Assembly: GCA_016870615.1 (NCBI GenBank)
Contig: VGAZ01000009.1
Coordinates: forward strand, 1 to 34,177
From: Actinomycetota bacterium
GTDB taxonomy: Bacteria; Actinomycetota; Humimicrobiia; Humimicrobiales; Humimicrobiaceae
Length of the DNA stretch: 34,177 nucleotides
Reading direction: 5' to 3'
Part shown: positions 1 to 34,177 of the stretch, piece after piece
How positions within the stretch are numbered: position 1 is the first letter of the stretch
How the letters are laid out: every line of letters begins with the position of its first letter
Notes under the pieces: generated by a model
What the model saw: only the letters and a program-made list of their open reading frames with translations
The model's database searches: none
What the model was told of the DNA's origin: nothing
Made by a program: the position numbers and the translations under genes

Positions 1-42
1 TAGCGACAACATAATTTTTATACTGGGATTTTTTCAAAAATA

Positions 43-1248
43 ATGAAGCCTTTAGCAAACCTCAAAAAAACGATTCCTTATTTGCTCATTTTTTTTATTG
101 CCATATCTTTTTTAATGCTTGGCGGCTGCAGCGGCCAGGGTAAAAAGACGTTTGAGCAGTGGGAAAAAATTGAAGCTCAAAGAATTGCAGCAGTAGAAAA
201 AGACGAGCAGTATAAGGGTAAAGTACTGGAGATTATTTCAGATACAGAAGAAGAGCTTGAAGGCGGATTTATTACAAGGACCCAGGTGTTAAAAGTAAAG
301 ATAACCAGCGGCCCATTTAAAAATGAAATAATAGAGGTCTTAAATACTTCTGATGCAAGAAGCGCATATAATATAACTATTAAAAAAGGCCAGGGTATTT
401 TCGTAAAGCTTGAGTTTGACGGGAAAGGTGATATTAGCGGCGCTTATGTTACAGAGCTTGTAAGGGATAATTATATAATAATAATTGTATTTCTGTTTTT
501 TGCCATTCTTGTTTTAATTGGGCGCTTAAAGGGCTTAAGGGCAGCAATTACTCTTGCAGCGACAGTTGCGGCAGTATTTTTTATACTTATACCCCTGATC
601 TTGAGGGGATTTAGCCCTGTTTTAATATCTGTTGTTATTGGAATAGCTATTACGGTGATGACTCTTTTGGTTATTGGCGGCACAAACAGGAAATCACTGG
701 CTGCAATTGCCGGGACTTCCCTGGGCATTTTAATAGCAGGGGCTTTTGCCCTTATATTTGGCAGCGTTGCAAGCCTGACGGGGTTTTCAAGCGATGAAGC
801 AATAATGCTTCTTTATATACCGCAGAATATTGATTTTAACTTCAGGGGGCTCTTGTTTGCCGGCATTATACTTGCATCTCTTGGAGCTGTTATGGATATC
901 GGTATGTCTATTTCATCTTCAATGTTTGAGATTGCAAAAGCAGATCCTGCAATTAAAAGAAAGGATTTGGTTTCGGCAGGCATGAATGTTGGCAGGGATA
1001 TTATCGGCACAATGTCAAATACTTTAATACTTGTATATGTTGGAAGCTCGCTTCCCCTTATACTATTGTTTGTGGCTTATAAGATCCCGTTTATAGAGAT
1101 AATCAATAAAGATATGGTAGCCTCAGAGATAATCAGGGCATTATCAGGCAGTATCGGGCTAATACTGGCAATACCTTTGACTGTCTTTATATCCGCTTCC
1201 CTTTACAGTATAGATTATATGCGCTCAGCAAGGCATACAAAAAGATAA
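43..1248 (+). CDS. YibE/F family multi-pass membrane protein
   Basis: 401 residues. The N-terminus is a signal sequence ending in a lipobox-like LGGC (Cys29), followed by a soluble, probably extracytoplasmic domain to about residue 140. The rest is about seven hydrophobic segments (from roughly 143 to 395) rich in Gly and small residues, as in the YibE/F family (PF07907). Family members are predicted transporters or membrane proteins of unknown substrate, so no reaction is assigned. The ATG at 43 is the first in frame after the signal-peptide-length region begins; no clear ribosome binding site is visible. The next gene, a small lipoprotein, follows 38 bases later on the same strand and could be co-transcribed. 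The lipobox means the N-terminus may be lipid-anchored rather than a plain transmembrane helix, which I infer only from the motif. Confidence 0.85.
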   Translation: MKPLANLKKTIPYLLIFFIAISFLMLGGCSGQGKKTFEQWEKIEAQRIAAVEKDEQYKGKVLEIISDTEEELEGGFITRTQVLKVKITSGPFKNEIIEVLNTSDARSAYNITIKKGQGIFVKLEFDGKGDISGAYVTELVRDNYIIIIVFLFFAILVLIGRLKGLRAAITLAATVAAVFFILIPLILRGFSPVLISVVIGIAITVMTLLVIGGTNRKSLAAIAGTSLGILIAGAFALIFGSVASLTGFSSDEAIMLLYIPQNIDFNFRGLLFAGIILASLGAVMDIGMSISSSMFEIAKADPAIKRKDLVSAGMNVGRDIIGTMSNTLILVYVGSSLPLILLFVAYKIPFIEIINKDMVASEIIRALSGSIGLILAIPLTVFISASLYSIDYMRSARHTKR

Positions 1249-1286
1249 AACATAATAATTATGCCCGCAAAAAGTAAGAATTAATT

Positions 1287-1919
1287 ATGAAAAAAACAAA
1301 AATAAAAAATATTTTTTACAGATTGCCTGTTTTCATATTAATAACGGCAGTCCTTATTATAATGCAGGCCAGTTTTTTTGCCGGATGCCATGCTGTTCCC
1401 AAATACACCTATGAAGAATACAGGAAAATAAAGGCTTTCAATGAAAACAAGCAGACTTTGGAAATAACAGATAGCCAAGAGAGCCTGGATGATTTAGAGC
1501 TTTTTTACAGGGATCTTGAGCATTACAACACTTTTATTTCAGAATTTAGCGCTATTTACAATAAGTATTCAGGGCTGCTCTTTCCTTTGATTGACAGCTT
1601 TGATGCTGAGCAGGAAGATATGGATTTAAAAAAACAGCATGCCTCCTCCATGATGGATAATTACAGCCAGTGGCTTGGCGAAATAAAGGAAATGGATGTG
1701 CCCGGTATAGTTTCATCATATCATGGTTTTTTTAAAGATTATCTTGAAATTGAAATACTGTTTTATGAGAATTTCTTAACTGGTGATGCCCTTCTTTCCG
1801 GAAAATACCAGGCTGATGCAAATGAAATGTATGACGCTGTTAAATATGAGCTTGAGAGCATTGAGAGCCAATTAAACCAGAGGGCTGCAGAGCTTGGAAT
1901 TGACCAGGTATTTAATTAG
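1287..1919 (+). CDS. small lipoprotein of unknown function
   Basis: 210 residues. The N-terminus is basic (MKKTKIK), followed by a hydrophobic stretch and a lipobox-like FFAGC (Cys34), so a lipid-anchored extracytoplasmic protein is likely. The mature part is acidic and predicted helical, without motifs I recognise. It follows the YibE/F gene by 38 bases, on the same strand, suggesting a shared transcript. No ribosome binding site of consensus quality is visible. I do not recognise the family; it may be lineage-specific. Confidence 0.7.
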   Translation: MKKTKIKNIFYRLPVFILITAVLIIMQASFFAGCHAVPKYTYEEYRKIKAFNENKQTLEITDSQESLDDLELFYRDLEHYNTFISEFSAIYNKYSGLLFPLIDSFDAEQEDMDLKKQHASSMMDNYSQWLGEIKEMDVPGIVSSYHGFFKDYLEIEILFYENFLTGDALLSGKYQADANEMYDAVKYELESIESQLNQRAAELGIDQVFN

Positions 1920-2069
1920 GATTTAGGCTGCTATTATTCTCATTGAAAAAATTTTCCTTGCATAAATACTGCTGCGTGTGTAGAATATGCTGGTGTTACT
2001 ATTTTATAATTAATAACACGATTTCAAATTTAACAATAATTTAATTTAATTATATTTTGCTCATGGCGC

Positions 2070-2081
2070 TATGCAAGCATA
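2070..2081. promoter_or_regulatory. short palindrome upstream of the Ni/Co operon
   Basis: A perfect inverted repeat TATGC-AA-GCATA lies about 47 bases before the first gene of the Ni/Co transport operon, in the 208-base AT-rich spacer after the preceding lipoprotein gene. Its position fits an operator near the promoter. It does not match the NikR spacing (GTATGA-N16-TCATAC), so no regulator is named. Short palindromes occur by chance in AT-rich DNA, so the assignment is weak. Confidence 0.25.
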
Positions 2082-2127
2082 AGTTTTAATAGCAAAATCT
2101 ATTATTTTATACTGAGGAGTTAATACA

Positions 2128-3012
2128 ATGAGTTTGAATAAAAACACGCCGGGAAAAATTATTATTGCATTGAAGAAGTATGGAATTGTTTTTGCAATTG
2201 CAACACTGCTGGTGACTGTTTTGCTTGTATCCGGATTTGGTTGTAAAAGTGATGCAAAGCCTGCAGCTGAAGAATCTGGCGCTATTGCAGAAACCGGCAC
2301 ACTGGCCTTTGTTGCCAATGGAGAGGATTTTGTGCGTGAGGGCATGAGCTCAAAAGAAAGCTGGAATATAAGCTTTGATCACGCTTATATAACACTGGCT
2401 GATATAAAGGCTTACCAGACAGACCCGCCTTATGATACAGGCCAGGGTTGGGATTTTGAATATAAGGAAATGGTTGAGCTTGCTGGAAAATTCACTGTTG
2501 ATTTGGCAAGTCCTGATGCTGACCCTGCACCAGTCAGACAGGCAGATAATGTTCCTGCAGGTCATTATAATGCTATTTCCTGGACCATGGCTCGTGCTGA
2601 TTCGGGTCCTTCTGAGGGTTATGCCCTTCTGATTGTGGGCACAGGCGAAAAAGATGGAGAGATAATAAATTTCTCTTTAGGTTTTGAACAGGAAGTTGCT
2701 TATCTTGGGGGAGATTATATTGGTGATGTAAGAAAAGGAATTTTAAATCCCGGGGGAAGCGCTGAAATTGAGATGACTTTTCATTTTGACCATCTTTTTG
2801 GTACTGATGAAGAGGATGCTGATGATCCTATGAACCTGGACGCGCTTGGTTTTGCCCCTCTGGCAGAAATAGCTGCAGGTGATTCTGTTGAGGTGAGTAT
2901 GAGCAGTCTCAGTAAATTATTGGACCCAGGTGTTTTTGGCTTGATTGAAAAGATTTTACTTCACTTTGGCCATGTTGGAGAAGGCCATTGCCTGGCAAAA
3001 TATATTAATTGA
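2128..3012 (+). CDS. putative metal-associated lipoprotein heading the Ni/Co uptake operon
   Basis: 294 residues, preceded by a strong ribosome binding site (GAGGAG, 2114-2119). A signal sequence ends at a lipobox-like SGFGC (Cys39). The mature protein looks like a beta-rich extracytoplasmic domain. It carries FHFDH near residue 220 and a C-terminal HFGHVGEGHCL, which gives clustered His and one Cys able to bind a transition metal. It begins a run of five same-strand genes that continue with a CbiL/NikL-like protein, cbiM, cbiQ and cbiO. From that context I infer a role in capturing or sensing Ni or Co outside the membrane. I have an impression of similar proteins beside cbiM genes elsewhere but cannot name a characterised member. 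It could instead bind a metallophore or only respond to metal. Confidence 0.7.
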   Translation: MSLNKNTPGKIIIALKKYGIVFAIATLLVTVLLVSGFGCKSDAKPAAEESGAIAETGTLAFVANGEDFVREGMSSKESWNISFDHAYITLADIKAYQTDPPYDTGQGWDFEYKEMVELAGKFTVDLASPDADPAPVRQADNVPAGHYNAISWTMARADSGPSEGYALLIVGTGEKDGEIINFSLGFEQEVAYLGGDYIGDVRKGILNPGGSAEIEMTFHFDHLFGTDEEDADDPMNLDALGFAPLAEIAAGDSVEVSMSSLSKLLDPGVFGLIEKILLHFGHVGEGHCLAKYIN

Positions 3013-3027
3013 TAAAAGAGGTTTTAA

Positions 3028-3504
3028 GTGTTAAGCAATTATCGGCAAGGATGGCATTTTCTTATAGCTGCCGGGCTTATAATAGCAACTATTGTTATTG
3101 TATTAATTATTCCTGCAGGTGATCTTGCAGCACATGGTGTTATTCTTGAATACACGCAGAATTCCTCAGTGGAAATAACCGCCCGCTACGATTACGGCGA
3201 GCCCATGTCCGGCGCCCAGGTTGCCGTTTTTGCGCCCGGCAGCCCTTCTGAACCATGGCTGACAGGAACTTGTGATGACTCCGGGAAGTTTTCTTTTGTT
3301 CCTGACACGCAAATACCCGGTTTGTGGGAAGTGCAGGTTCGCCAGGCAGGCCACGGCGATATTATCAGGATACAAATAAGCGAAGGCAGCGCTGGCCCTT
3401 CTGGAGCAGGAGGTTTTACCACTGCACAAAAAATCATTATGGCTGCTGCTGTTATCTGGGGGCTTGTTGGCACAGCCCTGTTCTTTACCAGGAGGCGAGC
3501 CTGA
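3028..3504 (+). CDS. CbiL/NikL-like extracytoplasmic component of Ni/Co ECF transporter
   Basis: 158 residues, GTG start at 3028 with AGAGG a few bases upstream. It has one N-terminal hydrophobic segment ending LAAHGV, a beta-sandwich middle and a C-terminal transmembrane helix (about 131-152) followed by TRRRA. The phrases AHGVILEY, GEPM.GAQV and RQAGHGDI are typical of the additional periplasmic component (CbiL or NikL) that accompanies CbiM/NikM when no CbiN is present. If the signal peptide is cut after LAA, the mature protein begins with His36, a potential amino-terminal metal ligand. The cbiM start codon lies two bases after this stop, and no cbiN is seen, consistent with this protein taking its place. 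Metal choice (Ni or Co) cannot be read from the sequence. Confidence 0.82.
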   Translation: MLSNYRQGWHFLIAAGLIIATIVIVLIIPAGDLAAHGVILEYTQNSSVEITARYDYGEPMSGAQVAVFAPGSPSEPWLTGTCDDSGKFSFVPDTQIPGLWEVQVRQAGHGDIIRIQISEGSAGPSGAGGFTTAQKIIMAAAVIWGLVGTALFFTRRRA

Positions 3505-3506
3505 TT

Positions 3507-4157
3507 ATGCATTTGCCTGATGGAATTATAACAGCACCCGCAATTATCGGCGGATATGCTGCTGCAGCAGGAATTACCGCTTTCTCAATGTATAAAATTA
3601 AAAAGCAGCATATTAATCCGCGCAATATTATACCCCGGGCAGCCTTACTTACTGCTGCTTTTTTTGCCGCTTCGCTAATTCATATACCTATTCCCCCGGT
3701 AAGTGTACATCTGGTTCTTTCCGGACTTATGGGAGTTATGCTGGGCTGGTTTTCTTTTCCGGCTATTATTGTTGGCTTGCTGCTCCAGGCAGTGATGTTC
3801 CAGCACGGCGGCCTTACCACTCTTGGCATCAATGCATGCATTATGGGAGTTCCGGCAATTCTGGCTTACTATATTTTTTATATACGCAAGAAATCCGGGC
3901 AAAAAAAGCCCCTGACCCATGCCCTTCTTGCTTTTGGGGCCTCTTTTATTGCTGTTGTGCTTGGAGCCTTAATGGCCGCACTTTTGATTATATTTGCCAC
4001 ACCCGCCTATCTTGATGCTGCTGCTGAAAGAAATGCGGTTATTGCATTAAGTATTGCCCATCTGCCAGTGGCAATTATAGAGGGGGTCTTTACCGCAATA
4101 GTTGTTCTCTTTTTGCTTAAAGTAAAACCTGCCCTTCTGGAATGTGATGGTCAATGA
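3507..4157 (+). CDS. cbiM: Ni/Co ECF transporter substrate-specific component CbiM
   Basis: 216 residues when started at ATG 3507. The frame stays open further upstream, but this start is preceded by GGAGG (3491-3495) and yields the family-defining N-terminus MHLPDG. In characterised NikM proteins, the N-terminal Met-His pair is inserted into the binding site and coordinates the metal. About six hydrophobic helices follow, as in the S-component that picks up Ni2+ or Co2+ from outside the membrane. The stop overlaps the next start (ATGA, 4154-4157), so translation of cbiM and cbiQ is likely coupled. Together with cbiQ and cbiO it forms a complete ECF transporter. Confidence 0.93.
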   Translation: MHLPDGIITAPAIIGGYAAAAGITAFSMYKIKKQHINPRNIIPRAALLTAAFFAASLIHIPIPPVSVHLVLSGLMGVMLGWFSFPAIIVGLLLQAVMFQHGGLTTLGINACIMGVPAILAYYIFYIRKKSGQKKPLTHALLAFGASFIAVVLGALMAALLIIFATPAYLDAAAERNAVIALSIAHLPVAIIEGVFTAIVVLFLLKVKPALLECDGQ

Positions 4158-4912
4158 TTGACAAAGGATATATTAATAAAACTGCAGCGCAAAGCATATT
4201 GGGCCGCTGGGAGGCGCGGCTGAAATTGCCCGGGCTGATGTTGCTGATTTTTACCTTTGCCTTTATAAGAGACCTGCGCCTGCTGCCATTTTTGGTGCTG
4301 GCTGCCGCGCTGACTTACTCATTTTCAGGTCTTTCACTAAAGCATTTAATAAAAAGAATGCGCATGCCGGGATTTTTCCTGGTTGCAATTGCATTGATTT
4401 TACCTTTTTGGTCCGGGCAAACCATTTTGTGGCAGCTGGGGCCCCTTGCGCTGCGCCTTGAGGGTTTACTGGCACTTCTTGTAATTACAGTTAAATTCTT
4501 TTCAATATTGATTTTAGTAATAGCCCTGTTCGGAACTACTACCCTGCCGCAGATGGCCATAGCCCTTCGCGCTATCCGTATTCCATGGCTCATTACTGAT
4601 CTTTTGCTATTTACATACCGATATATTTACCAGCTGCTCTCTGATCTTAACCGCATGCGCATTGCGGCACGGCTGCGCGGTTTTAGGGCAAACTCATTTA
4701 ATGCAATTAAACCGCTTGCATTTATAACCGGCACCATGCTTGTGTCCAGCCATAATCAGTCGGAAAGGGTCTTCCAGGCAATGACTCTGCGCGGATATGG
4801 AAACACCAAACAACCCCTCCCAATTTTCAGCCCAATACCCGCCGACTTTATTCTCCTGGCAGTATACATTTTGCTTTCGGCCCTTCTTATTTTATTCCAG
4901 TTTATAATTTAG
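4154..4912 (+). CDS. cbiQ: ECF transporter transmembrane coupling protein CbiQ
   Basis: 252 residues, overlapping the cbiM stop by four bases. It has five to six hydrophobic segments. Toward residues 165-220 it has the Ala-Arg-Gly coupling motifs of the family (AARLRGF and TLRGYG), which contact the ATPase. CbiQ is the T-component connecting the metal-binding CbiM to the CbiO ATPase. It sits in the inner membrane. The gap to cbiO is 59 bases and contains a TATAAT-like hexamer (4925-4930), which might be an internal promoter, though no good -35 element accompanies it. Confidence 0.9.
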   Translation: MIDKGYINKTAAQSILGRWEARLKLPGLMLLIFTFAFIRDLRLLPFLVLAAALTYSFSGLSLKHLIKRMRMPGFFLVAIALILPFWSGQTILWQLGPLALRLEGLLALLVITVKFFSILILVIALFGTTTLPQMAIALRAIRIPWLITDLLLFTYRYIYQLLSDLNRMRIAARLRGFRANSFNAIKPLAFITGTMLVSSHNQSERVFQAMTLRGYGNTKQPLPIFSPIPADFILLAVYILLSALLILFQFII

Positions 4913-4971
4913 CACTGCAGGTGTTATAATCTCAGAAAAGAAAAATCCAGGAAAAAATATGAGGAGTTAAT

Positions 4972-5739
4972 TTGATTGCTGAAGATTTAAAGATATCCAG
5001 CCTGCGCTATTCTTATCCAGGGCAAAAACCTATTTTGCAAGATATTGGCTTAGTTATAAATTCAGGAGAAAAGGTTGGCTTAATCGGGCCCAACGGTGCA
5101 GGTAAAACCACCCTTTTTTTACTTATTACTGGTATCCTTAAGCCTTCTGCAGGCCAGATTACTGTTTTTGAAAAACCGGTAAAGCCAGGGGCTTTTAATC
5201 CTCAAGTGGGCATGATTTTCCAGCACACAGCTGACCAGTTGATCAGCCCGTCTGTGCACGAAGATATAGCTTTTGGCCCTCAAAACATGGGTTTGGGTGA
5301 GCAGGAGATTAACAAAAGGGTCAAAGAGGCTGCAACCCTTGCCGGCATACAGCACCTTCTGGAAAGGCCTCCGCATCAATTATCGGCCGGTGAACAGCGG
5401 CTGGTTGCCCTTTGCGGCATCCTGGCTATGCAGCCCCGCCTTCTTATAATGGATGAGCCGACATCGGATCTTGACATCAGGTACCGCCGCCGGCTAATTG
5501 GTATCCTTTCTCATATGGAAGATAAAACCCTTTTAATAGCATCCCATGATTTAGAGTTTATACTTGAAACCTGCAGCCGTGTAATTTTGCTCGAAAGCAG
5601 CGCCATTTGCGCTGATGGCAGCCCTGCTGAAGTAATGGGCAACAAAACCCTGATGGAAAAACACGGGCTTGAAGTGCCTCATTCCCTTAGTGTTTCCTGG
5701 CACAAACATAGAAAAACAATTAAAAAGCCGGGCCATTAA
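4972..5739 (+). CDS. cbiO: ECF transporter ATP-binding protein CbiO
   Basis: 255 residues. The TTG start at 4972 is chosen because a strong GAGGAG (4961-4966) sits five bases upstream. Walker A is GPNGAGKT (39-46), the Q-loop Gln is near 84, the ABC signature is LSAGE (137-141), Walker B is LLIMDE (157-162), and the switch His is in ASHD (about 192). This is the A-component that hydrolyses ATP to drive Ni or Co import through CbiM/CbiQ. It is the last gene of the operon; the following 140 bases are AT-rich and separate it from the convergent feo operon. Only one CbiO is present, so it presumably acts as a homodimer. Confidence 0.92.
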   Translation: MIAEDLKISSLRYSYPGQKPILQDIGLVINSGEKVGLIGPNGAGKTTLFLLITGILKPSAGQITVFEKPVKPGAFNPQVGMIFQHTADQLISPSVHEDIAFGPQNMGLGEQEINKRVKEAATLAGIQHLLERPPHQLSAGEQRLVALCGILAMQPRLLIMDEPTSDLDIRYRRRLIGILSHMEDKTLLIASHDLEFILETCSRVILLESSAICADGSPAEVMGNKTLMEKHGLEVPHSLSVSWHKHRKTIKKPGH

Positions 5740-5879
5740 TTTTTTTCTATTTTGCTCATATAATAGATTGAGGCATAAATATCATGGGTAATGCCATAAT
5801 CTGCTTCCGCACTTTTTTAATAAAAACGGTTTTTTAAGCATAAAATACCAATTTTTTGCACCACTGCATTCAGCATATT

Positions 5880-6074
5880 TTAATTCTTTTGTGCAGGCAA
5901 TTTTTTACTTTCAGTTTGATTATCGCTATTACACAGGCCGTAAGTGCCGCAGGCTGAACATGCCCCGGTAGAACATGCGCCTTTTCCCCTTATATCCCGG
6001 ATTATCAAAAAAATAGTCAAAGCCACTGCCGCAATGCCTATTACAATTATTATTATAATTTCCCATAAAAGCAT
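5880..6074 (-). CDS. FeoB-associated Cys-rich membrane peptide
   Basis: 64 residues, start ATG 6074 with a strong GAGGTGG upstream. One N-terminal transmembrane helix (about residues 3-25) is followed by a short basic segment and a cysteine-rich tail (CSTGACSACGTYGLC). This architecture is that of the FeoB-associated Cys-rich membrane proteins (PF12669). It lies 15 bases downstream of feoB on the same strand. The tail could bind iron or act in redox handling at the FeoB channel, but this is inferred from the cysteines and the location. No function is established for this family that I can state with confidence. Confidence 0.85.
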   Translation of the reverse strand: MLLWEIIIIIVIGIAAVALTIFLIIRDIRGKGACSTGACSACGTYGLCNSDNQTESKKLPAQKN

Positions 6075-6089
6075 ATAAATCCACCTCTT

Positions 6090-8234
6090 TTAAACAAACA
6101 AACTTCCCACCTGGAACACTATTAATGAAACCACCCATGCAAGAAGAAGTGTAAATCCTACCTGGAGCCACATTTCTTTCCAGCCCGCCTCTCTCCTGAA
6201 TACTGCCATGCCTGCCATGCAAGGAAAATAGAGCAGGGTAAAGAGCATAAAATTATAGCCTTTAAGCGGGCTGTAGTCATTTGCTATTTTTTCCCTTAAT
6301 GTCTCTGTTTCTTCATCAGCTTCCTGTATACTGTAAAGCGTTCCCATTGTGGAAACAATTACTTCTTTTGCCGCAATACCGGAAAGCGATGCAATGGCAA
6401 GTTTCCAGTCAAATCCAAGCGGTTTAAATACAGGCTCAATAAACCGCCCTATTCTGCCAGCTGCTGAATATTCAAGCTCTTCCATTCCCATCTTTGCTTC
6501 TATTTCAGTAAGAGCAGCTTTGTAATCCTCCTCACTTAAGCTTCCTGCCTCAAAGGATGCTTCAACTCCAGCAATTTCAGCTTCATAGTCTGTTGAATAA
6601 TTAGCGCCAATTGCAGGAAAGGTAAAAAGTATCCACATAATAATAGATATGCCAAGTATTATGGTCCCGGCTTTTTTAAGATACAGCCATGTTCTCTCCC
6701 ATGTATGCAGCAACACACTTTTAAGTGTTGGTATCCTGTATGACGGCAGTTCCATTACAAAAGGCGATGACTCTCCTTTGAACCTGGTTACTCTCAAAAG
6801 CTTTGCTACAAGTACAGCCACTATTATTCCAATAACGTAAATCGAAAATACTACATTGCCGGCTCTCTGGGAAAAGAATGCCCCTGCAAAAAGAATGTAA
6901 ACGGGCAGCCTTGCCCCACAGCTCATAAATGTGTTTACATGCATGGTAATTAACCTGTCTTTTTTATCATCAAGAATCCTTGAGCCCATATATGCCGGAA
7001 TTGTGCAGCCAAAACCTATCAGCATAGGAATGAAAGACTTGCCGTGCAGCCCTATCCTGTGCATAATCTGGTCCATGACAAAAGCAACTCTTGCCATGTA
7101 TCCGCTGTCTTCCAGCACGGCAATGCATAAAAACAATAATATTATGTTGGGTGTAAATATTATTACACCGCCAACTCCGCCAATTATTCCATCCACTAAC
7201 AGTGATTTTATGAGGCCTGCAGGTATAACATTTGAAACCAGATCTGCCAGCCTGGAAAAGCCTGTATCTATCCATTCCATTGGATAGGCCCCAACTTTAA
7301 ATACAAACTGGAACATCAGCCACATAAGCAGGCCAAAAATAGGAAGTCCCGCTATCCTGTTGGTTAAAACCCTGTCTATTTTTTCACTTGCAGTTACTTT
7401 TTCTATTTCAGTCTCACAATGCGTTTCTGTAAGGGCCCCCTTTATGAACCCGTACCTTGCATCAGCAATAATTGTAGAGGGGTTATCCCTGAGAATGTTT
7501 TTAAGGTGGTTTATTGATTTATTGACTTCATTTTCCAGAAAAGGAAAAACTGCTTCATTTTCTTTTTGAAGCTGGTTTTTTATTTCCATATCCTCTTCAA
7601 GCAATTTTAAGGAAACCCAGCCTGGATTTAAGTTTTTTAGAATTATTTTCTTATCAATAATGATCCTGGAAATCCTGTCTATCTCATTTTCAACTTCTTC
7701 GCCATATTTTATTTTATACGGGCTTTTGCCTTCATTTTCCTTCAGCTTTATAATCTCATCCAGCAGCTCTTTTGTACCTTTGTTCTTAAATCCTGTTGTC
7801 TCTACTATAGGAGTTCCAAGCAAATCTGATAACTGGCTTATGTTAATAACCAGCCCGCATTGCTTAACTATATCAGCCATATTAAAAGCCAGGATTACAG
7901 GAATGCCAAGTTCCATAATCTGGACTGCAAGGTAGAGATTTCTTTCAAGATTTGAAGCATCAATAACATCCACAACAATATCGGGTTTTTCATTTATTAT
8001 ATAATTCCTGGCCACTATTTCATCTTCTGAATATGCCGTAAGACTGTATGTGCCGGGCAAATCGACTACATTGATTTTATAACCTTTATAGATGACATCG
8101 CCGGATTTTTTTTCTACAGTTACACCCGGATAATTGCCCACATGCTGGCGTGAGCCGGTAATGTTATTAAAAATAGTTGTTTTCCCTGAGTTCGGGTTCC
8201 CTGCAAGCGCTACAGTAATTTCTTTTTTTTCCAT
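6090..8234 (-). CDS. feoB: ferrous iron transport protein B
   Basis: 714 residues. The N-terminal cytosolic G domain has G1 GNPNSGKT (12-19), the G2 region with VGNYPGVTV (32-40), G3 DLPG (58-61) and G4 NMAD (118-121). It is followed by the helical spacer domain and the polytopic membrane part with repeated Gate domains (for example FTPNIILLFLCIAVLEDSGY and the GCTIPA region near 410). FeoB imports Fe2+ under reducing conditions, with GTP binding regulating uptake. It lies 52 bases downstream of feoA and 15 bases upstream of the Cys-rich partner, giving a feoA-feoB-partner operon. Length and motifs look complete. Confidence 0.97.
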   Translation of the reverse strand: MEKKEITVALAGNPNSGKTTIFNNITGSRQHVGNYPGVTVEKKSGDVIYKGYKINVVDLPGTYSLTAYSEDEIVARNYIINEKPDIVVDVIDASNLERNLYLAVQIMELGIPVILAFNMADIVKQCGLVINISQLSDLLGTPIVETTGFKNKGTKELLDEIIKLKENEGKSPYKIKYGEEVENEIDRISRIIIDKKIILKNLNPGWVSLKLLEEDMEIKNQLQKENEAVFPFLENEVNKSINHLKNILRDNPSTIIADARYGFIKGALTETHCETEIEKVTASEKIDRVLTNRIAGLPIFGLLMWLMFQFVFKVGAYPMEWIDTGFSRLADLVSNVIPAGLIKSLLVDGIIGGVGGVIIFTPNIILLFLCIAVLEDSGYMARVAFVMDQIMHRIGLHGKSFIPMLIGFGCTIPAYMGSRILDDKKDRLITMHVNTFMSCGARLPVYILFAGAFFSQRAGNVVFSIYVIGIIVAVLVAKLLRVTRFKGESSPFVMELPSYRIPTLKSVLLHTWERTWLYLKKAGTIILGISIIMWILFTFPAIGANYSTDYEAEIAGVEASFEAGSLSEEDYKAALTEIEAKMGMEELEYSAAGRIGRFIEPVFKPLGFDWKLAIASLSGIAAKEVIVSTMGTLYSIQEADEETETLREKIANDYSPLKGYNFMLFTLLYFPCMAGMAVFRREAGWKEMWLQVGFTLLLAWVVSLIVFQVGSLFV

Positions 8235-8286
8235 TTAAGTTCCCAAAAATTAATATTTAATATTTTTTAAAAGGTCATGAATTTTT

Positions 8287-8511
8287 TTATAATTTTTCAA
8301 TTTCTATTTCTTTTGCTTCATTTTTCCTTAGACTGAGATGATAGCCCCTTATAATTATATCCATCGGATCTCCAAGAGGAGCAACTTTTGATACGATTAT
8401 TTTTTCACCTCTTAAACATCCCATATCAAGAAGCCTCCTGAATGTGGTTCCGCTTCCATGTATTTTTATAATTCTGCAGCTTTCTTTAGGTTTTAATTCG
8501 TTTAACCTCAT
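8287..8511 (-). CDS. feoA: FeoA family ferrous iron transport protein
   Basis: 74 residues, an SH3-like FeoA domain (MRLNELKPKES at the start, LDMGCLRGE in the middle, LRKNEA near the end). The frame has an earlier ATG at 8523, but the GGGAGGG directly preceding ATG 8511 lies inside those extra four codons and is an ideal ribosome binding site for 8511, so I take that start. FeoA is a small cytosolic partner needed for FeoB-mediated Fe2+ uptake. It is the first gene after the promoter described upstream. Confidence 0.93.
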   Translation of the reverse strand: MRLNELKPKESCRIIKIHGSGTTFRRLLDMGCLRGEKIIVSKVAPLGDPMDIIIRGYHLSLRKNEAKEIEIEKL

Positions 8512-8538
8512 AAGCCCTCCCATTTAATATAATTAAAT

Positions 8539-8556
8539 AGTTAGTCATATCTAACT
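8539..8556. promoter_or_regulatory. probable metal-responsive operator of the feo operon
   Basis: An 18-base inverted repeat with perfect six-base arms (AGTTAG and CTAACT around a six-base centre) lies between the -10 element and feoA, roughly at +10 to +27. The TTAG...CTAA core and location resemble operators of DtxR/IdeR/MntR-type metalloregulators. A regulator bound here would block transcription when iron is plentiful. Assignment to a specific regulator is inference. Confidence 0.5.
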
Positions 8557-8571
8557 TATATAGGAGCGTCT

Positions 8572-8600
8572 AATATAAATTAAAAAATAATTGATGTCAA
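8572..8600 (-). promoter_or_regulatory. sigma-70-type promoter of feoA
   Basis: Reading on the minus strand, a perfect -35 TTGACA (8600-8595) is separated by exactly 17 bases from a -10 TATATT (8577-8572). This is the best promoter seen in the window. It drives the feoA-feoB operon and is followed immediately by the inverted-repeat operator at 8539-8556. Confidence 0.7.
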
Positions 8601-8680
8601 TAGGCAGGTTTTAAAAATAATGTTGTCTTGAAGGGATTTTTTTTATTATGATTTTTGTTTGCAGCCCATGCAGGTTAAAC

Positions 8681-9445
8681 TTAGCAGGCATATCTTTTAT
8701 AAAACTCTTCAATTATACCTTTTAAATGGCTGTCAAGTTTATCCCTTGCCTGCTTCTTTAGGCTGCCGGGCACGCCATAATATGCTTCAGAAATACCACC
8801 CACCATGCAGGCAACTGTGTCTGAATCACCGCCGAGTGCTATAGCTTTTTTTATGGCATCTTCAAAACTGTCCGATTCAAGGAATGCCTTTATTGCCTGC
8901 GGGACGCTTCCCTGGCATGTCTCATCAAAACTATAATTAGCCTTGATTTCATCAAGATTAAAACTTAGGTCATAACCAAGATCTTCTGCGGTTTTTTTTA
9001 TGCTGTCTTTATCTTTTTTTTGCCTTGCAGTAAAAATGCATGCTGCAATTGCCTGAGCCCCCCTTATTCCCTCCGGGTGGTTGTGAGTACACTCTGCGCT
9101 TTTTTTTGCCACATCAAGAACTGTCTGCATGTCACTATATGCAAAGCCAACCGGGCTTACACGCATTGCTGAGCCATTTCCATAACTGTTGTAGGGCTCA
9201 AGACTTTCAGATATGCCCCACTGATTAAACATTGCACCGTATCCCCTTCCGGGATACTTTTTGTAATAGTTTTTATAATATGTTGCAAAATCACCCTTGT
9301 TTAAAATACAGTCGGCAGTGGCAACCGTCATGACAGTGTCATCGGTGAAGAATGAATTGTCCGGCATTAATTCAAAGTCTTCAGTCTTTATATTATCAAA
9401 CTCATATATAGAGCCTCCAATGTCACCTATTATTGCACCTAGCAT
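8681..9445 (-). CDS. ADP-ribosylglycohydrolase family protein
   Basis: 254 residues. The metal-binding motifs of the DraG-like fold (PF03747) are present: FTDDTVMT at 33-40 and GGDSDT at 205-210, plus GNGSAMR (about 89-95) and the HNHPEG stretch (121-126). These enzymes use two Mg2+ ions to remove ADP-ribose from proteins or small molecules. The substrate here is unknown. It starts eight bases after the stop of the flavin reductase-like gene on the same strand, so the two are very likely one operon. No nitrogenase, ADP-ribosyltransferase or NAD-related gene is nearby to suggest the target. The motifs are complete, so an active enzyme is expected. Confidence 0.92.
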   Translation of the reverse strand: MLGAIIGDIGGSIYEFDNIKTEDFELMPDNSFFTDDTVMTVATADCILNKGDFATYYKNYYKKYPGRGYGAMFNQWGISESLEPYNSYGNGSAMRVSPVGFAYSDMQTVLDVAKKSAECTHNHPEGIRGAQAIAACIFTARQKKDKDSIKKTAEDLGYDLSFNLDEIKANYSFDETCQGSVPQAIKAFLESDSFEDAIKKAIALGGDSDTVACMVGGISEAYYGVPGSLKKQARDKLDSHLKGIIEEFYKRYAC

Positions 9446-9453
9446 ATATTTTC

Positions 9454-10311
9454 CTATTTCCTTTTCTTATTATACTCATCCAGCAGCTGCGGAGTTATTA
9501 CTTTTACCCCTTCTTCAACGGCTCTTTTGCTTATAGATTCAAGAACGCGCTTTAAAAATATCCTGGGCACCTTTACAAGTTTCTCATATGCGGCATCTTC
9601 CCATTTTAAATCATATGGCATTCGCTGTACCTGGTATATTATGCTGTTTATATCTATGCCCTTATCTGATGGTATGGGCTCCTTGTATGGCTTTCTGTGC
9701 GATGCAAACCAGAAATATTTACTGTCCCTGTAGCCATAATCAATGGGCAAACCCGGGAACCTGCCATTACCATTTGTCAGCGCTTGCCTCCATTTCTTCT
9801 TCATAATAATATTTTCAATAACCAGGAGGAAATGACTTTCTTCGCTGCTTCCCCTGTAGGAAAAAACCCCAGGGTCATCTTCCCACATGCATTCCATTAC
9901 TGCAGCTGCTTCTCCTATTATTTCTGGATAAGAAATATCTTTTTCTTTTTCAGTACGCATTGATGGAAGAAGCGTGAATATGCTTTCTTTTAGTTTTTCA
10001 TCAGTGGTCTGCCCCGGATAACCAAGCCTAACAGCATTGGCAAGATGGCTTTTTTTATCAATTATAAAATTCAGGGAAGCAAGCTTGCTTCGCCTTATGT
10101 TAACTGCGGTATTGCTGTCAGCTCTGGAAATCAGCATCATTGCACGGCGACCTGCTATGCCAAATGGAAAGCAAAGCGAATAGGGACCTATATTTGTCCT
10201 GCCGTCTTCAGATACGGTGGTAACCAAAACCACCGGCATTGGGTAAAAAAAACTTGTCTGGTAAAAATTATCCAGTACTGTTACCTGCTCAAATCTGTCC
10301 TGCATTTTCAT
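9454..10311 (-). CDS. flavin reductase-like (FMN-binding) protein
   Basis: 285 residues with start ATG 10311, chosen because AAAGGA lies just upstream. The frame could extend to 10368, but no such site precedes that start. The N-terminal half (about 18-170 in this numbering) matches the flavin reductase-like FMN-binding split-barrel (PF01613): PMPVVLVTTVSEDGRTNIGPYSL, a phosphate-binding NIRRSKLASLNF region and YPEIIGEAAAVMECMWE. The extra C-terminal region (about 190-285) is less familiar. Family members bind FMN and act as flavoredoxins or NAD(P)H:flavin reductases. The electron partner cannot be told. It is upstream of, and probably co-transcribed with, the ADP-ribosylglycohydrolase gene. 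Confidence 0.85.
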   Translation of the reverse strand: MKMQDRFEQVTVLDNFYQTSFFYPMPVVLVTTVSEDGRTNIGPYSLCFPFGIAGRRAMMLISRADSNTAVNIRRSKLASLNFIIDKKSHLANAVRLGYPGQTTDEKLKESIFTLLPSMRTEKEKDISYPEIIGEAAAVMECMWEDDPGVFSYRGSSEESHFLLVIENIIMKKKWRQALTNGNGRFPGLPIDYGYRDSKYFWFASHRKPYKEPIPSDKGIDINSIIYQVQRMPYDLKWEDAAYEKLVKVPRIFLKRVLESISKRAVEEGVKVITPQLLDEYNKKRK

Positions 10312-10349
10312 AACAATTCCTTTCACATCGCTTAAGGCGTAAAACATTT

Positions 10350-10429
10350 TGAAAAAAGGGTAAAACAATGCGCCATAATGCCGGGGCCGTGGGCTCAGGC
10401 CACTACCGTATTTATTTTAGCATCTTTTT
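10350..10429 (+). pseudogene. 3' end fragment of an exonuclease III (xth) gene
   Basis: This stretch is a diverged copy of the last 25-30 codons of the intact xth gene 1.56 kb downstream. A 24-base block (10359-10382) is identical to 11919-11942. Homology continues, degraded, to the stop codon: the fragment reads KRVKQCAIMPGPWAQATTVF where intact xth has KMVKQCAIMPEVMGSDHCPV. The catalytic Asp-His is destroyed by small indels. Nothing upstream of 10350 resembles the rest of the gene. It directly abuts the truncated toxin gene. Confidence 0.75.
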
Positions 10430-10431
10430 AA

Positions 10432-10701
10432 AAAAATATTATACTTTTAAGAGAATTCGGCCCAAATCCTTGAAGACCTTATGTCGATACTTGGAAAAAA
10501 AGCCGGCATAAAAATATGAAAGAACTAAGAATAAAGAATAAAAATAGATTGTTCAGGATTTTGTTTATCTTTGATCCGGAGAGAAAAGCTGTTCTTTTAA
10601 ATGGAGGGGATAAATGTGGTGATAGAAATTTTTATGATAAAATGATCTCGCTTGCTGATGACTTATATGATAAATATCTAAGCTTAAGGAATGTACCGTG
10701 A
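10432..10701 (+). pseudogene. truncated HigB/RelE-type toxin (Gp49-like)
   Basis: In one frame this reads LLREFGPNP, a TGA stop (10471-10473), then RPYVDTWKKSRHKNMKELRI and on through FDPERKAVLLNGGDKCGD to the stop at 10701. That is the conserved sequence of phage-derived Gp49-like/HigB toxins (PF05973), which are ribosome-dependent mRNA nucleases of about 110 residues. Roughly 35 N-terminal codons are missing, replaced by the xth fragment and an AT-rich junction, and one codon is a stop. An ATG at 10516 could still give a 61-residue C-terminal piece, but activity is unlikely. The last bases overlap the antitoxin start (GTGA), the normal toxin-antitoxin gene arrangement. Confidence 0.8.
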
Positions 10702-11012
10702 ATAATAATAAAGATTTTATTAATGAATTAGAATCAACCCTTTCCAAAGATAGAATTAAAAATGCCAGAAAAAAAGCTGAAAAAGAAATACTTCAAATCA
10801 AGCTTGCTGAAATAAGAAAAAAATTTGGTATCAGGCAGGAAGATATTAAATCATTTTCCCAGTCGGGAGTTTCCAAGCTGGAATCCCGAAAGGATTTAAA
10901 GATTTCAACATTAATACAGTATCTTGAAAATCTTGGTTTAGGTGTGGAAATAAAAGTTTACCCGAAAAATAAAAAAATGAAGAATTCAGAAATAATCTTA
11001 TTAAAAGCATAA
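10698..11012 (+). CDS. XRE-family antitoxin (HigA-like)
   Basis: 104 residues, GTG start at 10698 overlapping the toxin stop by four bases. A helix-turn-helix of the Cro/C1 type spans about residues 37-75 (AEIRKKFGIRQEDI ... SGVSKLESRKDLKISTL). The order toxin then antitoxin and the SKLE.RKDL.ISTL motif are typical of HigBA and RelE-XRE pairs. Such antitoxins neutralise the toxin and repress their own promoter. Since the toxin is broken, this appears to be an orphan antitoxin that may persist as an immunity gene against a related toxin or as a regulator. The frame itself looks undamaged. Confidence 0.8.
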   Translation: MNNNKDFINELESTLSKDRIKNARKKAEKEILQIKLAEIRKKFGIRQEDIKSFSQSGVSKLESRKDLKISTLIQYLENLGLGVEIKVYPKNKKMKNSEIILLKA

Positions 11013-11196
11013 GGCTTTAATCTTTTCTCCACTTTTAATTTCCAGTCCCAAGTCAAAATGCGCCATAATGCTGTTGTGTTTTTGCCTTGCGGTAAACTTA
11101 AATAGCAATATCTGGCATTTATTAATAATTCAGGTATTATTTCATAAAACAAAAATATAGATTTAGCGCCAGTAAATATTTCAATAAAAACATTTC

Positions 11197-11994
11197 ATGT
11201 ATATGAAAATAAAACAAATAAATAAACCTGTAAAAATAGTTTCCTGGAATGTAAATGGCCTTCGCGCAATTTATAAAAAAGGGTTTGAAGGTTTTATCAG
11301 GCAGAATGATTTTGATATAGTGTGCCTCCAGGAAATAAAAGTACATAATGATAATATCCCTGGAGAGCTAAAGTCAATTGGAAAATACTTATCATATTTT
11401 TCATGCGCGCTTCGGCCAGGCTACAGCGGAGTGGCAACTTATACAAAAATGGCCCCGCAAAATACAGGTTACGGGTTTGGCATAAAGCGCTTTGATGATG
11501 AAGGCAGGGTGCTGTGGGTTGAATATAAAGATTTTATTCTTTTTAACACATATATGCCAAACGGGGGCAGGGATAAGATAAGGCTTTCATATAAACTGGA
11601 CTTCTATTATGAATTCCTTAATTACCTTAAAAGCCTTTTAAAAGCCGGGAAAAATATCATAGTTGCAGGCGATGTAAATACCGCACATAAGCCAATAGAT
11701 CTTGCAAGACCAAAGCAGAATGAAAATAATACAGGTTTTTTGCCTGAGGAAAGGGAATGGATAGACAGGCTGCTTGATGCAGGATTTCTTGATGCATTCC
11801 GGGTATTTAACAACAAACCGGACAATTATACATGGTGGGATTACAAGACAGGAGCAAGGCAAAGAAATGTCGGCTGGAGGATAGATTATTTTTTCATAAG
11901 CCAGGGGCTGAAAAAAATGGTAAAACAATGCGCCATAATGCCAGAGGTGATGGGATCAGATCACTGCCCGGTGTTTCTTGAATTAAGCAGTTAA
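11197..11994 (+). CDS. xth: exodeoxyribonuclease III (AP endonuclease)
   Basis: 265 residues; ATG 11203 is an equally possible start and no good ribosome binding site separates them. Motifs of the exonuclease III family are all present: VSWNVNGLRA (15-24), LQEIKV with metal ligand Glu46, GDVNTAHKPIDLARPK with Asp159 and Asn161, the WWDYKTGARQRNVGWRIDYFF block (213-233), and GSDHCPV with catalytic Asp255-His256. The enzyme cuts DNA at abasic sites and degrades 3' ends in base excision repair. It is complete. Upstream lie the toxin-antitoxin remnant and a damaged copy of its own 3' end. Confidence 0.95.
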   Translation: MYMKIKQINKPVKIVSWNVNGLRAIYKKGFEGFIRQNDFDIVCLQEIKVHNDNIPGELKSIGKYLSYFSCALRPGYSGVATYTKMAPQNTGYGFGIKRFDDEGRVLWVEYKDFILFNTYMPNGGRDKIRLSYKLDFYYEFLNYLKSLLKAGKNIIVAGDVNTAHKPIDLARPKQNENNTGFLPEEREWIDRLLDAGFLDAFRVFNNKPDNYTWWDYKTGARQRNVGWRIDYFFISQGLKKMVKQCAIMPEVMGSDHCPVFLELSS

Positions 11995-12138
11995 AACAAT
12001 ATCCTGTCAAGTAATTAAAATTTATCAAAATTACCTTAGTCGTTAAGCTAAACTATCAAATAATATTATAAATAAAATATATTAAAAAATTTTCATTGCA
12101 AGATCCCTGGTTATTTATTGGAGGTACCAAAAAATTAA

Positions 12139-12585
12139 TCATAATAGTGAAACCGTGATTTCCTGTCCGCTTTTTGTTTCCCTTAATTTTTCTATTATGC
12201 CTGCAAAATCATTATCGGCGGCAATTTTTCCCACTACAGTAACAGGGCTTGCTGCCCTGGGTTTTTCACTGCTGCTTGCAGGAGTTTTGCCAAAAAAAAT
12301 ACAAAAAGCGCTGCCTGGGGGCCAGAACGCCACTGTGCCAATGTCAACTTCTTCAACACCGTTTTCTATATCTGCATTTACAGGGATACTGAAGTAAATT
12401 TCATCACCCCACCTGTTTATTTTTGAGCATACTGGAAGGGATTTAATTAATTTTTCTGCTGTTTTGGTTTCATTAAGATGGACCTGAAAATTAAATTTTC
12501 CTGTAGATATATTTATTATCTTTTGGGTGCCTCCATCTTCTCCTGTCTGGGATGATATTTTATTTTTCCCCTGTTTCTTTAACAT
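12139..12585 (-). CDS. cyclophilin-like fold protein (TM1367 type)
   Basis: 148 residues. From residue 20 on it matches the cyclophilin-like family (PF04126, TM1367 type): IINISTGKFNFQVHLNETKT, LIKSLPV, RWGDEIYFSIPV, DIGTVAFWPPGSAFCIFFG and AASPVTVVGKI. These proteins share the cyclophilin barrel but usually lack the peptidyl-prolyl isomerase catalytic residues; their ligand is unknown. The first 20 residues are polar and not part of the domain. The start ATG at 12585 has only a distant purine-rich AGGGAAAA upstream, so a later start remains possible. It appears to be transcribed alone. Confidence 0.85.
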   Translation of the reverse strand: MLKKQGKNKISSQTGEDGGTQKIINISTGKFNFQVHLNETKTAEKLIKSLPVCSKINRWGDEIYFSIPVNADIENGVEEVDIGTVAFWPPGSAFCIFFGKTPASSSEKPRAASPVTVVGKIAADNDFAGIIEKLRETKSGQEITVSLL

Positions 12586-12749
12586 ATTTATTATTTTCCC
12601 TTTCGCTTAGCCCAAGGCACAAAATAATCTTAAAAAAATAAACACTCACTTAATTTCCACAATTTCTTTTATGCTTTTCCTTTTTTATGAAATCATGGCC
12701 CGGTTTTTATTCCATCAAATCTTTTTTCAGGTATTAATACTTCATTTTT

Positions 12750-12968
12750 TTAGCAGACTGCTCCATGTGATAATCTCCTCACTACCTCCTTATCAATCTT
12801 TTCCTCACTCCAGTCTTGATGCAGGTCACGCAGATAGGCTGCCAGTTGCTTCCTGGCAAAATTCCACATATTAAATGCTATTTCAAGCCTATGCTGGGGT
12901 TTTTTTGCCTTTAAAACCGCAATAACCTGGTCATCTAAAACTTCGATATTCCTTATATGTGTACCCAT
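12750..12968 (-). CDS. small conserved helical protein (RRLSHGAV family), function unknown
   Basis: 72 residues with start ATG 12968. The in-frame GTG at 12980 is itself inside the GAGGTGAGG ribosome binding site, so the downstream ATG is preferred. The sequence is helical, with IEVLDDQVIAVLKAKKP, MWNFARKQLAAYLR and a C-terminal VVRRLSHGAV. I recognise it as a conserved small protein without characterised function, which to my recollection often accompanies a nucleotidyltransferase gene. No such partner is present here: the next 164 bases toward 12586 hold no frame. Its overall plan (R....M...AR.......L..E....V..R..G) resembles the small protein at 17288-17524. Confidence 0.7.
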   Translation of the reverse strand: MGTHIRNIEVLDDQVIAVLKAKKPQHRLEIAFNMWNFARKQLAAYLRDLHQDWSEEKIDKEVVRRLSHGAVC

Positions 12969-13359
12969 TCTTTGCCTCACCTCAAAACCGGCTTATTTAT
13001 TTTTCCCGGATTTATTGGCATTTTTAAATATAATAAATAACATCTTAAATTAAAACACTTTTGACTATGTACCAATAAAACAAATATATTTTATATTCCA
13101 GGCTAAATGATGATTTAATAATATAATACCATTGCTGTAAATAGTGTCAAAAAACACTCTCTGGGAAAATCTTCACTGGAACTGCCACGAATATGTAGTT
13201 TCCTTCAAGAACCTTTACTTGCTGTGACAGTTAAAATTTATTCCATTAATACTGTTTTATATTAATTATTATTACTATAAAATGTAAGCAGATAAATAGT
13301 TCTTTGTTTTATTTTTAACAAATTCAAAACTTTGATTTTAATCGGAGGTTAGAATTTAT
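12969..13359. other. 391-base intergenic region
   Basis: An AT-rich divergent spacer between the small helical protein (minus) and the hexulose-phosphate synthase (plus). It contains no open frame of note. Two weak inverted repeats are visible: AGTGT/ACACT with a six-base loop near 13144-13156, and AACTGCCAC (13180-13188) with GTGACAGTT (13224-13232), eight of nine pairs with a 35-base loop. Neither matches a riboswitch class I know. A GGAGG ribosome binding site sits before the ATG at 13360. Confidence 0.5.
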
Positions 13360-14175
13360 ATGCACAAGGGAAAAAAGGATCAAATGTCTTTACCGCCTAT
13401 ACAGATTGCTTTAGATGTGCTTGATTTGCCCAGGGCGATTAAAATAGCAGAAGAAGCTGTAAATGGTATACTTGCAGAAACTGGCGATAAATCCAGGGCC
13501 TGGATTGAAATCGGAACTCCCCTTATAAAATCTGAAGGAATGAATGCAGTCCGTGAAATGAGGAAAAAATTCCCCGGTTCAATAATATGCGCTGACATGA
13601 AAACTATAGATGCCGGGGCTGCTGAAATTGAAATGGCAGCAAAAGCCGGTGCCAATATAGTTTTTATTCTTGGTTGCTCGCCTGATTCATGTATCAGTGA
13701 GTCGGTTCTTTCTGCAGAAAAATATGGTGTAGAAATTGCTGCAGATATGCTATCAGTAGCTGATCCAGTAAAGCGTGCAGTTGAATTGGAAGAAATGGGT
13801 GTGGACATAATCAATATACACGTTGGCCTTGACCAGCAGGTATTGGGAATAAAACCTATCAGTCTTGTCAAAGACATTGCAAAAGCAATATCAGGCAAAG
13901 CTAAAATATCCGTTGCCGGAGGCTTAAACAGTGAAACTTCCGTACTGGCATGGGAAGCTGGCGCTGATATAATTATTCTTGGCGGTTCACTTTATAAAGC
14001 TGCCAGGCCAGATGAATCAGTCCGGAAAATAATCCAGTCCTTAAAAACCAAAAAACCCATAATCAGCAAAGAATTTGTTAAATTCGGGCCGGAACAAATC
14101 AAAGATGCTTTTATGAAATTAAGCACATCCAATATCAGTGACGCCATGCATCGTACTGGCGAGCTGTGTGTCTAA
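13360..14175 (+). CDS. 3-hexulose-6-phosphate synthase domain (5' part of a split HPS-RraA gene)
   Basis: 271 residues; GGAGG lies upstream of ATG 13360, while ATG 13384 (MSLPPIQIALD) has its own AAAAGGAT and could be the actual start. The TIM-barrel of the OMP decarboxylase/HPS superfamily is complete: IQIALDVLDLPRA, EIGTPLIKSEG, CADMKTIDAGAAEIEMAAKAG with the catalytic Asp-x-Lys, DIINIHVG, and ISVAGGLN...ADIIILGG. HPS condenses formaldehyde with ribulose 5-phosphate, or runs in reverse to supply pentoses. After the barrel the protein continues with KFGPEQIKDAFMKLSTSNIS, which is the start of an RraA-like domain, then stops. The rest of that domain is in another frame immediately downstream. 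No phosphohexuloisomerase gene is in the window. Confidence 0.9.
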   Translation: MHKGKKDQMSLPPIQIALDVLDLPRAIKIAEEAVNGILAETGDKSRAWIEIGTPLIKSEGMNAVREMRKKFPGSIICADMKTIDAGAAEIEMAAKAGANIVFILGCSPDSCISESVLSAEKYGVEIAADMLSVADPVKRAVELEEMGVDIINIHVGLDQQVLGIKPISLVKDIAKAISGKAKISVAGGLNSETSVLAWEAGADIIILGGSLYKAARPDESVRKIIQSLKTKKPIISKEFVKFGPEQIKDAFMKLSTSNISDAMHRTGELCV

Positions 14176-14717
14176 AACCTGTATGGGTAGGGGAACCCGG
14201 CGAGCTGAAATTTGCCGGAACAGCCGTAACGGTAAGGACTTATAATGGGGATTGGAGCGCACCGGTGCAGGCAATCGATCATGCAGGGCCCGGAGATGTC
14301 ATAGTTATTGATGCCTGCGGGGGCGATATCGCAGTATGGGGAGAGCTTGCAACACATAGCTGCCTTGTTAAAAAAATAGCTGCGGCAGTCATTGATGGAG
14401 CTGTGCGCGATATAGATGATATACGCAGGCTTAAGTTTCCTGTTTTTGCGCGATATTTTACGCCAACCGCAGGAGAGCCTAAAGGCTTTGGAGAAATTAA
14501 TACACCCATTAAAATAAGCGGCAGGAAAATCGAGCCCGGGGACTGGATTATCGGTGATGAAAGCGGCATCATTGTAGTACCCCGCCATAATGCCCTTGAG
14601 ATAGCAAACCGGGCTATTGATGTGCTTGAGAAAGAAAACCGGATACGGGAGGAGATAAAACGCGGCTCAACTTTGGGCCAGACTGTATATCTTCAAAAAT
14701 GGGATATTAAGAAGTGA
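14166..14717 (+). CDS. RraA-like domain (3' part of a split HPS-RraA gene)
   Basis: 183 residues from GTG 14166, in a different frame from the preceding gene and overlapping it by ten bases. It contains KFAGTAVTVRT, DVIVIDACGGDIAVWGELAT, VIDGAVRDIDDIRRLKFPVFAR, GEPKGFGEINTPI and GDWIIGDESGIIVVP. This is the RraA fold (PF03737) as found fused to HPS in bifunctional proteins of archaea and bacteria. Its first helix (STSNISDAMH) is encoded in the upstream frame, so the split cuts through the domain. GTG 14166 has only a poor GGCGAG upstream. A single ancestral protein of about 450 residues is the likeliest origin; whether the frameshift is real, programmed or an assembly error is open. Confidence 0.85.
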   Translation: MCLKPVWVGEPGELKFAGTAVTVRTYNGDWSAPVQAIDHAGPGDVIVIDACGGDIAVWGELATHSCLVKKIAAAVIDGAVRDIDDIRRLKFPVFARYFTPTAGEPKGFGEINTPIKISGRKIEPGDWIIGDESGIIVVPRHNALEIANRAIDVLEKENRIREEIKRGSTLGQTVYLQKWDIKK

Positions 14718-14789
14718 GCCCATTGTTCCCATGCCCTTAAAATGCATTAGAATAATACTGCCTGGTTTTTATAACTTTTAGCTGTCTTT

Positions 14790-16190
14790 TTATAGATTAC
14801 CGTTATCCGCCTGCTTGACTTTAAGCAGCATTCCCTCAATAGATACTATGTCAACAACAGAATCTTTTTTTATCACTTTTCCATCAAAGGATTCTGCTTT
14901 CCATATCTCTCCATGAGTTTTTATCATTCCTGCTGGGTTTAAATCTTCAATTGCTACCCCTGTTGTTTTGATCATGCCGGCAGTCCCTGTTACAGGCTTA
15001 TTTCTGTGCGCCTTATATACTGCCCTGATTACTATTATCAGGAAAGCTGAAATTGATACGGAAATACCAATTATCAGGCCCCGAGCTATTTGCAGATACG
15101 GCGCTGCAGTATCAATAAGTATAAATGAACCTATTATCATAGAAGCCACTCCTGCTATTGATAATATGCCCCCAAGGGCTAATTTTAAATCAAGGACAAA
15201 AAGAATAATTGCAGCTATTATTAATGCAAGACCTGCATAGTTTGTTGGAAGAATGCTGAATGAATAAAAACCAAGTATTATAAATATAACGCCAAGAGCG
15301 CCTGATATGCCCAGGCCGGGTTGTGAGAATTCATATATTATGCCAAGAAGGCCCAGGGTAAAAAGTATATAAGCTATATTAGGATTTATCAGGACATGCA
15401 GGAACCTGGAAACAAAACCCATCTCCAATGTTCTTGATGTGTAGTTAGTGCCGGAAAGCTCAAAAGCATTACCCTGCTTTTTTATAATTGCGCCATCTAT
15501 CTTTTTTATAAGCTCATCAGTATCAGAAGAAATATTATTTATAACGTTTAATTCAAGAGCCTGGGCAGATGTAATTGATACGCTTTGCCTTATTGCTTCT
15601 TCGGCCCAAACGGCATTCCGGCCGTTTAGGTTCGCAAGGTTTTTTATAAATGATACAGAATCATTGACTATTTTATCCATCTGCTCTTCTGTTACGCCCT
15701 GGTCGCTTCCAAGTGTTACGGGATGAGCTGCGCCTATGCTTGCATTCGGGCTCATGGAAGCAATATCGCTTGCATAAACAATAAAAACACCTGCTGAGGC
15801 AGCTCTTGCGCCCTCCGGATATACCAGGGTAATTACTGGTATTGGAGTACTTATCATATTAAGAGCAATTTCCCTCATGGATGTTTCAAGTCCCCCCGGA
15901 GTGTCAATAAGCATAATAAGCGCGGCCTGTTCCTTTTGTGCCTCTGCAAGGGATTTCTCAATATAGTTAGATATGACCGGATTAATAATACCTTCAATTT
16001 TACAGATAATATATTTATTTATTTCTTTTACATTCCCAGGGTCCTGCATGTCTGCATTATTTTGAAGATTATCATCTCCATATAAGCCGGAGGGCAGCAA
16101 AGCAGAAAACATCAATAGCAGCACTGCACCAAATATCAATGATAGAATAGAAGCGCTTATGAATTTTTTACCTTTTATCTTAAATGGCAT
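14790..16190 (-). CDS. NfeD family membrane serine protease (ClpP class)
   Basis: 466 residues from ATG 16190. The frame opens further upstream with a TTG, but 16190 gives a clean signal peptide (basic MPFKIKGKK, then a hydrophobic run to about residue 38). Residues about 57-240 form a ClpP/SppA-like protease domain with DTPGGLETSM (96-105) and ARAASAGVFI, whose Ser132 is the expected nucleophile. Four to five transmembrane helices and a C-terminal NfeD OB-fold domain follow. Long-form NfeD proteins cleave membrane-associated substrates such as stomatin, and a stomatin/SPFH gene is often adjacent, but none is present here. A TATAAT-like hexamer lies 20-25 bases upstream of the start on the minus strand. 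Confidence 0.9.
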   Translation of the reverse strand: MPFKIKGKKFISASILSLIFGAVLLLMFSALLPSGLYGDDNLQNNADMQDPGNVKEINKYIICKIEGIINPVISNYIEKSLAEAQKEQAALIMLIDTPGGLETSMREIALNMISTPIPVITLVYPEGARAASAGVFIVYASDIASMSPNASIGAAHPVTLGSDQGVTEEQMDKIVNDSVSFIKNLANLNGRNAVWAEEAIRQSVSITSAQALELNVINNISSDTDELIKKIDGAIIKKQGNAFELSGTNYTSRTLEMGFVSRFLHVLINPNIAYILFTLGLLGIIYEFSQPGLGISGALGVIFIILGFYSFSILPTNYAGLALIIAAIILFVLDLKLALGGILSIAGVASMIIGSFILIDTAAPYLQIARGLIIGISVSISAFLIIVIRAVYKAHRNKPVTGTAGMIKTTGVAIEDLNPAGMIKTHGEIWKAESFDGKVIKKDSVVDIVSIEGMLLKVKQADNGNL

Positions 16191-16296
16191 TTTAAAATCC
16201 GCTATAATATTATATTTATTACTTTTGATTAATAATCTTACCAGTATTGCCCGTGTTTGCAAAACCTGTAATTATTTTTCAGGGGCTTTTGAGAGT

Positions 16297-16320
16297 AAAG
16301 GATTTTAAAAGTAATCCTTT
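16297..16320. terminator. possible hairpin terminator
   Basis: A perfect eight-base inverted repeat (AAAGGATT and AATCCTTT) with an eight-base loop lies between the HEPN gene and nfeD. On the plus strand it is followed by TTTTAATAATT-like sequence. For the minus-strand genes here the following bases are not T-rich, so its role as a terminator of the HEPN transcript is uncertain. Confidence 0.35.
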
Positions 16321-16337
16321 TAATAATTAACAAGTAA

Positions 16338-16763
16338 TTAATAATCAGTATTTTTTTTATTTACTGTTCTATTTTCCAGGATTTTTGCTTTAACTAATCT
16401 TTTGAATTTTTCTGCAACTTTTACTGCATTTTTTGCATCAATTAAAGAGGGGTCTTCAAATTCAGGATATCTTGTTTCCACTGCAAATACACTTAACTCA
16501 GCCCCCGAATCTTTTAATTTTAATACAGAGGGATCTTTTTTACCTGCAACAATTACAAGATCCTCTATATCATGTGTTTTTTGAAATTCAATATCCAAAA
16601 ATACATGAAATGCTTTCATGTATTTTTCTGCCGCCTGTTGGGCATGAAAACATATTATATCGGTTAAAGGTTCTTTCAGTTTAAGCTCTCTTTTAGAAAC
16701 TGAAATGTCCCTGTCGGCTTTTTTAATCCAGCTATCTATAATATCATTTTTAGTTTTTTTCAT
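16338..16763 (-). CDS. HEPN domain protein paired with a minimal nucleotidyltransferase
   Basis: 141 residues with start ATG 16763; an AAAGGA sits eight to nine bases upstream, which favours this over the TTG at 16784. The helical HEPN core has WIKKADRDISVSKREL, FHAQQAAEKYMKAF and ETRYPEFEDPS followed by a helix to about 130. The Rx4-6H RNase motif of toxic HEPN proteins, and the HepT-type RX4XY motif, are not evident, so this looks like the common HEPN class with the TRYP signature. It overlaps the upstream nucleotidyltransferase gene by 14 bases, so the two are translated together. The pair resembles MNT-HEPN toxin-antitoxin modules, but nuclease activity should not be assumed. Confidence 0.85.
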   Translation of the reverse strand: MKKTKNDIIDSWIKKADRDISVSKRELKLKEPLTDIICFHAQQAAEKYMKAFHVFLDIEFQKTHDIEDLVIVAGKKDPSVLKLKDSGAELSVFAVETRYPEFEDPSLIDAKNAVKVAEKFKRLVKAKILENRTVNKKNTDY

Positions 16764-17094
16764 AGATAGATTTTCCTTTTGCAATTACTGTAGTTACAAA
16801 AGCCTGGGGAACATCACTCCACTCAATTACTTCTTCCGGAGTATAAACAATGATGTCTTTGGGGATTAAAATTCCAGCCAGTGCTTTATAAATTGGAACT
16901 GAACGTTTATACCTTGGCAATTTTGATTTCATAATAACAAGTATATCAATATCACTATTCTTATCAGGACTTCCGTAAGCATATGAACCAAATAAAATGA
17001 TTTTTTGGGGATTGACTGCATCTACTATTTTTCTGGCAATTATATCAATAGTATCCTTTTTATTTTCTTTAATTTTATTTACTTTTGCAGTCAT
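16750..17094 (-). CDS. MNT-type minimal nucleotidyltransferase
   Basis: 114 residues with a Pol-beta-fold nucleotidyltransferase signature near residues 35-53: GSYAYGSPDKNSDIDILVIM, containing the GS and DxD metal-binding residues. MNT proteins paired with HEPN partners act as antitoxins by adding AMP to the HEPN toxin in characterised systems (for example MntA/HepT). The stop lies inside the start of the HEPN gene, indicating tight coupling. Catalytic residues are intact, so activity is expected, but the target is only inferred from the neighbour. Confidence 0.88.
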   Translation of the reverse strand: MTAKVNKIKENKKDTIDIIARKIVDAVNPQKIILFGSYAYGSPDKNSDIDILVIMKSKLPRYKRSVPIYKALAGILIPKDIIVYTPEEVIEWSDVPQAFVTTVIAKGKSIYEKN

Positions 17095-17287
17095 TTTCCG
17101 GGAATTATTTTTGATTTAATATTTATAATTTAATACTATTTAAATCATATATAATATAAATGCCAATAGCAAATGAAATTAATCCAAAAAAATATTTTAA
17201 TTAAGTTTGATCCAAAATGTAATTTTTATTAAGCATTAATATTGGAATTGAAGTGCCGTTTAAACCTTTATTATTTTTCCCGGAAGT

Positions 17288-17524
17288 TTACGTGATGAAT
17301 TCAAGGATTTTTTCTTTTTCTTTATCAGTAAAATCATTGCCATACATCCGCAAAAAAACATGCTTTTTTAAATCTCCGTCTCCGTATTTTTCCCTGATTC
17401 CGCAAACCATGATTTCTAAAGACATGCGGGACATGGAAAGGCTCATAAGAAGCCTTTTTTTACCTGGAACTTTCATGAGCATCTCCCGGTAAACTTTTTC
17501 TATAGAGTTTTCTTTATTATTCAT
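17288..17524 (-). CDS. small conserved helical protein paired with a nucleotidyltransferase
   Basis: 78 residues. It overlaps the stop of the upstream nucleotidyltransferase gene by eight bases. The sequence is helical and basic, with YREMLMKVPGKKRLLMSLSM in the N-terminal half and KKHVFLRMYGNDFTDKEKEKI at the C-terminus. I recognise it as a conserved small protein that accompanies this kind of nucleotidyltransferase, but no function is known to me. The arrangement (enzyme gene, then an overlapping small gene) resembles MNT-HEPN modules. It is predicted to be cytosolic, with no signal peptide or membrane helix. Confidence 0.72.
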   Translation of the reverse strand: MNNKENSIEKVYREMLMKVPGKKRLLMSLSMSRMSLEIMVCGIREKYGDGDLKKHVFLRMYGNDFTDKEKEKILEFIT

Positions 17525-18053
17525 TTATAACTTCCCTTAGCAGTTTGCCTGCGCCCAGTTTAGCGGCCCAGTTTTTTATGTAATTTAAGTCAGTGTTTTC
17601 TTTCAGCAGGTTTTTAACATCATTTAGCTGCATTTCTGAATGACTGTCTTTTGCCCATATTAATTTTGATATTATGAGGTCTTCAATGCTTACAATATAA
17701 ATAAAATCACTGTTAAGCTTAAACCGTTTTCTGCGGCCAAACTCTTCTTTTCTATACTCTGTGTCTTTGCGGATTATAAAGTCAACTTTTATTAACTCTG
17801 TTAAATGTATTATCTTGAACATGCCTTTTTGGTTAATTGATGATTTTATCATTTCCTTGCTGATATAATAACTATCCGAAAAAACATTATAGAATTTATC
17901 AATTTCGGCAATTTCAACAACAATGTCTATGTCGCGTGTCATTCGGGGTATTGAATAATATCCCATAGCAATTGAGCCTGTAAGCATATATGGTATTTTA
18001 TTTGAGTTGAGTTTTTTAACAACACTTTTTAAAACAGCCAGTTCATCAATCAT
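17517..18053 (-). CDS. nucleotidyltransferase (Pol-beta fold, DUF6036-like)
   Basis: 178 residues from ATG 18053 (MIDELAVLKSVV). The frame is open to 18128 but the extra N-terminus is not domain-like. The catalytic signature GSIAMGYYSIPRMTRDIDIV (GSx10DxD type) lies near residues 26-45, and a second acidic strand, VDFIIRK, lies near 90. The later VSIEDLIISKLIWAK segment is typical of AbiEii/DUF6036-like nucleotidyltransferases. Its stop lies inside the following small gene. This looks like the enzyme of a two-gene module, possibly toxin-antitoxin-like, whose partner is the small helical protein. The start has only AAAGA upstream and is the least certain part. Confidence 0.8.
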   Translation of the reverse strand: MIDELAVLKSVVKKLNSNKIPYMLTGSIAMGYYSIPRMTRDIDIVVEIAEIDKFYNVFSDSYYISKEMIKSSINQKGMFKIIHLTELIKVDFIIRKDTEYRKEEFGRRKRFKLNSDFIYIVSIEDLIISKLIWAKDSHSEMQLNDVKNLLKENTDLNYIKNWAAKLGAGKLLREVINE

Positions 18054-18149
18054 ATTCTTTAATGCATAAGCAAATTTACATAATTTTAAATTTAATATTT
18101 TATATAAATAATTATACAACCATGCCAAATTATTGCCATTTTCAATTTT

Positions 18150-18170
18150 TTACCAGTTTTTTGGTATAAT
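18150..18170 (+). promoter_or_regulatory. candidate -10 element with overlapping palindrome
   Basis: A TATAAT hexamer at 18165-18170 lies 40 bases before the AHSA1-like gene. It overlaps a small inverted repeat, TACCA-N6-TGGTA, at 18151-18166. There is no clear -35 hexamer. The arrangement would suit a repressor-controlled promoter, but the evidence is limited to these motifs. Confidence 0.35.
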
Positions 18171-18210
18171 ATATATAAAGATTCAAATATTATAAAAGGC
18201 CAGAAGATAT

Positions 18211-18609
18211 ATGAAAACAATTACAATAAACCAGGAAATTTTAATTGAGGGTGCAACTCCTGATGCAATTTATGAAATATTAATGGATTCAAAAAAGCAT
18301 TCTTCTCTTGTTAATTCCACAGCTATCATCAGTACTGAGATTGGTGGAAACTTTGAGGTATATGATGGATACATAAATGGAACAAACATTGAACTTGTAA
18401 AGAACAGCAAGATTGTCCAGAAATGGCGAGGTGATGAGGACTGCTGGCCGAAGGACCATTTTTCAAATCTTACAATTAATCTGGAAAAAGTAAATAAAGG
18501 AACTAAAATAGAGCTTGTACAGGAAGATGTACCTGAGGATTGCGCTGAGGATTTTGACAGGGGCTGGCATGATTTCTACTGGAATCCTATGAAGGAAATG
18601 TTTAAGTAA
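18211..18609 (+). CDS. SRPBCC/AHSA1-like domain protein
   Basis: 132 residues forming a single START-like (SRPBCC) domain of the AHSA1 type (Activator of Hsp90 ATPase homologue 1-like). The characteristic elements are TINQEILIEGATPDAIYEILMD at the start, GGNFEVYDGYINGTNIEL, IVQKWRGDEDCWPKDHFSNL and a closing helix FDRGWHDFYWNPMKEMFK. Bacterial members bind small hydrophobic ligands and their roles are mostly unknown. It is a single-gene unit with AAGGCC-AGAAG upstream of the ATG and runs convergently into yvcK, with nine bases between the stops. Confidence 0.88.
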   Translation: MKTITINQEILIEGATPDAIYEILMDSKKHSSLVNSTAIISTEIGGNFEVYDGYINGTNIELVKNSKIVQKWRGDEDCWPKDHFSNLTINLEKVNKGTKIELVQEDVPEDCAEDFDRGWHDFYWNPMKEMFK

Positions 18610-18618
18610 GGGGACGTT

Positions 18619-19554
18619 TTACAGACCAAATAAAACACGCGCAGTTTTTTTTGGGTCATGGCGGACAAATTCTTTTGAACATAAAATATCTTCTTTTATT
18701 ATTTTTACCCTTCCCGGCAGGCTGCTGCTGTCATCAATGACAATATATGAGTTTTTTGCAGCATGTTTTGTAAGCAGTTTTCCGGACACAGGAGCAGTAT
18801 TTAATATAAGGTAGTCAATATTGCCTCCAAGATATTTTTCCACCATAAAAAAGTGGTCAGATACCTTATAATTATCTGTTTCTCCCGGCTGAGTCATAAT
18901 ATTGCATATGTATATTTTAACTGCTTTTGATTTGCTTACAGCATGGGCAACGCCCTTTACCAAAAGATTGGGTATAATGCTTGAGAACAGGCTTCCGGGC
19001 CCAAGAATAATAATATCTGCTTCACTGCATGCTTTTATTACCCCGGGATATGCCTCAGGTTCCCAGGGGTCAAGGAAAACCTCTTTTATTGAGCCATGGT
19101 GATTTATAATTTTAGTCTGGCCCAGCACTCTTGAACCGTCCTCAAATACTGCTCCAAGCACAATGTTTTCTGTTGTTGATGGCAGCACCCTGCCTTTTAT
19201 GGACAGGATATTGCTTGCTTCAAGTATTCCTTTTGCAAAACTTCCAGTAATATCTGCCATTGCTGTAATAAAAAGGTTGCCAAATGAATGGCCGCTTAAG
19301 CTGGATTTGCCTTTAAACCTGTATTGAAAAAGTTCCGGCATGAGCGAATCCGCCTCAGCAAGAGAAACTATGCAGTTTCTTATGTCGCCCGGCGGGGGCA
19401 TATTATAATCCTTCCTTAATCTGCCGGAACTGCCGCCATCATCAGTAACGGTAACAATTGCAGTTATATCATCTGCAAAATCCTTTATGCCGGCAAGTAT
19501 GGTTGAAAGACCTGTGCCGCCGCCAATGCCTGCAGTTTTAAGATTTTTTATCAT
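18619..19554 (-). CDS. yvcK: YvcK/GlmR family UDP-GlcNAc-binding regulator
   Basis: 311 residues, complete. The family signature is GIGGGTGLSTIL (9-20), then VTVTDDGGSSGRLR, PPGDIRNCI, SGHSFGNLFI, the STTENIVLGAVFEDG block, and GPGSLFSSIIPNLLV. In Bacillus subtilis the protein binds UDP-GlcNAc and stimulates GlmS to balance carbon flow into cell-wall precursors; the same is plausible here. The gene lies beside nagB (divergent, 130 bases) and close to glmM, so the locus is an amino-sugar cluster. A TATAAT-like element is present upstream on the minus strand. Confidence 0.93.
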   Translation of the reverse strand: MIKNLKTAGIGGGTGLSTILAGIKDFADDITAIVTVTDDGGSSGRLRKDYNMPPPGDIRNCIVSLAEADSLMPELFQYRFKGKSSLSGHSFGNLFITAMADITGSFAKGILEASNILSIKGRVLPSTTENIVLGAVFEDGSRVLGQTKIINHHGSIKEVFLDPWEPEAYPGVIKACSEADIIILGPGSLFSSIIPNLLVKGVAHAVSKSKAVKIYICNIMTQPGETDNYKVSDHFFMVEKYLGGNIDYLILNTAPVSGKLLTKHAAKNSYIVIDDSSSLPGRVKIIKEDILCSKEFVRHDPKKTARVLFGL

Positions 19555-19643
19555 ATTAAAATATTTCTTCTATATTTACATTTTATTATATAGAATATAA
19601 TGAAATATCAAAATATCCTTTAAATTTATTTTATAAATAACAG

Positions 19644-19654
19644 GGGAAATTCCC
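19644..19654. promoter_or_regulatory. short palindrome in the nagB/yvcK intergenic region
   Basis: GGGAA-A-TTCCC, a perfect inverted repeat with one central base, lies 31 bases upstream of the nagB start, just after a TATAAA-like hexamer. It would be well placed for a repressor of nagB. Regulator unknown. Confidence 0.3.
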
Positions 19655-19684
19655 AGTATTTAAGCAATATTTTAAGGAGAGCGC

Positions 19685-20461
19685 ATGGAAATAATAATCA
19701 GGAAGGACTATGGGCAGATGAGCATATCTGCCGCCGAAATTATTGCAGGGCTTGTAAAAGACAAGCCGGATTGTGTAATAGGGCTTGCAACCGGAAGTAC
19801 ACCAATAGCTACCTACAGGCATCTTATACACCTGCATAAAGAGCAGGGGCTTGATTTTTCAAATGTAAAGACCTTTAACCTTGACGAGTACCTTGGCATA
19901 GGAATAGATTTGGGCAGGCCTTATGAAACTGACCAGAGTTATGCAAGATTTATGCATGAAGAACTGTTCAAGCATATAAATATTAAAAAAGAAAATATAC
20001 ATATTCCCGACGGGCTGGCAAAAGAACCTGAAAAATTCTGCGCATGGTATGAGGAAGAAATAAAAAAAGCCGGCGGTATTGATTTGCAGCTTCTGGGAAT
20101 AGGGGGAGACGGGCACCTTGCTTTTAATGAGCCCGGTTCATCACTTTTTTCTAGGACAAGGGTACAGGCCCTGGCAAAGCAGACACTGGATGATAATTTT
20201 GAAAGTTTTTACAGCAAAGCAAATGTAAAAAGGGAAGATATGCCCCATTATGCCATCACTATGGGGGTCGGGACAATACTTGAATCAAAACATGCCTTAA
20301 TGATTGCCAGCGGAGCTAAAAAGGCAGGGATTATAGCAGAGGCGCTTGAAGGATGCGTTACATCAAAAGTAACAGCATCTGCCCTGCAGCTTCATCCCGG
20401 CAGGGTGACTGTCATGCTCGATGAAGGGGCATCATCAAAGCTGACATGGAGCATTAACTGA
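19685..20461 (+). CDS. nagB: glucosamine-6-phosphate deaminase
   Basis: 258 residues, preceded by AAGGAGA. The family motifs are complete: LATGSTPIATYRHL (35-47), FNLDEYLG with Asp67, and GIGGDGHLAFNEPGSS with Asp142, His144 and Glu149 as catalytic residues. NagB interconverts glucosamine-6-phosphate and fructose-6-phosphate plus ammonia. In most bacteria it degrades amino sugars. Here, beside yvcK and glmM and with no glmS or nagA in view, it could also act in the biosynthetic direction; that is inference. It is divergent from yvcK and convergent with the glmM operon. Confidence 0.95.
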   Translation: MEIIIRKDYGQMSISAAEIIAGLVKDKPDCVIGLATGSTPIATYRHLIHLHKEQGLDFSNVKTFNLDEYLGIGIDLGRPYETDQSYARFMHEELFKHINIKKENIHIPDGLAKEPEKFCAWYEEEIKKAGGIDLQLLGIGGDGHLAFNEPGSSLFSRTRVQALAKQTLDDNFESFYSKANVKREDMPHYAITMGVGTILESKHALMIASGAKKAGIIAEALEGCVTSKVTASALQLHPGRVTVMLDEGASSKLTWSIN

Positions 20462-20516
20462 TATCCGGGTAAATCAATAGATTTAAGATAGCTGAAAACT
20501 TTACTGGCAAAGAAAA

Positions 20517-21434
20517 TTAATAAATTTCCTCGGTTTCTTCTTTTGTATAGAAGAGATTCTTATACTCTTCCTGGTCAAGCGTGCCCTCATTATTTAAAAG
20601 ATATCCCCAGGCATCTTTTCTCCTGGCAAACGCAATTTCTTCAAGTTTTTTAAGCTTTTCAGTTATTTTCTGTTTTGCCATCATATCTTTTAATTTATTA
20701 AACAAATCAATGCTGCCAAAAACAAATATGCCCTCGTCAAGGATTTTTGAAGCAACCATATGTTCAAAAGTGTCGAAATTCAGTTGTTCTGCCACCCTTT
20801 GAATATCTTTAATTATATAATCTATTTCTTCCCTGTATGCAGGATTTTTAAGCAAATAGTATTTTTCTTCATAAATAGAATTGTCCAGCTTTGAAATTAT
20901 GCCATCATCAAGCCCGCTGGTTATTATTATAATATCAAGATCAGAACCTCTTACTATTTCTCCCGTTGACGGCTCCGGCCGAAGCTCAGCATGAGCCATA
21001 TTGTAAACTATATCACCTGCAAGTATAAAAGCTGCTCTTTCCATGATTTGCCGGCGGTATTTTTGTGAATTTACAATTCTTGATATTAGTTCTTTTGAAA
21101 GCTCAAGTTTGTCTTTGCTTATAATCATAATCTTATCTGCGAGTGCTTCAGCTTTTTTATTAACTTGCAGATAATCTGTTTTTAAACCTGCAACAGTGTA
21201 TGTGAGAAATTCGCGCATTATTGAGGGTGAAAGCCTTGCAAAACCGTCAACCCGTTTATCAAGCCTCAGGTATTTATTGCCAATGATTTTTACAATTATG
21301 CCTGGAGAAATGTTGCAAATGCGCCAAATTAAAAGAGCATCCTGCCCGACATTATCAATTATCTCTTTTCCTCTTAAGGGCCCGCTCTTTTTTAAAAGGT
21401 TAATTATTTTATCTATTACTTCCGGTGTTTGCAT
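20517..21434 (-). CDS. uncharacterised NTase-like protein in the glmM operon
   Basis: 305 residues. An N-terminal winged-helix-like segment (about 1-80, with LLKKSGPLRGKEIIDNVG) is followed by a helical linker. Then comes a segment containing GEIVRGSDLDIIIIT (159-173), whose GSDLDI is a nucleotidyltransferase (Pol-beta-like) metal-binding motif. The C-terminal part (about 230-305) is helical. I recall similar conserved hypothetical proteins but no characterised member. It starts six bases after the glmM stop, so it is co-transcribed with glmM and the upstream LbH gene. A DNA-binding plus nucleotidyl-transfer role is conceivable, but no substrate is suggested by the sequence. Confidence 0.7.
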   Translation of the reverse strand: MQTPEVIDKIINLLKKSGPLRGKEIIDNVGQDALLIWRICNISPGIIVKIIGNKYLRLDKRVDGFARLSPSIMREFLTYTVAGLKTDYLQVNKKAEALADKIMIISKDKLELSKELISRIVNSQKYRRQIMERAAFILAGDIVYNMAHAELRPEPSTGEIVRGSDLDIIIITSGLDDGIISKLDNSIYEEKYYLLKNPAYREEIDYIIKDIQRVAEQLNFDTFEHMVASKILDEGIFVFGSIDLFNKLKDMMAKQKITEKLKKLEEIAFARRKDAWGYLLNNEGTLDQEEYKNLFYTKEETEEIY

Positions 21435-21440
21435 AAATTA

Positions 21441-22790
21441 CTAACCCAGGTTATTTTTTATGGCCTGGGCAACTGATGCAGCCAGCATCCCTGTTTCTTC
21501 TTCAGTGGGGCCCTCGACCATAACCCGGCACATAGCCTGTGTGCCTGAATACCTTACAAGGACCCTTCCGGAATCTGACAGTTCTTTTTCCGCTTTTTTA
21601 ATTGAGGCGGTTATTTCCGGGTAATCCTCAAGAGGTGGTTTGCTTTTAACATTCACATTAATTGTAACCTGCGGAAATACCTGCATTATTTTGGCAAGCT
21701 CCGAAAGAGGCTTGTTTTCATTTTTTAAAACATAAAGAAGCTGGAGAGCAGAAAGTATTCCGTCACCTGTAGTGTGGTGGTCAAGAAATATGATATGCCC
21801 CGACTCTTCACCCCCGATTATTGCATCTTTTTTCTGCATCTCTTCAAGTACATACCTGTCGCCCACTTTAGCCTGTACATGCTCTATGTCCATTTTTTTA
21901 AGTGCTACTGATAATCCCATATTGCTCATAATTGTTGTAACAAGAATATTGTTTTTAAGCCTGTTTTCCTGTTTTAACCTGGCAGCGCAGATTGCAAGAA
22001 CCTGGTCACCGCTTAAAGTTTCGCCTTTTTCATCAACAACAATCAGCCTGTCCCCGTCACCATCAAAAGCAAGCCCTATATCTGCTTTTGTTTGCAGTAC
22101 TTTTTGCGCAAGACCCTCTGGGTGCAGGGCACCGCAGTTTAAGTTTATATTCATTCCGTCAGGATTTACATTAAGGGAGGTTACCTGGGCCCTCATTTCT
22201 TTAAACAGCAGCGGAGCAACCTTATACGTAGCCCCGTTTGCGCAGTCCAGTACTATTTTCATATTTTCAAGATTAAGGTTTCTTGGCAGGGAATTTTTTA
22301 AAAACACTATATACCGGCCAAGGGCATCGTCTTCCCTGTAAGCCCTTCCAAGTTCCTCAGGTAAAGCAACTTTTTCGCTCATCCAGTCTGAAAGTATGAG
22401 CTCTTCCATTTTCAGTTCCTGCTCATCAGTTAATTTAAAACCTTCTTTTGAAAATATCTTTATTCCATTATCTTCAAAAGGATTGTGTGAGGCAGAAATC
22501 ATTATCCCTGCATCTGCATCTATATTAGTTGTTATAAATGCAACGCCTGGAGTGGGAATCGGCCCTATTATAATTGCATCAGCGCCCATTGAAGTTATTC
22601 CTGCAACCAGGGCATTTTCCAGCATATATCCTGAAAGCCTTGTGTCCTTTCCAATTGCTATTTTGGGCCTGTGGCCTTTCTTTTTTAAAATATAAGTTAC
22701 AGCCTGGCCTATTTTTATTGCCATTTCAGCTGTCATAGGATATTTATTTGCCACACCCCTTACACCATCCGTACCAAATAACTGGCCCAT
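21441..22790 (-). CDS. glmM: phosphoglucosamine mutase
   Basis: 449 residues, complete. The catalytic serine loop is ISASHNP with Ser101. The metal-binding loop is DGDGDR (243-248). The sugar-binding region is GEESGH and the phosphate-binding region RYSGTQAMCRVMVEG near the C-terminus. The N-terminal LFGTDGVRG is the usual GlmM start. GlmM converts glucosamine-6-phosphate to glucosamine-1-phosphate on the way to UDP-GlcNAc. It follows the GlmU-like LbH gene by three bases and precedes the NTase-like gene by six, forming a tight three-gene operon. Confidence 0.96.
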   Translation of the reverse strand: MGQLFGTDGVRGVANKYPMTAEMAIKIGQAVTYILKKKGHRPKIAIGKDTRLSGYMLENALVAGITSMGADAIIIGPIPTPGVAFITTNIDADAGIMISASHNPFEDNGIKIFSKEGFKLTDEQELKMEELILSDWMSEKVALPEELGRAYREDDALGRYIVFLKNSLPRNLNLENMKIVLDCANGATYKVAPLLFKEMRAQVTSLNVNPDGMNINLNCGALHPEGLAQKVLQTKADIGLAFDGDGDRLIVVDEKGETLSGDQVLAICAARLKQENRLKNNILVTTIMSNMGLSVALKKMDIEHVQAKVGDRYVLEEMQKKDAIIGGEESGHIIFLDHHTTGDGILSALQLLYVLKNENKPLSELAKIMQVFPQVTINVNVKSKPPLEDYPEITASIKKAEKELSDSGRVLVRYSGTQAMCRVMVEGPTEEETGMLAASVAQAIKNNLG

Positions 22791-22793
22791 CTT

Positions 22794-23600
22794 TTATTTC
22801 CTTTCTGCAAGTTCATGAATCTGTTTTAATTTTATGACTGTATTGGGAGGGTAATAGCCCCTTGCTGTTGTGTTCGGGTAAAGAAGCACGTCCCTGCCCA
22901 GTAAACTGCCGGGAGCAGTAACGCTGTTGCATCCGGTCTCAACGCCATCAGCAAATATTGCGCCAAATTTTCTCAGTCCTGTCTCATATTTTTTACCACC
23001 AATATTTAATATTATTTTTGATTCAATAATTTTTAAATTTGCAAGTTTTGTGCCTGCCCCCAGATTGACTTTGCCCAGTATGCTGTCTCCTATGTAAGCA
23101 AAATGGCCCGCCTTGCTTGCGCCAAGCATTACTGCTGTTTTCATTTCAGTTGTGTGGCCTATTACGCATTTATTTCCAATAATCACATTTCCCCTTATAT
23201 ATGCGCCCTGTCTTATCTCATTGTAATCATTAATTATTGTCGGTCCCTTTATGAGCGCCCCGGATTCAATAATATTGCCGCTGCCAATATAAATATCATT
23301 ATCCATAAAAACTGCGCCTGCATATATTATCGAGGCGCCCTGAAGCGTCTGCCCGTCTTTTGTAACAGTATTATTCACTGTATCTATTTCAAAACCTGAT
23401 TTAATGACTTTGCCTTCATATATAATCATATCCTTTGCTACAAATGACCCGTCCTGCCTCAATCCTGAAACATTTGGCGCAATATTATCTTTTATATATC
23501 CCTTAATATTTTTTAAGCCATCCCATACATATTCAGCATTTTTAAAAAGCTCCTTTAACTTGTTGCTTTCAAGATCAAAAAAATCTTTTGCTTCCAGCAT
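22794..23600 (-). CDS. left-handed beta-helix acyltransferase, GlmU C-domain-like
   Basis: 268 residues. The first 100 residues are a mixed N-terminal part. From about 105 onward there are hexapeptide repeats of the left-handed beta-helix, with IRGNVIIGNKCVIGHTTEMK and LGASKAGHFAYIGDSILGKV. These correspond to the acetyltransferase domain of GlmU, and the His in KAGHFAYIGD matches the catalytic base of GlmU. There is no uridylyltransferase (Rossmann) domain, so it is not a full GlmU. I infer that it acetylates glucosamine-1-phosphate made by GlmM, with a separate uridylyltransferase elsewhere. It heads the three-gene operon with glmM. An AAGGGG ribosome binding site precedes the ATG. Confidence 0.85.
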   Translation of the reverse strand: MLEAKDFFDLESNKLKELFKNAEYVWDGLKNIKGYIKDNIAPNVSGLRQDGSFVAKDMIIYEGKVIKSGFEIDTVNNTVTKDGQTLQGASIIYAGAVFMDNDIYIGSGNIIESGALIKGPTIINDYNEIRQGAYIRGNVIIGNKCVIGHTTEMKTAVMLGASKAGHFAYIGDSILGKVNLGAGTKLANLKIIESKIILNIGGKKYETGLRKFGAIFADGVETGCNSVTAPGSLLGRDVLLYPNTTARGYYPPNTVIKLKQIHELAERK

Positions 23601-23932
23601 AAAACTGCCCCTTTGCTTAGAAATGATATTATTCAGTTTACTTTACAGAAAATGCCCCAATTGAAAAAAATAGATTTAACTGCCAACCCCAAACTTGTGT
23701 TTTATGGACAACGGATAATACAGGCGGGGTTTTTAGAAAAAATTATAATTGTTTTTTCAATATTGGCAATGATTTTTTAATTCTGCAGCATTGATAAATA
23801 TCAGGGTTGATTAAATGAAACAATTTACATGAAGGCACTTAATATATAATCTGGTAAAAAATATACAAATCAAATATACTATATTCAGTAATTACTTATA
23901 ATAATTTTATAAGGCATGTGGGGATATAAATA
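23601..23932. other. 332-base divergent intergenic region
   Basis: AT-rich DNA between the LbH gene (minus) and the hydrolase gene (plus). A TATAAT (23897-23902) lies 31 bases before the hydrolase start, without a convincing -35. GTGGGGAT (from 23919) is the likely ribosome binding site. No frame, RNA gene or repeat is evident. Confidence 0.5.
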
Positions 23933-24916
23933 ATGAAACAGGAAAATTTTTCATTTAAAGCGCAAGATGGCAAAGATATATTTTTCTACAGATGGCTTGC
24001 TGATAATACTTCTGTAATTGATAGAAGCATTAATGAAGACAACAGCTCCGGGAATAAAAGTAATAGTTCCCCAAAAGCTGTTGTCCATATCATACATGGC
24101 ATGGGGGAACATGCCGGAAGATATGCAGGATTTGCAGAGGCTTTAACGGATAATGGTTTTGCCGTATATGCAGCAGACCAGAGGGGGCATGGAAAAACTG
24201 CAGGCAGCAGGGAAAACCTGGGCCATTTTGCAGATAAAAATGGCTGGCTTACTGTTGTTGATGACCTAAAGATTTTTACAGGAATAATTATAAGAGAGAA
24301 TCCAGGTGTCCCGGTTTTTTTATTTGGCCACAGCGCAGGCGCAATGCTTGCACTGGATTATATAGTAAAATACCCGGAAAATTTAAGAGGTGTTGTAATG
24401 ACCGGCACTTCAGGCAACCCTGGATTATTAGGATATGCCGGAATAATACTTGCAAAACCAGTAATTAAAAGAGGCGGGCCTTCAGCAAAAAGCCCGCTTC
24501 ATAAAAGGCTGCTATTTGAAAAATATAATTCATATTTTAGGCCCAACAGGACATCTGCAGACTGGATAAGCAGGGATGAAAAAGAAGTGGACAAAATGCT
24601 TGCAGACCCTTACTGCTACCAGCTCTTTTCAGCAGAATTTTATGCTGATTTGGCAAGAGCATCGCTGAGGGTTAACAGCCCTTCATTTATTGGAAAAATT
24701 CCAGAGGATTTGCCTTTTCTTATAGCATCCGGAACAAAATGCGCTGTCGGGGCTTTTACAAAAGGAGTTAAAAGCGTGTACAGATCTTTTGTTAAAGCTG
24801 GCATTAAAAATGTGGATCTCAAACTCTACGAAGAAGCCAGGCATGAAATTATTAATGAGATAAACAGGCAGGAAGTAATTGGCGATATAATTTCCTGGAT
24901 CAGCAATAAATTATAA
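23933..24916 (+). CDS. alpha/beta hydrolase, monoacylglycerol lipase-like
   Basis: 327 residues. The alpha/beta hydrolase (Hydrolase_4/lysophospholipase type) has the oxyanion region IHGMGEHAGRYAGFAEAL (53-70), YAADQRGHGKTAGS, the nucleophile elbow GHSAG (about 130-134) and a C-terminal ARHEIINEI that supplies the catalytic His. The triad Asp is probably in the segment after residue 265, though the usual PVLxxxGxxD context is altered to LIASGTKCAVG, which is worth noting. Such enzymes hydrolyse monoacylglycerols. The protein has an unusual low-complexity Ser/Asn insertion (about residues 29-45). The glycerol-3-phosphate dehydrogenase gene nearby on the opposite strand is compatible with glycerolipid use. 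No signal peptide is seen, so it is cytosolic. Confidence 0.88.
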   Translation: MKQENFSFKAQDGKDIFFYRWLADNTSVIDRSINEDNSSGNKSNSSPKAVVHIIHGMGEHAGRYAGFAEALTDNGFAVYAADQRGHGKTAGSRENLGHFADKNGWLTVVDDLKIFTGIIIRENPGVPVFLFGHSAGAMLALDYIVKYPENLRGVVMTGTSGNPGLLGYAGIILAKPVIKRGGPSAKSPLHKRLLFEKYNSYFRPNRTSADWISRDEKEVDKMLADPYCYQLFSAEFYADLARASLRVNSPSFIGKIPEDLPFLIASGTKCAVGAFTKGVKSVYRSFVKAGIKNVDLKLYEEARHEIINEINRQEVIGDIISWISNKL

Positions 24917-25031
24917 ATGAAAAAACAAGCGCTCTGCCAGCAAGCAGCATTGCTTCATAAGCAAGCTGGTAACTGTTCTCGCTATCATCTTCCATAAGAA
25001 GTTTTGCACTTTTTATGCAGAGCCTGGTTTT
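24900..25031 (-). pseudogene. remnant of a HEPN-like gene
   Basis: In the minus-strand frame the intergenic DNA between the hydrolase stop and the glpD stop reads KSAKLLMEDDSENSYQLAYE, then AMLLAGRALVF, then a stop. This resembles the core two-helix motif of HEPN-type proteins (S-A-x-L-L, then AY..M..AGRAL), but the rest is missing on both sides. No intact ORF remains. The assignment rests on one short motif. Confidence 0.4.
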
Positions 25032-25053
25032 TTTTATATAGAATAACTTTTGT

Positions 25054-26622
25054 TTATGACCCGTTTCCAGGTAAAAAGTTTTCTGCAATTTTTTTAAATT
25101 CTTTTAATTGTCCCTGTTCCCAGGCGCTATCCTTGTTAAGCTCTTTTGCCATAAGGGATGCAACCTTAGGAGCAGCTTCAATTGCTGACCGGGCGTCCTG
25201 GAAAAGCGTTCTTCGCCTGCGAGCAAGAAAATCCTCTACTTTTAGCGCCATTTCTTTCCTGACGGCCCATATAACTTCGCCGGCCTGTATGGATAAATTT
25301 TTATGCAAATCATCCTTATATAAAGGATTGCTGTCTATTAGTCTTTTAAGTTCGGGGGCATCTGCCCCATATAAACTTAATCTGCCGAACTTTCCTGCAT
25401 CCTGGTGGTATGCATGAATCCTTTGATCCTTCGTAATAGATTTTATATATGGTAAACCGGCAATTTTAGCAGCTTGTTTAATTGTATCTTCTGCCATTTT
25501 TCTATAAGTTGTCCATTTACCTCCAGTTATTGTTAGCAGGCCGCCATCGGATACTTGTATAAAATGTTCACGTGAAATATCTTTAGTTTTGCTTTCACTT
25601 TTTATGCTTACCAAAGGACGCAGTCCGGCAAACATGCTTAAAATATCATTTTCACACGGATCTTTTTCAAGGTATTGCCTTGCATGTTTGAGAATGAATT
25701 CAATTTCATAATCAAAGGGCCTGGGTTCGATTTCAATATTGTTAACTGGAGTGTCAGTAGTGCCAACAACTAAATAGCCCTGCCAGGGAATAGCAAACAG
25801 TACCCTGCCATCTTCTGTTTTAGGCACCATTAATGCTGCATCACCTGGAAGAAATGACCGGTTAAGAACAATATGCGCCCCCTGGCTTGCTGAAATCATT
25901 TTATTGGCATCAGGGTCCTCCATCTGGCGAATCCGGTCGGCAAATACTCCAGTGGCATTTATTATAATTTTTGCTTTAATTCTGTACTGCCTGCCAGTTT
26001 CATGGTCCAATGCAATTACAGTATCGATCTTATTATTAGACTTAATTAATTCTTTAACTTCAAAATAATTAAGAATCACGGCTTTATTTTTAACTGCAGT
26101 TTCTGCCATATTTATTATCAAGCGGGCCTCATCAAATTGTCCGTCATAATAGAGCACTCCCGATTTTAGGCCGCTGGTCTCTATATTAGGAATCATATCT
26201 ATAACTTTTTTTCTTGATAATATTCTGGAATGCCCAAAACTATATTTTCCTGAAAGAATATCATAAAGTGTTAACCCGGCCCCATACAAAGAAAATTCCC
26301 ACCATTTATAATTAGGAATGACAAAAGGGCATTTGCTCACAATATGAGGCGCATTTTGCAGCAGCAATCCTCGCTCATGCAGAGTTTCCAGTACAAGTTT
26401 TACATTACCCTGCTGCAGGTATCTTACCCCGCCGTGTATCAGTTTTGTGCTTCTGCTTGAAGTTCCTTTTCCAAAATCATATTTTTCAAGTAAAAGTGTC
26501 CTGTATCCCAGTGCAGAGGCCTCAATCGCGCAACCTGCCCCGGTTGCCCCGCCGCCAATAATAACTATATCCCATACCTGGTTTCTGGATTCTATTCTAT
26601 CTATCATTTCTGTTCTGTTCAT
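25054..26622 (-). CDS. glpD: FAD-dependent glycerol-3-phosphate dehydrogenase
   Basis: 522 residues. The FAD-binding dinucleotide fold is at the N-terminus (DIVIIGGGATGAGCA, 18-32). GTSSRSTKLIHGGVRYLQQG (53-72) is the GlpD/GlpA family signature, and GGLLTITGGKWTTYRKMAED near 370-390 is also typical. A C-terminal helical domain of the DAO_C type ends the protein. The enzyme oxidises glycerol-3-phosphate to dihydroxyacetone phosphate, passing electrons to quinone or a partner protein. A GGGAG ribosome binding site precedes ATG 26622. In many anaerobes the gene is accompanied by an NAD(FAD)-dependent oxidoreductase and a DUF1667 protein; here only a DUF1667 remnant survives upstream. Confidence 0.93.
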   Translation of the reverse strand: MNRTEMIDRIESRNQVWDIVIIGGGATGAGCAIEASALGYRTLLLEKYDFGKGTSSRSTKLIHGGVRYLQQGNVKLVLETLHERGLLLQNAPHIVSKCPFVIPNYKWWEFSLYGAGLTLYDILSGKYSFGHSRILSRKKVIDMIPNIETSGLKSGVLYYDGQFDEARLIINMAETAVKNKAVILNYFEVKELIKSNNKIDTVIALDHETGRQYRIKAKIIINATGVFADRIRQMEDPDANKMISASQGAHIVLNRSFLPGDAALMVPKTEDGRVLFAIPWQGYLVVGTTDTPVNNIEIEPRPFDYEIEFILKHARQYLEKDPCENDILSMFAGLRPLVSIKSESKTKDISREHFIQVSDGGLLTITGGKWTTYRKMAEDTIKQAAKIAGLPYIKSITKDQRIHAYHQDAGKFGRLSLYGADAPELKRLIDSNPLYKDDLHKNLSIQAGEVIWAVRKEMALKVEDFLARRRRTLFQDARSAIEAAPKVASLMAKELNKDSAWEQGQLKEFKKIAENFLPGNGS

Positions 26623-26654
26623 TTAAGACTCCCTGGTTAATTTTAGTAATGATT

Positions 26655-26840
26655 TTACTGGGTTATAGTAGCTGATGCAATTATTTTGGATTTGCTGCCT
26701 GCGGGATTTTGGCAAATGACCTGGCCCATTTTAATAGGGGGGCGGATTTTCATTTTCCTCAACTCACTGATAATATCTAACATTAGAGGTTTTGGCACAG
26801 GCTCAAGGCTTCTTACGGGCAGCCTGCAGGATTTGGAAGT
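26655..26840 (-). pseudogene. DUF1667 (GlpD/GlpB-associated) gene remnant
   Basis: The 318-base gap upstream of glpD on the minus strand contains a frame reading LPVRSLEPVPKPLMLDIISE, then LRKMKIRPPIKMGQVICQ and NPAGSKSKIIASATI before a stop at 26655. This matches the C-terminal half of DUF1667 proteins (LPVRT..PVPK..., a helix, then APV..G.V...N..G....I.AT). The Cys-rich N-terminal half is not recognisable, and a stop lies at 26841-26843. Only about 43 codons from ATG 26783 could be translated. It is therefore a decayed gene, consistent with loss of the accessory subunits of a glycerol-3-phosphate dehydrogenase operon. Confidence 0.65.
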
Positions 26841-26940
26841 TTAACATGCGAGCCGGTATCAGCATCAAGAAGAAAATACTGCCATTTTATTGCCCGAAGC
26901 AGGCTGCCGCTGTGGCACATACTGAGCATTAATAAACAGG

Positions 26941-28449
26941 CTATTCAGCTGCAAGGCTTCTTAAATGCATGCCGGCAAGCAGGTACCCTACCACATATTC
27001 AAACATCCCCGGGTATTTTACAGCGGCCCACAAAAGAAGCAGCCAGTAATACTTCCTGCCGCTGCCCTTAATACCAAGAAACCATACCGAGCCAAACAGC
27101 GCCCTTATCTGGTATTTTTCAAGTTTTAAACTGAAAGCTTTTCTTTTTACAGGCTTGAATTCCCTGATAAAGGTCTTAATCCTCTCATTGTAGGCCCTCG
27201 GATTATAAATTGTGTCAAGTATTTTTTTATATCCTTTAAACAGTGTCGCTGTGTCCATTTTAGGAATAAAATTTAATGTGGATTTAAACGTATTATTTGC
27301 TGAAGACTCGCTTATTATCCTGTTATTTTCTTCCAGTCTTTTATGCAGCCTGGTTTTGGGCAAAGCAGTTAAAAGCCCCACCATTGCAAATATTATGCCG
27401 CTGCCCTGTATAAAATCTATCTGCCTCTGGAAAATCGAGGGGGTATCGCTGTCAAAGCCGACAATAAAGCCTCCCTGCACTTCAAGACCTGAGTTCTGTA
27501 ATTTTTTAACGGAGCCTACAAGATCCCTTTTACTGTTTTGTTGTTTGCAGCATTCCTCAAGGCCCTTCTCGTCTGGAGTTTCTATACCGATAAAAACTTT
27601 TCCAAATCCCGCATCCACCATCAGTTTTATAAGCTCCTCATCATCTGAAAGGTTAATTGATACCTGGGTGTTAAAAACAAAGGGGTATTTCCTCTCTTGC
27701 TGCCATTTTATTATTGCAGGCAGCACTTCTTTTTTTAATTTTGATTTATTGCCGATAAGATTATCATCAACAAAAAACACACTGCTTCGCCAGCCGGCCG
27801 TATAAAGCGCATCAAGCTCTGCGATTACCTGCAGGGTAGTCTTTGTGCGTGGAAATCTTCCGTTTAGAATCACTACATCGCAGAATTCACAATCAAATGG
27901 ACAACCCCTTGAATACTGCAGGCTCATGGAAAAATAAGCTGAAATATTTATAAGTTTCCATTCAGGAACCGGGGAAAGGGATATATCAGGAAAACCGGGT
28001 GCCTCATAGATTTTTTTTAATGAGCCCTGCTTTACATCTTTAATAAAGCTGTCCATAACATTTTCAGCTTCACCTAAAAACACGTGATCAACCTGGCTAT
28101 GCTCTATAATGCCTGATGAAAATAGCGGCCCGCCTGCCACTACTGGTTTTTGCGCCTGTTTTACTCTTTTTATTATTGCCATTGCAGACTCTTTCTGCAC
28201 TATCATTCCGCTTATAAATACATAATCCGCCCACTCAATATCGGATTGATTAAGCCTGGTTGTGTTTGTATCAATAAGCTTCTTGTTCCAGCTTTTGGGC
28301 AGCATTGCAGATATGGTCAGGAGCCCGAGAGGCGGGTATGCCGCTCTCCTGCCCAGCACCCTCATTACATTTTCAAAACTCCAGAAAGTTTTTAAATACT
28401 GAGGGTAAACAAGCAATATATTTTTTATATCATCTTTATCATTTTTCAT
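26941..28449 (-). CDS. B12-binding radical SAM protein (DUF4070 type)
   Basis: 502 residues. The N-terminal cobalamin-binding-like domain (about 1-140) has RAAYPPLGLLTISAMLP and VVAGGPLF. The radical SAM domain has the CX3CX2C iron-sulfur motif CPFDCEFC with Cys183, Cys187 and Cys190. Downstream, VFFVDDNLIGN, GIETPDEKGLEECCKQQN and EVQGGFIVGFDSD are features of the HpnJ/DUF4070 type. Such enzymes modify lipids, peptides or small molecules; the substrate here is unknown. The C-terminus is hydrophobic (about 455-495). It appears to be a single-gene unit. The gap of 270 bases upstream (28450-28719) is AT-rich with no gene. Confidence 0.88.
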   Translation of the reverse strand: MKNDKDDIKNILLVYPQYLKTFWSFENVMRVLGRRAAYPPLGLLTISAMLPKSWNKKLIDTNTTRLNQSDIEWADYVFISGMIVQKESAMAIIKRVKQAQKPVVAGGPLFSSGIIEHSQVDHVFLGEAENVMDSFIKDVKQGSLKKIYEAPGFPDISLSPVPEWKLINISAYFSMSLQYSRGCPFDCEFCDVVILNGRFPRTKTTLQVIAELDALYTAGWRSSVFFVDDNLIGNKSKLKKEVLPAIIKWQQERKYPFVFNTQVSINLSDDEELIKLMVDAGFGKVFIGIETPDEKGLEECCKQQNSKRDLVGSVKKLQNSGLEVQGGFIVGFDSDTPSIFQRQIDFIQGSGIIFAMVGLLTALPKTRLHKRLEENNRIISESSANNTFKSTLNFIPKMDTATLFKGYKKILDTIYNPRAYNERIKTFIREFKPVKRKAFSLKLEKYQIRALFGSVWFLGIKGSGRKYYWLLLLWAAVKYPGMFEYVVGYLLAGMHLRSLAAE

Positions 28450-28719
28450 TTATTTTTATTCCTGCCTTTTTTATATACTTTAAATTAATATAGTTGCCAA
28501 AACTGCATTATTATCCGGAAGCCCTGTTTTATAAATAACTTTAGCCTCGCAGCTATTTCGGCAAAACCATTATTTAAGCTTTATGGAGTATTGCAGATAA
28601 ATATATGCATGTAAAGCATGAAGGGTGCAAAATCACGTAAATTTTATGTAAAATATTTTAAATAAAATATATGTGGAAATAAGATTATGGCATCTTTTTT
28701 TAAAACAATTAGGCCAGGC

Positions 28720-29136
28720 CTATTCGCCAATTATTTTCACCAGCACTCTTTTTTTTCGCCTGCCGTCAAATTCACCGTAAAATATCTGTTCCCAGGGGCC
28801 TGTGTCAAGCTTTCCATCAGTAACAGCAACAACTACTTCCCTGCCCATTATTGTCCTTTTTAAATGAGCGTCTGCATTGTCTTCATAACCATTATGCATG
28901 TACATATCATATGGTTTTTCAGGCGCAAGTTTTTCAAGCCATTTTTCAAAGTCATTGTGCAGGCCTGACTCATCATCATTTATGAAAACGCTGGCTGTTA
29001 TGTGCATTGCATTGCACAATAGCAGCCCTTCCTTTATGCCACTTTCATCAAGGCATTTATTAACCTGGGATGTGATGTTAATAAACTGGCGCCTTTCTGT
29101 TGTGTTAAACCACAATTCTTTCCTGTAACTTTTCAT
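28720..29136 (-). CDS. yjbQ: YjbQ/UPF0047 family protein
   Basis: 138 residues from ATG 29136, preceded by GGAGGA; the in-frame TTG at 29148 is adjacent to that site and is rejected. The YjbQ signature is complete: [32 protein letters not shown] and [20 protein letters not shown]. The conserved His residues line a putative active site. Members of UPF0047 have been reported to have thiamine phosphate synthase activity as a secondary function. The true role is unsettled. It appears to be monocistronic. Confidence 0.92.
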
Positions 29137-29239
29137 GTATTCCTCCAATAGAAAATTAGCAAATATTTTTAAATAGCAGGCAGCAGATTAAAAACATTAT
29201 CAAATATTAAAGACTAATATAAAAAAGGTTTAGGCATTC

Positions 29240-29635
29240 TCAGTTATTGTCGAATACAAATTTTTCCGGATAGCATGCTTTCATGGTTTCTATTATGGCT
29301 TCCTCTATTGCGCCCCTGCCATAACCAAGTTTTTCTGCAGTATCTGTTGCATCAAAATAGAGATAGTCTGTCATTATATGCTTCATAAGATGCCTTGCTT
29401 CAAGCCCGCCTTCAAGGCCCTGCTTTTTGAATTGCCTCTCTATCATTGCCCCTGCAGCTATTGCCAGCCACCGTGGTATATTTATGATTTTCTTTTTTTC
29501 ACCTATTGCATCCATCATCATTTCAAGCATGTCGTTAAAGGTGCGGTTTTGGTCCCCGACAGGGTATCTTTTGCCGTGCTCCCCACTTTCCAATGCCCCG
29601 ATAATTGCCTGGCCCACATGCTGGGCAGTTATCAT
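29240..29635 (-). CDS. C-terminal part of a split NAD-dependent epimerase
   Basis: 131 residues, in a different frame from the gene just upstream. It starts at an ATG that overlaps the upstream stop (ATGA, 29632-29635). It continues the epimerase fold with MITAQHVGQAIIGALESGEHGKRYPVGD, then the C-terminal helical region. Read across the junction, one ancestral protein of about 330 residues is obtained if one G is restored in the GGG run near 29644-29650 (observed YFPRVGQI-stop; expected YFPRGGTNMITAQHV). The neat ATGA overlap could allow coupled translation, but a half domain is unlikely to fold by itself. Confidence 0.8.
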   Translation of the reverse strand: MITAQHVGQAIIGALESGEHGKRYPVGDQNRTFNDMLEMMMDAIGEKKKIINIPRWLAIAAGAMIERQFKKQGLEGGLEARHLMKHIMTDYLYFDATDTAEKLGYGRGAIEEAIIETMKACYPEKFVFDNN

Positions 29636-30234
29636 ATTTGTCCCACCCTGGGAAAATATATTGTATTGCCTTTTGCAAATCTATCAAGCAGCACGTCTTT
29701 CCATAGGGGTATGCGGTTTGGCATTGAACCAAATATATAAGGCAACTCAAGAACCATCACTGCCATGCTGTCTTTTCCTGCTGCTATTACTCTTTCTGCC
29801 TGCTCAACACGGCACCTTATATAAGGATGATGCCTGGCAAGCTCTTTCTGCGGCCATATCCTGTCAAAATATGCAAAGTATGAATTAAGAAGCACAAATT
29901 TTTTAACCCCTGCCCTTCGGGCGGCATTTGCAACTTTTTGCACTGACTCAACCAGCCGGAAGCGGAAAAATTCATATGCAGGAGCCGGAGGTGTTATCCT
30001 GTCATCTGGCCCTACAGCATAAACCATGCAGTCATGCCCTTCAAACCGCTTCTGGAGATCATCTTCTGTAAGCCCAAACACATCACCAAACTGGACATTG
30101 ACTTCAGAAGGATACCAGTCACCAAGCACAACATCATCTATTGCAAGTGTATTTACCGAATATCCTCTGCTCAAAGCAACCTGGAGTGCATGGAAGCCTA
30201 AAAAACCTGTTCCGCCCACAATCATTATCCTCAT
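29632..30234 (-). CDS. N-terminal part of a split NAD-dependent epimerase/dehydratase
   Basis: 200 residues from ATG 30234, chosen because GAAGGGG lies six bases upstream; the TTG at 30255 lacks such a site. The Rossmann GGTGFLG motif begins the protein (MRIMIVGGTGFLGFHALQ), followed by VYAVGPDDR, a YFAYF region and RRAGVKKFVLLNS typical of the SDR-type NAD-dependent epimerase/dehydratase superfamily. The substrate is unknown. It ends prematurely at GNTIYFPRVGQI, where the frame shifts into the downstream ORF. Confidence 0.85.
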   Translation of the reverse strand: MRIMIVGGTGFLGFHALQVALSRGYSVNTLAIDDVVLGDWYPSEVNVQFGDVFGLTEDDLQKRFEGHDCMVYAVGPDDRITPPAPAYEFFRFRLVESVQKVANAARRAGVKKFVLLNSYFAYFDRIWPQKELARHHPYIRCRVEQAERVIAAGKDSMAVMVLELPYIFGSMPNRIPLWKDVLLDRFAKGNTIYFPRVGQI

Positions 30235-30343
30235 GCTGAACCCCTTCTTCCGCAATATTTATAGATTTAAAAACAATGTATTTTAAAAAAATAAAAGCAC
30301 TTAATAAATAGCAGCGTTTTATATTGCGCAATATTAATGCCAT

Positions 30344-30574
30344 TTAAGTAGTTCCGGACGCTTCTTTCTTAAGTTTTAAGATAAAACTTTCTTTTTCCTC
30401 TGCAGTGCCGGTTTTTATTATTTCCTTAACTTTTTTCCATGCATCAGGGCAATCCTTGTAATTAATACCGGTAATCTTATGAATAGCCCTGTCAATATCC
30501 TTCTTATTTTCTTTTGTGACCTCTATTCCTGCAGTTTTTAAGATTTGTTCCAATTGCCTGAAATAACAGGACAT
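30344..30574 (-). CDS. small conserved protein of unknown function
   Basis: 76 residues. The sequence is MSCYFRQLEQILKTAGIEVT followed by ENKKDIDRAIHKITGINYKD and CPDAWKKVKEIIKTGT. I recognise this as a widespread small family in anaerobic bacteria (CYFR...AGIEVT.ENKK.ID..IH...G..YK.C...WK.VKE), but know of no function. It is entirely helical and cytosolic. The ATG is preceded by AAGGCGGTGAT. The gene is alone between the epimerase and a plus-strand lipoprotein gene. Confidence 0.75.
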   Translation of the reverse strand: MSCYFRQLEQILKTAGIEVTKENKKDIDRAIHKITGINYKDCPDAWKKVKEIIKTGTAEEKESFILKLKKEASGTT

Positions 30575-30736
30575 TTTTAATCACCGCCTTTGAAATGGTT
30601 TTAATACAGCGTATGAAATTACAATAATTTTAATGCTATAATATCATATATTGTTTATTAGATATCAGTTTTTATTATTAAATTTGTTAAATAAATAAGA
30701 TGTTTTCCTTTATCCAGGTAAAAGGAAGGACATGGG

Positions 30737-31657
30737 ATGAAAAAAACATATTTTATAATTTTTATCCTGTTCTTTAGTGCCATGCTAACCACTGTTTCTT
30801 TTAATTGCGGCTGCCTTAACTCATCAGCATCCAGAACAGCAGATAATTTAGCTGCAAAAGGCATAGAAGATGCTGATCCAACCCAGGATGCTGCAAAGAC
30901 TCCTGTAGATACATCAGGTACTGAAAATGAAACAACTGCTCCCGTAAATGTGGGTAATCTGGAAACACCCTCAATAAATGAAGATGATGTAATACTGGAA
31001 TTTACCGTTATAACAAAAGAAATCAACGAGCTGGAATCTGATGGTAAAAGGGAGATTATTGCAAAATATCCCTATTTTGAGCACCAGGACAGCGAAGATA
31101 TATTTTATGCTGCAAATAATACAATAAAAAATGATTATATTGATTTCTGGATAAATGATTTCAGGGATATCACAGATGAGGCATTTGAATATATGAGGGA
31201 GGATACGCCCGGGCCCCTGGGTCTTGATATCAACTACAGTATAGAATATATGGATAACAGGTGCGTAAGTATACTTTTGTATAGCTTTTCCTATACCGGC
31301 GGGGCGCATCCGAATACTTTTTCTTCTTCATACAATTATGATATTGAAAAAAGAAAAGATATATTGCTTTATGACCTTTTTGCAGAAGGGTATAACTACC
31401 TGGGTTTTTTATCATCATATTGCTATGAAGACATAAAAAATAAATACACTGAAATAGACGTGGATCCTGCAGATATGGAGGACTGGATAATTGACGGAAC
31501 AGACCCTTCCAAACCGGATAATTTCAGGGACTTTAACTTAACTGCTGATTCACTGATGATTACTTTTGACCCTTATGAGGTCGGCCCTTATGCGATGGGG
31601 GCTTTCATAGTGTTTGTGCCTTATGCAGAATTTAAAGGCAATATTCTTTACCCTTAA
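30737..31657 (+). CDS. lipoprotein with DUF4163/DUF3298 (PdaC/RsiV-like) domains
   Basis: 306 residues, ATG 30737 preceded by AAGGAAGGA. An N-terminal hydrophobic segment ends in FNCGC (Cys24/26), a weak lipobox, followed by an acidic, Thr/Ala-rich linker to about residue 85. Residues about 85-185 correspond to a DUF4163-like domain, and 180-300 to DUF3298 (ILLYSFSYTGGAHPNTFSSS ... ITFDPYEVGPYAMG). This pair of domains is found in extracytoplasmic proteins such as PdaC and the anti-sigma factor RsiV, where DUF3298 can bind lysozyme or peptidoglycan fragments. The function here is not determined. No catalytic deacetylase domain is present. Confidence 0.8.
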   Translation: MKKTYFIIFILFFSAMLTTVSFNCGCLNSSASRTADNLAAKGIEDADPTQDAAKTPVDTSGTENETTAPVNVGNLETPSINEDDVILEFTVITKEINELESDGKREIIAKYPYFEHQDSEDIFYAANNTIKNDYIDFWINDFRDITDEAFEYMREDTPGPLGLDINYSIEYMDNRCVSILLYSFSYTGGAHPNTFSSSYNYDIEKRKDILLYDLFAEGYNYLGFLSSYCYEDIKNKYTEIDVDPADMEDWIIDGTDPSKPDNFRDFNLTADSLMITFDPYEVGPYAMGAFIVFVPYAEFKGNILYP

Positions 31658-31730
31658 ACATGAAAAAAATTACAGTGATAAACCTTATAAACTTGCAGCC
31701 TGTCTCAAAAACCGTATTTTAAAACCATTT

Positions 31731-33410
31731 TTATATGGTAAAAATATATTTGCTTTTTTCACTGAAAATCAGTAAACATATGCATTTGTTACATACTGCT
31801 GTACCATTCTGTGAGTATTGAAAAAAGAAGCATTTATAGCTATGGAATTCAAGTTTATCATAAAGGCTCGCGGCATCTTTCTCATCACTGCTGTGGCTAT
31901 CATCAGCAACAGAGCCTATTGCCCAGCCGGTAATTCCTTCAATGCACCCTTCTATCCACCAGCCATCCAGTATGCTTAAGCTTGGAACCCCGTTATGGGC
32001 AGCTTTCATGCCTGAGGTCCCGGACGCTTCATTGGGCCTTTTGGGAGTGTTGAGCCACAAATCAACTCCTGCCACCATCTGCCCGGCAATTTCCATATCA
32101 TAATTTTCAACAAATACTATATTTATCTTCTCCCTCAGCTGGACTGAAAGATTATTTATTTTCTTTATAAGCTCCTTGCCATAATAGTCATTAGGATGGG
32201 CCTTGCCTGAAAAAACAAATTGCATGCTCCCATGCAGGCTGCATATCCTTGCGAGCCTGTCAATATCCATAAAGACAAGATCAGGCCTCTTATATGCTGT
32301 TGCTCTTCTTGCAAAACCTATTGTAAAGACCTTTTCGGAAAATTTATTTCCATCCTGGCTGTTGATAAATTTTATAAGCTTTGCCTTTTCCTTCACATGG
32401 GCTTTCCATATTTTATCCTTTGGAATGCTTATTGCATACCTTAGGCTGTAGGGGTCATTAAACCATTCCGGGATATATTCATCAAATAATTTTTTCAATG
32501 AGCCGCTTACCCAGGTAAATGAATGAACACCATTAGTTATTGAATCAACTGTGTAGCCTGGAAACATATCCCTTGATACTTTACCGTGCGCCTTGGCAAC
32601 CCCATTTATATAGCGGCTCAAATTAAGTGCAGTAAGTGTCATATTAAGTTTATCATTACCTGCAAATCTTTTAAGAATATCCAGGGAAATATAATCACCA
32701 AGTATATGTTCGACGAGGCTGTAGGAAAACTGGTCATGTCCCGCCGGAACCGGTGTATGGGTTGTAAATACGCACATGTTTCTTACCCTGGCTATTGCAT
32801 CGCTTAATGTTTCAGGCTGATTTATGTTTTCAATTTTGCGGTTTCTTAAAAGTTCTATTGAAAGCAGGCTTGAATGGCCTTCATTCATATGGTATTTTTT
32901 TAAGCTGTCATATCCAAGCTCTGAAAGCATCCTAACCCCGCCAATGCCAAGAACTGCCTCCTGTAAAAGCCTGTAGGCTTCGTCACCGCCGTAAAGATAA
33001 TATGTTATTTTCCTGTCATCTTCATGGTTTTCAACAATATCTGTATCAAGAAAAATTACTGGGACTTCAAACCCTGAAGCCCCTTTATAGAGGTATTGCC
33101 AGGCTTTTAATTGCACATCTCTTCCCCTTAATTTTATAGATACTGACGCTTTTAAGGGTTTTAAGAAATTTTCATACTCCCATTCATATGGAAGGTCAAG
33201 CTGGTTGCCCTTTTCATCTATTTTCTGGAAAATATAGCCCTTTTTATAAAGGAGGGAAACCGCAATCGCAGGAATTTTTAAGTCTGCAAACGATTTAACC
33301 GTGTCACCGGCAAGAATACCCAGACCGCCGCTATACGTCTGCACAGAAGGATCAATGCCTATTTCCATTGAAAAATATGCTATAAGTTTTTTATTATTTT
33401 CAGACTGCAT
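31731..33410 (-). CDS. alpha-glucan phosphorylase (short type) with frame-shifted C-terminus
   Basis: 559 residues. AAGGAGA precedes ATG 33410. The start MQSENNKKLIAYFSMEIGID, the YSGGLGILAGDTVKS loop, MNEGHSSLL and the pyridoxal-phosphate site GTSGMKAAHNG with Lys469 define the short-type alpha-glucan phosphorylase (TIGR02094 class). It releases glucose-1-phosphate from glycogen-like polymers. The frame goes wrong at about residue 521: after SLYDKLE the protein ends in unrelated residues. In the neighbouring frame, directly adjacent, the expected tail NSIAINASFFNTHRMVQQYV is encoded, with a stop at 31769-31771. Roughly 18-20 codons plus a frame change are missing at the junction. The catalytic core is intact, so partial function may survive. 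Confidence 0.9.
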   Translation of the reverse strand: MQSENNKKLIAYFSMEIGIDPSVQTYSGGLGILAGDTVKSFADLKIPAIAVSLLYKKGYIFQKIDEKGNQLDLPYEWEYENFLKPLKASVSIKLRGRDVQLKAWQYLYKGASGFEVPVIFLDTDIVENHEDDRKITYYLYGGDEAYRLLQEAVLGIGGVRMLSELGYDSLKKYHMNEGHSSLLSIELLRNRKIENINQPETLSDAIARVRNMCVFTTHTPVPAGHDQFSYSLVEHILGDYISLDILKRFAGNDKLNMTLTALNLSRYINGVAKAHGKVSRDMFPGYTVDSITNGVHSFTWVSGSLKKLFDEYIPEWFNDPYSLRYAISIPKDKIWKAHVKEKAKLIKFINSQDGNKFSEKVFTIGFARRATAYKRPDLVFMDIDRLARICSLHGSMQFVFSGKAHPNDYYGKELIKKINNLSVQLREKINIVFVENYDMEIAGQMVAGVDLWLNTPKRPNEASGTSGMKAAHNGVPSLSILDGWWIEGCIEGITGWAIGSVADDSHSSDEKDAASLYDKLEFHSYKCFFFQYSQNGTAVCNKCICLLIFSEKSKYIFTI

Positions 33411-33534
33411 TGTCTCCTTTTTTAATTCAAGGGTTTTAAAAAGGTAATCTTATATTTAAAACTCAACAATTGCAAAGAAAAATAATAAATTCATAATAAT
33501 TTAATATTTTTTTAATAAAACTTTAACAAATCAA

Positions 33535-34119
33535 TTGCTATATTTTGTTAATATGCTATCAATGGAACACTTGAGTACAATAGATATAAATTCAAATTAT
33601 CTGTTAAGCTCCATGTATTCTTTCTATAAGAATAAAAGAGTTATAATAAATGGAGTTATAAATACCCTGCACTTAAAAAATCCAAAATCCCCTTCCCTGG
33701 ATAAAAAAAATATTAAATTTAACATTAATTTGTCCAGTTTCCTGGATTATCTCAAGGTATTTTCAGAGATTTTTTACAACCACTATTATCACTTAAACTG
33801 CCTTATTCTTGAATTTAAAAATAAAAATATAGAGATTAAAGAGGTGTATGCTGATCTTATATCAGAAAAATATAAAGATTTTATTTCAGAAATACTTAAA
33901 ACAGCAGTTCCGCGGTTTATAGAGCCATCCATGAAAATTTTTCTTAATGCACTTGAAAAACGCAAGATTTATTATTCTCTTTACAATGATTATACAAACA
34001 ACAATGATATTCTTGAAATGCTGGAGAATGAAGCAATAGCCCTGGAAAAAAAATTCTGGAACAGGTTTAACCGTATTAATAATTATTTTAAAAACAAAGT
34101 GTTAAATAAGCAGTATTAA
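33535..34119 (+). CDS. hypothetical protein, AT-rich
   Basis: 194 residues if started at TTG 33535; ATG 33553 (MLSMEHLSTIDINSNYL) is an equally good or better start. There is no signal peptide. The sequence is rich in Asn, Lys, Ile and Tyr with mostly helical and beta stretches, a central YHLNCLILEFKNKNIEIKEV, and IEPSMKIFLNALEKRKI near the C-terminus. I do not recognise a family. The upstream 124 bases are very AT-rich with no clear ribosome binding site. It stands divergent from the glucan phosphorylase gene and has a more skewed base composition than its neighbours. Confidence 0.6.
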   Translation: MLYFVNMLSMEHLSTIDINSNYLLSSMYSFYKNKRVIINGVINTLHLKNPKSPSLDKKNIKFNINLSSFLDYLKVFSEIFYNHYYHLNCLILEFKNKNIEIKEVYADLISEKYKDFISEILKTAVPRFIEPSMKIFLNALEKRKIYYSLYNDYTNNNDILEMLENEAIALEKKFWNRFNRINNYFKNKVLNKQY

Positions 34120-34177
34120 TTATATAAAAAGCACAGCATCATAAAAGCATCAACAAAGACCACAAGAAGCCACTTTC

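Follow-up and report, generated by a model that had tools for sequence, protein, structure and literature searches.

A stand-alone left-handed beta-helix protein, proposed as a glucosamine-1-phosphate acetyltransferase, and C-terminally truncated GlmU in the family Humimicrobiaceae

In textbook accounts of how bacteria make UDP-GlcNAc the bifunctional enzyme is GlmU, which has also been studied as an antibacterial target. Eukaryotes use two separate proteins, the acetyltransferase GNA1 and the pyrophosphorylase UAP/AGX, of which GNA1 has a GNAT fold and acts on GlcN-6-P before the mutase. In Sulfolobus tokodaii the protein ST0452, of the type described by the model TIGR03992, is a bifunctional sugar-1-phosphate nucleotidylyltransferase/acetyltransferase with a C-terminal left-handed beta-helix (LbH) domain. 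GlmR (YvcK) is reported to be an accessory uridyltransferase for which no acetyltransferase activity was detected (PMC10128056). Among the titles and abstract beginnings listed by searches of the open literature, none describes a split or truncated GlmU in the arrangement reported here.

The window is a stretch of 34,177 nucleotides (contig VGAZ01000009.1) from a member of the family Humimicrobiaceae, phylum Actinomycetota. Its amino-sugar locus is summarized in Table 1. NCBIfam and Pfam matches bear out the identification of yvcK, nagB, glmM and an LbH acetyltransferase gene that an earlier note had made from the sequence alone, and YvcK, NagB and GlmM each score above the cut-off of their own NCBIfam model. 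As in the GlmR system, the YvcK homologue could add uridyltransferase capacity; since no acetyltransferase activity was detected for GlmR, it would not replace the LbH protein.

Table 1. Genes of the amino-sugar locus, with positions in the window
Gene	Position	Strand	Length (aa)	Remarks
yvcK/glmR	18619-19554	-	311	CofD-related, UDP-GlcNAc-binding; TIGR01826 355 bits (cut-off 196); divergent from nagB
nagB, glucosamine-6-phosphate deaminase	19685-20461	+	258	TIGR00502 267.6 bits (cut-off 236.9); convergent with the LbH-glmM run
ORF305	20517-21434	-	305	Unrecognised; 6 bp behind glmM
glmM, phosphoglucosamine mutase	21441-22790	-	449	TIGR01455 598.2 bits (cut-off 447.55); 3 bp downstream of LbH
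LbH protein, proposed glucosamine-1-phosphate N-acetyltransferase	22794-23600	-	268	First gene of the run LbH-glmM-ORF305

All 11 family genomes with LbH (whole or cut by a contig edge) and glmM on one contig have LbH immediately upstream of glmM. LbH often adjoins glmM or nagB in other phyla as well; among 80 LbH loci, glmM lies at most 100 bp away in 29 and within the fetched flanks in 33, and ORF305 occurs within these flanks in 28. ORF305, a gene on which the earlier note is silent, has no Pfam match above the cut-off (NTP_transf_2 matches weakly, E 0.16). Its AlphaFold2 model (mean pLDDT 92), for which the GlnE adenylylation domain is the best Foldseek match (E 2.4e-4), may be read as a winged-helix-like N-terminal part with a nucleotidyltransferase-like fold.

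Among NCBIfam models LbH matches TIGR03992 (Arch_glmU) best, in its C-terminal half (141.7 bits, positions 243-391 of 393), a partial match under the full-length cut-off of 292.1; the model of bifunctional GlmU, TIGR01173, gives only 41.6 bits. Pfam matches are restricted to hexapeptide/LbH families, with no nucleotidyltransferase match, in agreement with the earlier view that the protein is without a uridylyltransferase domain. LbH aligns to residues 247-388 of ST0452 (PDB 2ggo, E 3.8e-25), and a Foldseek search with its AlphaFold2 model (mean pLDDT 94.6) places ST0452 entries on top (2ggo, E 4.8e-10), followed by GlmUs; the matches also include several LbH enzymes other than GlmU. Residues R136, K154, H166, Y169, N179 and N188 are invariant across 54 aligned sequences including that of the window; they correspond to R278, K296, H308, Y311, N322 and N331 of ST0452 and to R333, K351, H363, Y366, N377 and N386 of Escherichia coli GlmU. 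LbH thus has six matching acetyltransferase residues in common with bifunctional GlmU, but is closer to the archaeal-type domain. Unlike ST0452 it stands alone: its residues 1 to about 90 form a different N-terminal region where ST0452 has its nucleotidyltransferase, and K337 and K340 of ST0452 are replaced by S194 and I197. These lysines, with their counterpart K392 in E. coli GlmU, have roles in GlmU-type acetyltransferases; none of their equivalents in LbH is a lysine. Two lysines near S194 and I197, K190 and K211, are invariant in the 54-sequence alignment.

The earlier note had taken glmS to be absent, but contig C6 of the same genome encodes a full-length GlmS (632 aa; TIGR01135, 773.3 bits, cut-off 418.05, positions 1-607 of 607). 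Its description of the locus as lacking GlmU holds for the window and fails for the genome, where contig C45 carries the separate uridylyltransferase that it had suggested looking for, in the form of a C-terminally truncated GlmU. This protein of 371 aa, whose stop precedes the active-site His and Tyr, matches positions 2-350 of the 452 of TIGR01173 with 337.9 bits, below the cut-off of 366.85. The acetyltransferase motif H-[LIVMF]-x-Y-x-G-[DN] was looked for in it and is absent, whereas all six uridylyltransferase motifs (LAAG-x-G-x-RM, PKVLH, QLGTADA, GDTPL, GYGRI and GFND), taken as a signature of the GlmU N-terminal domain, are found. The gene stands in the order glmU-prs-ctc-pth-mfd, the usual position of glmU in Firmicutes, and ends away from the edges of its 13.3-kb contig. 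A complete GlmS thus exists outside the window and a complete GlmU does not, the C-terminal part being missing; the departure from the standard bifunctional organisation proposed in the note stands, with the acetyltransferase part found alone in LbH.

The same two reactions are needed as with bifunctional GlmU, here from two genes, one for the N-terminal part of GlmU and one for LbH. It is very probable that LbH is a stand-alone glucosamine-1-phosphate acetyltransferase in a GlmS-GlmM-LbH-short GlmU route and that it has repeatedly displaced the domain of GlmU. GlmS would convert fructose-6-P to GlcN-6-P and GlmM would convert this to GlcN-1-P, the substrate that LbH is predicted to acetylate with acetyl-CoA to GlcNAc-1-P; GlmU, reduced to its uridylyltransferase domain and a helix stump, would then form UDP-GlcNAc from GlcNAc-1-P and UTP. 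LbH would be the only acetyltransferase of the step. As in the eukaryotic route, acetylation and uridylylation would lie on separate proteins, but with an LbH fold and with acetylation after GlmM. In evolutionary terms, an ST0452-like acetyltransferase domain encoded as a gene of its own directly upstream of glmM would make the acetylation step redundant in a genome holding both enzymes, and lineages would then drop one of the two, whether the acetyltransferase part of GlmU (truncated or deleted in frame) or LbH (deleted or decayed).

The family comprises 35 genomes, mostly incomplete draft assemblies, of which 31 could be scored. The distribution of the two acetyltransferases is complementary. 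LbH occurs in all 12 genomes with a defective GlmU acetyltransferase part, ten times complete and twice as a piece at a contig end (211 aa in G260; 40 aa, 63% identical, in G252), and intact LbH occurs in none of the 19 with an intact part, one of which has a decayed copy. Fisher's test gives p 7e-9, a value not corrected for shared descent. The acetyltransferase motif is present in 19 of 19 intact and in 0 of 12 defective GlmUs, and none of the 31 genomes is without both LbH and the GlmU acetyltransferase part. G147 is placed among the 19 even though Ser stands in for the conserved Arg of its GlmU; because glmM of this genome sits at the edge of a contig, an LbH there could have been missed. 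The GlmU of G252 keeps the NYDG part and has lost the His/Tyr stretch by an internal deletion. Five of the six uridylyltransferase motifs are present in all 12 defective GlmUs and the sixth in ten, and dN/dS of the N-terminal domain is 0.13-0.31 in unsaturated comparisons.

The four unscored genomes are G255, G258 and G093, whose GlmU runs off a contig end, and G251, with only a piece at positions 388-450 in a 70-aa frame. No LbH was found in G258, G093 or G251; in G255 there is a fragment of LbH, along with two copies of glmM.

Short GlmUs could in principle be assembly or contig-end artefacts. This reading was rejected: in all 12 defective cases of the family the gene ends inside a contig, the end points differ, and outside the family the short GlmUs of G303, G308 and G310 lie on contigs of 3.2-4.7 Mb.

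In an rpoB tree of 30 family genomes with both traits (G257, having no rpoB match, was left out), each trait needs at least eight changes, and the six independent pairs on starred branches all go in opposite directions (p 0.031). A single inherited truncation was also considered and rejected, as the tree of the GlmU N-terminal domain rejects (p-AU 1.3e-45) a grouping of the truncated GlmUs in a single clade; truncation has therefore recurred. LbH may have come into the family by one entry or by more: its sequences there need two changes on the tree, and a single clade is not rejected (p-AU 0.215). Opposite and recent deletions are carried by the sister species G243 and G125: the GlmU of G243 is 96% identical to the intact GlmU of G190, minus 76 codons spanning the active site, and G125 has an intact GlmU with an LbH that bears two deletions. 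The 35 genomes document from nature how sister species can lose one or the other of two interchangeable enzymes, and what LbH does can for this reason be put to a direct test.

Beyond the family, GlmU was searched in the genomes of 50 of the 80 LbH loci, and 43 were scored, seven being without a scorable GlmU (G268, G270, G271, G283, G298, G301 and G306). GlmU is without the acetyltransferase motif in 38 of the 43 and keeps it in five. Loss of activity is less sure in three of the 38 (Omnitrophota G292, G294 and G295), which retain most of the C-terminal helix, and the match in G304, one of the 43, is distant (E 1.1e-26) and may not be a GlmU. Among Actinomycetota of other families 32 low-scoring genomes were searched; 16 were examined closely, and the others are, by their tabulated matches, full length, at contig ends or weak. 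At E 1e-10 LbH is absent from 16 genomes with truncated or internally deleted GlmU. Truncation hence does not require LbH, and a further solution must exist there; a divergent LbH below this limit is possible.

We are moderately inclined to regard the GlmU acetyltransferase half as a replaceable module, displaced many times by a stand-alone archaeal-type acetyltransferase that is coupled to glmM and present in several phyla, with either partner lost afterwards and at least one further acetyltransferase serving the other Actinomycetota with cut GlmU and no LbH. A widespread stand-alone replacement of one GlmU activity would change how UDP-GlcNAc pathways should be annotated: a truncated GlmU could readily pass as artefactual or as a pseudogene, and LbH could be recorded as a transferase of unspecified kind.

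It is unlikely that LbH acetylates another amino sugar, for instance GalN-1-P or a surface-polysaccharide sugar, while a separate enzyme acetylates for UDP-GlcNAc. LbH-fold acetyltransferases have many sugar substrates, ST0452 is said to accept GalN-1-P besides GlcN-1-P, and the non-GlmU enzymes among the Foldseek matches, the two lysines of ST0452 that are not kept and the Actinomycetota in which another enzyme can do the step would all suit a different substrate. The reciprocal presence of LbH and the GlmU domain and the opposite lesions in sister species are, however, expected of two enzymes with the same job, and LbH is coupled to glmM.

An assembly role, in which LbH and truncated GlmU would form one complex that restores a GlmU-like particle, catalysis being shared between LbH and the remaining GlmU coils, appears very improbable as the main function; it may be a further property of LbH. 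Part of the helix is retained in ten of the 12 broken GlmUs of the family, and in the pairs compared the stump shows continued purifying selection; yet the GlmUs of G253 and G254, cut to 247 and 263 aa (counted from the first motif), have no helix left, 13 GlmUs of LbH-bearing genomes beyond the family have just 234-266 aa, and LbH is complete with conserved active-site residues of its own. The supply of GlcN-6-P by NagB in reverse, proposed in the earlier note for want of glmS, is hardly credible even with nagB within the fetched flanks of 35 of the 80 LbH loci, because the full-length GlmS makes it unnecessary, and in the window nagB converges on the LbH-glmM run from outside it.

The genome that carries the window comprises 2.13 Mb on 235 contigs (the window is contig C9) and is 93% complete. 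The earlier note took glmS to be absent, but a complete GlmS is encoded on contig C6 of the same genome. Its observation of a locus without GlmU holds for the window; elsewhere in the genome, on contig C45, lies a shortened GlmU that lacks the acetyltransferase part, which points to a split GlmU. The C45 gene is the sole close GlmU match in the genome and lies in the order glmU-prs-ctc-pth-mfd (genes named by family match, mfd from its sequence), which we take to be the usual Firmicutes-type arrangement. The protein of 371 aa matches the GlmU model (452 positions) from 2 to 350, with 337.9 bits where the cut-off is 366.85. The uridylyltransferase motifs and the IRPG and CEIK stretches are kept; the protein ends ahead of the active-site His/Tyr motif, and all beyond is gone.

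Features of the window, with coordinates and strand
Feature	Position	Strand	Remarks
LbH-fold protein (LbH), 268 aa	22794-23600	-	starts at 23600; first of a three-gene run
glmM, 449 aa		-	second of the run, 3 bp after LbH; above curated family cut-off
ORF305, 305 aa	20517-21434	-	6 bp after glmM, ends the run at 20517; unrecognised
nagB	19685-20461	+	converges on the LbH-glmM-ORF305 run; above curated family cut-off
yvcK	18619-19554	-	divergent from nagB; above curated family cut-off
Nucleotidyltransferase-like protein, 203 aa, and 78-aa ORF	17288-18128	-	the ORF overlaps the end of the protein by a few bases
B12-binding radical SAM protein	26941-28449	-	C-terminal DUF4070

For LbH, a stand-alone left-handed beta-helix protein, Pfam matches are confined to hexapeptide/LbH families, and in NCBIfam it comes closest to the C-terminal half of TIGR03992, an archaeal bifunctional enzyme. 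It aligns to the archaeal bifunctional enzyme ST0452 (PDB 2ggo) with E 3.8e-25, and the structural matches of its AlphaFold2 model (mean pLDDT 94.6) are headed by ST0452 entries, followed by GlmUs. Across an alignment of 54 sequences (that of the window and 53 of the 80 loci from the species scan described below), residues R136, K154, H166, Y169, N179 and N188 never vary; they align with R278, K296, H308, Y311, N322 and N331 of ST0452; their counterparts in E. coli GlmU are presumably R333, K351, H363, Y366, N377 and N386. In contrast, K337 and K340 of ST0452 align with S194 and I197, with no lysine and in columns that are not invariant; these missing lysines are the chief sequence-level reservation on LbH.

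GlmU and LbH were each searched in all 35 available genomes of the window's taxonomic family, and the GlmU frames of 34 were read to a stop or contig end. The acetyltransferase part is missing or broken in 12 genomes (G000, G019, G047, G104, G136, G168, G212, G243, G252, G253, G254 and G260), and all 12 have LbH, complete in 10 and running off a contig end in G260 (211 residues) and G252 (40 residues). It is present in 19 genomes (G004, G071, G082, G115, G125, G147, G158, G190, G201, G222, G232, G246, G247, G248, G249, G250, G256, G257 and G259), none of which has an intact LbH; that of G125 is decayed. The motif H-[LIVMF]-x-Y-x-G-[DN] occurs in 19/19 GlmUs with the acetyltransferase part versus 0/12 broken ones. 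Fisher's test on 12/0 versus 0/19 gives 7e-9, a value that ignores descent. Four genomes were unscorable (G093, G251, G255 and G258). Among the 15 genomes with completeness of 90% or more and contamination of 5% or less, seven combine a broken GlmU with LbH, seven have an intact GlmU and no intact LbH, and the remaining one is G093. G255 carries two different glmM genes (loci L155 and L166; 80% versus 43% identical to that of the window), the 80%-identical one preceded by an N-terminally truncated LbH; this may reflect a mixed bin or a genome sampled while carrying both types. The related G082, G190 and G201 (89-95% complete) yielded no glmM that scores above the family cut-off, although their relatives G125 and G250 have one; G252 (73% complete) and G256 (79% complete) likewise yielded none.

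The rpoB tree (34 genomes, 30 bearing both traits) requires at least eight changes for each trait, and the switch is seen inside three groups labelled single genera (g1, g3 and g4). In all six independent pairs on its starred branches the two traits go opposite ways (p 0.031, the two-sided minimum for six pairs). In the tree built from the N-terminal domain of GlmU, members of these groups stay together broadly as with rpoB; there are 8 changes, and a single clade of truncated GlmUs is rejected (p-AU 1.3e-45). RpoB of the window's genus (L195 of G260, L196 of G000, L198 of G259) contains an insertion of about 163 residues, absent in the three other family genomes compared; in G000 and G260 its C-terminal tail is extended as well.

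With lengths taken from the first motif onwards, the GlmUs of G253 and G254 are cut to 247 and 263 aa and have lost the helix entirely; eight broken GlmUs keep some of the helix and are 335-389 aa long; those of G243 and G252 have internal in-frame deletions. GlmU of G243 lacks 76 codons and is otherwise 96% identical to the intact GlmU of G190; in the intact gene each of the two break points carries GTTCCT, and LbH of G243 is complete. The reverse is seen in the close relative G125: its GlmU is intact, and its LbH gene has kept its place upstream of glmM but lacks two internal segments, the rest being, by eye, nearly identical to that of G243. The methyltransferase-like gene (our own reading) that precedes LbH-glmM in G019 and G047 is upstream of glmM in G232, with no LbH detected between the two. 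The opposite lesions of the sister species G243 and G125 and the arrangement in G232 are as expected if the two enzymes were once redundant and one or the other was later lost.

Of six uridylyltransferase motifs sought, all 12 broken GlmUs contain five, and the sixth is present in 10, GINNR replacing GINDR in G136 and G168. In unsaturated pairs with a broken GlmU, dN/dS is 0.13-0.31 for the N-domain and 0.11-0.21 for the helix stump; the latter, against 0.07 in two intact-GlmU pairs and 0.18 in a third, is at most a weak hint of relaxed constraint.

The scan for LbH covered one genome per species (84,980 species), and the best 80 of 296 relatives were kept, eight of them apparently from family genomes again. 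Record titles among these 80 name Actinomycetota, Bacillota (many Syntrophomonadaceae), Elusimicrobia, Omnitrophota, Deltaproteobacteria, Nitrospirae, Acidobacteriota, Sumerlaeota and others. The fetched flanks of the 80 loci were compared by tblastn with proteins of the window: GlmM was found at 33 (within 100 bp at 29), NagB at 35, ORF305 at 28, a GlmS-like match at six (two below 32% identity) and YvcK at four. LbH, glmM and glmS follow directly in L267 and L274; in L252 about 1.3 kb separate glmM and glmS. GlmU was searched in 50 of the 80 genomes, and 43 had a GlmU-family gene read to a stop or contig end. The His/Tyr motif is missing in 38 of the 43, including a distant match in G304 and three Omnitrophota (G292, G294 and G295) that retain most of the C-terminal helix; it is kept in G272, G273, G284 (contig edge), G290 and G299, the last with a truncated GlmU copy besides.

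Sixteen genomes read from other Actinomycetota families (loci L318-L328, L331-L333, L337 and L338) have a GlmU whose C-terminal half is cut short or carries an internal deletion, with the motif missing; the search for LbH at E 1e-10 matched ten genomes, none among the 16. A prs-like frame lies just downstream of the cut GlmU in 14 (not shown for G080 and G156). These genomes must use some other acetyltransferase and count against a strict coupling of GlmU truncation with LbH.

Three lines of evidence (the distribution across genomes, the opposite lesions and the neighbouring genes) make it by far the likeliest that LbH acts as a stand-alone glucosamine-1-phosphate acetyltransferase and that the short GlmU serves solely as a uridylyltransferase, both predicted activities, with GlmS and GlmM probably ordinary. 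The variant is new, the pathway itself not. For Listeria GlmR, PMC10128056 reports uridyltransferase capacity and found no acetyltransferase activity; by analogy, YvcK/GlmR may add uridyltransferase capacity here.

The model of ORF305 has a nucleotidyltransferase-like fold (top Foldseek match, GlnE adenylylation domain, E 2.4e-4), with an N-terminal region that by eye resembles a winged helix, and G163-S164-D165-x-D167 is invariant in 31 aligned sequences; it is possibly a regulator of the pathway. The proteins at 17288-18128 have weak aminoglycoside adenylyltransferase, DUF2204 and AbiEii matches, none above cut-off. For the radical SAM protein the PhpK-type P-methyltransferase models are nearest, at a score far under their cut-offs.
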